64,000 nucleotides of DNA, taken from NCBI GenBank assembly GCA_903900845.1, contig CAIUOU010000110.1, positions 62,001 through 126,000 on the forward strand, given 5' to 3'. The stretch's first letter is position 1, and each line of letters opens with the position of its first letter. The notes beneath the pieces are model-generated. The model did not search any database, was not told where the DNA came from, and worked only from the letters and a program-made list of their open reading frames with translations. Made by a program: the position numbers and the translations under genes. The DNA comes from an uncultured Opitutia bacterium (GTDB taxonomy: Bacteria > Verrucomicrobiota > Verrucomicrobiia > Opitutales > Opitutaceae). Below are positions 1 through 64,000 of the stretch, piece by piece.

Positions 1-103
1 TTTCCGCGAGGTCAGGCGGCGGCGCTTGCGCGGCCGCGGGGTACGCGGCTGAACGGGCGCGCTGCGACAGCGGGGCGCCTTCCGGCGGTCCGCTCCCCGA
101 CCC

Positions 104-2224
104 TTGATTTTACCACCGGCAAAGACTTCGCCGCCCTGGCGCGCGGTCTCTCTCCTGCTGGTCACCTGCCTCGTGTGGGTGATCCACCACGGGCGTTTTT
201 CCGCGACGGACTGGATGCTCCCCACCGATTATTCCGGGGACGCGCACGAGGTGCTGGCACGGATCAAGGCGGCCGCGGAAGGGGTGGGGGTTCCCCTTGC
301 GCCGCAGCGGATTGAGCGGCTGGGGGCGCCGTTCGGCGCCGACTGGAGCGACTATCCGACGCCCGACAAGCCGTTCATGCTCCTGCTGGGCGCTTTGTCG
401 CGTTGGACCGGTATTTTCCTGGCCGCGAACCTCGGGCTGCTGCTCGCGCAGCTGGCCTCGGCGGCTTCGTTCTACTTCGTGGCGCGCTGGCTGAGGGTGC
501 GTTGGGAGTGGGCGTGGGCGGGCGCGCTGCTTTTTGCCTACACGTACCACGTTTTCCACCGGGGGCTGGCGCATTTCTCTTTCGTGCTCTCGTGGCCGGT
601 GCCGCTGGGACTGCTGGCGGTATGGCTGGTGGCGCGGAGCCGGCGGCTCGCGTGGAAAAGCCGCGGTGGGCTGGTGTGCCTCGTCGCGGCCGCGGGCCTC
701 GGCGCGGGCAATCCCTATCTGCTGCTCTTCTGGGGCCAGCTGCTGCTCTGGGCGTTGGTCGCGCAATGGCTCGGGCCCGGACGGCGCGCCAACCTCAAGG
801 TGGGCCTCGCGGCGGGCGCCGTCGCGCTGGCGGTCTTCGCGGTCTGCAACGCCGAGCTGCGGCTGCACGCGGTCGAGCCGGAAGCCCTGCCGCTCCTTTC
901 GCGCAATTACGGCGGGACGGAGCGCTACGCCCTGAAGCCGGTGGAGATGTTCATCCCGCCGGAATTCCACCGCGCGGACTGGCTGGCTTTTTTCGGGCAA
1001 CGCTACCGGCGGTGGTCCGAGTGGCATGGCGAGGCGTTCCTGCCGTATCTGGGGGTATGCGGCATCGCGGGGTTCGTCTGGCTGGCCGGGCTTGCCGTGC
1101 TGAGGCTGCTGCGCGGCCGCCCGTTGCCGGGGCAGGCGCTGACCGCGGGGTGGCTTGTCGCCTACGCCGCCGTCGGCGGTCTCACGAACTTCATCGCGTT
1201 CTTCGCGGGTTTCCAGGTGTTCCGCGCGACCAATCGCGTCGCGGTCTTCATCTCCGCGCTGGTGCTGGTTTTCCTGATGGTGCGGCTTTCGCGGCTCACC
1301 GCCGGCTGGCCCGCCGGCCTGCGGGTGGGCGCGGCGCTGGCGCTGGCTTTGGTCGGCCTGCTGGATCAGCTGCCGCGGTCGGCCGCGCCCGAGCGCCTTG
1401 AGCGCATCGCGGCCGACGTCGAATCAGATCGGGAGCTGGGTGCGCGTTTGGAGGCGGCGCTGCCGGCCGGCGCGCGGGTTTTCCAGCTGCCGGTGCTGGG
1501 ATTTCCCGAGGTCGTGCCGCCGCACCGGCTGACCGACTACGAGCATTTCCGGCCCTACCTCGCCACCGACGGGCTGCAATTCAGCTACGGCGCGGCCAAG
1601 CACCGCGCCCGCGGGCGCTGGCAACGGGAGTTGGAAACCGAGTCCGTGCCCGTGCTGGTCCGCCGGCTGGAGGAGCACGGCTTCGGCGCGCTCTATCTCA
1701 ATCGCAAGGGATTCGGCGACCGTGCCGAGGGCATGCTGAAGGAACTTGCCGCGCTGGGCTACGACCGCGTGTTCAGCGGCCGTCTCGGCAACCAGGTGGT
1801 CGTGCTGCTGCGTCCCTCGGCTGAGCCGCGCCCGCCGTTCGCCCGGTCCTTCAGCGCCGGCCGCGGTTGGCACGTGCGGCCCGAGGCGGGCGTGCGCTGG
1901 GGCGGCGTCACCACCACGCTCTCGTTCTTCAACCCGCTGCCGGTCCCCGTGGTTCTGGCCGCCAGCCTCGATCTGGTCGGCGCGACCGTTGGCGAGGTCG
2001 CGCTGTGGCGCGGGGAGGACCGCCTCGCGCGGGCGGTCGTGGGCGCGACACCCTCGCGCCTCGTCGCCGACTCGGTCGAGATGCGGCCCGGGTTGAACGT
2101 CTTCCGGCTCGAGACGACGGCGCCCGCCGCGCGCGGCCCCGGCGGGCGGGGTCCGTTGCGCGTGATCGGCTTGCGCGGCTCGGCGGTCGGGCCGCCCGGC
2201 ACGCCCGACGTGGCCGACAACTGA
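104..2224 (+). CDS. Multi-pass membrane protein, putative GT-C-like glycosyltransferase/YfhO-like protein
   Basis: 706 aa ORF with TTG start, many hydrophobic helices and a soluble C-terminal region; family assignment tentative. Confidence 0.6.
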   Translation: MILPPAKTSPPWRAVSLLLVTCLVWVIHHGRFSATDWMLPTDYSGDAHEVLARIKAAAEGVGVPLAPQRIERLGAPFGADWSDYPTPDKPFMLLLGALSRWTGIFLAANLGLLLAQLASAASFYFVARWLRVRWEWAWAGALLFAYTYHVFHRGLAHFSFVLSWPVPLGLLAVWLVARSRRLAWKSRGGLVCLVAAAGLGAGNPYLLLFWGQLLLWALVAQWLGPGRRANLKVGLAAGAVALAVFAVCNAELRLHAVEPEALPLLSRNYGGTERYALKPVEMFIPPEFHRADWLAFFGQRYRRWSEWHGEAFLPYLGVCGIAGFVWLAGLAVLRLLRGRPLPGQALTAGWLVAYAAVGGLTNFIAFFAGFQVFRATNRVAVFISALVLVFLMVRLSRLTAGWPAGLRVGAALALALVGLLDQLPRSAAPERLERIAADVESDRELGARLEAALPAGARVFQLPVLGFPEVVPPHRLTDYEHFRPYLATDGLQFSYGAAKHRARGRWQRELETESVPVLVRRLEEHGFGALYLNRKGFGDRAEGMLKELAALGYDRVFSGRLGNQVVVLLRPSAEPRPPFARSFSAGRGWHVRPEAGVRWGGVTTTLSFFNPLPVPVVLAASLDLVGATVGEVALWRGEDRLARAVVGATPSRLVADSVEMRPGLNVFRLETTAPAARGPGGRGPLRVIGLRGSAVGPPGTPDVADN

Positions 2225-2292
2225 CGGCGCGCCGCGGCTGTTTTCAGGTTCGCCAGCGGGCGGGATTCCGGTGGAGTCGCGCCGGTTTCCTC

Positions 2293-3264
2293 TTGAGCAC
2301 CCCGCACCGTTTCCCCGCATCCGCCGGCGCCGGCCGCGTCCGTCGCGCGATCGAGGCGCTCGGCATCCTGCCGATGCTGATCGTGGTGGCGGGCGTCTTC
2401 GCGGTGCTCACGCCGAAGTTTCTCACCGCCGCCAACCTCATCAACGTGGCGCGGCAGGCCTCGATCAACGTGGTGCTGGCGGCGGGCATGACCTTCGTGA
2501 TCCTGACGCGCGGCATCGATCTTGCCGTGGGCTCCGTGCTGGGGCTTTCCGCGGTCGTGGCCGTGCAGCTTTCGCTCGATCCGGCCTGGGCGTGGGCCGC
2601 CGTGCCGGCGAGTCTCGCGCTCGGGGCCGGCGTGGGCGCGGTCACCGGCTCGGCCGTCGCCTACGCGGGGCTGCCGCCGTTCATCATCACGCTCGGCACT
2701 TACACCGCCCTGCGCGGCGCGGCGTACCTCGCCGCCGGGGGCACCTCGGTGATCAACAACGACCTCGCGTTCGCGTGGATCGGCAACGACTACCTCGGCC
2801 CCGTGCCGTGGCTCGTCGTCCTTGCCGCGGCGACCGTCGGCCTGTGCGCGTTCATCCTCAACCGCACCGTCTTCGGCCGGGATGTCCTCGCGCTCGGCGG
2901 CAACCCCGAGGCCGCGCACCTCGCGGGTGTGAACTCCGGCCTCGTGCTCGTCGGGGTCTACACCCTGGCCAGCCTGCTCGCCGCGCTCGGCGGCGTGATG
3001 AGCGCCAGCCGGCTCTACAGCGCCAACGGCCAGCTCGGCACGGGGTACGAGCTCGACGCCATCGCGGCTGTCATCCTGGGCGGCACCAGTTTCGCCGGCG
3101 GGGTGGGCGGCATCCTCGGCACGCTCTGGGGCGCGCTCGTCATCGCCGTGCTCAACAACGGCCTCACCCTGCTCGGGGTGTCCTTCTTCTGGCAGCTCGT
3201 CGCCAAGGGCGCCGTGATTGTCCTGGCGGTCGGTCTCGACCGCTTCCGCCGCGCGGCGGACTAG
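2293..3264 (+). CDS. Ribose/sugar-type ABC transporter permease (RbsC-like, BPD_transp_2)
   Basis: Protein contains VLAAGMTFVILTRGIDLAVGSVLGL, LGGNPEAAHLAGVN and AVILGGTSFAGGVGGILGTLWGAL, typical of RbsC-like permeases; probable TTG start at 2293 inside ORF 1867-3264. Confidence 0.88.
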   Translation: MSTPHRFPASAGAGRVRRAIEALGILPMLIVVAGVFAVLTPKFLTAANLINVARQASINVVLAAGMTFVILTRGIDLAVGSVLGLSAVVAVQLSLDPAWAWAAVPASLALGAGVGAVTGSAVAYAGLPPFIITLGTYTALRGAAYLAAGGTSVINNDLAFAWIGNDYLGPVPWLVVLAAATVGLCAFILNRTVFGRDVLALGGNPEAAHLAGVNSGLVLVGVYTLASLLAALGGVMSASRLYSANGQLGTGYELDAIAAVILGGTSFAGGVGGILGTLWGALVIAVLNNGLTLLGVSFFWQLVAKGAVIVLAVGLDRFRRAAD

Positions 3265-3332
3265 GCGCGGGTCCAGCCGGCAGCCCGGTTTTGACGACAC
3301 CTTGCGTCCGCGCGAACGTCTCTCCCGCCGCC

Positions 3333-6300
3333 ATGCCCTTCGCCCGCGTTTTCCCCCGCTTCCTCCTTGCCGCCGGTCTGCTCGCACCCCTCCGTGCCGC
3401 CGAGACGCCGGCCGCCCCGCGCCGGGGCGGCGGGGAGCTTCGGCTCCACAAGTGGTCCGGGGAGATCAACGTGCCCGATCCGGTCGCGTGTGCCGTTGAC
3501 CCGTGGGGACGCGTGTACGTCGCCGCCACCACGCGGCGCAAGGTCGGCGACCTCGACATCCGCGAGCACACCATGTGGATCCCGGACGACGTCGCGCTCA
3601 CCTCGGTCGAGGAAAAGGGCGAGTTTTTCCGCCGCGAACTCGCGCCGGGCCGGCTGCGCGCGCCGCGCGGCGGGCTCCGTGACCACAACGGCGACGGCTC
3701 GATCGACTGGAAGGACCTCACGCACCACAGCGAGCGCATCTACCAGCTGCGCGACACCGACGGCGACGGCACGGCGGACCGCATCACGGTCTTCGCGGAG
3801 GGATTCAACACCGAGGTCACCGGCATCGCGGCGGGCGTCCTGTGGCACGACGGCTGGGTTTACGCGACGATCGCGCCCGACCTGTGGCGTTTGCGCGACA
3901 ACGACGACGATGGCGTGGCCGACGAGCGGGAGAAGCTGGTGAGCGGGTTCGGGCTGCACATCGCCTACGCCGGCCACGACATGCACGGCCCGGTCGCCGG
4001 TCCCGACGGGCGCATCTACTGGTCGATCGGCGACAAGGGGGTGAATGTCACTTCGCGCGAGGGCCGCCGTTTCGTTTTCCCCAACGAGGGCGCGACGCTG
4101 CGGATGGAGCCAGACGGCTCCGGTTTCGAGGTTTACACCCGCGGCAACCGCAACGTGCAGGAGCCGGCCTTCAACGAGGTGGGCGACCTGATCGGCGTGG
4201 ACAACGACGCCGACCAGCCCGCCGAGCGCGAGCGCTTCGTGCACCTGGTCGAGGGCAGCGACAGCGGTTGGCGGTGCAACTTCCAGTACATGGGCGTGCG
4301 GAGTCCCTGGATGCGCGAAGGCCTGTGGAAGCCGCATTTCCCCGGGCAGCCGGCCTATCTGCTGCCGCCGTTGTTGAGCTATTCCGACGGCCCGGCCGGG
4401 TTTAAATACCACCCCGGGATCGCGCTCGGCGAGAACCTGCGGGGCACCTTCCTGCTGAACGAGTTTCCCTCGGGAAAACTCCGCGCCTTCGGGGCGGAAC
4501 CCGCCGGGGCCACCTACCGGATGGTCGACGCGCGCGTACTCAACGAGGGCATCATGGGTATCGGCCTAGCCTGGCATCCCGACGGGTCGCTTTTCCTCGC
4601 CGATTGGATCGGCGGCTATCCGCTCGACGGCCAGGGCGCCGTGTGGCGCGCGGATGTCGCGGAGAACGCGCGCGACTCCCGCCGCGAGGAGACGCGCCGC
4701 GTGCTGGAGGAGGGCTTCGGCGCCCGTTCGCCGCTCGAGTTGCTCGCGCAGCTCGGTCACCCCGACCAGCGCGTGCGGCAGGGGGCGCAGTTCGAGCTGG
4801 TGAGGCGCGGTCGCAAGGCCGAGCTGCTCGCGGTCGCGCGTGGCGCGACCGTTGATCCCTTCGCGCGGCTGCATGCGCTCTGGGGCTACGGCCAGCTGCT
4901 GCGCCGCGGCTCCGCCGAGGTCGCGGCTGTCACGCCGCTGCTGCGCGATCCCGATTCCGAGGTGCGCGCGCAGACGGCCAAGGTGCTAGGGGATGCGGCT
5001 GCGGCGGGCGCCGCCGTCGAGTCCTCCGGACTCGCGCCGCTGCTGGCCGATCCCTCGCCCCGCGCGCGGCTGCAGGCCGCGATCGCGCTGGGCAAGCTCC
5101 GCGACCCCGCGGTCGTTGATGCGCTCTTCGCCCTCGCCGAGCGCGACGGCGCCGATCCGGTGCTCCGCCACGCCGCCGCGTTCGGCCTGGCGGGCTGCGC
5201 GGACCGTCCCGCGATGCTCGCCCGGCTGGTGCATCCCGTCGCCACGGTGCGGCTGATTGCGGTCGTCGCCTTGCGGCGTCAGGGCAGTCCGGCGGCCGCG
5301 GAATTCCTGCACGACGCCGATCCGCTCGTGGTCGCCGAGGCCGCGCGCGCGATCCACGACGACGCCTCGATCCCCGCGGCCCTGCCGGCGCTTGCCGCAG
5401 TGCTGGCGGAAAGGCCCGCCGGCGAGTCCGTCCTCCGCCGGGCGATCAACGCCGGACTGCGGTTGGGCACGGCGGAAGCGGCGGATCGCCTGGCCGGCTA
5501 CGCCCTCGACGACAAGACGGCGGCACCGCTGCGCGCCGAGGCCCTCCGGGCCCTGAAGGTCTGGCGCAACCCGCCGCCGCTCGACCTGGTCGACGGCTGG
5601 GCGCGGCGATTCTCCCCGGAGCCGGCGGGCGGCGTGCTCGCTCCTCGTTTACCGGCGCTGCTGGCGCTCCGGGATCCCGAGCTGAAGACCCTCGCGATCG
5701 AGGTGATGATCGCCCACGAGCTGCGTCCCGAGCCCGCCGCGGGAGAGGCCGTTGTCGCCGATGGCTCCGCCTCGGCCGAATTGCGGGCGCAGGCGCTCCG
5801 GCTGCTCGCGGTCGACGGCCGCGGCGCTCCGGCGGCGATCCGCTCCCTCGATGTCGCGTTGCGCGAGGATGCCCCCGCCGCGCTGCACCGCGCGGCCCTC
5901 GCGTTGCTGCTGCCCGGCGCACCGGACCGTTTGACCGCCGAGGCTCCCCGCGTCCTCGCGCGCCGCAGCCTGCCGGAGAAGCAGCACGTGGTCGCGCTGC
6001 TGGCGCGTGCCGGCACGCCCGCGGCCGACGCTCTGCTGGGCGGCCTGGGCGCGGAGCTCGCGGCGGGGAAGCTGGAGCCGGGACTCTCGCTCGATGTTCT
6101 TGAGGCTCTTGAGGCGAGGTCCGCCGTGGCGCCCGCGCTGGCCGCGCACGTCGTGGCGTGGGGAAAGCGCGTCGACGCCGCGGCCCGTCCTGAGCTCCTC
6201 GCCGGTGGAGACATCGCGCGGGGCCGCGATCTCGTCGCCAATCACCTCGGGGCGAACTGCACCGCCTGCCACGCGGTCGAGAGCTCCGGCGGCAGCGAGG

Positions 6301-6665
6301 TCGGACCGGGACTCCGCGCGATCGGCGCGCAACGCGACCCCGCCTACCTGCTGGAGTCGCTGCTCAACCCCTCCGCGCAGATCACCACCGGTTACGGACT
6401 CGTCGCCGTCACTTTGAAGGATGGCACGGAGATTTCGGGAACGTTGGCGCGCGAGACGCCGTCCGCGGTCACGGTCCGGCTCTTCGACGGGCAGCAGCGC
6501 ATTCTCCCGCTGGCGGAGATCGCCCGGCGCAGCGCGCCGGTTTCGGTGATGCCGCCGATGCAGGGCATCCTGCAGCCGCGCGAGATACGCGACGTCGTGG
6601 GTTATCTCGCCTCGCTGAAGGGCGTCCGCGCGCCGCGGAAGCGCGACGCCGACCCGGGCGGCTGA
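3333..6665 (+). CDS. PVC-type heme-binding dehydrogenase: beta-propeller + HEAT repeats + C-terminal cytochrome c (CTACH)
   Basis: Signal peptide at MPFARVFPRFLLAAGLLAPLRAA; DHNGDGSIDWKD/DTDGDGTADR Asp-rich loops; HEAT-like repeats; GANCTACHAVES heme motif; PVC C-terminal domain. Confidence 0.88.
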   Translation: MPFARVFPRFLLAAGLLAPLRAAETPAAPRRGGGELRLHKWSGEINVPDPVACAVDPWGRVYVAATTRRKVGDLDIREHTMWIPDDVALTSVEEKGEFFRRELAPGRLRAPRGGLRDHNGDGSIDWKDLTHHSERIYQLRDTDGDGTADRITVFAEGFNTEVTGIAAGVLWHDGWVYATIAPDLWRLRDNDDDGVADEREKLVSGFGLHIAYAGHDMHGPVAGPDGRIYWSIGDKGVNVTSREGRRFVFPNEGATLRMEPDGSGFEVYTRGNRNVQEPAFNEVGDLIGVDNDADQPAERERFVHLVEGSDSGWRCNFQYMGVRSPWMREGLWKPHFPGQPAYLLPPLLSYSDGPAGFKYHPGIALGENLRGTFLLNEFPSGKLRAFGAEPAGATYRMVDARVLNEGIMGIGLAWHPDGSLFLADWIGGYPLDGQGAVWRADVAENARDSRREETRRVLEEGFGARSPLELLAQLGHPDQRVRQGAQFELVRRGRKAELLAVARGATVDPFARLHALWGYGQLLRRGSAEVAAVTPLLRDPDSEVRAQTAKVLGDAAAAGAAVESSGLAPLLADPSPRARLQAAIALGKLRDPAVVDALFALAERDGADPVLRHAAAFGLAGCADRPAMLARLVHPVATVRLIAVVALRRQGSPAAAEFLHDADPLVVAEAARAIHDDASIPAALPALAAVLAERPAGESVLRRAINAGLRLGTAEAADRLAGYALDDKTAAPLRAEALRALKVWRNPPPLDLVDGWARRFSPEPAGGVLAPRLPALLALRDPELKTLAIEVMIAHELRPEPAAGEAVVADGSASAELRAQALRLLAVDGRGAPAAIRSLDVALREDAPAALHRAALALLLPGAPDRLTAEAPRVLARRSLPEKQHVVALLARAGTPAADALLGGLGAELAAGKLEPGLSLDVLEALEARSAVAPALAAHVVAWGKRVDAAARPELLAGGDIARGRDLVANHLGANCTACHAVESSGGSEVGPGLRAIGAQRDPAYLLESLLNPSAQITTGYGLVAVTLKDGTEISGTLARETPSAVTVRLFDGQQRILPLAEIARRSAPVSVMPPMQGILQPREIRDVVGYLASLKGVRAPRKRDADPGG

Positions 6666-6849
6666 AGCGGCGAGGGGCCCGTGTTCGCCTTTGGCGGAGC
6701 ACAGGGGCGGCCGCGAGGAGGCGCGGAAGACGCCACGGGATGAATTCGTCGGGCCGAGCCGTGCCTCCTCCGGGGCCAGGGCCGCGCCGGATGGATTTGC
6801 GGTTGTGCGCGGCGGGATCGCGATCGCAGGATCCGGCGCCCTGATCCCC

Positions 6850-7725
6850 ATGAAGCGTATTCTCCTTTGCCTCCTCCTCGGGCTCGCGCCGCTGTGCGCC
6901 GCCGACCAGAAGATCGTCCTCATCGCCGGCAAGCCTAGCCATCCGCCCGGGATGCATGAGTTCCGCGCCGGTTGCCTGCTGCTCCAGCAAAGTCTCGCCG
7001 GAGTGAAGGGCGTGCGGGTTGAGGTGCATGACAACGGCTGGCCCGCGAGCGACGGCGTCCTCGAGGACGCCGCCGCGATCGTGATCTACTGCGATGGCGG
7101 CGCGAGGCATCCGGCGCTCGAGGGCGGCCGCAAGGCCCTGCTCGACCGCCTTGCCGGCCGCGGTGTCGGTCTCGGTTTCATGCACTACGGCGTCGAGGTG
7201 CCGGCCACCAACGGCGGCCCGGAGTTCCTCCGCTGGATCGGCGGGCACTACGAGTCGAACTACTCCTGTAATCCGATGTGGTCGCCGGATTACCGCTCTT
7301 TTCCGGACCACCCTGTGGCCCGCGGAGTGAAGCCGTTCAGTAATCGCGACGAGTGGTATTTCAACATGCGCTGGCCCGAGAACCAGGGCGGGATCACGCC
7401 GATCCTCACCGCGCGTCCCTCCGACGACGTGCGGAAGGGCCCCTACGTGCACCCGAAGGGTCCGTATCCCCACATCGTGGCGGCTTCCGGCCGGGTAGAG
7501 ACGATGATGTGGGTGCGGGAGCGTCCGGATGGCGGCCGCGGCTTCGGTTTCACCGGCGGCCACACCCACGCCAACTGGGGCGACGACAATCAACGCAAGG
7601 TCGTGCTCAACGCGATCGTGTGGATCGCTAAGGCCGAGGTGCCGGCCGGCGGCATCGAGTCGAAGGTGACGACCCAGCAACTGGCGGCCAACCTCGACCC
7701 GAAGCCCGCGCCGAAGAAAAAGTAG
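6850..7725 (+). CDS. ThuA domain-containing protein
   Basis: Signal peptide, KIVLIAGKPSHPPGMHEF, GVGLGFMHYGVEVP, FTGGHTHANWGDDNQRKVVLNAIVWIA. Confidence 0.85.
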   Translation: MKRILLCLLLGLAPLCAADQKIVLIAGKPSHPPGMHEFRAGCLLLQQSLAGVKGVRVEVHDNGWPASDGVLEDAAAIVIYCDGGARHPALEGGRKALLDRLAGRGVGLGFMHYGVEVPATNGGPEFLRWIGGHYESNYSCNPMWSPDYRSFPDHPVARGVKPFSNRDEWYFNMRWPENQGGITPILTARPSDDVRKGPYVHPKGPYPHIVAASGRVETMMWVRERPDGGRGFGFTGGHTHANWGDDNQRKVVLNAIVWIAKAEVPAGGIESKVTTQQLAANLDPKPAPKKK

Positions 7726-7754
7726 GCCGCCCGCGGATCGCCGCTCTTCCGGTC

Positions 7755-7780
7755 TAGCCGAGGCTCCAGCCTCGGATCCT
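7755..7780 (+). repeat. TAG-hairpin copy A (TAGCCGAGGCTCCAGCCTCGGATCCT)
   Basis: 7-bp stem CCGAGGC/GCCTCGG with TCCA loop, in the convergent intergenic region; related to copies at 30982, 47385 and 57919. Confidence 0.6.
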
Positions 7781-7910
7781 CGCGGAAAATCCTACCGCCA
7801 AGGGCTTCCCTGGCGGCTCCGCTTTCGTGCCACAGCTGGCTCAGATCTCGCGGCTGGGGAAACCCGCTCCCTGGTCTCCCCGGCTTTGCGGTTCAAATCC
7901 GGCCTCCCGC

Positions 7911-8720
7911 TCAGGGCAGCGGGCGCACCCAGATGTTCCGGAGGCGGACCGGCGGCTCGTTCTTGTGGTCCTGAAAGCGCAGGGATGCCTTCGCGGGAAA
8001 GTTCCCCTCCCAGCTGGTGGCCTTCTTGTGCAGCGTCGGTCCCATGATCGCGGTGTTGTTCTGCACGCAGACGCCGTTGAGGAACGTTGTGATGCGCGCG
8101 GGTTCGACGACCTTGCCGTCCTTCAGCTTCGGCGCCGTGAAAACGATGTCGTAGGCCTGCCACTCGCCGGCCTTGCGGACGGCGTTAACCAGCGGCGGCG
8201 TCTGGCCGTAGACCGAACCCGCCATGCCGTCGGCGTAGGTCGGGTTGTTGTCGCAGTCTAGGATCTGGCTCTCGTAGCGGTCCATGAAGAAGACTCCGCC
8301 GTTACCCTTCTTCTGCGAGTTACCCTTGGTGTGCGGCTCGCTCTTCCACTCGAGGTGCAGCTGGCAGCTGGCGAACTCAAGGTGCGTCCAGCAATCGCCG
8401 CCGTCGACGAGCAGCTCGCCGTTCTCGATCTTCCAGGGTGAGGGATGCTTGCCCGACGGGTCGCCCTTCCGGCGGCTGTAGAGCTGCTTGGTGTCCTGGC
8501 CGTCGAAGATCACGATGGCGTCCGACGGGGCCTCTCCGGACTTCGCGCCCGGGTTCACCTTTGTCGGGTGCGGTCGGTCGATGTCGTGCACCCGCCACTT
8601 GGTCCCCGGAATCAGCGGGGTGTCGGAATAGCCGACCGGCTGCGGTTTGTTGTCCGCGCTGGCGGCGATCAGCGCGCCGAGCAGCGCGAGCGGGGCGAGG
8701 GTGATGAGGTATTTCGTCAT
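7911..8720 (-). CDS. DUF1080 (3-keto-disaccharide hydrolase) domain protein
   Basis: Signal peptide; IVIFDGQDTKQLYS, WKIENGELLVDGG, GNSQKKGNGGVFFMDRYESQILD, VRLRNIWVRPL. Confidence 0.88.
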   Translation of the reverse strand: MTKYLITLAPLALLGALIAASADNKPQPVGYSDTPLIPGTKWRVHDIDRPHPTKVNPGAKSGEAPSDAIVIFDGQDTKQLYSRRKGDPSGKHPSPWKIENGELLVDGGDCWTHLEFASCQLHLEWKSEPHTKGNSQKKGNGGVFFMDRYESQILDCDNNPTYADGMAGSVYGQTPPLVNAVRKAGEWQAYDIVFTAPKLKDGKVVEPARITTFLNGVCVQNNTAIMGPTLHKKATSWEGNFPAKASLRFQDHKNEPPVRLRNIWVRPLP

Positions 8721-8830
8721 GGGAAAAACGGGGCGGGGTGATTGAGCGGAAAAACGCGGCGATGTTCAACCGCGGGCTGCGGAGCTTCGCGCTTGCCGCG
8801 GCCGCGACGTGTGCGCTCCATCGCCCGCCG

Positions 8831-10156
8831 ATGCCGCCCCTTGCGTCAGCCCGCCGGTTTTCCCGCCGCCAGTTCCTGCGCCGCGGAGCGGCCGCGGCGG
8901 GTGCCCTCACCTTCCCCACGTTGGTGCCCGCCTCCGCCCTGGGCCGCGGCGGCACCGTGCCGCCCAGTGAGCGCATCACGATGGGCTTCATCGGCGTCGG
9001 CGGCCAGGGCGGCGGGCACCTGTTCGGCGGAGCCTGGACCTACGTCGCTGGTGGTTTCCTCGGCCGGGCCGACGTTCAGGTGCTCGCCGTGTGCGATGTG
9101 CGCCGCAGCCGGCGCGATCCCGCGCGCGAACGGGTGGACGCGCATTACGCCACCCGCCTCGGGCGCGAATCCGCGCGCGCCTGCGCCGCCGAGGTCGACT
9201 TCCGCGCGGTCCTCTCCCGCGACGACATCGACGCCGTGCTCATCGCCTCGCCCGCGCATTGGCACGCCGTCATGACCGTGATGGCGGTCCGCTCGGGCAA
9301 GGATGTCTATTGCGAGAAGCCCACCGCCTGCACGGTGCGCGAAAGCCAGGCCGTGCGCGACGCCGTGCGCCGTCACGGGAGGATCTACCAAGCCGGCACC
9401 CAGCAGCGAAGCGAGTACGGCGGGAAGTTCCGCCTCGCATGCGAGCTCGTCCGCAGCGGTCGCATCGGAAAGCTCCGGGAGGTCTGGTGCCACCGTGATG
9501 GCGGGGCCATCGCGTGGCCTCGCCGCCCCGGCGGCCCGTCCCGAGCGGTGCCGGATGATCTCGATTGGGATCTCTTCCTCGGCCCCGCGCCTGCGATCCC
9601 GTTCGACGGCAACGCCGGCGCCCACCGTTTTGATCTCGGCGAACTCAATTGGGGCCAGCACCACACCGACATCATTCAATGGGCGTGCGACGCCGACGCC
9701 ACCGGCCCGGCGGAACTTTTCGTCGAGGAGGGGCGTTCGGGGTTTCGTTATGCCGGCGGCGTGACGGTCCGCGGACGTCCGCACCCCGACGAGCCGACGG
9801 TCGGCGGCGAGGGAGGCGCTTGTTTCGTCGGTTCGGAAGGGCGCATCGCCGTTGACCGCAACGTGCTGGTTTCCACGCCAGGCTCGATCGTTCGCGAGCC
9901 GCTGCGGCCAGACGAGGTTCATCTGGCGCGCAACGACGGCCACGCTGATGAGTTTCTGCGCTGCGTCCGCACGCGGCGGCGGACGATCTGCGACGAGAAT
10001 GTCGCGCACCGTTCCGCGAGTGTTCTGCTGCTCGGGGGTATCGTGAAGCAGCTCGGGCGCCCCCTCCGCTGGGATCCCGTGGCGGAAATCTTTCCCGGGG
10101 ACGACGAAGCCAACCGGCTTCTTGGCATCGCAACCCGCGCGCCCTGGAGGCTGTGA
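8831..10156 (+). CDS. Gfo/Idh/MocA family oxidoreductase with Tat signal
   Basis: RRQFLRRGAAAAGAL Tat motif; GFIGVGGQGGGHLFGG; CEKPTACTVRESQAVRDAVRR; LNWGQHHTDIIQWA; start chosen at 8831 (the ORF extends upstream to 8738). Confidence 0.87.
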   Translation: MPPLASARRFSRRQFLRRGAAAAGALTFPTLVPASALGRGGTVPPSERITMGFIGVGGQGGGHLFGGAWTYVAGGFLGRADVQVLAVCDVRRSRRDPARERVDAHYATRLGRESARACAAEVDFRAVLSRDDIDAVLIASPAHWHAVMTVMAVRSGKDVYCEKPTACTVRESQAVRDAVRRHGRIYQAGTQQRSEYGGKFRLACELVRSGRIGKLREVWCHRDGGAIAWPRRPGGPSRAVPDDLDWDLFLGPAPAIPFDGNAGAHRFDLGELNWGQHHTDIIQWACDADATGPAELFVEEGRSGFRYAGGVTVRGRPHPDEPTVGGEGGACFVGSEGRIAVDRNVLVSTPGSIVREPLRPDEVHLARNDGHADEFLRCVRTRRRTICDENVAHRSASVLLLGGIVKQLGRPLRWDPVAEIFPGDDEANRLLGIATRAPWRL

Positions 10157-12648
10157 TGCGGGCCCGAGTGGATTTTTGTCTCCTGCCGTTGCTTGCGCTG
10201 GCGCTGGTGCCGCCGGTCGCGCCCGCAAGGGCCGCCGACACCAGCCGCACCGCGGAGGAGGCCCGTCTGTTGGCGGTGCTCGCCTCTCCGGCCACAATGG
10301 TCGAACGCGAAGCCGCAGTCGTGCGGCTTCACCGAATCGGGTCCGAACGCGCGGTGCCGGAGCTCGCGAAGCTCTTGTCCGACGCTGAGCTTTCGCATGC
10401 CGCGCGCCACGCGCTGGAGGCGATGCCTTTCGCCTCCTCCGGGCGCGCCTTGGTGGAAGCGCTTTCAAAGACCTCAGGACCGGTGCGTCTCGGCCTCGTC
10501 TCCTCCCTGGCTTCGCGGCGCGAGGTCGCCGCGGTCCCCGCGCTCGCGGCGCTCCTGCGCGATGTCACCGACTCCGCCGGCGCGGAGGCGGCGGCCCATG
10601 CGCTCGCGATGATCCCTGATGCATCGGCGCTCTCCGCGCTTGAGACCGTGTGGCCCGATGCCAGCGGCTCCGTACGGACGGCGGTCATCGATGCGCTGCT
10701 GGCTCAGGCGTGGCGCCTGCTCGGCGCCGGCGAGTCGCGCGAGGCCGGCCGCGTGTTCCGCTCGATCCACGCCTCCGAACGTGATCCGCGGGTGCGGCTG
10801 GCGACCGATGAGGGCATGATCCGCGCCGCCGGCGCAGTCGGTCTCGCGTTGGTGCGGGCAGGCCTGACCGGCACTGTCGAGCCCGAGCGGGCGGCCGCTT
10901 TGCGGGTCGTCGAGGATCTGCCGCAGCCCGGCCTCGGCGCTCTCCTGCGGGAGCTGCTGCCGGAACTTACCCCGGCGTTGCAGCGTTCCGTTCTCGAAGC
11001 CTGGTTGCGCCGCGCCGATCCGCCATCGCGCGAGGCCGTGCGGCCTTTGTTGGCTAGCCCTTCGGTGGAAACGCGGCTGGCCGCAATCCGCGGGCTTGGA
11101 CAGGTCGGTGCGGCGGAGGACGTGGGTGCCCTGCTTGGCTTGTCCGCGGGTGCCGAACCCGAGCGCCGCACCGCGCGCCTCGCGCTGACGACGCTGCGGG
11201 CCGAGGGCGTGACGGATGCGTTGCGGCGGCGGGCAATCAAGGGCGACGGGGCCGAACGAATGGAAGCGGTGCGGACCCTGGGTGAGCGGGGTGATCGGGC
11301 GGCGGCGAAGGATTTGCTGGAGCTGGCACGCTCCGCGGACGACGCGCTGCGGCTCGCTGCGCTGCGGTCCGTTGCTCTGGTGCTGGATCCGTCGGGAGTG
11401 GCGGAGCTCATCGGCTTGGTCACGTCCGCGCCGGATGAAGCCCGGCGGGGAGAAGCTGGGCGCGCGCTGGCGCTGACCTTGGGCCGGCTGCAGCCGGCGG
11501 GTGGCTCCGTGGCCTTGATGGCGATGACGCGTGCCATGAGCGGAGCGGTGCCGGCGATACGCGCCGCGCTCGTCGCGGCCGGTGGCGGTCTGGTCGCGCC
11601 CGAGGTGCGGGAGATCTTGCGGCGCGCTTTTTCCGACGAGGACCCCTCCGTGCGTGCGGCTGGCTTGAACGCGCTTGGCACGACGAACGACCTCGCTTTG
11701 TTGCCCGACGCCCGCGAGTTGGCGCTGCGCGGCGGCGACGAGGCGGCGCGCGAGGCTGGCACGCGGGCCGCCGTGCGGCTTTTCGCGCGTGAAGGTTCGG
11801 GTGTGTCCTTCGGTGATCGGATCGCGTTTCTTCGAGCGATAGCCGGAGCGAATCCATCCCTCGCGCAACGCCGGCTGGTATTGAACAACCTCGCTTCGGG
11901 TCGCAGTCGGGAGGAACTCGCGCTGGCGGTCGCGTGGCTGGAAGACGAGAGCTCGGCTGGTGATGCGGCAACTGCGGTGGTGCGGGTGGCGCCGCGCCTG
12001 CCCGACGCCCGGCCGGCGCTCGCGGCCCTGCGGCGCGTGCAGGGGATGGACGTGACGGCCGTGACCAAGGAGGAAGTCGCCTCCGTGATCGAGGGCGTCG
12101 AGGCGCGGGCCGCCCATGTCACCTCGTGGCTGTCACGTCCGACCATCGAGGCGGGGGACCGGGACGTGAGGGATCTGCTCGACGTGGTTTTCGACCCCGA
12201 GGGGCCGGCGGCCACTTATACCGAGGCGGCCGGTCACGCCCGTCCGGGGAAATGGGAGCTGATGCGCGTCTCCGCCGATGCGCGCAACCCCCGGCAGATG
12301 CGCGGCGGGAGTCCGGGTGTCTCCGGGGTGGCCTACGCCTACACCTGGGTGTGGGCGACAGAGCCGCGGCGGGTGAAGATCGAACTCCAGCACGACGCGG
12401 CGCTGAAGCTTTGGGTTGGTGACACGGAGGTGGCGCGGTTGTCGGATCCGGTGGAGACCGGCGCCAAGGGCACGGGCTCCGCCGAGGTCGATCTCGCGGC
12501 CGGTTGGAATCTGTTTCGCGTGAAACTCGCGCAGGCTGCTCGGCCGTGGTGGTTTTCCCTGCGGGTGCGCGCGGCGTTGGACGGCGGGGAGGCCGCCTTG
12601 GTCGCCGACGCGCAACCGGCGGACCTGCGGTCTCCGCCTCAGCCGTAG
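10153..12648 (+). CDS. Secreted HEAT-repeat protein
   Basis: Signal peptide followed by many HEAT-like units; overlaps the upstream stop codon, suggesting translational coupling. Confidence 0.75.
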   Translation: MMRARVDFCLLPLLALALVPPVAPARAADTSRTAEEARLLAVLASPATMVEREAAVVRLHRIGSERAVPELAKLLSDAELSHAARHALEAMPFASSGRALVEALSKTSGPVRLGLVSSLASRREVAAVPALAALLRDVTDSAGAEAAAHALAMIPDASALSALETVWPDASGSVRTAVIDALLAQAWRLLGAGESREAGRVFRSIHASERDPRVRLATDEGMIRAAGAVGLALVRAGLTGTVEPERAAALRVVEDLPQPGLGALLRELLPELTPALQRSVLEAWLRRADPPSREAVRPLLASPSVETRLAAIRGLGQVGAAEDVGALLGLSAGAEPERRTARLALTTLRAEGVTDALRRRAIKGDGAERMEAVRTLGERGDRAAAKDLLELARSADDALRLAALRSVALVLDPSGVAELIGLVTSAPDEARRGEAGRALALTLGRLQPAGGSVALMAMTRAMSGAVPAIRAALVAAGGGLVAPEVREILRRAFSDEDPSVRAAGLNALGTTNDLALLPDARELALRGGDEAAREAGTRAAVRLFAREGSGVSFGDRIAFLRAIAGANPSLAQRRLVLNNLASGRSREELALAVAWLEDESSAGDAATAVVRVAPRLPDARPALAALRRVQGMDVTAVTKEEVASVIEGVEARAAHVTSWLSRPTIEAGDRDVRDLLDVVFDPEGPAATYTEAAGHARPGKWELMRVSADARNPRQMRGGSPGVSGVAYAYTWVWATEPRRVKIELQHDAALKLWVGDTEVARLSDPVETGAKGTGSAEVDLAAGWNLFRVKLAQAARPWWFSLRVRAALDGGEAALVADAQPADLRSPPQP

Positions 12649-13829
12649 CCGCGCGCGACCGGCCACACCGCTTCCACGCGGTCGCCACGGAGGGCGTGGA
12701 TGTGGTCGTGGAGGTTCACGGTGGGATCGCAGTGCGGCACGATGAACTCGAGGCGGTCGCCAAGGCGCGGTTCGCGTGAAGCCTTCGCGAGATCGAGGAT
12801 GCCGTGTTCGTCGCCACCCCAGCTGAACGTGGCGCCGGCGAGGTCCTTGGGTTCTGGGCCGAACTTCCGGTCGGTCGCGAAGGCCTTCAGCCCGGCGTCG
12901 ATCGTGGCGCGGTTGCGCTCCGGGCGGCTGATGACGGTGGCGATCACCGCGAGCGACGGCGCGAAATCCTCGTAGACGGCACCGCTTTTTCCCCCGATGC
13001 GGCGGTAGTCGACGTCCATGAAGACGTACGATCCAGCCTGCAGCTCGGTCATCGCTCCGAACGCGGGGTCGATGTTGTAGGTACCGGTGCTGCCGCCCGA
13101 GAGGATCTCCATCGGCAATCCATCCCGGCGAAGTTCGAGGAAAGTGGCGATCGCCGGGGCCATCGCCTTCTCGGAGTGCGCGCGCCTCTGCTCGAAGCCG
13201 GTGACATGGGCCGAGGAACCCGAGTAGCAGTGGATGCCCCGCAGGCGCAGGCCCGGGAGCGCCGTGATCCGCCGCGCGAGATCCGCGGCCTTTTCACCCG
13301 GCGCGATGCCGGTGCGCCGGCTGCCCGGATCGATGTCGATGAGCACGTTGAGCGTGAGCCCCGCCGCGCGCGCCGCCGCGGAGAGTTCCGCGGCGTGCCC
13401 GGGATCGTCGACCACTGACATGGTGTCGGGCCGCCGACGCGTGAGCTCGACCAGCCGGCGGATTTTTACCCCGCCCACCATCTCCGAGGTGAGAAGCAGA
13501 CCGCCGACGCCGCCCTCTGCCATGGCCTCGGCTTCGCGCAGCGTCGCGACACAGACACCGAGGGCGCCAGCCGCCATCTGCAGGCGGGCGATGGCGGCGC
13601 ATTTGTGGGTCTTGGCGTGCGGTCGCAGCGCGATGCCGGCCGACTTCGCGTGGGAGGCGAGGCGCGTGATGTTGCCCTCGAGTTGGTCGAGGTCGACGAC
13701 CAGCGCGGGGGTGGGCAACTCGTCCTTCGCGCGGCCGACGAGGCCGGCGGCGGCGGACTGGCGGCCGGTGGCGGACAGCAGCGCGGCGGCGGTGCTCGCG
13801 CGCAGCAAAGATCGGCGGGAAAGGTGCAT
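12639..13829 (-). CDS. D-threonine aldolase/alanine racemase-fold PLP enzyme (DSD1-like), Tat-type signal
   Basis: MHLSRRSLLRAST signal; DELPTPALVVDLDQLEGNITRLASHAKSAGIALRPHAKTHKC; GIHCYSGSSAH; HCDPTVNLHDHIHALRGDRVEAVWPV. Confidence 0.87.
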   Translation of the reverse strand: MHLSRRSLLRASTAAALLSATGRQSAAAGLVGRAKDELPTPALVVDLDQLEGNITRLASHAKSAGIALRPHAKTHKCAAIARLQMAAGALGVCVATLREAEAMAEGGVGGLLLTSEMVGGVKIRRLVELTRRRPDTMSVVDDPGHAAELSAAARAAGLTLNVLIDIDPGSRRTGIAPGEKAADLARRITALPGLRLRGIHCYSGSSAHVTGFEQRRAHSEKAMAPAIATFLELRRDGLPMEILSGGSTGTYNIDPAFGAMTELQAGSYVFMDVDYRRIGGKSGAVYEDFAPSLAVIATVISRPERNRATIDAGLKAFATDRKFGPEPKDLAGATFSWGGDEHGILDLAKASREPRLGDRLEFIVPHCDPTVNLHDHIHALRGDRVEAVWPVARGYG

Positions 13830-13943
13830 GGAGAGGGTGATCGTGGGAGTGGCATCTCGCCCCCGGCGGCGCAAGCGACGACGCGGACTGGTCCGGCGTT
13901 GCGCCCGATCCGGGAGGTTGCGCACCATCCTGCACCTCATCGC

Positions 13944-14762
13944 ATGAGCACCGCTCCCGCCAGCACCTACAACGCCACCGTCGTCGGCCGAGAATCCATC
14001 AATCCGCAACTCATGATCCTGCGTGTGCGGCCCGATTCGGGGGAGTTCAACTTCACGCCGGGCCAGTTCGGCGTGCTGGGTTTAAAGGGCAAGGAGCCCC
14101 GCGTGCCGGAGGCTGATCCCGATGCGAAGGCGGCCGAACCGGAGAAGCTCATCCGGCGGGCCTACAGCATTTCGTCGACGAACCTTGAGCGGTCTCACGT
14201 CGAATTCTACCTCACGCTCGTCACTTCCGGTGAACTCACGCCGCGGCTTTTCGCGCTCCAGCACGGTGCGCGGATCTTCCTCGGGCCGAAGGCCAGCGGA
14301 CTCTTCACGCTCGACCGCGTGGCGCCCGGGAAGCCCGTTGTCCTGGTCGCGACCGGTACCGGTCTCGCACCTTACATCTCGATGCTGCGCACGATGTTGA
14401 TCAGCGACGCGACACGGAAGTTCGTTGTGCTGCACGGGTCGCGCTACAGCTGGGACCTGGGTTACCGCGGCGAGCTCGAGAGCCTCGCGCGCATCCGGCC
14501 GAACTTCACCTACATCCCGTCGATCACCCGCGCGGAGCAGGACCCGCATTTCAACGGACAGGTGGGGAGGCTCCCGAAGCTGATCGAGGACGGCGTGATC
14601 GAGCGGCTCTCCGGCGTGAGGCTCGATCCGGCGGAATGCGACGTCTTCCTGTGCGGCAACCCCGACATGATCTCGGCGGTGAAGGCGTTTCTCGCCGCCC
14701 GCGGATTCACGCCCGATCACGGCAAGCAGTCGGGCACCGTGCACGTCGAGGAGTACTGGTAG
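13944..14762 (+). CDS. Ferredoxin--NADP reductase
   Basis: RAYSISST (FAD site), LVATGTGLAPYISMLRTM (NADP site), VFLCGNPDMI, C-terminal HVEEYW. Confidence 0.9.
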   Translation: MSTAPASTYNATVVGRESINPQLMILRVRPDSGEFNFTPGQFGVLGLKGKEPRVPEADPDAKAAEPEKLIRRAYSISSTNLERSHVEFYLTLVTSGELTPRLFALQHGARIFLGPKASGLFTLDRVAPGKPVVLVATGTGLAPYISMLRTMLISDATRKFVVLHGSRYSWDLGYRGELESLARIRPNFTYIPSITRAEQDPHFNGQVGRLPKLIEDGVIERLSGVRLDPAECDVFLCGNPDMISAVKAFLAARGFTPDHGKQSGTVHVEEYW

Positions 14763-14828
14763 GACCCCGCCGCTGGTTTCGCGGTTTGACGCGGCGCGCG
14801 GTGATCCTTTGCGTCGCGCGCCTCCCCC

Positions 14829-15566
14829 ATGAAAGCCCTCGGCATCGATATCGGCGGGTCCGCCATGAAAGGCGCGCCCGTGGACACCCGCACCGGACGC
14901 CTCCTCGCCCCGCCGCACCGTATTCCCATCCACCGCGGCTTGCCGCCGAAGGATGGCGCCAAGGTCGTGGCGGCGATTGCGGAGCATTTCTCCTGGAGCG
15001 GCCCGATCGGGGTCGGTTTCCCCGGCGCGATCGAGGGCGGTCACATCCGCACCTCGGCCAATCTGCATTCGGGATTCGTCGACGCCGACGGCGCGCGGTT
15101 GTTCGGTCGCGCGAGCGGCTGCCCGGTGGCGCTGATCAACGACGCGGCGGCGGCCGGGCGCGCGGAGATGAAGTTCGGCGCCGGCCGGGGTTTCAACGGC
15201 AAGACGCTGCTGCTGACGCTCGGCACGGGCGTGGGCACCTGCCTCGCGCAGGACGGGGTCGTGATCCCGCTCGAGCTCGGGCATTTCCCGTGGAAGAACG
15301 GCGAGGGTGCGGAAAAGCATGTCGCGAGCAGCGTGAAGGACCGCGATGGCCTATCGTGGAAGGTTTGGGGCGGTCGCCTCAACGCGTACGTGCTCGAACT
15401 AGAGCGCCTGTTGTGGCCGGAGCGCATCATCATGGGCGGCGGCGTGAGCACGGAGCACGCGAGGTTCTTCCGGTTCATCCGTTGCCGGGCGCGGCTGATG
15501 CCGGCGCGTTTCCGCAACGAGGCCGGGATCGTCGGTGCTGCGCTCCGCGGCGCGCAGGCGGGTTGA
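14829..15566 (+). CDS. ppgK: Polyphosphate glucokinase (ROK family)
   Basis: LGIDIGGSAMKGA, GVGFPGAI, LINDAAAAGRAEMKFGAGRG, LTLGTGVGT, LELGHF, ERLLWPERIIMGGGVS. Confidence 0.85.
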   Translation: MKALGIDIGGSAMKGAPVDTRTGRLLAPPHRIPIHRGLPPKDGAKVVAAIAEHFSWSGPIGVGFPGAIEGGHIRTSANLHSGFVDADGARLFGRASGCPVALINDAAAAGRAEMKFGAGRGFNGKTLLLTLGTGVGTCLAQDGVVIPLELGHFPWKNGEGAEKHVASSVKDRDGLSWKVWGGRLNAYVLELERLLWPERIIMGGGVSTEHARFFRFIRCRARLMPARFRNEAGIVGAALRGAQAG

Positions 15567-15588
15567 GCGGAAGTAGCGCGTCCCGTCC

Positions 15589-16593
15589 ATGCGCGCTGAG
15601 ATCCTGATCGCTGGTCAGGGTGTGGCGGGCACGTTGCTGGGATGGGAACTCGAGCAGGCCGGGGTCCCGTTTCTCATCCGGGACCCGGGCCACGAGACCG
15701 CCGCCACCGCGGCGTCCGCGGGGATCATCAATCCCGTCACGGGCCGGCGGTTGGTGAAGACGTGGCGGTTCGACGAATTGCATCCGATGGCGGCTGCAAT
15801 GTGGCGCGAACTCGGTGGAGCGCTCGGCGAACGTCTCTGGCGCGAGATGCGCGTGCGGCGGGAGTTCGCCGATGAGGAGGAGCGGGAAGCTTGGAAGCGA
15901 AAGGCGGCGACCGCGGAGCTTTCCCCGTACGCGGGCGCTCCGTTCGATGACGGGTTTTGGATCGTTGGCGCGGCGCGCGTCGATCTCGCCGCCGCGCTCG
16001 CCGCCGCCCGGCGCCGTTGGCGAATGCAGGGACGGCTGCGCGAGGATGGTGTCCCGGATCTCGCCGCCGCGGCTGAACGACACCGGATGGTGATCGATTG
16101 CACGGGCGCCGCGGGCGCCTCGCACGCCGCCTTCGACTTCGTACCCTGGGAGTTTTCGAAGGGTGACGCGCTGGAGATCGGCGTCGAGGGCCTCGATCCC
16201 GACGTGATCCTGAACCGGCGGTTGTGGGTGGCGCCGGCCGGCGAGGGTGGCGCGCTCGCCGGGGCAACCAATGAGCCGGGCATAACGGATCCGCGACCTG
16301 ATCCCGCTGCTCGCGAACGGTTGATCGCTGGGACGCGCGCGATCCTGGGTGCACGGGAGTTCACGGTCCGCGTCCACCGCTCCGGCGTACGTGTGACTTT
16401 GCCCGACCGACGGCCGGTCGCGGGTCCGCATCCGACGATCCCTAAGTTGGGAATTTGCGGCGGACTCGGTGCGAGGGGCGCGCTGTGGGCGCCTTGGCTC
16501 GCGCGTCAGTGGCGTGACCATCTCGTCGCCGGCCGTCCCTTTGATCCGAAGGTCAGTGTCGCGCGTTTTCTCGCCGCGTCCGCGACCGCGTAG
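15589..16593 (+). CDS. FAD-dependent oxidoreductase (DAO/glycine-oxidase-like)
   Basis: N-terminal ILIAGQGVAGTLLGWELEQAG Rossmann motif; ASAGIINPVTGRRLVKTW; GLGARGALWAPWLA. Confidence 0.82.
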   Translation: MRAEILIAGQGVAGTLLGWELEQAGVPFLIRDPGHETAATAASAGIINPVTGRRLVKTWRFDELHPMAAAMWRELGGALGERLWREMRVRREFADEEEREAWKRKAATAELSPYAGAPFDDGFWIVGAARVDLAAALAAARRRWRMQGRLREDGVPDLAAAAERHRMVIDCTGAAGASHAAFDFVPWEFSKGDALEIGVEGLDPDVILNRRLWVAPAGEGGALAGATNEPGITDPRPDPAARERLIAGTRAILGAREFTVRVHRSGVRVTLPDRRPVAGPHPTIPKLGICGGLGARGALWAPWLARQWRDHLVAGRPFDPKVSVARFLAASATA

Positions 16594-16597
16594 AAGC

Positions 16598-19500
16598 TCA
16601 GCGCGTGATCGGCTGGGAGATGCGCAGGTAGGCGAAGAAGTCGCGCAGCTCCTGGTCGCCGAGGCCGTCGAGCAGGCCGGCGGGCATTAGGCTGCGGCCC
16701 ATCGGCTGGATTTCGCGGATTTCGGCGGCGCGCAGCGTGATGTTCTCGCCGCCGAGCCCGCGAAGCACCGTTACCTGGTTGTCCCGCTCGATGATGAAGC
16801 CGCCGAGTGAGCGGCCGTCGGTGGTCTCGACCACCTGGTATTGGTAGCCCTCGCGAATTTCGGCGTCGGGATTGATGATGCTGAGTAACATCGTGCCGAG
16901 GTTGTCGCGCTGGTAGGCGGTGAGGTCGGGGCCGATGTTGCCGCCCTTGAAAAACAACCGGTGGCAGCTGGCGCAGCGCGCGGTGAAGGTCGCCTCGCCG
17001 GCGTAGGGGTTGCCTGCGGCGGCCTGGATTGCGGCGGCGACCGCGTCGATGCGGGTTTGGTAGTCGCCGGACGGGCTTTGCGGTGGAAGGAGGCGCGCGG
17101 CGCGGGAGGCAATGCCGGAGTCGCGACTCATCCGTAACCGGTCGGAGGCGTCGGCGGGAATCGCCCCGGCGGCCAGCGCGCCGCTTTCTAGCGCGCCGAG
17201 CAGGTAACGGCTCCAGGAGGGCCGGCTGGCGAGCGCAGTGATCGCCGTCTCGCGCACGGAACCTCTCATGGATGGCAGGGCGGCGGAAATTTTCGCGCCG
17301 AGATCGTCATCGGAAAACGACGTGAGCGCGGAGAGTGCCGCGGTACGGAGTGCGTCGGTCCGGCCCTGAGTGGCGACGTTCAGTAACGCGGGAGCTGCGG
17401 CTGCCGCACGTGTTTCCCCGAGTGCGCGGGTGAGGCGCAGTTGTTCTTCCGGACGTGTCTTCGGGTTGGCGAGGAGAGCGATGGCCTCGGCGATCGCGGC
17501 GGCTTCGCCCTGGCGCAGGCGAAGCGCGAGTGGAACCTGTCCCTGGCCGCGCAGGCGCTCGACGAGTTCCTCCGGCAAGTCGTTCATCGCGCGGCCGCGG
17601 TAAGCCTCCTCCAAGCCTTGGAGTAGTGGCGCGATATGGCGCGGCGAAGGTGCTCGGGCGAAAAGACGGTTGAGCTGTGCGAGCTCCGAACGGCGGCCGT
17701 TGACCGCAAGCCGGCGCGCGAATCGCGGCAAGACGTGTTCCCGGGCCATGGGTTCGTCCCAAAGGCGGGGTTCGCGGAAAAAATCCAGTACCTGTTCGGC
17801 CGAGTCCGGAAGATGGGCCTCGAACACCCACCAGACCAGCAGAGGGATGAACGGATCCTGGGCCATTTCCCGGCGTGCGAGGAGAGCGGCCGCTAGGGGT
17901 AGAGCCTGCGGCGGATCCAAGCGCCGGGCGGTGCTCGCGAATTGCGCGAGTGTTTCGGCGTCGGGCTCGGCGGCTGCCTGCGCCAGCAGCGTTTCGAACA
18001 CAGGGACAGGCAATAACGGCCGGTCCGCGGACGAGTGCCGACCCGCGCCAAGGTTACGGTGGCGCCCCCAATCGTCGCCCAGGAGGCGCGCGGTCCACGC
18101 ACGGACGGCGGCTTGCGGGTGGCGGAGGCCGGTTAGCGCATCGCTTTCGTTCAGCCCTGCGGATTGGTGGAGCGCCCAGAGCGTGTTGAGAGCGCCGAGT
18201 GCGGAGTCTGTCCCCAGTAGCGTGCGTAGGAGTGGCGCGGCGGCGGGGTCGCAACGTTCACCCAGGAGGCGTACCGCGGTGTGCCGGTGCCATTTGTTCG
18301 GGTGGGAGAGAAGCGCGACGAGCTCAGCGGTGCTCTTGGAGGCGAGATTCACATCTCGTTCAAGTGGAGCGTTCTCCGCGCGCAGGCGGTAGATTCGGCC
18401 GGTGGAGGTATCGATCTGGTTTTGGTAATGTTGCCCGTGGGCGACGTAGAAGTCGTACATGTCGGCCACGACCAGTGAACCGTCGGGAGCGTTGGCGATG
18501 TAGACCGGGCGGAACGCGGGATCGTTGCTCGTCAGCGCGGCGCCACGGTCGGTCGTCGTGAAGGTCGCTCCGCGCGGAACCCTTTCGCTGGTGAGGACGG
18601 TATTGTGCAGCGGGGCGAGGGCGAAGAGGCGGCCGGCCCAGGGCGCGGGGAGGGCAGTGCCCTCCGCGAAAGCCCCGAAATGCGTGAACCGCACCACGGA
18701 GTCCTTCGTTGCCATCATCGGCAGGTCGCCGAACGCGTATGGATTGCGGGGTGGTCCGAATTTCCCGGGGTCCACGCCCTGCATCAGGTAGAAACCGCCC
18801 TGCACGAAGTGCCACCCGCGGGTTCCGCCGCCGTTGTGGCCGGAGTAGAGGCGTCCGTACGCGTCGAACTCGAGTCCGAAGGTGTTACCGCCGCCCTCGG
18901 CAAAAATTTCGTACGCGCGGGTGCGCGGATGGTAGCGCCAGACCATGCAGCCCTCGAAGTGCACGCCCGGCGCGTCCGGTTGGTCTAGGCCAGGGCGGGT
19001 GACACGGCTTGAGGTGGTGCTGCCCTGCGCGCCGTAGAGCCAGCCGTCGGGTCCCCACACGAGTCCGTTCGCGATGGAGTGGGTGTCTTCGAGCCCGAAG
19101 CCGGTGAGCCGCGTTTCCGGCGGACCGTCGGCGACGTCGTCGCCGTCGGCGTCGGGATAAAAGAGCAGGTGCGGGGTGTGCATGACCCAGACGCCGCCGT
19201 GGCCGCGCAGGGCGGCGTTGGCGAGGTTGAGGCCGTCGGCGAACACCCGGTGGCGGTCGAAGGTTCCGTCTCCGCGGGAGGACTCGTGGATCGAGATCAC
19301 ATCGGTCCCCCGGTCGTGATGCGGGGGCGCCGGGGGCGTTTTGTCGTAATGGGAGCGGTAGTACTTGTCGCGGCTAACCATGGTCACGCCGGCGGGGTAG
19401 GGATATTGGCGGGAGTGGGTGACCCAGAGCCTCCCGCGTTCGTCGAAGCTGAAGTGGAAGGGCTGGGCGACCTGCGGTTCGTGCAGCAGTAGCTCCGCGC

Positions 19501-20155
19501 GGAGACCGGGCGCCGCGGCGATCCGGGCGGCTGATTCCGCGGGCGACAACCGCGCGCCGGGTACTTGCACGGCGCGGCCGAGAACGCGGTTGGACTCACG
19601 GAAGGTTTCGAAGGAGGTCTCGGACGGTCGGTCCGGCCGCGCGGGTCCAGGGGAGTAGTCGGCGCCTGCGAGGAACTCCCATGGGCCGGCGAGCACGCAC
19701 TCCATGAAATAGTTCATGATGAACGGCGCGTCGCCGAGGAACCCGTGGGGTTCCGGCGTCGGCTGGTGGTAAACGCGTAGCGCGATCTCGTTCCATTCGC
19801 CCTTGCGCAGTGTGCCGATGGGAACCTTGTGGCGATGGAAGGAGGCGCGAGCGCTCCGGTACTCCGGCGGAAACGTGCCGCCGGTTCCGAGCCGCGTGCC
19901 GTTGACCCAGACCTCGTGCGCGCCCGAGAGATCGCGGAGGTGGATGCCCACGGACTCCTCGTAAAGGTTGCGCTCGTGGCGGATGAAGAACGAAGGATCG
20001 ACCTTAACCCAAGTGCGGTACCAGGCGAAACCGCCCGCGGCCGCGACGGAAGCGCGTTCGCCGTTGGATCGCTGTCCGGGCACAACCACTTTTCGCCAAT
20101 CGGCGGCCTGCAGAGGGCAGAGCAAGAGGAAGCAGGCGAGGAGACAGCTTCTCAT
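16598..20155 (-). CDS. PVC-type heme-binding dehydrogenase: N-terminal jelly-roll/CBM-like region + beta-propeller + HEAT + cytochrome c (CASCH)
   Basis: Signal peptide MRSCLLACFLLLCPLQA; GAHEVWVNGTRLGTGGTFPPEY jelly-roll-like region; HSIANGLVWGPDGWLYGAQGST; FTARCASCHRLFFKGGNIGPDL. Confidence 0.87.
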   Translation of the reverse strand: MRSCLLACFLLLCPLQAADWRKVVVPGQRSNGERASVAAAGGFAWYRTWVKVDPSFFIRHERNLYEESVGIHLRDLSGAHEVWVNGTRLGTGGTFPPEYRSARASFHRHKVPIGTLRKGEWNEIALRVYHQPTPEPHGFLGDAPFIMNYFMECVLAGPWEFLAGADYSPGPARPDRPSETSFETFRESNRVLGRAVQVPGARLSPAESAARIAAAPGLRAELLLHEPQVAQPFHFSFDERGRLWVTHSRQYPYPAGVTMVSRDKYYRSHYDKTPPAPPHHDRGTDVISIHESSRGDGTFDRHRVFADGLNLANAALRGHGGVWVMHTPHLLFYPDADGDDVADGPPETRLTGFGLEDTHSIANGLVWGPDGWLYGAQGSTTSSRVTRPGLDQPDAPGVHFEGCMVWRYHPRTRAYEIFAEGGGNTFGLEFDAYGRLYSGHNGGGTRGWHFVQGGFYLMQGVDPGKFGPPRNPYAFGDLPMMATKDSVVRFTHFGAFAEGTALPAPWAGRLFALAPLHNTVLTSERVPRGATFTTTDRGAALTSNDPAFRPVYIANAPDGSLVVADMYDFYVAHGQHYQNQIDTSTGRIYRLRAENAPLERDVNLASKSTAELVALLSHPNKWHRHTAVRLLGERCDPAAAPLLRTLLGTDSALGALNTLWALHQSAGLNESDALTGLRHPQAAVRAWTARLLGDDWGRHRNLGAGRHSSADRPLLPVPVFETLLAQAAAEPDAETLAQFASTARRLDPPQALPLAAALLARREMAQDPFIPLLVWWVFEAHLPDSAEQVLDFFREPRLWDEPMAREHVLPRFARRLAVNGRRSELAQLNRLFARAPSPRHIAPLLQGLEEAYRGRAMNDLPEELVERLRGQGQVPLALRLRQGEAAAIAEAIALLANPKTRPEEQLRLTRALGETRAAAAAPALLNVATQGRTDALRTAALSALTSFSDDDLGAKISAALPSMRGSVRETAITALASRPSWSRYLLGALESGALAAGAIPADASDRLRMSRDSGIASRAARLLPPQSPSGDYQTRIDAVAAAIQAAAGNPYAGEATFTARCASCHRLFFKGGNIGPDLTAYQRDNLGTMLLSIINPDAEIREGYQYQVVETTDGRSLGGFIIERDNQVTVLRGLGGENITLRAAEIREIQPMGRSLMPAGLLDGLGDQELRDFFAYLRISQPITR

Positions 20156-20215
20156 TGGAGTGAGTCGATCCAAGCGGCCCGGAGGTGCCGACACAAACCG
20201 TAGCTTCTAGCCAGG

Positions 20216-20367
20216 GGGACAGACTATTACGCGACTCGAAGTCAGGGACAGGTTATCGCAGCGGCGACCGTAACTATGAAGGGACAGGCTATTCGCGCAG
20301 ACCGAGCAGCACCGGGCTTCGGCCGGATGCGCGTTTTGCGGCAAGACGGGGACAGGCTGTTTGCCCG
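20216..20367 (+). repeat. RAYT-proximal repeat cluster: four copies of GGGACAGRYTATT-like motif
   Basis: gggacagactattacgcga (20216), gggacaggttatcgcagcg (20245), gggacaggctattcgcgca (20281), gggacaggctgtttgcccg (20349), all direct and immediately upstream of the RAYT. Confidence 0.85.
20294..20333 (+). repeat. Imperfect hairpin following the third GGGACAGGCT copy (REP-like)
   Basis: Outer CGCGC/GCGCG pair with inner CCGGGC-TTCG-GCCGG (one bulge). Confidence 0.5.
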
Positions 20368-20423
20368 TGAATAGGGTATTCGGCTAGTTCGCTGGCTCGC
20401 CTCGGAACCTTGAGCTTCCCGTT

Positions 20424-21398
20424 GTGCGCCGGAACCGGATCAAGATCGACCCGAGCAGGGATGAGGCCTGTTACCATTGCGTGACGAGGACCGTTAACGG
20501 CGAATTTCTTTTCGATGAACGCAGCAAGGAAACGCTTCGTCGGATGATCTGGAAAGTTGCGGATTTCTGCGGGGTTCAAATCCTCACCTACGCCGTTCTG
20601 TCCAATCACTTCCACGTTCTCATCCGGGTTCCCAGGAAGGGTGTGATTTCGGATGAGGAGCTGTTGCGGCGGTACAGCGTATTGCACCCGGAGCCGACTT
20701 CCTACCATTCGGCCCGTTTATCCACCGTGCGTGCGCAGCTCGCGGGAAACGATCCTTCCGCCCAGAAGTGGAGGAGCCGGCAGCTGGCGCTCATGGGTGA
20801 TATCTCCCAGTTCATGAAGCTACTGAAACAACGGTTCAGTATCTGGTATAACAAGAACCACCAGCGTTTCGGCACCCTTTGGGCCGAGCGATTTCGGAGC
20901 GTCCTGATTCAGAGTACTGCGCACCTGCTCACAATGATAGCGGCCTACATTGATTTGAACGCCGTTCGCGCGGGGCTCGTGGGCGATCCGAAGGACTACC
21001 GCTTTTGCGGGTACGCTGAAGCGGTTGCAGGCGGCACTGTAGCTCGGAGCGGACTACAATGGATTTTCGGTGCTCCGGGCTGGGAGGAGATGCATTCCAG
21101 CTACCGCCTGCTTCTGTTCTCGGCCGGCTCCGCGGGGCGAGATGGCGCAGCCGGAATATCCCCGTCAGACTTTGCCAGTGTCGTCGCTCGGAACGGGAAG
21201 CTGCCGCTCAGCTCGGTTCTTTTATGCCGCGTACGTTACTTTACTCGCGGGGCTGTCCTGGGAGGGCAGGAGTTCGTGCATGCTCATGTGCTTGCAACCT
21301 CAGCTGGAGGTTCCGGCTCAAGGGAGCGGCGTGTGATACCTTTGCCGCAGATCACAGATTGGGGTGACCTAGCGACCCTTGTTGCCGTGAGGCTTTAG
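20424..21398 (+). mobile_element. REP-associated tyrosine transposase (RAYT, Y1_Tnp/TnpA_REP)
   Basis: GTG start; YHCVTRTVNGEFLFD, LTYAVLSNHFHVLIRVP (HxH/HUH), catalytic-Tyr region QFMKLLKQRFSIWYNKNHQRFGTLWAERFRS, AAYIDLNAVRAGLVGDPKDYRFCGYAEA; codon usage visibly less GC-rich than neighbours. Confidence 0.92.
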
Positions 21399-21602
21399 GT
21401 CGCGCGGCGCTGGGGATGTTTTCATCTGCGGAACGTTCATCCTTTCTCGCTGGACCGTCGGGGTCGCGGCATCCTTGCGAATTTTTTCGTGGGCCTGTGC
21501 TTCTTGCCGAGCGTTGGAGGTCCAAGTTTTGAAGCCTCCGACCACGATGGCGTCTTTTCCCCCAATCCGTTCCTTTGCGGTGAGATAAGAATATCCCTCG
21601 AT

Positions 21603-22820
21603 TCAGATGTAGGCTAGCCATCTGGAGGGATGTGCGGTCTTCAGACGCTCGAACTGACGACAGACGAGCAAGAGCAGCGAGAGCGCGCCCAGCCACGCCA
21701 GATAGACTCCAGTCAAGCCTGTGCCAACGTGTTGAGGCGCAGATCCGGCGGGAAAGCCGAAAAGCCAACTAGCCTGTCCCCATGTCGCGAGCGCCACCGC
21801 TAGGGACAGGCTGTGGAGGAGCGGGAGGTGCAGGAGGTAGAAAAACATCGGTACGCGGCCGAATGTGAGCAGGGGTGCCGTCCACGCGGGCCCGCGCAGG
21901 TCCCACCACGCCAGCAGCAGTAGCGCCGGCCCCAGCGTCATCAGCAGATAGCACAGCGAAGGCGGGTATTTCGCGCACGATAGGAAAAGGTACACCGACT
22001 CCAGCGTGCGCGCTCCTGGCTTCCACGGGTTCGGGTCTCCGTAAACCGCTGATGCCCGAAGCACGATGAACGCCGCGATAAAGCCTGTCCCTGCGAACAC
22101 CAAACGCCGGCGCCGTTTCACCGGCTCCAGCAGAAGCCAGGCTCCGATGGCATAACCGACCGCCATCACGCCGACCCACGGCACCAGCGGATAGCCGGCA
22201 AGCAACCGGTGCCCGTTACCCAGCGCCACTTCACCTCCCTCATGTAGCACCTGCCAGAGCGGGCCGAACGCCCCGAGTTCGGCGGCATTCACCCCGTCGA
22301 ACGCATTGTGACCCACGCAGAGCACCACGCCGATTGCCGCTACCCATCGCAGCGGCAGGTGGATCAGGGCCGCCAACCCGATCATCGACCAGCCGATCGC
22401 CCACAGCACGAGCGCGAAGTGCACCTTGGGCTCCACGCGCCACGCCCAGCCGGCCCATTGTACAAAGGTCATTTCCAATAAAATCAGCCACGCGCCACGC
22501 TTCAGCAGAAAGCGCGACAGATCCCCTTTCGTTTTCCCGCGGGCCGCGGAAAGGTAAACCCCCGCGCCCGCCAGCAGCACAAACACCGGCGCGCACAGGT
22601 GCGTGATCCAGCGCGTGAAAAAAAGCGCGGGCGTGGTGGTGGCGGGAGCGAGGGGGTCCACCCCGTGCAACGCCCCCCAGTGGAAAAAGTCCCGCGCGTG
22701 ATCCAGCGCCATCAACGCCATCACAAACCCGCGCAGGGCGTCGACCGACTCCAGGCGGCCGGAGGTCGCCCCAGTAAGCGTTCCTGGAGGCGGCACCTTT
22801 TCCGGTACACCCTTCTCCAC
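21603..22820 (-). CDS. DUF1624/DUF5009-type acyltransferase-like multi-pass membrane protein
   Basis: GRLESVDALRGFVMALMALDHARDFFHWGAL, ITHLCAPVFVLLAGAGVYL, many TM helices; GTG start. Confidence 0.8.
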   Translation of the reverse strand: MEKGVPEKVPPPGTLTGATSGRLESVDALRGFVMALMALDHARDFFHWGALHGVDPLAPATTTPALFFTRWITHLCAPVFVLLAGAGVYLSAARGKTKGDLSRFLLKRGAWLILLEMTFVQWAGWAWRVEPKVHFALVLWAIGWSMIGLAALIHLPLRWVAAIGVVLCVGHNAFDGVNAAELGAFGPLWQVLHEGGEVALGNGHRLLAGYPLVPWVGVMAVGYAIGAWLLLEPVKRRRRLVFAGTGFIAAFIVLRASAVYGDPNPWKPGARTLESVYLFLSCAKYPPSLCYLLMTLGPALLLLAWWDLRGPAWTAPLLTFGRVPMFFYLLHLPLLHSLSLAVALATWGQASWLFGFPAGSAPQHVGTGLTGVYLAWLGALSLLLLVCRQFERLKTAHPSRWLAYI

Positions 22821-22829
22821 CGCCGGTCC

Positions 22830-23783
22830 TCAGCCAAACGCCGCCCGCAGCGTCGCGAGACTCTTGGGCACCGCGGTGGCGGCGTCCTCCTTCCCTTCCA
22901 TTTCCAGCCCGACCCAACCCGTGTATCCGGCGCGCGCGAGGATCCCGGCGATGCGCGGGTAGTCGAGGTCGAGCGTGTACCACTCGCCGCCACCGTGGTA
23001 GGTCTTCGCCTGCACGTAGACCGTCCTAGGCGCCATCGCCTCCAGTTGCGGATAGGGGTCCTCGAGAAAATTGCCGGTGTCCATCAGCGCGCCGAGCCAC
23101 GGCGACTTGATGGCGTCGAGGATGCGCAGCAGTCCTGCGGCGGTGCGGGCCAGCCCCCAGTGGTTCTCCAGCGCGAGCACCACACCGCACTCCTCCGCTT
23201 TTTCCAAGCAACGGGTGATGCCGTCGATGCACCATTTGAAACCTTCGTCCTCCGTGTGCCCGGGTAGCACCGGCTCGATGCCGCGGTTGGCCATAAGCGC
23301 GTCGAAGCTGCGCGTCGTGCCCCAGCGGCCGGTGTTGATGCGGATCGAAGGGCACCCGAGCTCGTAAGCGAGCTCGATGCATTTACGCGTGTGCTCGACC
23401 TCCGCCGCCAGTTCCGTGCGGTCGGCCTTCACGAAGCTTTGGTGCGTGGAAAGGCAGCAGATCGACAGCCCGCGGCTGAACGCATGGCGCTTCAGCCGGC
23501 GCAGGTACGCGCGGCCGGCGGCGTCGAGCGGCGCGCGTTCCCCGATCTCCATCTGGCGGTGCAGGATGTCGACGCCCTCGGCGCCGAGCTCGGCGGCACG
23601 GTCCATCACGGTCTCGACGGGCACCTTCGCCGTCTTGAAGTGCCAGTACGAGTAGGTGGCGACGGCGAGCTTGGTGCGGCCGCGGTTCGCGGGCGTGGCG
23701 GCGGCGGCGCGGGCGCCACCGAGTAGGCTGGCGGCGGCGGCCGCGGCGGAGGCGGTCAGGAACGAGCGACGGTCAGGTTTCAT
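22830..23783 (-). CDS. Sugar phosphate isomerase/epimerase (xylose isomerase-like TIM barrel), Tat signal
   Basis: DRRSFLTASAAAAAASLLGG signal; LGAEGVDILHRQM; LALENHWGLARTAAGLLRILDAI; MDTGNFLEDPY; WVGLEMEGKED. Confidence 0.88.
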   Translation of the reverse strand: MKPDRRSFLTASAAAAAASLLGGARAAAATPANRGRTKLAVATYSYWHFKTAKVPVETVMDRAAELGAEGVDILHRQMEIGERAPLDAAGRAYLRRLKRHAFSRGLSICCLSTHQSFVKADRTELAAEVEHTRKCIELAYELGCPSIRINTGRWGTTRSFDALMANRGIEPVLPGHTEDEGFKWCIDGITRCLEKAEECGVVLALENHWGLARTAAGLLRILDAIKSPWLGALMDTGNFLEDPYPQLEAMAPRTVYVQAKTYHGGGEWYTLDLDYPRIAGILARAGYTGWVGLEMEGKEDAATAVPKSLATLRAAFG

Positions 23784-23938
23784 GGACGGGGCGGGGGGAA
23801 ACGCGGTGACGAACAGCGCCACGGTTGCCAGCGAACCCGAGCGGCCGCGGAGGCACAAGGACGGTCTCGCGTCATGCTCCGCGCGCTCCGCGGCCTTTCA
23901 GGTTGTCATCAGCCGCCCCGCCGCGGAGACACACGGCC

Positions 23939-24814
23939 ATGCGCGTGCTCTGCGTCCATGCTCACTTCGACGACTTCGAGTTCGTGGCGGCCGGCACATT
24001 TGAACTCCTGCGCCGCCGTAACCTCCCGGATTTCCGCGCGCGGGTGATCGTGTGCACCGACAGCCGCTCCGGACACCAATTCCGCACCCGCGACGAAACC
24101 GCCGCCGTCCGCCTCGCCGAGCAGGAGGCGAGCGCGCGGCTCGGCGGCTACGAGTTCGAGCGGTTGCGCAAGCCTGACGGGCGCCCTTTCACCGAGGCCG
24201 CGCACTTTGTGACGCGCGACCTCCTCGCGGCCCTCTGGAAGGCGATCCGCGACTTCGAGCCCGACTACCTTTTCTGTCCCCCGCTGCCGGCGGATCCGCG
24301 GGCCGGCGTGCACCCCGATCACATCACGGTGGCCGACGCGGTGCGGCGGATCGCGTATCTCATCAACGTCCCGCACGAATTCCTCGACGAGTATCCCGTG
24401 GCCGACGAGACGGTCTCCCGTTGGATCCGCACGCCCGTCATCCTCAACACCTACGACGGCTACATGGCGGGCGACAACGCGGGTGAACTCGTCGTCGATG
24501 TCGAGCCCGCCTTCGATCTCATCGCCGCGCAGTCGTGGTGCCACCAGAGCCAGATCAACGAATGGCTGCCGTGGGTCGCGCGCCATCACCTCGAGCCCAC
24601 CGCCGACCTTGCGGCCTGGAAGGGCAAACTGCGCGCCCGCTTCGACCGTCAGGCCCGCGAACTCGGATTGCCGGCCGGTCGCGCGCATGAGGTCTTCTCG
24701 CCCACGGCCTGGGGAGTCGTGCCGACGGTGGAGCAATTGGAGCGCGACCTCCCGCTCGCCCTAGACCCGCGCCGCCGCGAACGCCTCGCCGCGCTGCTCG
24801 CGCGGTGGGGCTAG
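23939..24814 (+). CDS. PIG-L family (LmbE-like) deacetylase
   Basis: MRVLCVHAHFDDFEFVAAGT (HxxDDxE-type motif), ADPRAGVHPDHITVADAVRRI. Confidence 0.87.
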   Translation: MRVLCVHAHFDDFEFVAAGTFELLRRRNLPDFRARVIVCTDSRSGHQFRTRDETAAVRLAEQEASARLGGYEFERLRKPDGRPFTEAAHFVTRDLLAALWKAIRDFEPDYLFCPPLPADPRAGVHPDHITVADAVRRIAYLINVPHEFLDEYPVADETVSRWIRTPVILNTYDGYMAGDNAGELVVDVEPAFDLIAAQSWCHQSQINEWLPWVARHHLEPTADLAAWKGKLRARFDRQARELGLPAGRAHEVFSPTAWGVVPTVEQLERDLPLALDPRRRERLAALLARWG

Positions 24815-24821
24815 TCCCGGC

Positions 24822-25796
24822 TCAGAGTTTATCCACCGCGATGCGGTGCACCGCCGCGCTCCGGTGGCGCATCCGGTCCTCGCCGCCGAGGCAGTAAACA
24901 CGATCGCCCATCTTCACGAGCGTGACCATCCCGGCGTACGGCAGCGGCGTGGCGGGTCGGTACCCCGGATCTTCCGGGTTGAACATCATCGCATGGTTCA
25001 CGAACCCGGGATCGCCGCCCTCGTAGCCGCCGGCGAGATAAACCCGGCGCGGATCAAGGGTGAGCGCGGTGAGACCGCGGTTGGGTCGGGGCAGCGGCGG
25101 CAGGGCGGACCATTGGCGCGTCCGCGGGTCGTAACCGTGGGCGGCTGCATGGTTGACCACGGTGCGGGCGGTCGCATCCCAACGGGCGCCGCCGAATACC
25201 AGGACGCGCGCGCCGGCCGCGACTGCTGTGCCGGTGGTGAAGCCAGGCTCGGGGTAGGGTGGTAATTCGGTGAGGTGACCGGTCTTCAGGTTGATCGATC
25301 GGAAGCGGCGGGAAACGCGGTCGAGGGCCGCCTGATCGTCGGTTCCGCCCACGACATGCAGTTCCAGCCCGACCACCGCCGCGGCGGCGTAGACAAACCC
25401 CTCGGCCAGCCGCGAAACCAGCCGGGGCGTGAGGTCGGGTCCGAGTGTCCACAGCTGGCGATGGCTGGCGTTCCCGCTGCTGCCTCCGGCCCACCACAAG
25501 GCATCGCCGACTTGCGCGCTGGCCGGATAGGCGAGCGCCGCGGGCAGCCGGCCGGCCTCGCTCCAGCGGTCGGCGACCGGGTCGTAGCTCCAAAGGCGAT
25601 CGATCCAGCGTTTGGTGTCCGCGTCCCAAGTCGTGCCTCCGGCGACCACGATGCGGTCGCCGAGTGCCGCGGCGACGAAGCCGCCGTTGGAGACCGGCAG
25701 CGGAGCGCGCCTTTCCCAGCCGGTCGCGCCGGCGCGGAAAGCCAGCGCGCCGGTCACGCCGACGATGGCGGCAAGCAGCCGGATCCGCTTTTTCAC
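24822..25796 (-). CDS. Kelch-type/NanM-like (cyclically permuted mutarotase family) protein
   Basis: Repeated kelch motifs (RLWSYDPVADRWSEAGRLP, ALWWAGGSSGNAS, RVLVFGGARWD, RVYCLGGEDRMRHRSAAVHRI); GTG start overlaps the upstream stop by 4 nt. Confidence 0.78.
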   Translation of the reverse strand: MKKRIRLLAAIVGVTGALAFRAGATGWERRAPLPVSNGGFVAAALGDRIVVAGGTTWDADTKRWIDRLWSYDPVADRWSEAGRLPAALAYPASAQVGDALWWAGGSSGNASHRQLWTLGPDLTPRLVSRLAEGFVYAAAAVVGLELHVVGGTDDQAALDRVSRRFRSINLKTGHLTELPPYPEPGFTTGTAVAAGARVLVFGGARWDATARTVVNHAAAHGYDPRTRQWSALPPLPRPNRGLTALTLDPRRVYLAGGYEGGDPGFVNHAMMFNPEDPGYRPATPLPYAGMVTLVKMGDRVYCLGGEDRMRHRSAAVHRIAVDKL

Positions 25797-27325
25797 GGTG
25801 TGTTTCGGGCACCCGTCTCCGTGCGCGCGGGCCGCCGCGACCACGTGAGGCCGTCCAGCTGGTGGTCGGAGGGCGGCGCCTCGAACAGACTGGCTAGGTA
25901 ACCGACCGCGAAGGTGACGCTGGCGCCGGTCGCGGCCCACCAGAGGAAAGAGACCTTGGTGCCGAAGGCGATCCAGAGCGTCGCCAGAAAGCCGGTGGCG
26001 CAGCCGATGAGCGCGCCGCGCGCCGTCGTGCGGGCCGAGATCATGCCCAGCAGGAAGAGGCCGATGAGTGGACCGCCCACGAGGCTGATGACCTTGTTGG
26101 TGGCCTCGAGCAGCGTGCCCAGCCGCTCGACCAGGAAGGCGAGCGCGATCACGACCACGCCGTAGGAGAACGTCAGGATGCGCGCGAGACGCAGTTGGGC
26201 GCGGTCGGAAAGGTCGGCCCGCGGCCACAGGCGGCGGTGGAAATCGATGAGGCTTGATGACGTGAGGGAGTTGATGCCGGCGGAGATGGTCGACATGCTC
26301 GCGGCGTAGATCGCCGCGATGAAAAGCCCCGGCAGCCCGGAGGGCAGTTCGTTGATCACGAAATAGGGAAGGATCTGGTCGGCCTTCGCGATCTTGCCGG
26401 CGGCCAGCGGATCGCCGTGGACCGAGTAGAAGGCATGCAGGACCGCTCCGGTGCCGTAGAAGACAGCGGTCACGGGCAGCACCAGCCAGAGTTTGAGCCA
26501 CAGGCCGCGTTGCGCGGTGCGCAGGCTGGTCGCCGTGAGGTAGCGCTGCACCGAAACCTGGTCGGTGGCCATCTGCACCAGGTGCATGAAGGCCGAACCG
26601 ATGACGAGGCTCCAGAGCGTGATCCGCACGGTGGGATCGAGGCTCAGGCTGAGATCCAGGCGGCCGCTCTGCAGGGTGTGGTCAACCACCTGGGCCAGAC
26701 CGCCGGGCACGCGGCCGATGGCGACTGCCATGATCAGCAGCATACCGCCGAAGAGGACGATCAGCTGCATCACATCCGTCCAGATCACCGCGCGCATCCC
26801 GCCGAAGGTGGTGTAGATCGTGGTGACCACGCCGGTGCAGAGGATGGTGAACCAGAGCGGCATCCCCGTCACCTGCTCGAGCGCGAGCGCCGGGGCATAC
26901 GTCGCGGCGGCCAGCCAAAGAAGCACGCGCAGGATGAAGGAGGCCGCCGCCACGGTGCGCACAGGCCCCGAGAAACGCTCCTCCAGGTACTGGTAGGCGG
27001 TGAAGAAGCGCGGGTTGTAGTAGAGCCGCAGAAAGACGATCGTCGTTAGCGGTGTCGCAAGGAAGAATCCGACGTTCACCAGGTAGAACAAGGGGCCGTT
27101 CAGGTAGGACTCCCCGGGGCCAGCGATGAAGGTGATGCCCGAGAAGAGCGCCGCTAGGATCGTCATCGACACGACCACGCTGCCCATTGAACGACCCGCG
27201 AGAAAGTACTCGTCGAGATCGTTCTGCCCCTTCACGAACCAGAGTCCGATCGCCGCGGTGAGCAGCAGGTAGACGCCGAAGACACCGTAATCGAGCAGGG
27301 TGAAGGTGGGTGCGAGGGCGTTCAT
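25793..27325 (-). CDS. Sodium:solute symporter (SSS family)
   Basis: DEYFLAGRSMGSVVVSMTILAALFSGITFIAGPGESY; ATYAPALALEQVTGMPLW; VQRYLTA; ISAGINSLTSSSLIDFH. Confidence 0.92.
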   Translation of the reverse strand: MNALAPTFTLLDYGVFGVYLLLTAAIGLWFVKGQNDLDEYFLAGRSMGSVVVSMTILAALFSGITFIAGPGESYLNGPLFYLVNVGFFLATPLTTIVFLRLYYNPRFFTAYQYLEERFSGPVRTVAAASFILRVLLWLAAATYAPALALEQVTGMPLWFTILCTGVVTTIYTTFGGMRAVIWTDVMQLIVLFGGMLLIMAVAIGRVPGGLAQVVDHTLQSGRLDLSLSLDPTVRITLWSLVIGSAFMHLVQMATDQVSVQRYLTATSLRTAQRGLWLKLWLVLPVTAVFYGTGAVLHAFYSVHGDPLAAGKIAKADQILPYFVINELPSGLPGLFIAAIYAASMSTISAGINSLTSSSLIDFHRRLWPRADLSDRAQLRLARILTFSYGVVVIALAFLVERLGTLLEATNKVISLVGGPLIGLFLLGMISARTTARGALIGCATGFLATLWIAFGTKVSFLWWAATGASVTFAVGYLASLFEAPPSDHQLDGLTWSRRPARTETGARNTP

Positions 27326-27415
27326 TCGGATAGAGGGGAGCGACCGGGGCGGGTCGAGGACGATGGGTCGAGGGGGAGGAGTCCCGCCGGCCGTGTCAAA
27401 GCCAAGCGTCGCCGG

Positions 27416-28363
27416 TCAGTAGCCCTTGTCCCATCGGGGCTCCACGTCGGCGGCGAGCGACTCCGTCACCCACACGTCCGTGCGCAGGGTCTGCAGGAGC
27501 GACTCCGGCACGAACTTCGTCACCGGACCGTGCAGCACGAGTCGCGTGGTGAGTCGCTGCCACGAGGCGAACGAGCCGTCCACCGTGATGCCGTGCATCT
27601 GGATGCGGTGCTTCGCGCCGATGACTTCCGCCGGTCCGATCGTCGCCGCCTTGGGCGGCACCGCGGTGAGATCGCCGCTCATGCCGAAGCAGCCGTGCAG
27701 CGAGTTTTGCGCGATCGTGAAGGGGCTCAACGTGCACACGCGCGGTCCCATCCTTTTCCACTCCTCGAACGTTCCGGAAAATTCCGGCGCGTCGGGTTCG
27801 ATGAACGCGAGGTGTCCCGTCCAGCCGGGGCCGCTGTAGCAGATGTCGGCCCCGCCGAGATCGGCCAGCATCCGGCCGTAATCCTTAAGATTCCGGTCGG
27901 TGAAAACATGGATCTGCCGCTCCGGCGGACGCAGCTTCGGATCAAGCTTCGCGTGGAAGTACTTCTTGAAGGCGTGGCCGAAGCCGAACTCCCACGTCTC
28001 GGGTGCGATCCGGCCGCGCTCGTCCGCGTACTCGTCCATGTTAAACGTGTGCAGCCGGCGGCAGTCGACGCGCGCGCGGTTGAGCATCGCCGCGAGCTTG
28101 GCGTATCCGGGCCACGGGTTCGGCATGATCATCACGTAGGTCCGGCCCTCGGCCATCGCCTCGGAAACGCGGAAAAACATGTCCGTGATCCAGCGGTGCT
28201 CCAAATCGGCGTCGGGCATCACCGTGATGCGGAAGTCCGGGTTGCGGTGGCGCGTGATGTCGCCGCGCCGGATGGCGCGCACTTTCGCGACGGCGCGCTG
28301 GTCGCGGAACGGCACAAAGGTCGCCGGCGCGAACGTGAAGGGGGTTGGACGGCGGGATTTCAT
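27416..28363 (-). CDS. Glucosamine-6-phosphate deaminase-like protein (NagB family)
   Basis: LHTFNMDEYADERG; CYSGPGWTGHLAFIEPDAPEF (NagB GxGxxGHxAFxEP); GAKHRIQMHGI. Confidence 0.82.
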   Translation of the reverse strand: MKSRRPTPFTFAPATFVPFRDQRAVAKVRAIRRGDITRHRNPDFRITVMPDADLEHRWITDMFFRVSEAMAEGRTYVMIMPNPWPGYAKLAAMLNRARVDCRRLHTFNMDEYADERGRIAPETWEFGFGHAFKKYFHAKLDPKLRPPERQIHVFTDRNLKDYGRMLADLGGADICYSGPGWTGHLAFIEPDAPEFSGTFEEWKRMGPRVCTLSPFTIAQNSLHGCFGMSGDLTAVPPKAATIGPAEVIGAKHRIQMHGITVDGSFASWQRLTTRLVLHGPVTKFVPESLLQTLRTDVWVTESLAADVEPRWDKGY

Positions 28364-28406
28364 GAAGTTCTTCGCGGGGCGATGTGGCGGGGTGGGCGGC
28401 GGCGCC

Positions 28407-29585
28407 TCATGGGCGCGAGTAAACTGTTATCCCGCCCAGCCAGGTGCGGCGCGCGCGCAGGTCGTCGTCCCACAGCACGAGGTCGGCGTCGGCCCCGGGC
28501 TCGAGGCGGCCTTTTCGCGCGAGCGCGAGGAGCTGAGCCGGGTTGAGCGTGCCCATCGCCCACACCTGCGCCGGCGGCAACCGCAGCCAGCGCAGCAGGT
28601 TTTCCATCCCGCGGTCCATGGTCAGCGCGCTGCCGGCCAGAAAATCTTTCGTCGCATGCCGCGCGGCCCGCGCGGCTGACACCGTGACCGGGTAGCCCCA
28701 CGGGGTGTCGTAGGTGCCTTCGGGCAAGCCGGCACCGATGTTGGAGTCGGTGATCAACAGCACGCCGCGCCAGGTCTTCGCGGCGACCGCCGCGCGGATC
28801 GCCGCCGGGTGCACGTGCACGCCATCCGCGATGAAATCCACGCTCGCGCGCGGATCCGCCAGGATCACCTCCACCGCGCCCACCGGCCGCACGCCGGGGT
28901 CGGTCTCCGCGGGCGGATAAAACACGTCGTAGAAATGCGTCGCATGCGCCGCCCCGGCCTCGATCGCCGCCTCGGTGTCCTCCGCGTTGGCCCGGGTGTG
29001 CGTCAGGAACACCACCACGCCCTTTTCCCGCAGGCGCCGGATCACGGGAATGATCCCGGGCGCGTCGGGGCTCACCGACATCACCGCCAGCCGGCCCGCG
29101 CATGCCGCGATCATTTCCTCCAGCAGGACGAGGTCGCCGGGCAGGGTCGGACACGCCGCGCCGCCGACCGCCATGAAGGGTCCTTCCAGATGCAGGCCGG
29201 GAATGTGCACCCCTGTCGTCGCGGGAATCGCCGCCGCGACGGCGGCAATCCGTTCCAGCCAGCCGGGGCCTGGACGTGGCACGATGGTCGGCAACACCGA
29301 GGTGACACCAAAACGCGCGAGCTCCCGCGCCGCGCTTCGCAGGCCGTCCGGTCCCGCGGGGTCGTTCTCGTATAGGCTCCGCATGACGCCGTGCGTGTGC
29401 ACGTCGATCAGCCCGGGAGTCAGCAGCCGCCCGCCGCCGTCGACGCGTTCCGTGGCCGTCGCCGCCCCGGGTCGCGGCACATCCCCGGCCGCCACGATCC
29501 GGCCGCCGCGCACCAGGACCTCGCCCGTGGCGATGTCGAGACCCGGGCGGACGAGACGGACGTTTTGTATGAGCAGGGCGGACAT
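28407..29585 (-). CDS. nagA: N-acetylglucosamine-6-phosphate deacetylase-like amidohydrolase
   Basis: LLTPGLIDVHTHGV, GLHLEGPFMA, THFYDVFYP, FIADGVHVHPAAIRAAV, LITDSNIGAG. Confidence 0.83.
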   Translation of the reverse strand: MSALLIQNVRLVRPGLDIATGEVLVRGGRIVAAGDVPRPGAATATERVDGGGRLLTPGLIDVHTHGVMRSLYENDPAGPDGLRSAARELARFGVTSVLPTIVPRPGPGWLERIAAVAAAIPATTGVHIPGLHLEGPFMAVGGAACPTLPGDLVLLEEMIAACAGRLAVMSVSPDAPGIIPVIRRLREKGVVVFLTHTRANAEDTEAAIEAGAAHATHFYDVFYPPAETDPGVRPVGAVEVILADPRASVDFIADGVHVHPAAIRAAVAAKTWRGVLLITDSNIGAGLPEGTYDTPWGYPVTVSAARAARHATKDFLAGSALTMDRGMENLLRWLRLPPAQVWAMGTLNPAQLLALARKGRLEPGADADLVLWDDDLRARRTWLGGITVYSRP

Positions 29586-29665
29586 CGGGATGGCGAAGGA
29601 CTATGCCGGACAGGGGTTTTTCTTTGGCAAGATTCTCATGGGTACCGGCGCCCCGCAGCTTCGCG

Positions 29666-30811
29666 TCAGACCTGCTCCATCGTGCCGAGCTCTTGCGAGC
29701 GAAGGGCGGCGGTGAAGAGCCGGTGGCTGAGCGCCGTTTCCTCCGGTGTCACGCAGCCCGCCGAGGGCCGCAGCGGCCGCCCGTGGGCGAGCTCGTGCAG
29801 GTAGGCGGCCGTCATTTGCTGCATGGCGTCGGTGAAGCCAAACTCGAAGATCTCGCCCGACACCGCCTTGAAGGCGCCCGCGTAGCCGACGTCGATCTCC
29901 TGCCAGGCCTGCTCGCCCCCCGCGTAGGTGAGCAGTTCGAGCCGCTTGGGGTTCTTGGTCGAGAAGCGCGCGGAAGCCTTGGTGCCGGCGATCTCGACGT
30001 ACCAGGTGTTCTTCTGGCCGGGCGCGATGCGCTGGGTACGGAGCGTCCATGGGAAGCGCCCTCCCTCCCGGTCCTCGGCCTCGCAAAGCAGCGTGGCGTT
30101 GTCCCACGTGTCGCAGGGTGCACGACCGCCTTTGCCGTCCGGACGCTCGGTCACGATGTTCGAGAGGACGGCCCGGACGTTGCGCGGTTTCCAGCCGAGG
30201 CGGAAAGGCACGTGGCACACGTGCATGCCGAGATCGCCCATCACGCCGTAGTCGCCATTGGCGGCGCGCGTGCGCTTCCAGTTGATCGGCTTGGCGGGAT
30301 CAAGGTCGCTCGAGTGCAGGAAGCCGGTGTTGACCTCGATGACTCGCCCGAAGGCGCCGCTCTCCGCGAGCGCGAAGATGCGCTGGACCGCGGGGAAGAA
30401 CGGGAACTCCGACGAGCAGCGCACAAGCAAGTCAGGGCGTTCGCGGATCGCCGCGAGGATCGCGGTGTTGGCGGCCTGATCGATGCCGAACGGCTTCTCG
30501 CCGAGCAGGTGTTTCCCGGCGCGCAACACGTCAGTGTACATTCCCGCGTGCAGGTGATGCGGCACCGCGCAATAAACAGCGTCCACGTCGGCGCTCGCGG
30601 CCAGTTCGCGGTGGTCGGCGGTCACGAGGTGGATTGACGGGAAATGCTCGCGGAACCAAGCGACGCGCGCCGGTGGCAGCGTGCGGCCGCAGAGCGCCGT
30701 GATGACCGGTCGCACGCCGGTGTCCTCAAGGTGACACCAGCGCGCGACCGCGCTGGCGATCTCACGACCCATGAGGCCGGTGCCGACGAGGCCGAGACGG
30801 ATGGTTTTCAT
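29666..30811 (-). CDS. Gfo/Idh/MocA family oxidoreductase
   Basis: MKTIRLGLVGTGLMGREIASAV; GKHLLGEKPFGIDQAANTAILAA; GDLGMHVCHVPFRL. Confidence 0.9.
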   Translation of the reverse strand: MKTIRLGLVGTGLMGREIASAVARWCHLEDTGVRPVITALCGRTLPPARVAWFREHFPSIHLVTADHRELAASADVDAVYCAVPHHLHAGMYTDVLRAGKHLLGEKPFGIDQAANTAILAAIRERPDLLVRCSSEFPFFPAVQRIFALAESGAFGRVIEVNTGFLHSSDLDPAKPINWKRTRAANGDYGVMGDLGMHVCHVPFRLGWKPRNVRAVLSNIVTERPDGKGGRAPCDTWDNATLLCEAEDREGGRFPWTLRTQRIAPGQKNTWYVEIAGTKASARFSTKNPKRLELLTYAGGEQAWQEIDVGYAGAFKAVSGEIFEFGFTDAMQQMTAAYLHELAHGRPLRPSAGCVTPEETALSHRLFTAALRSQELGTMEQV

Positions 30812-30936
30812 GAAGGGGATAGGCGGAATTTTTTCGCCCGCGGAAGGTGCAGCGCGGCTACGTGCCAACCGAAGCTTCGACCAGCAGGAACAGCCTCAAG
30901 GTCGTGAGTCGTTTCCAAACGGCTTCGCGAGGGGAT

Positions 30937-31058
30937 AACCACGGATGGACACGAATGGACACGGATAAATGCGGTTCGTCTGTAGTCGGGGTCACCGGAC
31001 CCCGGCTGCAGCAAGCGATGCACTCCTGATCCGTTTTCATCCGTGTTTATCCGTGGTT
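30937..31058. repeat. Composite intergenic element: inverted ACCACGGAT-type arms (30937-30969 and 31028-31058) around a GTAG hairpin
   Basis: Left arm AACCACGGATGGACACGAATGGACACGGATAAA; reverse complement of right arm AACCACGGATAAACACGGATGAAAACGGATC. Confidence 0.75.
30982..31007 (+). repeat. GTAG-hairpin copy D (GTAGTCGGGGTCACCGGACCCCGGCT)
   Basis: 7-bp stem CGGGGTC/GACCCCG with ACCG loop, plus outer T-G wobble. Confidence 0.6.
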
Positions 31059-31186
31059 GAGCCTCCCGCGGAGCGGTCCGGAAACTCCATCCGACAAGCT
31101 TAAAGTCCGATCCAAGGCGTCGGCTTCGGATATGCCCACCTCGCTAGGTCGCGTCACGTTTCCGTGTGTTCCGTGGGCCATCCTGC

Positions 31187-32572
31187 TCAGTATCCGAGCT
31201 CCTTGGCGGTTTCGCCGATTGCCTCGTCGATGAGGTCGAGGCCCTTGAGGAGAGTGGCCTCGTCCATCACGATCGGCGGGCTCATGCGGAGGATGTGGCC
31301 GGCGGGAATCCACGCGAGGCCCTTCCGGAACGCCTTTTGGTAGACGAGCGTGCCGGCCTGGTCGAAGGGCTCCTTGGTCGCGCGGTCCTTCACGAGCTCG
31401 ATGCCCATCAGGCAGCCCTTGGCCCGCACGTCGCCGACGATCCGGTGCTCGGCCTTCATGCGCTCCATGCGGCGCAGGGCGACCTCGCCGAGGTGCGCGG
31501 CGTGATCCAACAGTTGTTCCTCCTCGATCACCTCGGTGGAGGCGAGCGCCGCGGCGCACGCCATCGGATTTCCGCCGTAGCTGCTGGAGGCGGAGACGGC
31601 CTCGAAACTCTCCTTGTAGGGCTCGCGCACCGCCACGCAGGTGACCGGGAATCCATTGCCGAAGCCCTTGCCGATCGTGACCACGTCGGGGACCACGCCC
31701 CAGTGCTCCGTGCAGAGCCACTTTCCGGTGCGGCCCCAGCTTGTCAGGACCTCGTCCACCATCAGCAGCAGCTTCCGCGCGTCGCAGAACTTGCGCAGCT
31801 TCGGGAAGAAATCGTCGGGCGGCATGATCGATCCGCCCCAGCCTTGAATCGGCTCGAGCACGAAGCCGGCCACCGCGCCGACGGTCGCCTTGTCGAGATA
31901 TTGGTCGTAGAAAGCGAGGTACTGGTCGGTGTCGATGGTGCCGTCGGCCTTCTTCCACATCGGCCGGTAGGTATCGGGACGCGGGACCATGTGCGCGCCG
32001 GGCGCGCGCACCGCGCCGTAGACGTGGGAGCGGATGTGGCCGAGCGAAACCGCACCATAGGTCTTGCCGTGGTAATCGTAGAAGCACGAGACCGTCTCGT
32101 GCTTGCCGGTCGCGGCGCGGAGGACGCGGACGCCCGCCTCCACCGCGACCGTGCCCGAGTCGTAGAACTGGAAGCCGTTGAGATCGCCCGGGAGGATCGA
32201 CGCCAGCTTCTCCACCAGCTTCGTCTTCACCGGCGTCGTGAAGTCGTGCGCGTTCATCAGCTGACCGGCGGCCTTCGCCACCGCCTCGGTGATCTTCGGG
32301 TGGCAGTGCCCGAGCGTCGTCACGTAGATACCGGAAGAGAAGTCGATGTACTCGTTGCCGTCGACGTCGCGGAGCACGCAGCCCGCGCCCGACTCGAACG
32401 CCACCGGGAACAGCTTCACCTGGCTGCTTAGTCCCTTGAAGAACTTGGTGCAGCGGGCGTGCTGGTCACGCGACAGCGGTCCGGGCGGCGGCACCGGCAC
32501 GTGCGGCACGCGGCGGAGATCGACTTTGGCCCATTCGAGGGTGGAGGTTACGGAGGAGGCAGGGGTGCTCAT
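31187..32572 (-). CDS. Class III (aspartate family) PLP aminotransferase
   Basis: ALGHCHPKITEAVAKAAGQL-type region; FYDYHGKTYGAVSLG; LMVDEVLTSWGRTGKWLCTEHWGVVPDVVTIGKGFGNGFPV (PLP Lys). Confidence 0.92.
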   Translation of the reverse strand: MSTPASSVTSTLEWAKVDLRRVPHVPVPPPGPLSRDQHARCTKFFKGLSSQVKLFPVAFESGAGCVLRDVDGNEYIDFSSGIYVTTLGHCHPKITEAVAKAAGQLMNAHDFTTPVKTKLVEKLASILPGDLNGFQFYDSGTVAVEAGVRVLRAATGKHETVSCFYDYHGKTYGAVSLGHIRSHVYGAVRAPGAHMVPRPDTYRPMWKKADGTIDTDQYLAFYDQYLDKATVGAVAGFVLEPIQGWGGSIMPPDDFFPKLRKFCDARKLLLMVDEVLTSWGRTGKWLCTEHWGVVPDVVTIGKGFGNGFPVTCVAVREPYKESFEAVSASSSYGGNPMACAAALASTEVIEEEQLLDHAAHLGEVALRRMERMKAEHRIVGDVRAKGCLMGIELVKDRATKEPFDQAGTLVYQKAFRKGLAWIPAGHILRMSPPIVMDEATLLKGLDLIDEAIGETAKELGY

Positions 32573-32584
32573 GACGGGAAATTT

Positions 32585-33361
32585 TCAGGCGCGGGCCACG
32601 ACCACCTTAAGGCCGAGACGTGCAAAGCGCCGTAACGCGGCGGGTGGCGCGCCGGCGTCGGTGATGAACGTGCCGGCATCGCTCAGGTTGCCCGAGCGGG
32701 CGAGGGCCGTGCGGCCGATCTTGGTGTGGTCGGCCAGGATGCAACACGCGCGGGCGACCCGACGAATGAGACGGTCCACCTGCGCGAGGCGGAGGTCGGA
32801 ATTGTAAAGCGAGCCGTCGAGGCCGATGCCATCGGCCCCCTGGAAGGCGAGGTCGGCCGAGAACAACTCGAGCGAGCGCTCGGTCACGGGCCCGGTGAGA
32901 TCGGGGCTGCCCCGCCGGATGACGCCGCCGAGTAGCACGACCTCCACGCCGGGCGCGTGCTGCAGCTCAGAGGCCACGGCGAGGCTGGGCGTGATGACGG
33001 TGAGGTCACGGCCGTCGCGCAGCAGCGCGGCGAGCTCGAGGGTGGTGGTGCCGTTGTCGAGGATCAGCGTCTGGCCCGGCCGCACGAGCCGGCGGGCGGC
33101 GGCGGCGATGGCACGTTTCGCCGCGCGGTTGGCCTCGCGGCGCTCGCGGTAGTCAAACTCGAGGATCATGCGCTCGGCCAGCACCGCGCCGCCGTGGGTG
33201 CGCCGCACCTCCGAGCGCGCCTCGAGGTTGGCCAGGTCGCGCCGCACCGTCATGCCGCTCACGCCGAACTCCCGCGCCAGCGCGGCCACGGTCACACCGG
33301 GCCGCTCCGCAAGGCGGCGGCGGATCTGGCTCTGGCGGGCCGAGGAGGGGAGGTGCTTCAC
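32585..33361 (-). CDS. DeoR/GlpR family transcriptional regulator
   Basis: HTH region REFGVSGMTVRRDLANLEARSEVRRTHGGAV; LILDNGTTTLELAALL; GSPDLTGP. Confidence 0.92.
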   Translation of the reverse strand: MKHLPSSARQSQIRRRLAERPGVTVAALAREFGVSGMTVRRDLANLEARSEVRRTHGGAVLAERMILEFDYRERREANRAAKRAIAAAARRLVRPGQTLILDNGTTTLELAALLRDGRDLTVITPSLAVASELQHAPGVEVVLLGGVIRRGSPDLTGPVTERSLELFSADLAFQGADGIGLDGSLYNSDLRLAQVDRLIRRVARACCILADHTKIGRTALARSGNLSDAGTFITDAGAPPAALRRFARLGLKVVVARA

Positions 33362-33405
33362 GGGAGCCCGCGATATTCCGCCCGTGGTAAGAAATGTCAA
33401 AGCTG

Positions 33406-33429
33406 TGTTAGTATGAACATAATTTAACA
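33406..33429. promoter_or_regulatory. AT-rich inverted repeat TGTTA-N14-TAACA between divergent deoR-like and ceramidase-like genes; candidate operator/promoter region
   Basis: TGTTAGTATGAACATAATTTAACA in an otherwise GC-rich context; contains CATAAT and lies beside TTGACA on the minus strand (33395-33400). Confidence 0.5.
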
Positions 33430-33465
33430 TTGCGCGGACGACGACCCCGGGCACGTTCCGCGAGC

Positions 33466-34812
33466 ATGAACCAACCGAGCGCCGGAAGCGGGGATGACGC
33501 GGGCCTGCGGGCCGGCGCCGCCGTCACGGACCTCACACCGGAGGGTGCGGTCTTCCTGTTCGGTTATCCGCACGTCCCGCGCCTGAGCACCGGCGTCCAT
33601 GACCGCCTGCAATGCTCGGCGCTCTATCTGGAGTGCGCCGGGGGGCGCGCGGTGTTTCTCGCCAACGACCTGATCTTCGTCGGCCGCAAGCTCGCCGGCG
33701 AGGTGCGTCGACGCATCGCCGCCGAGGCCGGTGTGCCCGAGGAGGCGGTCATGATCACGGCGACCCACACGCATTCGGGACCCGTGACGGTCGACTACGT
33801 CAGCAACGCCGCCGACCCGGTGGTTCCGCGCACCGATCGCGCGTACCTTCGCCTCGTCGGCGAGCGGATGGTTGCCGCCGCCGTCGCCGCCGTGCGCGCC
33901 GCCGTCCCCGCCGAGGCCGGGCTCGCTGTGTCCTGGGCCGACGGGGTCGGGACCAACCGCCATGATCCCGCCGGCCCCGCCGATCCCGAGGTGCCGGTCC
34001 TCATGGTCCGCGCTCGGACCGGCGGACGTCCGATCGCCTGCATGGTGGCCTACGCCATGCACCCGACGGTCCTGCACGAGGACTCCACGCTGATCAGCGG
34101 GGACTTCCCGCATTTCACGCGCGCCTTCCTGCAAGGAGGGGTTTTGCCCGGCGATTGTCCGGTGCTTTTCCACAGCGGTGCTTCGGGCAACCAGAGTCCG
34201 CGCCACATCGCGCGCGCCAACACCTTTGCGGAGGCCCGGCGGCTCGGGGAGAACCTTGGACGGGCCATCGCGGCCGTGGTGCCGGGTATCGCTTTCTCGA
34301 GTGCGCTGCCGGTCTCCGCGACGCGTCGTTTCCTCGACCTCGAGCCGCGGCGTTTCCCGTCCCCCGAGGAAGCCGTCGCCGCCGAGCGTGTGGCCCGCGC
34401 CCGCTTCGAGGAACTGCGCGCCGCCGGCGCCCCTCGGCAGACGGTTCGCACCGCCGAGTGCGATTGGTTCGGCGCCGAGGAGACGGCGGAACTGTCACGG
34501 GCCGCGCTCGACGGCCGGTTGGCCGAGGCTCTTCGGAAATGCGTTCCCGCGGAGGTGCAGGTGATCGCGATCGGTCCGTGGCGCTTCGTCGGATGGCCTG
34601 GGGAGTTCTTCGTGGAGTACGCCGTCGAGGTTCGCCTGAGAGTTCCGTCCGCGTTTGTCCTGACCATGGCCAACGGCGAGCTCCAGGGCTACATCGTGAC
34701 CCCGGAGGCCGAGGCCCGCGGGGTGTACGAGGCGACGAACGCCGTTTTCGGACCCGAGAACGGCCCTCGTTTCGTCGAGACCACGCTCGCCTTGCTCGAG
34801 GGCCGGGGCTAG
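33466..34812 (+). CDS. Neutral/alkaline ceramidase-like (N-terminal domain) protein
   Basis: LRAGAAVTDLTPEGAVFLFGYP; DRLQCSALYLECAGGRAVFLANDLIFV; VMITATHTHSGP. Confidence 0.78.
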   Translation: MNQPSAGSGDDAGLRAGAAVTDLTPEGAVFLFGYPHVPRLSTGVHDRLQCSALYLECAGGRAVFLANDLIFVGRKLAGEVRRRIAAEAGVPEEAVMITATHTHSGPVTVDYVSNAADPVVPRTDRAYLRLVGERMVAAAVAAVRAAVPAEAGLAVSWADGVGTNRHDPAGPADPEVPVLMVRARTGGRPIACMVAYAMHPTVLHEDSTLISGDFPHFTRAFLQGGVLPGDCPVLFHSGASGNQSPRHIARANTFAEARRLGENLGRAIAAVVPGIAFSSALPVSATRRFLDLEPRRFPSPEEAVAAERVARARFEELRAAGAPRQTVRTAECDWFGAEETAELSRAALDGRLAEALRKCVPAEVQVIAIGPWRFVGWPGEFFVEYAVEVRLRVPSAFVLTMANGELQGYIVTPEAEARGVYEATNAVFGPENGPRFVETTLALLEGRG

Positions 34813-34822
34813 CGCCTCCGTC

Positions 34823-36139
34823 ATGCGTCTGCTGCTCGGCCTCGATTTGGGAACCTCCTATTTCAAGGTCGGGCTCTTCTCGCCCAACGGGGAGCTCCGG
34901 GGCTTGGGCCGCGTGCGGGTCATTACCGACACTCCGGCCCCGGGCCGGGTGGAATTGCCGGTCGATCGGTTCATTGCCCTGTTTCGTCAAGGTCTCGACG
35001 AGGCCCTGCGTGCGGCCGGGGCGCACGCCCGCGACATCGCGGGAATCTCCTACTCGTCGCAGGCGACGACGTTCCTGCTCCTGGACGAGGGCGAGCGGCC
35101 GCTGACCCCGCTGGTGCTTTGGACCGACACCCGCGGGGCGCCGATCGAACCGGAAGTCGCGGCCTTCGGCGTGTCGCCGGAGTTTCACCAACGCGTGGGC
35201 CACGCCGGATTCGGGGCGGAGTCGGCGGTGCCGAAACTGCGTTGGTTCCGGCGCGAGCGGCCGGAGATCTGGGCGCGCGCGGCGCGGATGATGACTATAT
35301 CCGACTACCTTACTTTCCTGCTCACGGGTGAACGCGCGGGTGACGCCAGCACGGCGGCATTTCTGGGCCTGCAGGATCTGCGGACGCATGGATGGTGGCC
35401 GGAGGCTTTCGCGACGTTGGGTCTCGATGGCGCGAAGTTTTCCCGCCTCCTCGCCCCGGGCTCCCCCTGCAGCCGGACCGGCTCGACCGCGAACGCGCGG
35501 CTCGGCCTGCCGGAGGGGATTCCGTTCGCGGTCGGCGCGATCGACCACCACGCGGCGGCGGTGGGCGCGGGCCTGGGTTCGCTCGCCGAGGTGAGTATCT
35601 CCACGGGAACGGTGCTGGCGGCGCTGGCGCTGGTGGACCGGATCGAGCCAGTTCCGGGTTGCTATCATGGCCCCCACACCGATGGCCGCCGCTTTTACCG
35701 ATTGGCGTTCGACGCGGACGGTGCCGGGAAGCTGGAGAATTACCAGCGTCGCGTCGCGCCCGGAAAAACGCTCGAGGAGTTGCTCGCCGCCGCGGACCGG
35801 GCCCGGAGGAATGGAAATCCGGATGCGGTTGAGGCCGGCGTTTTGGAAATCCTCACGGCGGTGGCGCGCACCCAGGCCGGTCTGGTCGCGCAGGTGACGG
35901 ATTCGCGCCGGGTTTCGCGGATCGCCGCGACCGGCGGCGGGGCGCGCAGCGACCTGTGGTTGCGCCTGAAAGCCGAGGCCATCGGCGCCAGCGTGGTGCG
36001 GTCGCCGGTCGCCGAGCCCGCGTGTCTCGGCGCAGCCATCTTCGCGGCCGTCGCCGCGGGCATCCATCCCTCGATCGACTCCGCGGCCACCGCGATGGTT
36101 CGATCAGCGTCTGAATTTCCGCCGGTGTCGGGGTCTTGA
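34823..36139 (+). CDS. FGGY-family carbohydrate kinase (xylulokinase-like)
   Basis: LLLGLDLGTSYFKVGLF; LVLWTDTRG; ISDYLTFLLTGE; VSISTGTVLAALALV; RIAATGGGARSDLWLRLKAEAIG. Confidence 0.9.
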   Translation: MRLLLGLDLGTSYFKVGLFSPNGELRGLGRVRVITDTPAPGRVELPVDRFIALFRQGLDEALRAAGAHARDIAGISYSSQATTFLLLDEGERPLTPLVLWTDTRGAPIEPEVAAFGVSPEFHQRVGHAGFGAESAVPKLRWFRRERPEIWARAARMMTISDYLTFLLTGERAGDASTAAFLGLQDLRTHGWWPEAFATLGLDGAKFSRLLAPGSPCSRTGSTANARLGLPEGIPFAVGAIDHHAAAVGAGLGSLAEVSISTGTVLAALALVDRIEPVPGCYHGPHTDGRRFYRLAFDADGAGKLENYQRRVAPGKTLEELLAAADRARRNGNPDAVEAGVLEILTAVARTQAGLVAQVTDSRRVSRIAATGGGARSDLWLRLKAEAIGASVVRSPVAEPACLGAAIFAAVAAGIHPSIDSAATAMVRSASEFPPVSGS

Positions 36140-36378
36140 CCGTGGATTCGGCGAATGGTGTCGGGGGGCGACCCCACGGCATCTGTTGCGAAACGTGAGC
36201 CTTTTCTCGGCCAACTCCAGGGATGGCCGCGAAGAGGCGCGGAAGACTCGCAGGCCCTGACTCTCCCCGCGCCTCCGTGTCTCCGTGGTGAGCTCGCGCA
36301 ATTGCCGGTGCTGTTGGGAATCCGCCCTTTTCGCGGCTTGAGGCGAGGGGGGTTGTCGCCACTTTCGCCGCAGCCCCG

Positions 36379-37869
36379 ATGCGCACCTTACGCGTCCTCC
36401 TTCTGCTCCTCCTTTCAGCGCCTGGTTCCGCGTTCGCGGCCGCCCCGGCGGGAGAGGTCCGGCGCCCGAACATTCTCTTCGTCCTGGCCGATAATTGGGG
36501 CTGGCCGCACGCCGCGGCGCTGGGCGACCCGCTGGCGCAGACACCCGTCTTCGACCGCATCGCGCGGGAGGGCGTCGTTTTCAACCACACGTTCTGTCCG
36601 GTGCCATCCTGTTCCCCGGCGCGCTCCAGTCTACTTACCGGGCGTGCCGCGCACCAACTGGCCGACGCCGCGAGCTTGTGGAGCAAGTTCGACCGCGGTC
36701 ACCGGGTCTTCACCGACCTGTTGCGCGAGGGCGGTTACGAGGTGGGCATGACCGGCAAGGGTTGGGGTCCCGGCAATCACAAGGACTTCGGCTGGCCCGA
36801 CAATCCGGTCGGCGCCGAACACGCCAGCTTCGAGGCCTTTCTCAAGCAGCGGGATCCGCGGCGGCCTTTCTTCTTCTGGATCGGCAACACCGACACCGCG
36901 CGTCACCGCTGGCGTTACGATCCGGCGGGTTGGCAGGGGCTTGACGCCGCGAAACTCAGGGTGCCGCCCCAGTTTCCCGACGATCCCGTCACCCGCTCCG
37001 CGCTCATGGCTTATTACGCCAGCGTGCGTACCATGGACCGGGCGGTGGGTGAGGATATCGCCCGGCTCGAGAAGCTTGGCCTGCTCGACGACACCGTCGT
37101 CGTCTACACGAGCGACAACGGGTGGCAGATGCCGCGCGGCCTCGCCAACTGCTACGACACCGGCACACGGGTGCCGTTCGCGGTGCGCTGGGGACGCCGG
37201 CTCGCGGCGGGAAGCGTGCGCGACGAATTCGTGAGCCTTACCGACCTGGCGCCGACGTTCGTCGAGCTCGCGGGTCTACCGGTCGAGCCGCACGTGACCG
37301 GGCGAAGCATCGCCGGTCTGATCCTCGGCCGCGAAGACTCGGTGCGACGCGACGCCGTCTTCGTCGAGCGCGAGCGCCACGCGAACGTGCGCCGCGGCGA
37401 CCTCAGCTATCCGGTGCGCGGAATCCGCACGAAGGACTTCCTTTACCTTTGGAACCTTCGTCCCGACCGCTGGCCTGCGGGCGATCCCGCGCTCTATCAC
37501 TCGGTCGGTGCTTTCGGTGATGTCGATCTCTCTCCGCTGAAGGACCTGCTGGTCGGCGGGGCCGCCCGGCCGGATCTCGCACCGTATCGTGCGCTGACAC
37601 TGGAGCGCCGTCCTCCCGAGGAGCTTTACGACCTGCGGACCGACCCGCACCAGGTGCGTAACATCGCCGCGGACGCCGCGTACGGCGAAACGCGCCGGGA
37701 GTTGCGCGAGCGCGTGCAGCGCTGGATGCGCGAGACCGGCGACCCGCGCGTCGACCCCGCCTATGATGGATGGGATCGCATGCCGTATTTCGGTCCGCCC
37801 GCGCGCACGGGTGACGGCGCCACCAAATCCAAGGGCGCCAAGGCCCCGCGTGCCGCGGCGCCGCGTTGA
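36379..37869 (+). CDS. Sulfatase (N-sulfoglucosamine sulfohydrolase-like)
   Basis: Signal peptide; RRPNILFVLADNWG; VPSCSPARSSLLTGR (CxPxR formylglycine signature); VVVYTSDNGWQMPRG. Confidence 0.92.
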   Translation: MRTLRVLLLLLLSAPGSAFAAAPAGEVRRPNILFVLADNWGWPHAAALGDPLAQTPVFDRIAREGVVFNHTFCPVPSCSPARSSLLTGRAAHQLADAASLWSKFDRGHRVFTDLLREGGYEVGMTGKGWGPGNHKDFGWPDNPVGAEHASFEAFLKQRDPRRPFFFWIGNTDTARHRWRYDPAGWQGLDAAKLRVPPQFPDDPVTRSALMAYYASVRTMDRAVGEDIARLEKLGLLDDTVVVYTSDNGWQMPRGLANCYDTGTRVPFAVRWGRRLAAGSVRDEFVSLTDLAPTFVELAGLPVEPHVTGRSIAGLILGREDSVRRDAVFVERERHANVRRGDLSYPVRGIRTKDFLYLWNLRPDRWPAGDPALYHSVGAFGDVDLSPLKDLLVGGAARPDLAPYRALTLERRPPEELYDLRTDPHQVRNIAADAAYGETRRELRERVQRWMRETGDPRVDPAYDGWDRMPYFGPPARTGDGATKSKGAKAPRAAAPR

Positions 37870-37876
37870 TTTTCCC

Positions 37877-38818
37877 ATGAATACCCCGTCCCTGCTCCGG
37901 TTTCTAGCACCTCTCCTGCTCGGCGCGTTGTCCATATCGGCCGCGCAACCGCTGCGCTCGGTCGCGATCACCGTGGGTGATCTCGGCAATCCATTCTTCG
38001 TGCAGATCGCGAAGGGTGCGGAGGCCAAGGCGCGCGAGCTCGGCGGCGCGGGCGTGAAGGTCACGGCCGTCTCCTCGGGCTACGATCTGAACCAGCAGAC
38101 GAACCAGATGGAGGACTTCATCGCGGCTAAGGTCGACCTGATCGTGCTCAATGCCGCCGACACCAAGGGCATCGCGCCCGCGGTGCGGAAGGCGCGGGCC
38201 GCCGGGATCGTCGTGGTGGCGGTCGATGTCGCCGCCGAGGGCGGGGTGAATGCCACGGTGATGTCGGACAACGTGCAGGCGGGGCGCGTGGCGGCCGAAT
38301 ATCTGGTGAATCGGCTCAACGGCAAAGGCAGCGTGGTGATCATCAACGGCCCGCCGGTCTCCGCCGTGTCCGACCGCGTGGCCGGCGCCGAGGCGGTGTT
38401 CCGCGCGACTTCCGGCATCCGGCTGCTTTCGCGGGATCAGAATGCAGGCGGCAACCGGCAGGGCGGCATGAATGTGATGACCGACCTTTTGACCGCGCAT
38501 CCGCAGATCGACGCCGTTTTCGCCATCAACGATCCCTCCGGCCTCGGCGCGGCGCTGGCGCTCCGCCAGGCGCGGCGCGAGAACGTGATCGTGGCGGCCG
38601 TCGACGGCGCGCCCGACGCGGAGAAGGCGCTGCGGGACGAGAAGAACGCGTTCGCCGCGTCCGCCGCGCAGGATCCGTTCTCCATGGCGGGCAAGGCGGT
38701 CGAAGTCGGCTTCGGTATCCTCCAGGGCCGGCCGGCGCCCGAAGGCCGCGTGCTGGTGGCGGTCTCGCTGATCACGCGCGACAACATCGCGGGCTACCGC
38801 GGCTGGACCAACAAGTGA
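37877..38818 (+). CDS. Sugar ABC transporter substrate-binding protein (RbsB-like)
   Basis: Signal peptide; VAITVGDLGNPFFVQIAKGAEAKARELGG; DLIVLNAADTKGIAPAVRKARAAGI; VFAINDPSGLGAALALRQA. Confidence 0.92.
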   Translation: MNTPSLLRFLAPLLLGALSISAAQPLRSVAITVGDLGNPFFVQIAKGAEAKARELGGAGVKVTAVSSGYDLNQQTNQMEDFIAAKVDLIVLNAADTKGIAPAVRKARAAGIVVVAVDVAAEGGVNATVMSDNVQAGRVAAEYLVNRLNGKGSVVIINGPPVSAVSDRVAGAEAVFRATSGIRLLSRDQNAGGNRQGGMNVMTDLLTAHPQIDAVFAINDPSGLGAALALRQARRENVIVAAVDGAPDAEKALRDEKNAFAASAAQDPFSMAGKAVEVGFGILQGRPAPEGRVLVAVSLITRDNIAGYRGWTNK

Positions 38819-38837
38819 ACCCCGCGCCTTTCCGCGC

Positions 38838-39599
38838 TTGAACGCCGACGAATACCTCAAGCTCGCGGAGGTGGAGGACCGGATGTGGTACTTCCGGTCG
38901 CTGCACACCCACGTGGCGCGCGAGCTCGCGCGGACGCGGCCGGGGGGTGGTGACGTGCTCGACGCCGGGTGCGGCACCGGCGGTCTCATCCTGCGGCTCC
39001 GCGAGGCCAACCCCTCTTGGGGCTTCGCGGGCATCGACTTCATGCCGCTCGCCTGCGAGCTGGCGCGGCGGCGTTGCGGCGCTGGCACCGACATCCGCGA
39101 GGCGTCGATCACCGCGCTGCCGTTCGCTGACGCCAGCTTTGACGCGGTTGTTTCGGCCGACGTCGTTTGCCAGGTGGAGAACCCGGAGGTGGCCGCCGCG
39201 GAGTTTATGAGGGTGCTCCGGCCGGGCGGGGTGGTCGTGATCAACGTGCCAGCCTACCGCTGGATGTGGTCATATCATGACGATTCGTGCCAGACGAAGC
39301 ACCGCTACACGCGGCCCGAGGTGGCGGCACTGCTGCGGGGCGCCGGTTTCGGGGGGACGCGCACCACGCATTGGAACGCCCTGCCTTTCCCGGTCGTCTG
39401 GGCGAAGCGGAAACTCTTCCGCACACCGGCCGACACCAGCGATGTGAAGGACTATCCGCGGATCATCGACACGGCCTTCGGCGCGCTGATGGCGGTCGAG
39501 CACGCTTGGCTTGAACTCGGGGGCGTCTGGGCCTGGGGCACGTCGGTGTTCGGCGTGGCGCGGAAGCCCGCGGCGTCGGACGGCGCGGTGCGGTCATGA
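38838..39599 (+). CDS. Class I SAM-dependent methyltransferase
   Basis: GGDVLDAGCGTGGLILRLREANPSWGFAGID; LPFADASFDAVVSADVVCQVEN; VLRPGGVVVINVPAY; TTG start. Confidence 0.9.
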   Translation: MNADEYLKLAEVEDRMWYFRSLHTHVARELARTRPGGGDVLDAGCGTGGLILRLREANPSWGFAGIDFMPLACELARRRCGAGTDIREASITALPFADASFDAVVSADVVCQVENPEVAAAEFMRVLRPGGVVVINVPAYRWMWSYHDDSCQTKHRYTRPEVAALLRGAGFGGTRTTHWNALPFPVVWAKRKLFRTPADTSDVKDYPRIIDTAFGALMAVEHAWLELGGVWAWGTSVFGVARKPAASDGAVRS

Positions 39600-41791
39600 T
39601 GGCGCTTGCGGCCTCCGGCGCGCTTCTGCTCCACGTCTTTCTGTGGGGAGCCGGCGCGGCGATGCTGGCCATGCCGCGGCCCTGGCGGCGGTTCTGGCCG
39701 GTGCTGGCGCTGCCCGCGGGCCTGACGCTCCAGTCTGTCGTCGTGTGGGCGGGGGCGTGGGCGAACCTCCGCGGCACCGACGCCTACGGGAAGTGGAGCC
39801 TTGCGGTTCCGCTTCTGCTCCTGGCTGCAGGGGTCGCGCGGGTGGGAGCGTGCCGGATCCGAGTCGACCTCGCACGCCTCGGACTGGTTTTGGTCACTTC
39901 GGCGGCGAGCCTCTTCCTCCTGACCCTTCCGCTGGCGTTCTCCGGGGGAATTCCGACCACGGTGTCGCTGGGAAGCTGTGACGCGGCGGACTACGCGGCC
40001 GGCGCGCGCGTGTTGCAGGAATTCTCGCGAGGCGACCGAACGGGTTTCCTCGGACTGACGGAAGTCGTGCAGGTGATGTCGGTGGACAACTTTCCCGACT
40101 ATTGGCTGCGGCTGAATCATTTCACGCCGTCAGCGTTGATTGCTTTGAACGGATCGGTGCTCGGTTTCGTGCCGCACGAACTGGCAACGCTGGTGACCGC
40201 GCTGGCGCTGGCCGCGGTGGTGCCGCTGGTGTTCTGGATTTCGCGCGCGTTGCTCGGTTACAGCGGCGTCGTCGCGCTGGTGCTGGCGGGTATCGCCGCG
40301 GTGAGCCCGGTGCTCTGGTATGCGGTCGCGCATGTGGCGCCGGGGCAATTGCTGGCGGCGCAGGCGGCGGCATTGCTCACCTGGGCGGGGGTCGCGCTCT
40401 GGCGCGGACGGCTCACGCCCACCCGCGCGCTGGCCTTCGCCCCGGTGTTGGCGACCGCCTACGCGCTGATTCTCGGCAGCTATAACTTCTTTCTGCTGGT
40501 GTGTCTGGTGCCGGCGGTGGCCTATGCGGGCGGCCTCGCGCTGCGCGGTGCGCGTTGGGCACGTTTCGGCGGCTGGCTCGCGGCGATGCTGGTTCCGCTG
40601 GTTCCGGCCGGGTTGGTTTTCGCGGAACGCTTGGCGGGACTAGCGGAGCGACTCTCGCTGCTCCGGACGTACGATTTCGGCTGGCCGGTGCCGGCGTTCA
40701 CCGCCGAAGGCTGGTTCGGACTCGTGCTCGCACCGGATCTCGAACCGTTGCCTTGGGCTCCACTCCGTTGGGCGCTGTCGGCGTTGTTGGTCGGCCTGTT
40801 GGTCTGGGCGCATTTGCGCTCGGCGACGGGGCCCCGTCCGGCTGGCTGGGTTGCCGTGGCGCTTTCGGTGCCCGTGTTGCTGGGCTACGGGTTCCTGCAG
40901 GCGCGCGGCGCGTGGCTCGGCACCAACGCCAGCTACGACGCCTATAAGCTCTTCGCGGTGTTTTTCCCGGTGCTACTGCCGGCCTGCTGCTGGTGGGTGA
41001 CTCTGCGGCGCAGCCGGCGGCTCCACGAATGGCTGCTGGTGGCGGCGACGGCTGTCGTCGTGGTCGCCGGCAACCTCGCCGCGGCGGGTTTCTTCATGGT
41101 GCGCCTCAGCCGTGCGCCTTTGCGGTTCGATCCGGAGGTCGTCGCGCTACTGCGCGTCGAGGCGATGGATGAGGTGCGGGGCGTGAACCTGCTGGTGCCC
41201 GATATGTGGACGCGCCTCTGGGCGAACGTCTTCCTGCTGCGCAAGGAGCAGTATTTCGCGACCCACACTTATGAGGCGCGGCGCGACACCCCGTTGCGCG
41301 GCGACTGGAGTCTGGAAAGCGGAGTGGTCGGGGCTGCCCCGGAGTTCCCCGGATGGCAGCGGCTCTCGCCACGCTTCACGCTGATCAGCGCCGCGGGTCC
41401 GCACGGGCTGCGGGTCATGCCCTCGGCCGGCTGGCACGGGCTGGAGCGTACGCCGGACGGGAGTGAACAGTGGGAATGGACGGATCGCGCCGCGGTGTTG
41501 GAGATTGAGAATCCGCGCGGCGAGCCCCTTGAGGTTCGTTTCGTCGGCGACGCGCGCGGTTTTGGCGCCCGTGAGGTCGAGTTACTCAACCCTGCCGGTC
41601 GTCGGACGGGGGCAACCTTCATGGTGGGCGAGGCGCGTACCAAGTTCATCCTCGGTCCGGTCACGCTGCCGCCGGGTGTCTCGCGCTGGACCCTGCGCTC
41701 GCTCGAGCCGGCCGCACGCGCCTCGGCGGCGGACCCGCGTCAGGTGGCGCTTTGCGTCTATCAGCTGCGCGTCCAGGTAGGCGGGAATTGA
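39596..41791 (+). CDS. Multi-pass membrane protein, putative GT-C-type glycosyltransferase
   Basis: 731 aa ORF with many TM helices and a soluble C-terminal region; 4-nt overlap with the methyltransferase; located in a glycan gene cluster. Confidence 0.65.
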   Translation: MMALAASGALLLHVFLWGAGAAMLAMPRPWRRFWPVLALPAGLTLQSVVVWAGAWANLRGTDAYGKWSLAVPLLLLAAGVARVGACRIRVDLARLGLVLVTSAASLFLLTLPLAFSGGIPTTVSLGSCDAADYAAGARVLQEFSRGDRTGFLGLTEVVQVMSVDNFPDYWLRLNHFTPSALIALNGSVLGFVPHELATLVTALALAAVVPLVFWISRALLGYSGVVALVLAGIAAVSPVLWYAVAHVAPGQLLAAQAAALLTWAGVALWRGRLTPTRALAFAPVLATAYALILGSYNFFLLVCLVPAVAYAGGLALRGARWARFGGWLAAMLVPLVPAGLVFAERLAGLAERLSLLRTYDFGWPVPAFTAEGWFGLVLAPDLEPLPWAPLRWALSALLVGLLVWAHLRSATGPRPAGWVAVALSVPVLLGYGFLQARGAWLGTNASYDAYKLFAVFFPVLLPACCWWVTLRRSRRLHEWLLVAATAVVVVAGNLAAAGFFMVRLSRAPLRFDPEVVALLRVEAMDEVRGVNLLVPDMWTRLWANVFLLRKEQYFATHTYEARRDTPLRGDWSLESGVVGAAPEFPGWQRLSPRFTLISAAGPHGLRVMPSAGWHGLERTPDGSEQWEWTDRAAVLEIENPRGEPLEVRFVGDARGFGAREVELLNPAGRRTGATFMVGEARTKFILGPVTLPPGVSRWTLRSLEPAARASAADPRQVALCVYQLRVQVGGN

Positions 41792-41825
41792 CGCCACCGC
41801 GGCGCGACGTGTTTTCTGCCCGCCG

Positions 41826-42827
41826 ATGTCCGCCCGCCTGAACCTCCGCCGCGTGTTCGCGGGCCGGCGCGTCCTGATCACGGGCGGCCTCGGTTTCATC
41901 GGCTCGAACCTGGCGCGTACCCTCGTGGGCCTCGGGGCGCGCGTCTCGATCGTCGACAGCCTGGTCCCGGAGTACGGCGGGAACCGCCGCAACCTCGCGG
42001 GCATCGCCGCCCGCGTTAAAGTGCACGTCGCCGATGTGCGCGACTGGCCGCGGCTGCCGGACCTCGTGCGCGGGCAGGACTTTCTTTTCAACCTTGCGGG
42101 GCAGACGAGCCACATGGATTCGATGACGGACCCGCAGACCGACCTCGACATCAACTGCCGCGCACAGCTGGCGATTCTCGAGGCCTGCCGGCTGCACAAT
42201 CCGGGCATCCGCATCGTGTTCGCCAGCACGCGGCAGATCTACGGCCGTCCCGATTACCTGCCGGTCGACGAGCGGCATCCCCTGCGGCCGGTGGACGTGA
42301 ACGGCATCAACAAGATGGCCGGTGAGGCGTTCCACCTCCTGTACTCGCGGGTGCACGGGATCGCGGCGACGGCGTTGCGCCTCACCAACACCATCGGGCC
42401 GCGCATGCGGATTAAGGACGCCCGCCAGACGTTCGTCGGGGTGTGGGTGCGGCGGCTGGTGGAAGGCGAACCCTTCGAGGTTTGGGGTGGGGAGCAGCTA
42501 CGCGACTTCACCTACGTGGATGATGCGGTGGAGGCTTTTCTGCTGGCGGCGGCGAAACCGGAGGCGGTGGGGCAGGTCTTCAATTTGGGCGGACCTCCGC
42601 GCGTGACGTTGCAGCGCCTCGCCGAGCTGCTGGTGGAGATCAATCGCGGCGGATCGTTTGTCGTGCGCGAGTTTCCGGCGGACCGCCGGCGGATCGACAT
42701 CGGGGACTACTTCGCGGACGGCCGCCTGATTTCGCGGCGGCTCGGCTGGAAGCCGCGGACCGATCTGCGCACCGCGCTGGAGCGGACGGTCGCGTATTAC
42801 CGCCGGGAGCTCGGCCACTATATTTGA
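41826..42827 (+). CDS. NAD-dependent epimerase/dehydratase (extended SDR)
   Basis: RRVLITGGLGFIGSNLARTLVGLGA; FASTRQIYGRP; GINKMAGEAFHLLYSRVHGI; RDFTYVDDAVEAFLLAA. Confidence 0.92.
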   Translation: MSARLNLRRVFAGRRVLITGGLGFIGSNLARTLVGLGARVSIVDSLVPEYGGNRRNLAGIAARVKVHVADVRDWPRLPDLVRGQDFLFNLAGQTSHMDSMTDPQTDLDINCRAQLAILEACRLHNPGIRIVFASTRQIYGRPDYLPVDERHPLRPVDVNGINKMAGEAFHLLYSRVHGIAATALRLTNTIGPRMRIKDARQTFVGVWVRRLVEGEPFEVWGGEQLRDFTYVDDAVEAFLLAAAKPEAVGQVFNLGGPPRVTLQRLAELLVEINRGGSFVVREFPADRRRIDIGDYFADGRLISRRLGWKPRTDLRTALERTVAYYRRELGHYI

Positions 42828-42911
42828 TCGGCGCGGCGGGGATAGCTCCTGTCGGTGACGTTGGAAACGGGGTCTTGCCCCGCCACAGGGCTTGGGCGAC
42901 TAATCCCGTCG

Positions 42912-43862
42912 ATGCCCGGCCCCGCCCTGAGCTTTGTCATCCCTCTTTACCGCAGCGCCGAGACGATCGGCGCGGTGGTGCGCGAGATCGAGGGTTTCAC
43001 CGTCGAGGGCGGGCACGAGATCATCCTGGTGCACGATGGCAGCGGGGAGGAGACGAGTCGCGCGGCGCGGGAACTCGTGCGGACGGCGCGGGTGCCGGTC
43101 ACGCTGATCGAGCACGCGCGCAACTACGGCGAGCACAACGCCGTGCTGACCGGCTGGCGGCACGCGCGGGGCGCATACATCGTGAATCTGGACGACGACG
43201 GGCAAAACCCGCCCGCCGAGGCGCTGCGGCTCTGGCGGGAGGCGAAAGCCGCCGGCCTGGATGTCGTTTACGGGCACTACGAGGAGAAGCGCCATGAGGC
43301 GTGGCGTAATCTCGGCAGCTGGTTCACCAATCGGATGACCGATTGGGCTCTCGATAAGCCGGCGGGCTTCTACCTCTCCAGTTTCCGCTGCGTGAGCGCG
43401 TTCGTCGCGCGGCAGGTGATCGGCTACGCCGGGCCTTATCCCTACATCGACGGCCTTATCCTGCAGGTGACGCAGCGCATCGGCTCGATCGCCGTGCGCC
43501 ACGAGGAGCGAAAGGCGGGCCGCAGCACCTACACGCTGGGCAAACTCATCCGGCTCTGGCTAAGCGCTTGGGTGAATTTTTCCCTGCTGCCCCTGCGGGT
43601 CGCGACGGTGCTCGGGCTGGTCGTTGCTGCTGCGGGTATGGTGGCGCTCGGGACGATCGCCTGGCTCTGGTACAGTGGCATTGGCCCGGAGTACGGCTGG
43701 GGTTGGACGATGTCCTGCATTCTCATCTTCTCCGGTACGCAGCTCGTGATGCTCGGCCTGATCGGGGAGTATCTCGGCCGCATGTTCATCGCCGTGAACC
43801 AGCGGCCGCAGTCCGTCGTGCGCGAGGTCGTCGCCTCGGACGCTGCGGGCCGGGTCAGCTAG
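42912..43862 (+). CDS. Glycosyltransferase family 2 with C-terminal TM helices (GtrB/DPM1-like)
   Basis: LSFVIPLYRSAETIGAVVREIEGF; IVNLDDDGQNPPAEALRL; GRSTYTLGKLIRLWLSAWVNFS. Confidence 0.92.
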   Translation: MPGPALSFVIPLYRSAETIGAVVREIEGFTVEGGHEIILVHDGSGEETSRAARELVRTARVPVTLIEHARNYGEHNAVLTGWRHARGAYIVNLDDDGQNPPAEALRLWREAKAAGLDVVYGHYEEKRHEAWRNLGSWFTNRMTDWALDKPAGFYLSSFRCVSAFVARQVIGYAGPYPYIDGLILQVTQRIGSIAVRHEERKAGRSTYTLGKLIRLWLSAWVNFSLLPLRVATVLGLVVAAAGMVALGTIAWLWYSGIGPEYGWGWTMSCILIFSGTQLVMLGLIGEYLGRMFIAVNQRPQSVVREVVASDAAGRVS

Positions 43863-44865
43863 GGAACATCGCGCGCCACCGCGCCAGTTCGCGGGCCATA
43901 CCCTCCGCCACCCCGCGCGTCGCCTCCGGCGGCGGTTCGCGGCGCAGTCCCGCGAGGTAGGCGAGCGACGTGAACACCACGCGGTACTCGCGCTCGCGCG
44001 GACTGCTGAACGAGGATTGGAGAAACTCGCGGCACCACGGACGCCACGCGTCGGCGGTGAGCTCGCGTTCCCACCTTTGCGCGAGACGGAAGGAATTCTG
44101 CTCGTCGCGGGCCTTTCTGCCCGGTGCGGAGCTCACGTGGTGGCGAACCACGCTGCGCAGCGCGACGACGTTCACACGTCCGGTCGCGCGGGCGCGGTAG
44201 CCGAGGTCGATGTCCTCGCCGCCGTTGACGTAGCCTTCGTCGAAGCCGCCGAGTTCCTGCCAGAGCGATCGCCGTATGAGCAGGCAAGCCCCGGTCACCG
44301 CGGCCACCGGCCGGACCGGCTGAAGCAGCCGTGCGAACCGCCCTGGCGTTTGCCGCGTGTGGACCGGTTTGGCAGCAGGGGTCAGCTCGAGTCCCGCGTG
44401 GTCGGTCGCACCCGTGCGGGCGTCCCTTTGCACGTTGCCCACGAGCCCGGCGCGATCCCCGAGGCGATCCAACGCCGACAGCATGGGTTCAAGCCAGCCC
44501 GGTAGGAGAACGAGGTCGTTGTTGAGCAGCGCGAGCACCTCCCCACGGGCAAGGGCGGCGGCGCGGTTGTTGGCGCCCGCGAATCCGAGGTTGCGCTCGT
44601 TGAAAAGCACACGGAAGGGCGCGGACTGCAGCTCACGGGCGGTTCGCAGCCATTCGCGGGTGCCGTCGGAGCTGCCGTCATCCACAAGTATGATTTCGTG
44701 CGTCACGGCCGCCGGCAGAGTGGAGCGCAGGCTATCCAGCATCGCGCGGGTGAGCGCGAGGCAGTCGAACAACGGCACGACCACGCTCAGCCGCGGGGAA
44801 GATCCGGCGCGCTCAGAGGTGGTGTGGGACGGGGAGGACGGCATCGCCCGGGGCGGCAGGAGCAT
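43855..44865 (-). CDS. Glycosyltransferase family 2
   Basis: LSVVVPLFDCLALTRAMLDSL; EIILVDDGSSDGTREWL; NLGFAGANNRAAALARGEVLALLNNDLVLLPGWL; GGFDEGYVNGGEDIDLGYRARA. Confidence 0.92.
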   Translation of the reverse strand: MLLPPRAMPSSPSHTTSERAGSSPRLSVVVPLFDCLALTRAMLDSLRSTLPAAVTHEIILVDDGSSDGTREWLRTARELQSAPFRVLFNERNLGFAGANNRAAALARGEVLALLNNDLVLLPGWLEPMLSALDRLGDRAGLVGNVQRDARTGATDHAGLELTPAAKPVHTRQTPGRFARLLQPVRPVAAVTGACLLIRRSLWQELGGFDEGYVNGGEDIDLGYRARATGRVNVVALRSVVRHHVSSAPGRKARDEQNSFRLAQRWERELTADAWRPWCREFLQSSFSSPREREYRVVFTSLAYLAGLRREPPPEATRGVAEGMARELARWRAMFPS

Positions 44866-44918
44866 CCCCGTGAAAACGGGGGCCGCTCAATCCCTTATTC
44901 TCGGTCTTCCGCGGGCGC

Positions 44919-45839
44919 TCACTTCTCGGCGGCGATGCGGCGGAGGTAGGCGCCGTACGAGGATTTTCCGAGACGGGCGATGTTGGCCTCGAGCCCGGCG
45001 CGGTCGATCCAACCCTGGCGCCACGCGATCTCCTCGAGGCAGGCGATCTTCAGGCCCTGGCGGTTCTCGATGACCGAGACGAACTGCCCGGCCTCGAGGA
45101 GCGAGTCGTGCGTGCCGGTGTCGAGCCACGCGGTGCCGCGCCCCAGAACCTCGACGTGCAGTTTTCCGGCCTCGAGGTACAGGCGGTTGAGGTCGGTGAT
45201 CTCCAGCTCGCCGCGTTTCGACGGCTTCAGGCGCCGGGAGAACGCGACGACGTCGGAGTCGTAGTAATAAATTCCCGGGATGGCGTAGTTGGACTTCGGC
45301 TGGGCGGGTTTTTCCTCGAGGGAAAGCACGCGTCCGTCGGTCGCGAATTCCACCACACCGTAGCTCTTCGGATCCGCCACATGGTAGCCGAAGATGGTGG
45401 CGCCGGAGGTGCGTGCGGTGGCGCGCTCAAGGGACTTCACCAGGTCGTGGCCGTAAAAAAGGTTGTCGCCGAGCACCAAGGCGGCCGGTTCGTTTTTCAG
45501 GAAGCCCACGTCCTCGGCGATGTGGAACGCCTGCGCGAGCCCGTCGGGGCTGGGTTGCTCGGCGTAGGTGAACTTCACGCCGAGGTTGGCTCCGTCGCCC
45601 AGCAGCTTGCGGAAAAGCGGCAGGTCGGTCGGCGTGGAAATGATGAGAATCTCGCGGATCCCGGAGAGCATCAGCACCGACAGCGGGTAGTAGACCATCG
45701 GCTTGTCGTACACCGGCATGAGCTGCTTCGAGACCGCGATGGTGAGCGGGTACAGCCGCGTGCCGGAGCCGCCGGCGAGGATGATGCCCTTGCGGGCAGG
45801 CGATAGGCGATGGGCTTTGGGCGATGGGTCAACGTTCAT
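44919..45839 (-). CDS. rfbA: Glucose-1-phosphate thymidylyltransferase
   Basis: [53 protein letters not shown]-terminal 16 residues ([16 protein letters not shown]) are non-canonical and encoded in the repeat array. Confidence 0.95.
45799..45826 (+). repeat. Heptamer array GGCGATA|GGCGATG|GGCTTTG|GGCGATG (distal side of four-helix ORF)
   Basis: Read directly; 45799-45814 is the exact reverse complement of 46184-46199 (16 bp). Confidence 0.92.
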
Positions 45840-46188
45840 AGGTTGCGGATCTGGCTTTGATCAGGGCGCCAAGTCGACGGCCGACGACGATTGCTTGCTG
45901 CTGAATACTGTGGACGCGTTCCGCGGGCAGAAGACCTACCTCTTGGGCGATTTCCAGCTGGGTCCGAAGTTCGGCCAAAGATCCCTTTGCGATATAGAAG
46001 AAACGGACGGAATCGCGATCCGTGTCACGTTCGTCTCCCTCCGCGATGTTCGAGGGGACGCTCACTGCCGCGCGGCGTATCTGGTCGCGCAGTGCCGGGT
46101 CGCGCAGGCGGTCGGTCGCCTTGTAGGTCTCGACCGTGAGCGCCATCGCATCTTTCCAGACCTGCAGATTTTGGAAGCCCGTTCCCAT
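45829..46188 (-). CDS. Four-helix bundle protein (S23 rRNA intervening-sequence protein family, PF05635-like)
   Basis: [28 protein letters not shown]...[23 protein letters not shown]...[25 protein letters not shown]: hallmark family motifs. Confidence 0.93.
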
Positions 46189-46213
46189 CGCCTATCGCCG
46201 ATCGCCCATCGCC
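46186..46213 (-). repeat. Heptamer array (plus strand CATCGCC|TATCGCC|GATCGCC|CATCGCC = GGCGATN x4 on minus), upstream of four-helix ORF
   Basis: Four consecutive 7-nt units, inverted relative to 45799-45826. Confidence 0.92.
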
Positions 46214-46214
46214 A

Positions 46215-47285
46215 TCACCCTTTAGCCCCTAGCCTTTCACGCGCGTAACGCGTGGCGGTGATCTCCGCCGCCCAACTACGGTGCGTGAGATACCATTCGA
46301 CCGTCTTCTCGATGCCGGTGGCGAAGGACTCGCGCGGGGACCAGCCGAGCTCGCGCTGGAGCTTCTCGCAGTTGATCGCGTAGCGGCGGTCGTGGCCGGG
46401 GCGATCGGCGACGTAGATGATCTGCGTGGTGTAGGATTTGCCGTCGGCGCGGGGCGACTTGCGGTCGAGCAGCGCGCAGATCGCGCGTACGATCTCGATG
46501 TTCGGTTTCTCGTTCAGGCCGCCGACGTTGTAGGTCTCGCCGACGCGACCTTTCTGGAGCACCAGCCAGATGGCGGCGGCGTGGTCCTCCACGTAGAGCC
46601 AGTCGCGCACCTGCATGCCGTCTCCGTAAACCGGCAGGCCTTTTCCCTCGAGGGCGTTGAGGATCATCAGCGGGATCAGCTTCTCGGGGAAGTGGTACGG
46701 GCCGTAGTTGTTCGAGCAGTTGGTCGTGAGCGTGGGCAGCTTGTAGGTGTGCTGGTAGGCGCGCACGAGGTGGTCGCTGGCGGCCTTGGACGCCGCGTAG
46801 GGGGAGTTCGGCGCGAAGGGCGTTTCCTCGGTGAAGGCGGGGTCGTCCGGCGCGAGCGTGCCGTAGACCTCGTCGGTCGAGACGTGCAGGAAACGGAAGG
46901 CCGCCTTGCGCGGTTCGGGCAGCTTCGCCCAGTGCACGCGCGCGGCGTTGAGCAGGCGCAAGGTGCCGACGACGTTGGTCTGCACGAACGGCTCCGGCGA
47001 ATCAATCGAGCGGTCCACGTGTGACTCCGCGGCGAAGTTCACCACGGCGTCGATCGCGTGCTCGGCCAGCAGGCGCGACACCAGCTCGGTGTCACCGATC
47101 CCGCCGTGGGCGAAGACGTAGCGCGGGTCACCCGCGAGGTCGGCGAGGTTGGCGGGGTTTCCCGCGTAAGTGAGGGCGTCGAGGTTGACGACCTTGGCCG
47201 CGGCGCCGGGACCTTTTTCCAGCAGCCGCTGCCGGATGAAGTTGGAACCGATGAAGCCGCAGCCGCCGGTGACGAGGAGGTTCAT
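46215..47285 (-). CDS. rfbB: dTDP-glucose 4,6-dehydratase
   Basis: MNLLVTGGCGFIGSNFIRQRL; NFAAESHVDRSI; VSTDEVYGTL; PYAASKAASDHLVRAYQHTYKLPTLTTNCSNNYGPYHFPEKLIPLMI. Confidence 0.97.
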   Translation of the reverse strand: MNLLVTGGCGFIGSNFIRQRLLEKGPGAAAKVVNLDALTYAGNPANLADLAGDPRYVFAHGGIGDTELVSRLLAEHAIDAVVNFAAESHVDRSIDSPEPFVQTNVVGTLRLLNAARVHWAKLPEPRKAAFRFLHVSTDEVYGTLAPDDPAFTEETPFAPNSPYAASKAASDHLVRAYQHTYKLPTLTTNCSNNYGPYHFPEKLIPLMILNALEGKGLPVYGDGMQVRDWLYVEDHAAAIWLVLQKGRVGETYNVGGLNEKPNIEIVRAICALLDRKSPRADGKSYTTQIIYVADRPGHDRRYAINCEKLQRELGWSPRESFATGIEKTVEWYLTHRSWAAEITATRYARERLGAKG

Positions 47286-47384
47286 TTTTAGAAGGGATAG
47301 GGAAAGTGAGGGTGAAAGAGAGGGAGAGGGGGAGAGAAAGAGGGGCGTGGGGCGCGATCAGGACATGGGTAACACCTTAGGAAA

Positions 47385-47409
47385 GGTCCGCGGCGTCAGC
47401 CGCGGCTAC
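47385..47409 (-). repeat. GTAG-hairpin copy B (minus: GTAGCCGCGGCTGACGCCGCGGACC)
   Basis: 7-bp stem CCGCGGC/GCCGCGG with a TGAC loop, intergenic between rfbD and rfbB. Confidence 0.6.
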
Positions 47410-47528
47410 ACCCCATGCTCCGTGGCCTCGGAGCGACTCTCTGTGAACTCTGTGTCAAAGGATCGTATCCTTCAGTCGGTGACTCCACCTCGTCGAATTC
47501 ATCCGTATTTTCCGGGAATCGCACGGCC

Positions 47529-48401
47529 TCAGGCCTCGACGACCTGCTTCAGGCTCTCGTGCCAGTCGGGGAGACGAAGCCCGAAGGCACGCTCGAGTTT
47601 GGCGGCCGCCATCACGGAGTAGGCCGGGCGCTTGGTCGGCGTGGGGTATTCGGCGGAGGTAATCGCCTCGACCTCGCGGCATTTGCGCGTCTCTGGCGGC
47701 ATCAAATCGATGATCGCCTTCGCGAAACCGTGCCAGCTGGTCTGACCGGACGAGCACAGGTGGTAAGTGCCGCTGAGGCGGCGGGCATCGTCGGGTTGGC
47801 GTACTTGCAGGAGCGCCTGGGCGGTCGTCTCCGCGATCATCCGCGACCATGTGGGGCAGCCGACCTGGTCGGCGACGACCCGGAGCTTCTCCCGCTCCCG
47901 GGCCAGCCGCTGCATCGTGAGCATGAAGTTGGCGCCGCGCGCGCCGTATACCCAGCACAGGCGGAAGATCAGGTGGTCGCAGCCGGCGGCGCGGATCGCC
48001 TCGTCCCCCGCGTGCTTGGTGTGGGCGTAGGCGCCGAGCGGGTTCGGATCGTCGGTCTCGACGTACGGCGTCGTCTTGGTGCCGTCGAAGACGTAGTCCG
48101 TCGAGTAATGCACCAGCAGGGCCCCGCGTTTTCTCGCTTCCTCGGCCATGATACCCGGGGCATCCGCGTTGATCTTGGTGGCGAGGGCGAGTTCGGACTC
48201 GGCCTTGTCGACCGCGGTGTAGGCGGCGGCGTTGATGATGACATCGGGCGCGGCGGCGGTGATCGCTTCGCGGACCGAGTCGGGGCGGGTGAAGTCGACG
48301 TCCGGGTAGTCAACACACGTGACGCGCGCCAGCGGCGCGAGGGTGCGGCGAAGTTCCCAGCCGACCTGGCCGACTTTGCCGAAAAGCAGGATGTTTTTCA
48401 T
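47529..48401 (-). CDS. rfbD: dTDP-4-dehydrorhamnose reductase
   Basis: MKNILLFGKVGQVGWELRRTLAPLA; NAAAYTAVDKAE; HYSTDYVFDGTK; LRVVADQVGCPTWSRMIAE. Confidence 0.96.
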   Translation of the reverse strand: MKNILLFGKVGQVGWELRRTLAPLARVTCVDYPDVDFTRPDSVREAITAAAPDVIINAAAYTAVDKAESELALATKINADAPGIMAEEARKRGALLVHYSTDYVFDGTKTTPYVETDDPNPLGAYAHTKHAGDEAIRAAGCDHLIFRLCWVYGARGANFMLTMQRLAREREKLRVVADQVGCPTWSRMIAETTAQALLQVRQPDDARRLSGTYHLCSSGQTSWHGFAKAIIDLMPPETRKCREVEAITSAEYPTPTKRPAYSVMAAAKLERAFGLRLPDWHESLKQVVEA

Positions 48402-48419
48402 GCGCGGAGGAGCGGCGCC

Positions 48420-48965
48420 CTAGAAGAGTTTCTCGCGCGGAAGATCGCGCAGGAGCGGTGACTGGGTGTCGCGGGCAGACAGGAGCGGCTGCGTGGTCGG
48501 CCAGGCGATGCCGACGTCGGGGTCGTCCCAGCGGAAGCCGATTTCATCCTTGGGCGCGTACAAGTCCGTGCACTTGTAGTGGAAGAGCGCGTTTTCGCTG
48601 GTGACGACAAACCCGTGCGCGAACCCGGGAGGCACCCAGAACTGCCGCTTGTTTTCGGCGGAGAGGGTCACGCCAAACCATTTGCCGAACGTCGGCGAGG
48701 CGCGGCGGAGGTCGACGACCACGTCCCAGACCTCCCCTTGCCAGACCGAGACCAGCTTGCCCTGGGGATTGGGGTTTTGCGCGTGCATGCCCCGCAGGGT
48801 GTGGCGGCAGGAGAAGGAGAAATTATCCTGCATGAATTCCAGCGCGATCCCCGCCTGCCGGTAGCGGGTGCGATTGTATGACTCGACGAAGAACCCGCGC
48901 GGGTCACCGAAAACCTTGGGTTCGATGATGAGGGGGCCCTCGAGCGGGCAGGGGAGGATGTTCAT
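48420..48965 (-). CDS. rfbC: dTDP-4-dehydrorhamnose 3,5-epimerase
   Basis: EPKVFGDPRGFFVESYN; FMQDNFSFSCRHTLRGMHAQNPNPQGKLVSVWQGEVWDVVVDLRRASPTFGKW; WVPPGFAHGFVV. Confidence 0.97.
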   Translation of the reverse strand: MNILPCPLEGPLIIEPKVFGDPRGFFVESYNRTRYRQAGIALEFMQDNFSFSCRHTLRGMHAQNPNPQGKLVSVWQGEVWDVVVDLRRASPTFGKWFGVTLSAENKRQFWVPPGFAHGFVVTSENALFHYKCTDLYAPKDEIGFRWDDPDVGIAWPTTQPLLSARDTQSPLLRDLPREKLF

Positions 48966-49041
48966 GGTCGCGCGTGCGGCTGGTGGCGGAGGCAACCTTT
49001 TGGCGCGGGAACCGACAAGGTCGATTTCCCGCCCGTTCGGC

Positions 49042-49794
49042 TCACTTCCTCCGGTAGTCCCCGCGGCTGAAATACTTTTCCAACCAGACGTAGGCGCAGA
49101 TGAAGAAATAGCGGCTGCCCATCTCCTTGATCTTGAGCTTGGCGACCCCGTGCCGGCGGTTGCGCCACGAGATCGGGGTGATCGCGTAGGAATAGCCTCG
49201 GACGATCGCTTTGAGCGGGATCTCGACGGTGAGGTTGAAGTGCGGCGCGAGGAACGGGCGGCAGCCGTCGATCACCGTGCGACGGTAGGCCTTGAAGGCG
49301 TTCGTGGTGTCGTTGAGCGGGATGTTGAAGCCGATCCGCACGAGTAGATTCGCGAGGCGGTTAACCAGAAGTTTCACCCTGGGATAGTCGTGCACGCTGC
49401 CGCCGGACACGAAGCGACTCCCGAACGCGCAGTCGTAACCTTGGTTGAGCAGCCGCCAGTAGGTCACGGCGTCCTGGGGTGAGTCGGACGCGTCGGCCAT
49501 CATCACCACGACGGCGTCGCCGCGGCTGTGGTCAATTCCCCAGACGACGGCGCGGCCGAAACCGTGCGTGCCACTTTCGTTACGCGTGGGAGCCAGCGCG
49601 GGGTGGCGGGCCTTTAGTTCCTGCAGGACCTCCCACGTGCGGTCGCGGCTGCCGTCGTCCACCACCACGATCTCGTGCGGCACGCCTTCACGCTCTAGAT
49701 GCGCGGTGAGGCTGGCGAGGGTCGGGGGCAGGGACTCCTCCTCGTCGCGTGCGGGGATCACGACGGAGAGCAGGGTGAGAGGGCCGCCTGGCAT
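49042..49794 (-). CDS. Glycosyltransferase family 2 (dolichol-phosphate mannose synthase-like)
   Basis: LLSVVIPARDEEESLPPTLASL; EIVVVDDGSRDRTWEVL; VVVMMADASDSPQDAV; SWRNRRHGVAKLKIKEMGSRYF. Confidence 0.92.
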   Translation of the reverse strand: MPGGPLTLLSVVIPARDEEESLPPTLASLTAHLEREGVPHEIVVVDDGSRDRTWEVLQELKARHPALAPTRNESGTHGFGRAVVWGIDHSRGDAVVVMMADASDSPQDAVTYWRLLNQGYDCAFGSRFVSGGSVHDYPRVKLLVNRLANLLVRIGFNIPLNDTTNAFKAYRRTVIDGCRPFLAPHFNLTVEIPLKAIVRGYSYAITPISWRNRRHGVAKLKIKEMGSRYFFICAYVWLEKYFSRGDYRRK

Positions 49795-49805
49795 CTTTTC
49801 GCGGG

Positions 49806-50870
49806 TCACAGGGGGGCTGAGGTCTCCAGCCAACGCGTATGACAGCGGGCGTGGTCGGCGATCTCGGTCAGGATGGCCTCGGTCGAAATCGCCGGCTGCC
49901 AATTCCACAGGCGCGTGGCCTTGGCGTGATCCAGCACGATCCAGGGGATGTCGAAAGGCCGGGGCGTCCCGTCCACGCCAACCTCATGCGGTCCGAGATG
50001 GGTGGAGCACCAGTCGCTGAGTTGGCGCAGCGACCTCGCTGAGGCGGCGCCACCGGAGAAATTCGCGAGGCGGTCGCCCGGTCCCACCTTGGGAGCCGCC
50101 ATCTGGCGCGTGAGCACCGGTATGAGATCGCGCGGATGCAGGCAGTCGCGCACCTGATACCCGTGGCCCCCGAAGCCGAGGTAGCGCAGGGGGCGGCGCT
50201 GCAGCCACGAATTGATCCAGTAGGCGAAGATGCCTTGATCGGGGCGACCGAACTGACCCGCGCCGGCCAGCACGCCGCAGCGGTTGACGAACACCGGGAG
50301 GCCGAATGTTTCGCCGTACTCGAGCGCAAGTACCTCGCTCGCGAGCTTCGTGGCCCCGTAAAGTGAGATTGGGGCGCCGGTGGGAAACTCCTCGGTGATG
50401 CCCCCGGGCGCGAGTCCTCGCGCCGACGCCTCCGCCACAGGAGCGAAGGCGTTGTTGCGCACACCCATGGGCAGTTCCGCCAGGGCGGGGATCGAGTAGA
50501 CGCGACTGGTGCTTAGCAGAATGAAGCCAGCGCGGTGGTGCTTGCAGTACTCCAGCACGTTCACGGTGCCGCCGAGGTTGTGCTCCACGAGCTGCCGTGA
50601 GCTGGTGCGACCGTCGACCCCAGCCAGCACGCTCGGGTTGGCGGCGGCGTCGATAACCCAGTCCGCCGGCGGCAGCGCATCGAGGTCGCTCGCCGCGCGC
50701 AGATCGGCGTGGAACAGCTTCACCCCTAGCCGTTTCAACTCCTCGCGGTTCGTCTCGCTCCCGGGACGGATGAAGTTGTCGAACCCGGCCACCTGATGTC
50801 CCGCCGCGCCGAGCGCCCGTGCGAGCGTGCCGCCCACAAAGCCGCAGACACCGGAGATCAGGATGCGCAT
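49806..50870 (-). CDS. NAD-dependent epimerase (CDP-paratose 2-epimerase-like)
   Basis: MRILISGVCGFVGGTLARALGAAGHQVAGFDNFIRPGSETN; VIDAAANPSVLAGVDG; LSTSRVYSI; YQVRDCLHPRDLIPVL. Confidence 0.87.
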   Translation of the reverse strand: MRILISGVCGFVGGTLARALGAAGHQVAGFDNFIRPGSETNREELKRLGVKLFHADLRAASDLDALPPADWVIDAAANPSVLAGVDGRTSSRQLVEHNLGGTVNVLEYCKHHRAGFILLSTSRVYSIPALAELPMGVRNNAFAPVAEASARGLAPGGITEEFPTGAPISLYGATKLASEVLALEYGETFGLPVFVNRCGVLAGAGQFGRPDQGIFAYWINSWLQRRPLRYLGFGGHGYQVRDCLHPRDLIPVLTRQMAAPKVGPGDRLANFSGGAASARSLRQLSDWCSTHLGPHEVGVDGTPRPFDIPWIVLDHAKATRLWNWQPAISTEAILTEIADHARCHTRWLETSAPL

Positions 50871-50928
50871 GAACTCCAAGTGAACCGAATCCGGAAGGAG
50901 CGGGAAGAGCGTTTTTGCTCCGCGCAAA

Positions 50929-51165
50929 GGGGTCAGGGCGTTGAACGTTTTAGAAGCAGGGCGATTTAAACGCCCAACGCCCTGACCCTCTGTAGCCGCC
51001 TTCGAAGGGGTCAGGGCGTTAAATGTTTAGTGGAACGCGAATCCGTCCCTGCGGGTTAAGCTTACAAATATTTCATGTAGCTTTTATGGAACGACTTATG
51101 AGATCCGGACCGTTTGTGTGGCTCGCTGGCGAGAGGCCCGTTTCAACACCTAACGCCCTGACCCC
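50929..51165. repeat. Transposase-less repeat element made of four GGGGTCAGGGCGTT copies (+,-,+,-)
   Basis: 50929-50942 (+), 50976-50988 (-, 13 nt), 51007-51020 (+), 51152-51165 (-); extended similarity GGGGTCAGGGCGTTRRRYGTTKAAA. Confidence 0.88.
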
Positions 51166-52673
51166 TTGGGGGCGGGGCGTGCGACGGGTTTGAATGCGAT
51201 CAGACGCCAGCCGCCGCGGCTGCGCTCTATCTGGCCGATGAATTCGCGGTCTGGTTGGGCCGCGAGCGCGACCAGCGCGGGTTCGACGGCCATTTCGACG
51301 CTGCCGGCCCGCATCACTCCCGGAAGGGCGTTGAGCTGCAGTTTGACGGTGCCCGTTAGTGCGCCCGGGCCTTGGGTAAGGCCACGGACCGCGAAGCCGC
51401 GCAGGTCCTCGGCCGGAGGCGCGCATTCGCAGCTCTTTTCCTCTTCCAGCAATTCACCCTCGGGGATTTCCACACGTAGCGTGCGAAGCGCCGGCGCGGT
51501 CTCGGCAGTGAACACCAACAACAATTCCGCCTTGGTCTTTCCGCCCGTATAGTCGCGCGCAACCACCAAGCGCGGAAAACCCCGGGCGCGCGCGTTGCCC
51601 GCGGCGGAGAGCACGACCGGCTCGCCCGCCGCAAAATCCGGATTCACGCGCCGGAGCCGGATGGCGCCCTCAGCGTCGACCCACGTTGCCAGCAGCGAGC
51701 CGTTGCGCAGGAGCGTCGTCGCGACGCGACCGGCCGGCTTGACTTCATCCAATCGCAGCGGCGCCACGAAACTTCCGCCGGCGTCGGTCGAGAAGCTCGC
51801 CAGCACGCGCGGGTCGGCATCCGCCGCCGTGAACCAAACCACCCCGGTTTGGCCGCCGATGTTCGCCAGTTGCGGACCGTTCACCGGGCAGGCGCTGATT
51901 TTCCATCCATCGACTCCCAGTGGTCGCGGCGCCTCCCACTTCACACCGTCGAAGCGCGCGACGCGGATGTCCCGGATTTCATCCGCGGTGCGCCCACGAT
52001 ACGCGACCAGCGCCGAGCCATCGGGAAACGTGGTCAAGGTCGTCTGGCAGCAATCGCAAACCGACGGATCGACAAGCGTGTCCAGCGCGGAATCACCCAG
52101 GATCCGTGCATAAAGGCGCTGCGCGTCACCGGGGCGGTGCTTGCCTCGCCCATCGAGCCACGCTGCCAGCACGCGGCCGTCCGGCAGGGTGGCAAGCGAG
52201 ACGAACTCCACCGATTCGCTCTCGCGCGTCAGCCGTTCCGGCGTGCTCCACGTGCGGCCTCCGTCGGCGGTGCGGCTGATCCTCGCGTGGTAGCCGTGCC
52301 CGTGCCCGGGGTGCGCGCCGGCGCTGGCGGCGGAAACGGGGTTGTTCACGAACCAGACCACAGTAGCGCGACCGTCTTCCCCGGCTGTCAGCGCGGGAAA
52401 GTCGGCCCAATTCACAAACCAGTCCGGCCCCTGCGCGATCGTCCGCGCCTCGCTCCAACTTTGCTGCTCCGGTCCGCGGGTGGCGAACCGCAGGACGTGA
52501 CCTCCGGGGACCGGTTCAATCCACGTCAGCCAAACCCTACCGTCGGGCGAAACCGCGAGGGATCCTCCGCTGGCGCCCGGGCCGGCCGGATTGGGGATCG
52601 CCTCGACGGTTATGTCCGCGCGCAGCGTGCACGCGAGGAGCGCAAAAAGAAACAGGACGGTGGACAACCTCAT
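51150..52673 (-). CDS. Sialidase/BNR-repeat-like secreted protein
   Basis: Signal peptide MRLSTVLFLFALLACTLRA; VSPDGRVWLTWIEP; ISRTADGGRTWSTPERLT; FSTDAGGSFVAPLRL Asp-box-like motifs. Confidence 0.8.
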   Translation of the reverse strand: MRLSTVLFLFALLACTLRADITVEAIPNPAGPGASGGSLAVSPDGRVWLTWIEPVPGGHVLRFATRGPEQQSWSEARTIAQGPDWFVNWADFPALTAGEDGRATVVWFVNNPVSAASAGAHPGHGHGYHARISRTADGGRTWSTPERLTRESESVEFVSLATLPDGRVLAAWLDGRGKHRPGDAQRLYARILGDSALDTLVDPSVCDCCQTTLTTFPDGSALVAYRGRTADEIRDIRVARFDGVKWEAPRPLGVDGWKISACPVNGPQLANIGGQTGVVWFTAADADPRVLASFSTDAGGSFVAPLRLDEVKPAGRVATTLLRNGSLLATWVDAEGAIRLRRVNPDFAAGEPVVLSAAGNARARGFPRLVVARDYTGGKTKAELLLVFTAETAPALRTLRVEIPEGELLEEEKSCECAPPAEDLRGFAVRGLTQGPGALTGTVKLQLNALPGVMRAGSVEMAVEPALVALAAQPDREFIGQIERSRGGWRLIAFKPVARPAPKGSGR

Positions 52674-53398
52674 CGGCGGCGTTGGAGCAGGGTAACCGTG
52701 AGCAGCAGGACGAAAGAGATGACGAGCAACGTGGCGGCGAACGCATGGGCCTGCGGGTAATTGAGCGCCTGCACCTCGTCGTACAGCGCGATGCTCGCGA
52801 CCCGGGTAACACCGGGCACGGAGCCTCCGATCATCAACACCACACCGAACTCCCCGAGCGTGTGCGCGAAGCCCAGCGTCAGGCCGGCGGCGATCCCGCG
52901 CCACGCCAGCGGCGCGTGGAGCCGTAGAAAAACGCGCAGCGGCGAAGCGCCGAGCGCGCGGCCTGCCTCGAGCAACTCCGGGGACACGCCCCGCAGCGCC
53001 GCCTGAAACGGCTGCACCGCGAACGGGAGCGAGTAGAAAACCGATGCGATCACGAGGCCGGTGAACGAAAACGAGAGCGGCGCCCCGGTGAGCTCCCGCC
53101 ACCAGGTGCCGGGCGGATGTTGCGGCGAGAATGCCACCAGCAGGTAGAAGCCGATCACCGTTGGCGGGAGCACCACCGGCAGCGCGACAAGCGTTTCGAT
53201 CGCGGGCGCGATCCGCCAGCGTGTGCGGTTCAACCAATGCGCGAGCGGCAGTCCGATCACCGCCAGCACAAGCGTCGTCGTCGTCGCGAGGCGCAGCGTC
53301 AGCCCGAGCGCCTCCCACAGGGCGGGTGTGAGCAGGACGGAGGTGGCGACGGGCTCGGACACGGCTCGGAGGCTCGGCGTGCTGGCGTGCCCGCTCAA
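52670..53398 (-). CDS. modB: Molybdate ABC transporter permease
   Basis: LRLATTTTLVLAVIGLPLAHWL; LVALPVVLPPTVIGFYLL; LLEAGRALGASPLRVFLRLHAPLAWRGIAAGLTLGFAHTLGEFGVVLMIGGSVPGVTRVASIALYDEVQ. Confidence 0.93.
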   Translation of the reverse strand: MSGHASTPSLRAVSEPVATSVLLTPALWEALGLTLRLATTTTLVLAVIGLPLAHWLNRTRWRIAPAIETLVALPVVLPPTVIGFYLLVAFSPQHPPGTWWRELTGAPLSFSFTGLVIASVFYSLPFAVQPFQAALRGVSPELLEAGRALGASPLRVFLRLHAPLAWRGIAAGLTLGFAHTLGEFGVVLMIGGSVPGVTRVASIALYDEVQALNYPQAHAFAATLLVISFVLLLTVTLLQRRR

Positions 53399-54309
53399 CG
53401 CTCAACTCGCGCGGCACGGCGTTCCCAGGCGAACAGGAACTGTTGGGCGAATCCCGCGGCGGCGCCGAAGTGCGCCCGACCGAAGCGCGCGACCTGCTCG
53501 GGTTTCCAGCCCCCCAGCCCGTAGCGTCCGGCGAGCGCGCGCAGAATCCACACGTCCACGGGAAACGCCTCCAGCCGGCCCGCTCCGAACAGCAGTGCGC
53601 AGTCGGCGATCTTCTCTCCCACGCCGGGCAGCCCCCTCAGGCGTTCCTGGGCGGCCGTGTGCGGCAGCGCCTCCGTTTCCTCGATCCAGCCTGGACGCTC
53701 CGCGAGAAAACGCGCGGCTGCGGCGATGTGCCGCGCCCGGAAACCGAGCAGGCACGCGCGCAGATCACGTTCGGGGATCCGCGCCAGCTCGGTCCAGGTG
53801 GGAAGCCGGTGCAGGCTCACGGGCGTGGCGTTGCCCGGCAACTCGACGACGGCCAGCGGCGCGCCGTGCCTTTCCGCTAGAAGCTCGAGCATGCGTTTGA
53901 TCTGCACGATCTGCTTCATGGCGCTGCACATGAAGCCGAGCAGGGTTTCGCCGAGCGGCTGGCGCAGGATCCGCAACCCGGGAAAAGCCGCCAATGCGCC
54001 GGCCAGGTGCGGATCGCTTCGCCAGGGCAATGCGTCCGTCAGCGCCGTGAAGTCCGTACCGGTCGCGAGGTAAGGTTCGAGCGCCTCGCCGGTCTCCGCC
54101 GCCAACGGCACGGGCGCGCACCACTCGAGCCGCCCGCCCTGACCCGCGCGCACGCGCGCAACGTTGCCCGACCAAACGCCGAGCCATGAGCCGTCGTCGC
54201 ACGCGTTCCACCGGAACGCCTGCCCGCCGTCGAGCAATTCACCGATGACGTCGGCGCGCATCGGAGCGGTCAGGCCCGCGACCGGCCGCCAATCGCTCCA
54301 AGGGGTCAC
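53395..54309 (-). CDS. 8-oxoguanine DNA glycosylase-like (OGG1/AlkA HhH-GPD) protein
   Basis: GELLDGGQAFRWNACDDGSWLGVWSG (OGG N-domain-like); LRGLPGVGEKIADCALLFGAGRLEAFPVDVWILRAL (HhH-GPD with K...D). Confidence 0.87.
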   Translation of the reverse strand: MTPWSDWRPVAGLTAPMRADVIGELLDGGQAFRWNACDDGSWLGVWSGNVARVRAGQGGRLEWCAPVPLAAETGEALEPYLATGTDFTALTDALPWRSDPHLAGALAAFPGLRILRQPLGETLLGFMCSAMKQIVQIKRMLELLAERHGAPLAVVELPGNATPVSLHRLPTWTELARIPERDLRACLLGFRARHIAAAARFLAERPGWIEETEALPHTAAQERLRGLPGVGEKIADCALLFGAGRLEAFPVDVWILRALAGRYGLGGWKPEQVARFGRAHFGAAAGFAQQFLFAWERRAARVER

Positions 54310-54779
54310 GGCGCCGGCTTTTCCCACAGGAAGCTCTTGTGCTCGGCGAGGAGCCGGCCGTTGCCGTCGAAAAAGGAGATTTTCCAGGCGACCGGATTCG
54401 CGCGACTTCCACCCGGCCAGGCCGTTCCGGTGAGCCCGAGCTGAAACGCGGTTTCGCCCGCGGGCACGTTGGCGCGGAACTGGAACGTCACCGGGGTCGG
54501 TGCATCCGGGCGAATCACCTGCAACTCGAAGCGCGCTCCGTTCGCCGGGGAGACGGTGCGCACGCGGCTCAGAAAGTAATACCCTTCTCTCGTCCCCGGG
54601 CTCGTCCGCAGGACCGTCGTTCCGGCGCCGGGCTCGGCCGTGCCGAAGTACTCCCCGATCCGGTCGAATGCCGAAGCCTCCTGCCACGCAGGCCAGATGC
54701 GCACGAACTCCGCGCCGGCTGCCGGTGCGCGCGCGGCGGCAAGCAGCGCGACGGCGAGTAACAGCGGGCGGGCGATCAT
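54306..54779 (-). CDS. Hypothetical secreted protein
   Basis: Signal peptide MIARPLLLAVALLAAARAPAAGA; 4-nt overlap with the downstream glycosylase gene. Confidence 0.65.
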   Translation of the reverse strand: MIARPLLLAVALLAAARAPAAGAEFVRIWPAWQEASAFDRIGEYFGTAEPGAGTTVLRTSPGTREGYYFLSRVRTVSPANGARFELQVIRPDAPTPVTFQFRANVPAGETAFQLGLTGTAWPGGSRANPVAWKISFFDGNGRLLAEHKSFLWEKPAP

Positions 54780-54831
54780 GAGCGGAACCGTGCGTTCCGG
54801 CCGCGTTCTCGGCAAGCTCCAGGCGGGGCGT

Positions 54832-56454
54832 TCAGTCACGGAGTTCGATCAATTGGAAACGGTGAAGTCCGAGCGGCGAGGGTTCCCAACCGCGGACCGA
54901 GGGATGAATAAGGTAGGTCCGGCTCCCAAAGACGAGCGGAGTGACCGGTACCTCCTGCAGCAGCAGCGCCTCGGCGCGCTGGAACAGCTCGAGCCGTTGC
55001 GCGGCGTCCGCCGTGCGCTCGGTTTCCGTGATCAACTGGTCGTAGGCGGCGCTGGCCCAGCCGGTCCAGTTGTTGCCGCCGTCGCCGCGGAAGAGACCGA
55101 GGAAAGTGAGCGGATCCGGGTAGTCGCCGGTCCAGCCCATCAGGCCGATGACGTGCTGCTTCGACTGTTGGTTCTGCACCCACGTCTTCTGCTCGAAGGG
55201 CTCGATCGTGCTCCGCACCCCCAGCTCCTTCAGCCACATGGCCTGGATCGCCTCCATGATCCGAGGATACGTGCTGTCGTTCTGGACCTGCACGGGGAAT
55301 ACCGGCAGGCCGCGGCCCGCCGGGAAGCCCGCCTCGGCGAGCAACGCTCGGGCCGCGTCGACGTCGGTGGTGATCCGCGCGCGGGCGTTGTAGCCGCCGC
55401 AATCCGGCGGGGTGAACGACGAAGCCGCGGCACGGGTGCCCTGAAATACCGCGCGGGAGATCGCTTCGCGGTCGATCGCCAGCGCCAGCGCCCGCCGCAC
55501 CTTCGGGTTGTCCAGCGGCGGACGCGTGACGTTGAAGTTCATATAGGTGACGTTCAGCAGCGGATCGACCCGCAGCGTCTGGGGTGACTCCCGCCGGTAC
55601 GTTTCCACCTTGGATGCGGGGACTGCGAACGTGAGGTGCATCTGGCCGGCGCGGAAATTCAGCTCCTCCACCTCCGCTTTCTCGACCGGCAGGAACACCA
55701 CGCGCTCAAGGCGGTTGGCGGCGTTCTCGCGGTGCTGCGGATTGCGCGCCACCACGAGCCGCGCGTTCGGCCGCCACTCCATGAGGGTGAAGGGTCCGTT
55801 GCCGACATGATTGCCCGGGCGGGTCCACGCGCCGCCGCGTTTCGCCACGGAATCGAATTTCTCCAGCGTCGGTCGGTGGACCGGCAACCATGACGAGTGC
55901 GCGGCCAGCGCCGCGAGGTGCGGCACCGGACGCGTGAGTTCCAGCCGCAGCGTGCGGTCGTCGGGGGCCGACACCCCGACCGCCGCGAAGTCGGCGAGTT
56001 TCCCGGCGTTGAAATCCTCGGCGCCCCGCACCGGCCAGAACATGTAGGAGAGCGAGGCGCCCAGCGCGGGGCTCAGCAGGCGCCGGAATGAGAAGACAAA
56101 GTCGTGCGCGGTCACAGTATCGCCGTTCGACCAGCGGGCGCCCGCCCGCAGCCGGAACGTCCACGTCAGGCCGTCCGCCGACGTCTCCCACGACTCCGCC
56201 ACGCCCGGCAGCGGGCGCGAGGTGCGCTCGTCGAGCACGGTCAGCCCCTCGTGGAGTGCGACGAGCAGAATTTGGTCCGTGTACGCCTCCGCGAGGTGCG
56301 GGTCGAGGTCGGCCGGCTCCGCGCTGTTGCCGACCAGCAGCGTGCGGGTGCGAATTCCCTCAGTGACGGGGGTCTCGCGGCGTCCGCAGCCGGAGAGAGC
56401 GGCGACCAGGGAAATCAGGAACAGCGGGAAAAAAAAGGAGGCGGTCGCGCGCAT
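54832..56454 (-). CDS. Oligopeptide ABC transporter substrate-binding lipoprotein (OppA-like, SBP_bac_5)
   Basis: Lipobox LVAALSGCG; GNSAEPADLDPHLAEAYTDQILLVALHEGLTVLD; GLTWTFRLRAGARWSNGDTVTAHDFVFSFRRLL. Confidence 0.93.
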   Translation of the reverse strand: MRATASFFFPLFLISLVAALSGCGRRETPVTEGIRTRTLLVGNSAEPADLDPHLAEAYTDQILLVALHEGLTVLDERTSRPLPGVAESWETSADGLTWTFRLRAGARWSNGDTVTAHDFVFSFRRLLSPALGASLSYMFWPVRGAEDFNAGKLADFAAVGVSAPDDRTLRLELTRPVPHLAALAAHSSWLPVHRPTLEKFDSVAKRGGAWTRPGNHVGNGPFTLMEWRPNARLVVARNPQHRENAANRLERVVFLPVEKAEVEELNFRAGQMHLTFAVPASKVETYRRESPQTLRVDPLLNVTYMNFNVTRPPLDNPKVRRALALAIDREAISRAVFQGTRAAASSFTPPDCGGYNARARITTDVDAARALLAEAGFPAGRGLPVFPVQVQNDSTYPRIMEAIQAMWLKELGVRSTIEPFEQKTWVQNQQSKQHVIGLMGWTGDYPDPLTFLGLFRGDGGNNWTGWASAAYDQLITETERTADAAQRLELFQRAEALLLQEVPVTPLVFGSRTYLIHPSVRGWEPSPLGLHRFQLIELRD

Positions 56455-56569
56455 GAACCTGCATGGAACGCGCGACCCTTCGCGGCGCAAAGGAGTTTTC
56501 CGGCGGCCCGGCGAGGCAGGGACCACTGCGGGCTCGCGGCCGAACCTTCCGCCCTGCTTTGGTGTTGGC

Positions 56570-57688
56570 ATGAGAATCCTCCCTTGGTTTTGCGCGGCCC
56601 TGATCGTCGCGGCGGGTGCTCTGCGTGGCGCCGAGCCCGTCCGGATCGGCCTGTTCATGTCCATCACCGGTCGCGACGCCTCCTTCGGCGAGGCTTCGTT
56701 GCGCGGCGCGCGCCTCGCGGTTGAGCAGGTGAACGCGGCTGGCGGTGTGCTGGGCCGCCGGCTCGAGTTGGTGGTGGAGGACAACCGTTCGCTCGCCGGG
56801 GAGTCCGCCACCGCCGCCAAGAAGCTTATCACCCGCGACCGCGTGGTCGCGCTGGTCGGCGAATGCTCGTCGGCCCGAACCCTTGAGGCCGCGCCCGTCG
56901 CGCAGGCGGCCGGTGTGCCGCTGGTCACTCCCGCCTCGACGAGCCCGAAGGTGACCGCGGTGGGGGACGCGATTTTCCGAGTGTGCTTCATCGATCCGTT
57001 CCAAGGCGAGGTGCTGGCTTCCTTCGCCCGAAAACGGCTCGGGACGAAACGCGCGGCGCTGCTGATCGACGCGGGTTCGCCGTACTCGACGGGGCTGGCG
57101 GAGAGTTTTTCCCGGGTGTTCGCGTCGCTTGGCGGCGAGGTGGTGGCGACCCAGCGGTATTCCGGGGCCGACACCGATTTCCGCGCGCAGCTCACCGCGA
57201 TTCGCGCGGCGCGCGCCGACGCGATCTTCCTCCCCGGTTACTACGTGGCGGCCGGCCTGGTGGCGCGGCAGGCGCGCGAACTCGGTCTCACCGCGACCCT
57301 GCTGGGTGGTGACGGCTTCGAGGCTCCCCAGTTGCTGGAGATCGGGGGCGAGGCGCTCGAGGGCGTCCATTACTCGACGCATTTTTCCCCGGAGAGCGCG
57401 TCGCCCGCCTCGCGTCGCTTGGTGGAAGCGTACCGTGCGCGGCATGGCGAGGCCCCCAACGGACTCGCGGCGCTGTCGTACGACGCGGTCGCGCTGGTGG
57501 CGGATGGCATCCGGCGCGCGGGCTCCACGGAGGCAAAGGCCTTGCGGGGCGCGCTGGCGGTCACGCGTGATTTCCCCGGCGCGACAGGAGCGACGACCCT
57601 GGACGCGCGTCGGGACGCGCTGAAGGAGGCGGCGATCATGAAGGTTGCCGGCGGCAAAATCGTCTTCGTCGAGTCCGTGCGTCCCTGA
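56570..57688 (+). CDS. Branched-chain amino acid-type ABC transporter substrate-binding protein (LivJ-like)
   Basis: Signal peptide; PVRIGLFMSITGRDASFGEASLRGARLAVEQVNAAGGVLGRRLELVVEDNRS; LIDAGSPYSTGLAESFSRVF. Confidence 0.92.
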   Translation: MRILPWFCAALIVAAGALRGAEPVRIGLFMSITGRDASFGEASLRGARLAVEQVNAAGGVLGRRLELVVEDNRSLAGESATAAKKLITRDRVVALVGECSSARTLEAAPVAQAAGVPLVTPASTSPKVTAVGDAIFRVCFIDPFQGEVLASFARKRLGTKRAALLIDAGSPYSTGLAESFSRVFASLGGEVVATQRYSGADTDFRAQLTAIRAARADAIFLPGYYVAAGLVARQARELGLTATLLGGDGFEAPQLLEIGGEALEGVHYSTHFSPESASPASRRLVEAYRARHGEAPNGLAALSYDAVALVADGIRRAGSTEAKALRGALAVTRDFPGATGATTLDARRDALKEAAIMKVAGGKIVFVESVRP

Positions 57689-57705
57689 TCGATTCGAATG
57701 ATTTC

Positions 57706-58015
57706 AACCACGCATGGCCGGAATCGCGCCTGCGAGGGTTGCACCGGGAAGGGCCCGGGCGCGGTTCCGCCGCGGCCGAATCGTCCTCAGGCCTCGGCGC
57801 GCTGGGAGTGAGGAGAGCGAGTGAGAGGGGTAGGGCGGTGTGCACGACGGGAAGTTTCAGAAGAGCCGCGATTCCCAAGCATAGGACACGAACGGCCGCG
57901 GATGAGGCCGGCGCTGCTGTAGCTGAGGCGGCAGCCTCGGATCCTGCCGCGGATAATACGGCCGAAGGCGGTTCCGAATGCCGCCGGGGTTTGAACCACG
58001 GATGGCCCGGATTCC
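57706..58015 (+). repeat. Degenerate AACCACGSATGGCCSG intergenic repeats (57706-57727, 57994-58015), weaker third match near 58064
   Basis: AACCACGCATGGCCGGAATCGC vs AACCACGGATGGCCCGGATTCC; third copy TCACCACGCATGTCC. Confidence 0.6.
57919..57944 (+). repeat. GTAG-hairpin copy C (GTAGCTGAGGCGGCAGCCTCGGATCC)
   Basis: Stem CTGAGGC/GCCTCGG (one G-T wobble), GGCA loop; downstream similarity to copy A continues. Confidence 0.6.
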
Positions 58016-58216
58016 CCGGAGGCAGCGAAGTTCGTGCTGCCGTCGCCGACTCGCTCCGCGGTCTTCACCACGCATGTCCAGTTGGCGCGGATGGGAGAGC
58101 CGCCTCCGGCGGTCGGGAGACCCGCGTGAACAGACTCGGGGCGGATGGGGATTTTATTCCCGCGTGGAGTGCTGATTTGGACGTTGCGCGGGTGCCGGCC
58201 AGCCTCGCATCCTGCC

Positions 58217-58834
58217 ATGGAATTGAAGATCCTCGCCGTTGAAGACGATGCGGTTTCCCGGACTGTCCTCCAGGCCGCCTTGCGCAAGCTGGGCCACGAG
58301 GTGGTCATTGCTGAGTCCGGCGAGGCTGCATGGGAGGCGCTGCAACGGGATCCGTTTCGTGTCGTGGTGAGTGACTGGACTATGCCGGGGGTGGACGGCC
58401 TGGAGCTTTGCCGGCGGGTTCGTCGCCAGGACGACGCGGACTACGTGTATTTTATCCTGCTCACGGCCCGTGACGCCACCGCGGCCAACCAGAATGAGGC
58501 GGCCGACGCAGGCGTGGATGATTTTCTCAGCAAGCCGCTCGATTTCCCCGAGCTTTGGATGCGCCTGAGGGTGGCGGAGCGAATCCTGCGTTACACCACG
58601 CAGGTGCGCCAATTGGAGGAGCTCCTCCCGATTTGCTCGTACTGCAAGAAGATCAGGGACGACGGCAACTACTGGCAGCAAATCGAGGCCTATATCAGCG
58701 AACGCACCGGCAGCGACTTCAGCCACTCCGTCTGCCCCGATTGCTACAAGGGAGTGGTGCTGCCGCAGCTTGAGGAGCTGAAGTCCGAGCCCAACCCCGC
58801 GCCGCCCGTTGCACGAAAGCATCCAGAGGCTTGA
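58217..58834 (+). CDS. Response regulator: receiver domain + C-terminal CxxC...CxxC tail
   Basis: ILAVEDDAVSRTVLQAALRKLGHEVVIAESGEAAWEAL; VVVSDWTMPGVDGLELCRRVR; ILLTARD; DFLSKPLDFPEL; LLPICSYCKKIRDDGNYWQQIEAYISERTGSDFSHSVCPDCY. Confidence 0.92.
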   Translation: MELKILAVEDDAVSRTVLQAALRKLGHEVVIAESGEAAWEALQRDPFRVVVSDWTMPGVDGLELCRRVRRQDDADYVYFILLTARDATAANQNEAADAGVDDFLSKPLDFPELWMRLRVAERILRYTTQVRQLEELLPICSYCKKIRDDGNYWQQIEAYISERTGSDFSHSVCPDCYKGVVLPQLEELKSEPNPAPPVARKHPEA

Positions 58835-59018
58835 GGAGAAGATCGCCTTCCTCGAGCACCACGTGACGGCTCAGGACAAGGTCATGCTCGAACTTGCGGA
58901 TGAACTTGCGGCGCTCCGCCGCGAGGTTCGGGCCTGGCGCGAGCGGACGTCGCTGGGCGCTTCCGGCGAAGTCGCCGGGGATTCAGGTTCGGACCCCGAG
59001 CGTCCGCCGCATTACTGA
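58809..59018 (+). CDS. slyX: SlyX family protein
   Basis: RLEEKIAFLEHHVTAQDKVMLELADELAALRREV and C-terminal PPHY; TTG start overlapping the response regulator 3' end. Confidence 0.85.
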   Translation: MHESIQRLEEKIAFLEHHVTAQDKVMLELADELAALRREVRAWRERTSLGASGEVAGDSGSDPERPPHY

Positions 59019-59051
59019 TCGCGACCAGGCACTGGCGGCCGCGACGCGGGC

Positions 59052-60674
59052 CTAGAATTGGGCTGACAGCTCGTGCAGGTGCCCTGGCTCGAGAATCTTC
59101 TCGCCGAGCGCGGAGCATTCCTGCTCGTCGTTCTTCAAGAGCTTGAATCGCACGGGGGCGTCGGCCTCGTTGGTCTCCCAGCGCCACTTGCCGATTGAGA
59201 CGAATTGCAGCGGCAAGCCTTTGTCCCAGCTGAGTCCCGGTCCTTCACCGCGGATGAAAAGACGGTTGCCGATGCCGATGTAGGACGTGGCGATCAACCG
59301 GGTGGCGCCGTCCGATGAAAGGGTGCGTTCGATGGCACCGGGGACGGGCGTGCCGCCGGTATCTTCCAAGGGCAAATCCAGGGACGGTTCCGGATCCGGC
59401 TGGGCCTTCCGTGGGGCGCGCTTTCGAGGGGCGGGTTCGGCGGCGGGTGCACCAGCTTCCGGCTCGGGAGCAGGGGCTTTTGCCGGTGTATCCGGAGCGG
59501 GTGTATCGACGGCGGGGGCAACAACCGGCGCTGGAGAGGCGGCCCCGGGGGCCGCGTCAGGCGCGGCAGGTGCGGGTGAAGGTGAGGCCTCGGTCTTGGC
59601 GGCGGGTTCGAGCGCTGGCGTCGCAGGTGTCGGTTCCGGAGCGGCGGGAGCCGGGACCTCGGTGGGTTTTGGAAGCTCGATTTCGCCGGTGGTAACGATG
59701 GTGGTGGCGGCTGCGATCGCGGCTTCCGGGATGGGTTGCTGCTCTGCGGGCGCCGCCGGAGCTTCCTTCGGACGTGGCTTGCGCGGGCGCTTGGGGGCGG
59801 TGGGAACGGGAGTTTCGGCCGACACGGGTGTCGCGCCTTGCGTCGGCACGGCGATCGCTTCCGTGCTCGTTGGGGCGGGTTCGCTCGCGGGAGTGGAAAT
59901 GGTGGCTTCGGCCGTCGTCTGGGTGTCGGGCGGGGTCGCTTCGGGCGCGGGAGCGGTGATCGGTTCCGTGGCGGCGGGCGTCTCGGTCGCGGGTGCGGGC
60001 GGCGGTGCGATCGGAGCGGCGGCGGAAACCCGCGACCGGTTGCCGGAGGCCTTCAACTTGGCCTCGAGTTCCGCCAGCTTGGCCTCCAGCGCGGCGACCG
60101 CGGCGGCTTGGGCGCGGGCAATGCCCTCGGCGCCATCCGCCAGCTTCGCCAGGGTGGCTTGGGCGGCGGTGGCTTGCTGGTGGGAGGCGGATTCCTGCTT
60201 CGCCAGTTCCGCGGCAGCCTTTGCCAGGCGTGCCGCCGCCGTTTCCAGTTTTTCGGTGTCGCCCAGACGGATGGCGGCGACCTGATCCTGCAGCTGGACC
60301 ACCTTGTCCTGCAGCCTCTGCGGCAACTGGGCCGCCTGCTGGAGATTCCGCTGCGCCGTCTCGTTGATCTGGTGCAGGCTGCCCGTGGCGATGCTGATCT
60401 GCTCGGCGGCGGCCGCGAGGGTCTGGGCCATGCCCTCGAGCGTCCGCTGACGCTCGTCGAGCAGCTCGTTCTTCTGCCGCTCGTAGCGCGCCACCAGCGG
60501 GATCAGCCCCACCACCGCGCCAAGGCTCACGCAGGCGACGGTGGCGATGACGGCCCCGGCCGTGAGCGGCTCTTCCGAGCGCAGGGCGATCACGGCTCCC
60601 GCGCCGATCAGCGCGAGGTCGGTCACGATGAAGATCCAGGCGGGCAACGCAGGCTTGGCTTCGGAACGTTTCAT
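59052..60674 (-). CDS. Hypothetical membrane protein: two N-terminal TM helices, coiled coil, long Pro/Ala/Thr-rich region, C-terminal domain
   Basis: IFIVTDLALIGAGAVIAL and AGAVIATVACVSLGAVVGLIPLV TM segments; low-complexity PAPEATPPDTQTTAE... region; conserved-looking C-terminus GIGNRLFIRGEGPGLSWDKGLPLQFVSIGKWRWET. Confidence 0.72.
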   Translation of the reverse strand: MKRSEAKPALPAWIFIVTDLALIGAGAVIALRSEEPLTAGAVIATVACVSLGAVVGLIPLVARYERQKNELLDERQRTLEGMAQTLAAAAEQISIATGSLHQINETAQRNLQQAAQLPQRLQDKVVQLQDQVAAIRLGDTEKLETAAARLAKAAAELAKQESASHQQATAAQATLAKLADGAEGIARAQAAAVAALEAKLAELEAKLKASGNRSRVSAAAPIAPPPAPATETPAATEPITAPAPEATPPDTQTTAEATISTPASEPAPTSTEAIAVPTQGATPVSAETPVPTAPKRPRKPRPKEAPAAPAEQQPIPEAAIAAATTIVTTGEIELPKPTEVPAPAAPEPTPATPALEPAAKTEASPSPAPAAPDAAPGAASPAPVVAPAVDTPAPDTPAKAPAPEPEAGAPAAEPAPRKRAPRKAQPDPEPSLDLPLEDTGGTPVPGAIERTLSSDGATRLIATSYIGIGNRLFIRGEGPGLSWDKGLPLQFVSIGKWRWETNEADAPVRFKLLKNDEQECSALGEKILEPGHLHELSAQF

Positions 60675-60923
60675 GGGGGCGTCGGCGACCGGCCCTTTCC
60701 GCGTCGCCGGCTGCACGCTTCCTCCGCGTGACAGACTGGCCGCGGGCGAGGGTCGGTGGGGAGTTTGTGCGGCCCGCTCCGTCGCGGCTCAAGGGAAAAC
60801 CGGCCGCGCGCGGCGGGCTCGCAATACGTCACGTGCCGCGGACCCGGCCGGGGATTCGCTCGCCGCGGGGATTCGCCCGCGCTGAGAATTCCGCGACTTT
60901 CGGGCGCCAGCCGTGTTTTGCGC

Positions 60924-61535
60924 ATGAATGACGATCTTAACGTGCAAACTCCCCCGACCGGTGTGACCCGTGCGGCGAATTTCACTGTCTTCATGCGCAG
61001 CTACCAGGACATGGTTTTCTCGACGGCGGTGCGGATCACGGCCAACGACGCGCAGGCGGAGGACATCGCGCAGGAGGTTTTCCTGCGGGCCTACCGTGAT
61101 TTCGACCGCTTGTCGGCCAGCCCCGCGGTGGGCGGCTGGCTCAAGACCGTGGCCACTAACCTCGCGCTCAATCACGTCACGCGTTACCGCCGCCGCTGGC
61201 GGTTCTTCTCCGAGTTCCGCCGCGACGGGGACCACGACGGGAGCGAGGTTCCCGAGGCGGCTTTTCCGGCGGCGGACGATCTGTTGGGCGACGTCGACGC
61301 CCACGAACGACGGCGGGTGGTCGACGCCGCGCTGGCGCGGCTGCCGGAGCACCAGCGGGTGCCGCTGGTCCTGTTTCATTTCGAGGAGATGTCCTACGAG
61401 GAGATCGCGCGGCGGCTCGAGGCCTCCCTGCCGAAGATCAAGACCGACATGCTGCGCGGCCGGGCGGCGTTGGCGCGGTTGCTCGTCGCCGACCCCGGAG
61501 CCCGCGAGACTTTGAGGATTCCGGATCATGAATGA
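60924..61535 (+). CDS. RNA polymerase sigma factor, sigma-70/ECF family
   Basis: MVFSTAVRITANDAQAEDIAQEVFLRAYRDF (region 2); LPEHQRVPLVLFHFEEMSYEEIARRLEASLPKIKTDMLRGRAALARLL (region 4). Confidence 0.92.
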   Translation: MNDDLNVQTPPTGVTRAANFTVFMRSYQDMVFSTAVRITANDAQAEDIAQEVFLRAYRDFDRLSASPAVGGWLKTVATNLALNHVTRYRRRWRFFSEFRRDGDHDGSEVPEAAFPAADDLLGDVDAHERRRVVDAALARLPEHQRVPLVLFHFEEMSYEEIARRLEASLPKIKTDMLRGRAALARLLVADPGARETLRIPDHE

Positions 61536-62004
61536 CCACCGAACCGAATCGTCGGAACTGAAACTGGAGCGTTTGATCTCCGGCGTCGTGGCCGGTCTGC
61601 CGACGCGGCGTGCCCCGTTGACGCTGGAGGGCCGCGTCCTGGCGGCGATCTCCGAGGGGAACACGCCTCTGGCGCGGGTTCAGGGATTCGCGTCCTGGCC
61701 GGCGCCGCTGCGGTGGTTGGCGTTCCCGGCACTGACGGCGGTCGCCGCCGGGTTGATGCTCATGGTGGGAGGGGCGGGGCGGGACACGGCGGATCTGGCG
61801 CGTGCACTCGTCCCCGGCGGGTGGACCGCGCTCTGGGACGCGCTACGGGCGACGGTGGAGGCGGCTGGTGGCGCGATGGCCCTGTTGGGGAGCTCGCTGC
61901 CTGGATCCTGGTGGTATGTGGCGCTGGCGGTCTTGGCCTGCTGGTATGCCGGCGTGGTCGGACTGGGTTTTGCCGCTTACCGGCTTTTGCGAACGCGCGG
62001 TTGA
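61528..62004 (+). CDS. Small membrane protein, possible anti-sigma partner
   Basis: Overlaps the sigma factor by 8 nt; two TM segments; role inferred from position only. Confidence 0.6.
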   Translation: MNDHRTESSELKLERLISGVVAGLPTRRAPLTLEGRVLAAISEGNTPLARVQGFASWPAPLRWLAFPALTAVAAGLMLMVGGAGRDTADLARALVPGGWTALWDALRATVEAAGGAMALLGSSLPGSWWYVALAVLACWYAGVVGLGFAAYRLLRTRG

Positions 62005-62030
62005 GGCGCTGAGGGAGCGATTTTTAGAAG

Positions 62031-63722
62031 ATGAAATCCATGAAGATTATTTCCGGACTTCTTTCCGCGGCGCTGTTACTGCCGGTGGCGCTCCAGGGTT
62101 TGAGCGCGGCGGATGTTGCCGCGCCGGTTGCCGTCAAGGCGGAGGCCGGCGCGAGGCGCGAACAGGGGTCGCCGCTGGGTGACCAAGCCGTTCCCGCCGG
62201 GGAGCGGACGCGCGAGGTCGTCGCCTTGCGTGGCACCCTGACGGTCGACGGCACCGTGGATCGGGACGCGGTCTCGATCCTCGGACGCACCGTGGTGGGG
62301 GAGGAAGGCAGGGTGCTCGGCAGCGCGGTCGGGGTGCTGGGCCGGGTCGAGTCGAGCGGACTCGTCGGTCGTGACGCCGTCGCGGTGCTGGGCGGGATCG
62401 AGATCAACGGCCCGGTGGGGGGCAACGTCGTTGCCGTACTGGGTGACGTGAAACTCGGACCCAAGGCGGTCATCCAGGGCGACTTGGTGCGATTGGGCGG
62501 AAGCCTGCGGCGCGAGCCCGGCGCCGTGGTGAGGGGCAGCCAGGTCGGCATCGGTTTGACGGGGGCGCTTTCCGCGGATGGCGGGTTCGTGGAATGGGCG
62601 CGGCGCTGCCTGTTCCTCGCGCGGCCGCTGGCGTGGGACATTTCGGTGATATGGGCTTGGGGCGTCGCGGTCGCGTTTCTCGCGTTTTACCTCCTGATCA
62701 CACTGGTGTTCCGGCGCACCGTGAACGCCTGCGCCGAGACGCTCGCCGTGCGGCCGGGGCTCACGGTCCTCGGCAGCCTGCTCACGGTTTTCCTCACTCC
62801 GGTCGCTTTCGTCCTGCTCTCTGTTTCGGTCGTGGGTCTGCTGGTCGTGCCGTTCCTCGGACTGGCCGTCGTCGCCGCGACCCTGCTCGGCAAGGCCGCG
62901 GTGCTCCTCTGGCTCGGACGCGCTTGCCTCCGGGGAAATCGTCCCGGTGCGCCTGTGCTCGCCGTTACGGTGGGAGGACTTCTGGTCCTGGTGCTCTACA
63001 CCGTGCCGGTGCTTGGCCTCTTTGTGTTCAAGCTGCTCGGCTGGCTCGGTCTGGGCGCGGTCGTGACCACGCTCGCGCGCACCGCGCGACGCGGCCGGGC
63101 GCCGGTTTCGCCCGCGCCTCTTTTGCCTCCGTCCGCCGCCTCCGCGCCGCACCCTTCTGCAGCGCCGGTGCCGTCCCCAGTCGTTCCGCTGGCAGCGCCG
63201 TCGCCGGCGGAAACTTCTTCGTCGGTCACTGCTCCCGGGCTTTCGGACCCCGTTCGCCCATCGGAACCGGCGTCGCCGCCCGTCGTTCCGCCGCCCCCGC
63301 TTCCTGCCGTCTCGCCTGCGCCCCGGGCTCGCCTCACGCGCCGGCTCGGCGCGCTCGCCATCGATGTGCTGCTCGTCGGGATGGTGCTGTCGCTGCTTGG
63401 CAACCTGAGGTCGCACGGCGCCGGTGTGAGCTTCGGCGGGGGCGGCCTGCTCCTGGCGCTCGCCGTTTACGGCGCCGTGCTCTGGAAGCTCCGGGGTGCG
63501 ACCGTGGGCGGCATCGTGTGCGGTTTGCAGGTCGCGCGGGCCGATGGTCGTGGGATGGACTGGGCCACGGTGATCGTGCGCGCTCTCGCCTGCTTCCTGT
63601 CGCTCGCTCCGCTCGGGCTCGGTTTCCTCTGGGCCGCCTTCGACGCCGACAAGCAAACTTGGCACGACAAGATTGCCGGCACCGTCGTCATCCGCCTGCC
63701 TAAACCCGCGCCGCTCGTCTGA
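62031..63722 (+). CDS. Bactofilin-like repeat + TM + RDD-domain membrane protein
   Basis: Repeats VSILGRTVVGEEGRVLGSAVGVLGRVESSGLVGRDAVAVLGGIEINGPVGGNVVAVLGDV; TM helices; RRLGALAIDVLLVGMVLSLL RDD-type start and WHDKIAGTVVIRLPK end. Confidence 0.8.
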   Translation: MKSMKIISGLLSAALLLPVALQGLSAADVAAPVAVKAEAGARREQGSPLGDQAVPAGERTREVVALRGTLTVDGTVDRDAVSILGRTVVGEEGRVLGSAVGVLGRVESSGLVGRDAVAVLGGIEINGPVGGNVVAVLGDVKLGPKAVIQGDLVRLGGSLRREPGAVVRGSQVGIGLTGALSADGGFVEWARRCLFLARPLAWDISVIWAWGVAVAFLAFYLLITLVFRRTVNACAETLAVRPGLTVLGSLLTVFLTPVAFVLLSVSVVGLLVVPFLGLAVVAATLLGKAAVLLWLGRACLRGNRPGAPVLAVTVGGLLVLVLYTVPVLGLFVFKLLGWLGLGAVVTTLARTARRGRAPVSPAPLLPPSAASAPHPSAAPVPSPVVPLAAPSPAETSSSVTAPGLSDPVRPSEPASPPVVPPPPLPAVSPAPRARLTRRLGALAIDVLLVGMVLSLLGNLRSHGAGVSFGGGGLLLALAVYGAVLWKLRGATVGGIVCGLQVARADGRGMDWATVIVRALACFLSLAPLGLGFLWAAFDADKQTWHDKIAGTVVIRLPKPAPLV

Positions 63723-63748
63723 GGTTGCGCGGGTCGAGCCGGGTCGTG

Positions 63749-64000
63749 TCAGCCGGCGAAGTCCTTGAGGTCGGCGGGGGTGTCGAGGTCGCGCGCGAGT
63801 TCCGGGAGGTCGACGGCGGCGACGCGCGCCGGGTCGGCGTTCAGCAGATCGCGGGCGCCCTCCTCGCCGGTCAGGGCGGTGAGCGCGGCAAAATGCCCGC
63901 GGCTGAAAAGTGCCGGGGCGCCAAGGCGGCCGGCGTAGCGCGCGGCCACGATCCCTCGGCCGGTCGCGCGATGCGCCGCCAGCAGGCTTTCCACGGTGGC
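63749..64000 (-). CDS. NTP-transferase/MobA-MocA-like nucleotidyltransferase, C-terminal part (truncated by window end)
   Basis: GRGIVAARYAGRLGAPALFSRGHFAALTALTGEEGARDLL ... LDTPADLKDF; ORF open to the window edge. Confidence 0.75.
   Translation of the reverse strand, partial: ATVESLLAAHRATGRGIVAARYAGRLGAPALFSRGHFAALTALTGEEGARDLLNADPARVAAVDLPELARDLDTPADLKDFAG

Follow-up and report, generated by a model that had tools for sequence, protein, structure and literature searches.

Genes annotated as S23 or "four helix bundle protein" are common, unexplained small genes of environmental bacteria. The closest known kind of element to the one described here is the S23 intervening sequence (IVS) of 23S rRNA, found in Coxiella, Leptospira, and others. 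A similar layout is seen in the REP/REPIN and RAYT system, in which a single-copy gene is located between inverted short repeats and many ORF-less repeat pairs are dispersed.

The S23 protein of Xanthomonas is a homopentamer (PMC4990558). Convergent, frequently paired arrays of the heptamer GGGAATC have been reported in Xanthomonas, and mostly unpaired GGGGAYT arrays in Nostoc (PMC4692102); that paper makes no mention of S23 and describes no general association of heptamers with mobile elements. Apart from the heptamers of the Coxiella IVS, a search of the open-access literature yielded no paper that connects S23 genes to arrays at their flanks, and none joining those heptamers (PMC4990558) to the convergent arrays (PMC4692102).

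The S23 gene and its arrays at the rfbB-rfbA junction

The window, i.e., the whole 64,000-nucleotide stretch that was analysed, contains an S23 gene that lies outside any 23S rRNA gene, between rfbB and rfbA (Table 1); Rfam gave no match for the unit. The initial annotation had described a complete S23 ORF at this position, and profile searches bore this out: the product matched PF05635 (E 4e-31; 107.8 bits against a curated cut-off of 33.8) and TIGR02436 (107.7 against 24 bits). The AF2 monomer model (pLDDT 95.6) had its best Foldseek matches in the S23 proteins of Xanthomonas (2gsc) and Bacteroides (2rld) and, more distantly, in Avd (4dwl/8ub7), and showed the S23 fold as in 2gsc (TM 0.84-0.90, 40-42% identity). 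The proposed sharing of a fold with Avd, the accessory protein of diversity-generating retroelements (DGRs), was also correct (Foldseek prob 1.00 to 4dwl/8ub7 chains). The gene was rejected as Avd itself, with a score of 24.7 bits against the Avd equivalog cut-off of 80 and with rfbB and rfbA as its neighbours. S23 has no catalytic domain and the unit encodes no enzyme; no transposase was seen, the arrays of the window enclosing only the PF05635 gene and no Y1 transposase.

Table 1. Features of the S23 locus in the window
Feature	Position	Strand	Basis or remark
S23 / four-helix-bundle gene, 119 aa	45829..46188	-	PF05635, TIGR02436, AF2 + Foldseek
5' arm (gene orientation), heptamers GGCGATG GGCGATC GGCGATA GGCGATGGG	46184..46213	-	S23 start codon within arm
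3' arm, reverse complement of 5' arm; GGCGATA GGCGATG GGCTTTG GGCGATGGG	45799..45828	+	encodes part of new RfbA N-terminus
Outer older-type units GGCTAGG GGCTAAA GGGTGAT, over rfbB 3' end	46214..46236	-	full arrays of these units: G009, L094, L100, L101
rfbB (dTDP-glucose 4,6-dehydratase family), upstream host gene	46215..47285	-	
rfbA (nucleotidyl transferase), downstream host gene	44919..45839	-	

The perfect 16-bp inverted repeat reported in the initial annotation was verified: on the plus strand, positions 45799-45814 (GGCGATAGGCGATGGG) and 46184-46199 (CCCATCGCCTATCGCC) are exact reverse complements. The arms are the 7-nt tandem arrays that had been proposed, TRF giving a period of 7 and 4.3 copies both at 45799-45828 and at 46184-46213, and a strict scan of the window for periods of 6 to 9 returned the right array as its single match. 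Throughout the 4.4-Mb genome, GGCGATNGGCGATNGG occurred at these two array sites only, in opposite orientations, and the reversed-pattern control gave 0 matches.

The arrays extend into the coding regions. The right array contains the start codon of S23 (46188-46186), and its outer units contain the stop codon of rfbB (46217-46215). At the other end, the rfbA start codon (45839) and the S23 stop overlap, and the left array therefore encodes residues of the RfbA N-terminus. The native RfbA start (M-N-R-K-G-I), which is present in empty-site relatives, is lost in the window and replaced by the new start. Host protein ends derived from arrays were observed for the RfbA N-terminus (window 45790-45839) and for the GatA C-terminus of congener G006 (L330); with 7 mod 3 = 1, an array runs through all reading frames. 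Annotators should be aware that conserved genes such as gatA and rfbA can take their start or stop codons from arrays.

On the rfbB side, the older-looking units GGCTAGG and GGCTAAA (minus strand, 46221-46234) lie outside the GGCGATN units, and the outer units match full arrays found at the same junction elsewhere (Table 1). The window S23 protein is 71% identical to that of L119 in G011 (GGCGATG type) versus 57-58% to those of the GGCTAGA type. The combination of GGCTAGA-like outer units, GGCGATN inner units, and a protein nearer the GGCGATG type suggests that an older GGCTAGA unit at this junction gave way to a GGCGATN unit, perhaps via recombination within the arrays. Elsewhere in the window (30936-31058), a second, ORF-less inverted pair with units of approximately 10 nt (CACGGATGGA and its reverse complement) is located in an intergenic region and resembles the arrays bounding GxxExxY genes.

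Inverted arrays and operon junctions in other genomes

The three other S23 genes of the window's genome, which lie in one sugar-nucleotide cluster, all lack GGCGATN. The initial annotation had looked to such four-helix genes for flanking arrays, and each proved to have its own (GGGACTA, GGGAGTGA, and GGAAGATAGGGAGAG), with a degenerate tandem array on the 5' side and its reverse complement on the 3' side. A single heptamer common to all S23 genes of the genome was thus rejected, GGCGATN being confined to the window locus.

The survey of PF05635 genes covered 27 congeneric genomes, 47 loci from Desulfobacterota, Nitrospirota, Omnitrophota, and other phyla, and further genomes. Each of 132 non-redundant S23 loci was scored by the strongest inverted match of the 200 bp preceding the start codon with the 200 bp following the stop codon; equally spaced sliding windows in the same loci, mostly coding DNA, served as the control, 1% of which exceed their 99th percentile by construction. 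The median score was 18.6 for the S23 loci and 8.8 for the control, and 72% and 86% of the loci exceeded the control 99th and 95th percentiles, respectively. The best unit period was 7 nt in 80/103 arms and 8 nt in 17/103, and the lag-7 and lag-14 identity of the arms was 0.61-0.65 versus 0.25. The number of units per arm had a mode of 4-5, and arrays of more than eight units were common. Inverted arrays were likewise found at 18 of the 21 S23 loci in a cyanobacterial sample (genomes from the phylum of a cyanobacterial MAG), with units such as GAGTGCT, GTCATTA, TCAGGAG, and AATTCGT, which we take to be of the kind called STRR in cyanobacteria. An inverted short-repeat layout, usually of 7 nt, therefore surrounds most S23 genes studied here, in many phyla, and is apparently undescribed as a class. 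The 5' arms contained 275 sense and 112 antisense stop trinucleotides. A minority of S23 loci (L064, L065, and L067) had pyrimidine-rich 5' arms, and less than half of the bases were purines in 11/103 5' arms.

The sequence of the unit followed the protein. The cognate 3' arm outscored all non-cognate S23 3' arms of the same genome in 77 of 88 loci. Where the flanks of two S23 genes were non-homologous, the arms were similar in at most 1% of pairs below 40% protein identity, 36% at 50-60%, 64% at 60-80%, and 100% (five pairs) above 80%; the curve was much alike for homologous flanks. Arm similarity and S23 identity were correlated over 5005 pairs (Mantel r 0.56), a value reached in none of 1000 permutations. 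Since arm similarity rises with S23 identity even where the flanks are non-homologous, the array follows the gene rather than the place, and these three results ruled out an array type set by locus or genome.

The rfbB-rfbA junction of relatives, a comparison also raised by the initial annotation, was found in empty, occupied, swapped, and decayed states. It is empty in G010, G013, G016, G022, and other congeners. A window-type S23 gene occupies it with GGCGATN arrays in G000 (the window's genome), G019, and G011, with GGTNATG arrays in G018, and with GGCTAGA arrays in G009, while G003 contains a different S23 subfamily with GTGTAAG arrays, the second G003 copy of which has an internal deletion and intact arms. 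An S23 remnant is present in G021, and ORF-less array pairs in G017, G020, and G015.

Two further junctions gave similar results. At gyrB-gyrA, S23 genes occur with GTAGCGR arrays in five species and with GGAGYGA arrays in two, and six species, including that of the window (contig C167:88890-89234, L263), have a GxxExxY nuclease gene flanked by 9-nt arrays of the CGCGAAGGN type; the remainder have ORF-less pairs (five species) or short spacers. At gatA-gatB, an S23 gene with GTAGCGR arrays is present only in G006, six species carry GxxExxY genes bounded by arrays of the CACAGAGGA type (in truncated form in G017), five have ORF-less pairs of the 9-nt type, and eight congeners have array-free spacers, at the extreme with the genes overlapping. 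The G006 gatA-gatB S23 protein is at most 91% identical to those of the gyrB-gyrA units, and both have GTAGCGR arrays; at gatA-gatB, the arrays are the outermost sequence of the insert, as terminal inverted repeats at the element ends, and one of them supplies the GatA stop codon. A GTAGCGR array is also retained at the G006 gyrB-gyrA junction, at a contig end. In G019, a sister genome, the junction of L001 is occupied by a GxxExxY nuclease gene, next to which a remnant of the L001 heptamer array persists. These junctions show, at the level of sequence, that the arrays are the termini of units and that the units fill operon junctions that are empty in relatives. No insertion polymorphic within one species was found, and inspection by eye revealed no target-site duplication at gatA-gatB (G006 versus G024) or rfbB-rfbA (G011 versus G010), the species compared being diverged. 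The cyanobacterial duplicate pairs L355/L356 and L358/L359 were rejected as guides to the element boundaries, the duplicated blocks exceeding the element.

GxxExxY loci had inverted arms above the control 99th percentile in 22 of 30 cases, with units of 9-10 nt. Judged from their sequences, GxxExxY PD-(D/E)XK nuclease genes with such arrays constitute a second family at the same junctions.

Arrays without an ORF gave from tens to approximately 240 matches per genome, overlapping matches within one array being counted separately. For the GCGGATT type, G017 had 131 matches in the forward and 111 in the reverse orientation, and three other congeners had approximately 75-80 each over both orientations; GTAGCGR had 119 and 105 matches in G006. 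Adjacent clusters were convergent in 31/32 cases, with gaps of 5-382 bp, among the places listed for G001 and G007. GCGGATT arrays were dispersed in G017, G001, G007, and G015, and one was apparently located inside an mnmA-like coding region (L240). The search for an S23 partner with the GCGGATT unit gave only a partial candidate, L224 (GGATTTC and GGATACC units). In G016, 31 GTAGCGR matches were detected and no S23 gene with that array was found, and likewise in G009, G015, and G026 (partly sampled). The many GTAGCGR arrays lacking a matching S23 gene suggest that dispersal may not need the cognate S23.

Origin of the units and alternative explanations

We consider the feature to be probably (at roughly 60%) a small insertion unit consisting of a lineage-specific heptamer array, an S23 gene, and an inverted array. 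The self-contained insertion unit suggested in the initial annotation fits all of the junction comparisons, and we infer that the unit moves, its movement by its own means being conjectural for a unit that encodes no enzyme. The S23 pentameric ring may bind its own array, with approximately one subunit per 7-nt unit, 4-5 units per arm being only a mode. The ring could bring the two array ends together (synapsis), thereby promoting spread and preserving its own array type, while a strand-transfer, nuclease, or polymerase step would be supplied in trans by host repair or replication or, alternatively, by a reverse transcriptase that acts on the transcribed hairpin. With the arrays providing both stop and start codons, a unit inserted between genes in the sense direction would leave the operon expressed.

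The units could instead be mRNA intervening sequences, whose arms pair in the operon transcript so that RNase III cuts the stem and the S23 message is excised; operon position, not mobility, would then be what counts. In the predicted minimum free energy structure of the window transcript, the two arms are paired (-197 kcal/mol, z -2.45), the neighbours of S23 genes are mostly co-directional (upstream 74/81, downstream 63/78, from longest-ORF calls), S23 is enclosed in 23S IVSs by a 28-bp stem that RNase III cleaves, and the Coxiella IVS has heptamer repeats (GACAGAT) upstream of S23 (PMC4990558). This explanation is unlikely: alone it does not account for heptamers specific to lineages, a preferred period of 7, or the hundreds of ORF-less pairs, and among the mismatches between arms those of the G.U type are not in excess (112, versus 193 of the A.C type, a comparison that ATG avoidance in the 5' arm may bias). 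Selection for an RNA stem is thus unsupported by the wobble-mismatch test. The concerted change of the arms may alternatively reflect their homogenisation at the DNA level. Over all S23 loci, mismatches combining a 5'-arm A with a 3'-arm C were in excess, the opposite of a wobble bias, perhaps owing to the avoidance of ATG before the S23 start.

We regard it as very unlikely that the arrays are operators and S23 a resident regulator, the pentamer controlling the operon through binding to the array, in the mRNA or DNA of its own gene, in the manner of TRAP on triplet repeats. The coupling of array type to protein lineage and the modal 4-5 units per arm beside a pentameric fold would suit such autoregulation, which leaves unexplained the inverted second array, the ORF-less pairs, the GxxExxY genes at the same junctions, and the many empty congeners. 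Passive formation and homogenisation of inverted arrays by replication slippage and quasipalindrome template switching, with S23 as a hitchhiker, is highly improbable given the specific link to two ORF families with different unit lengths and the correspondence between unit sequence and protein lineage even at unrelated loci, even though many bacteria have an excess of heptameric repeats, often in convergent orientation (PMC4692102), and the concerted arm change without wobble bias suits a DNA-level correction that may well act additionally.

The units may, at about even odds, represent a hitherto unrecognised class of transposase-free mobile elements with inverted lineage-specific arrays, of 7-8 nt with S23, of 9-10 nt with GxxExxY, and ORF-less in hundreds of cases. 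Heptameric repeats, long unexplained in cyanobacteria and xanthomonads, are now tied to S23 genes; the binding of a pentameric ring to a heptamer array is offered as a hypothesis that makes the purpose of S23 directly testable, and a second, nuclease-bearing family is pointed to at the same sites.

Comparison with known systems

Several known systems share part of this organization. As in DGRs, a protein with the four-helix-bundle fold of Avd is present (TM 0.73-0.80 for most chains), but the S23 loci read showed neither a reverse transcriptase nor a template/variable repeat. MITEs are likewise short ORF-less inverted-repeat units between genes, whereas the present units have no fixed terminal sequence and no target-site duplication was seen; to our knowledge, there is no known cognate transposase for heptamer-array units. 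The REP/REPIN-RAYT system resembles the present one in its gene between inverted short repeats and its dispersed ORF-less pairs, but the present unit lacks a Y1 transposase and its repeat is a tandem 7-mer array, not a fixed palindrome. The Xanthomonas GGGAATC, Nostoc GGGGAYT, and cyanobacterial STRR arrays are also G-rich heptamer arrays, forming convergent pairs in Xanthomonas; the arrays described here differ in bounding S23 genes, in the cyanobacterial sample as well.

The 23S rRNA IVSs of Coxiella, Leptospira, and others are closest, having, like the window unit, an S23 ORF within inverted, stem-capable termini and, in Coxiella, tandem heptamers before the S23 start (PMC4990558). Unlike these, the present units lie in protein operons and have heptamer arrays at both ends, the unit sequence differs per element, and ORF-less relatives are dispersed. 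It is about as likely that the units form a separate new class of element as that they belong to the S23-IVS kind. A class of this nature, if real, would bring together S23 genes, the IVSs of 23S rRNA, the STRRs of cyanobacteria, and the heptamer pairs of Xanthomonas, with S23 as an array-recognising protein.
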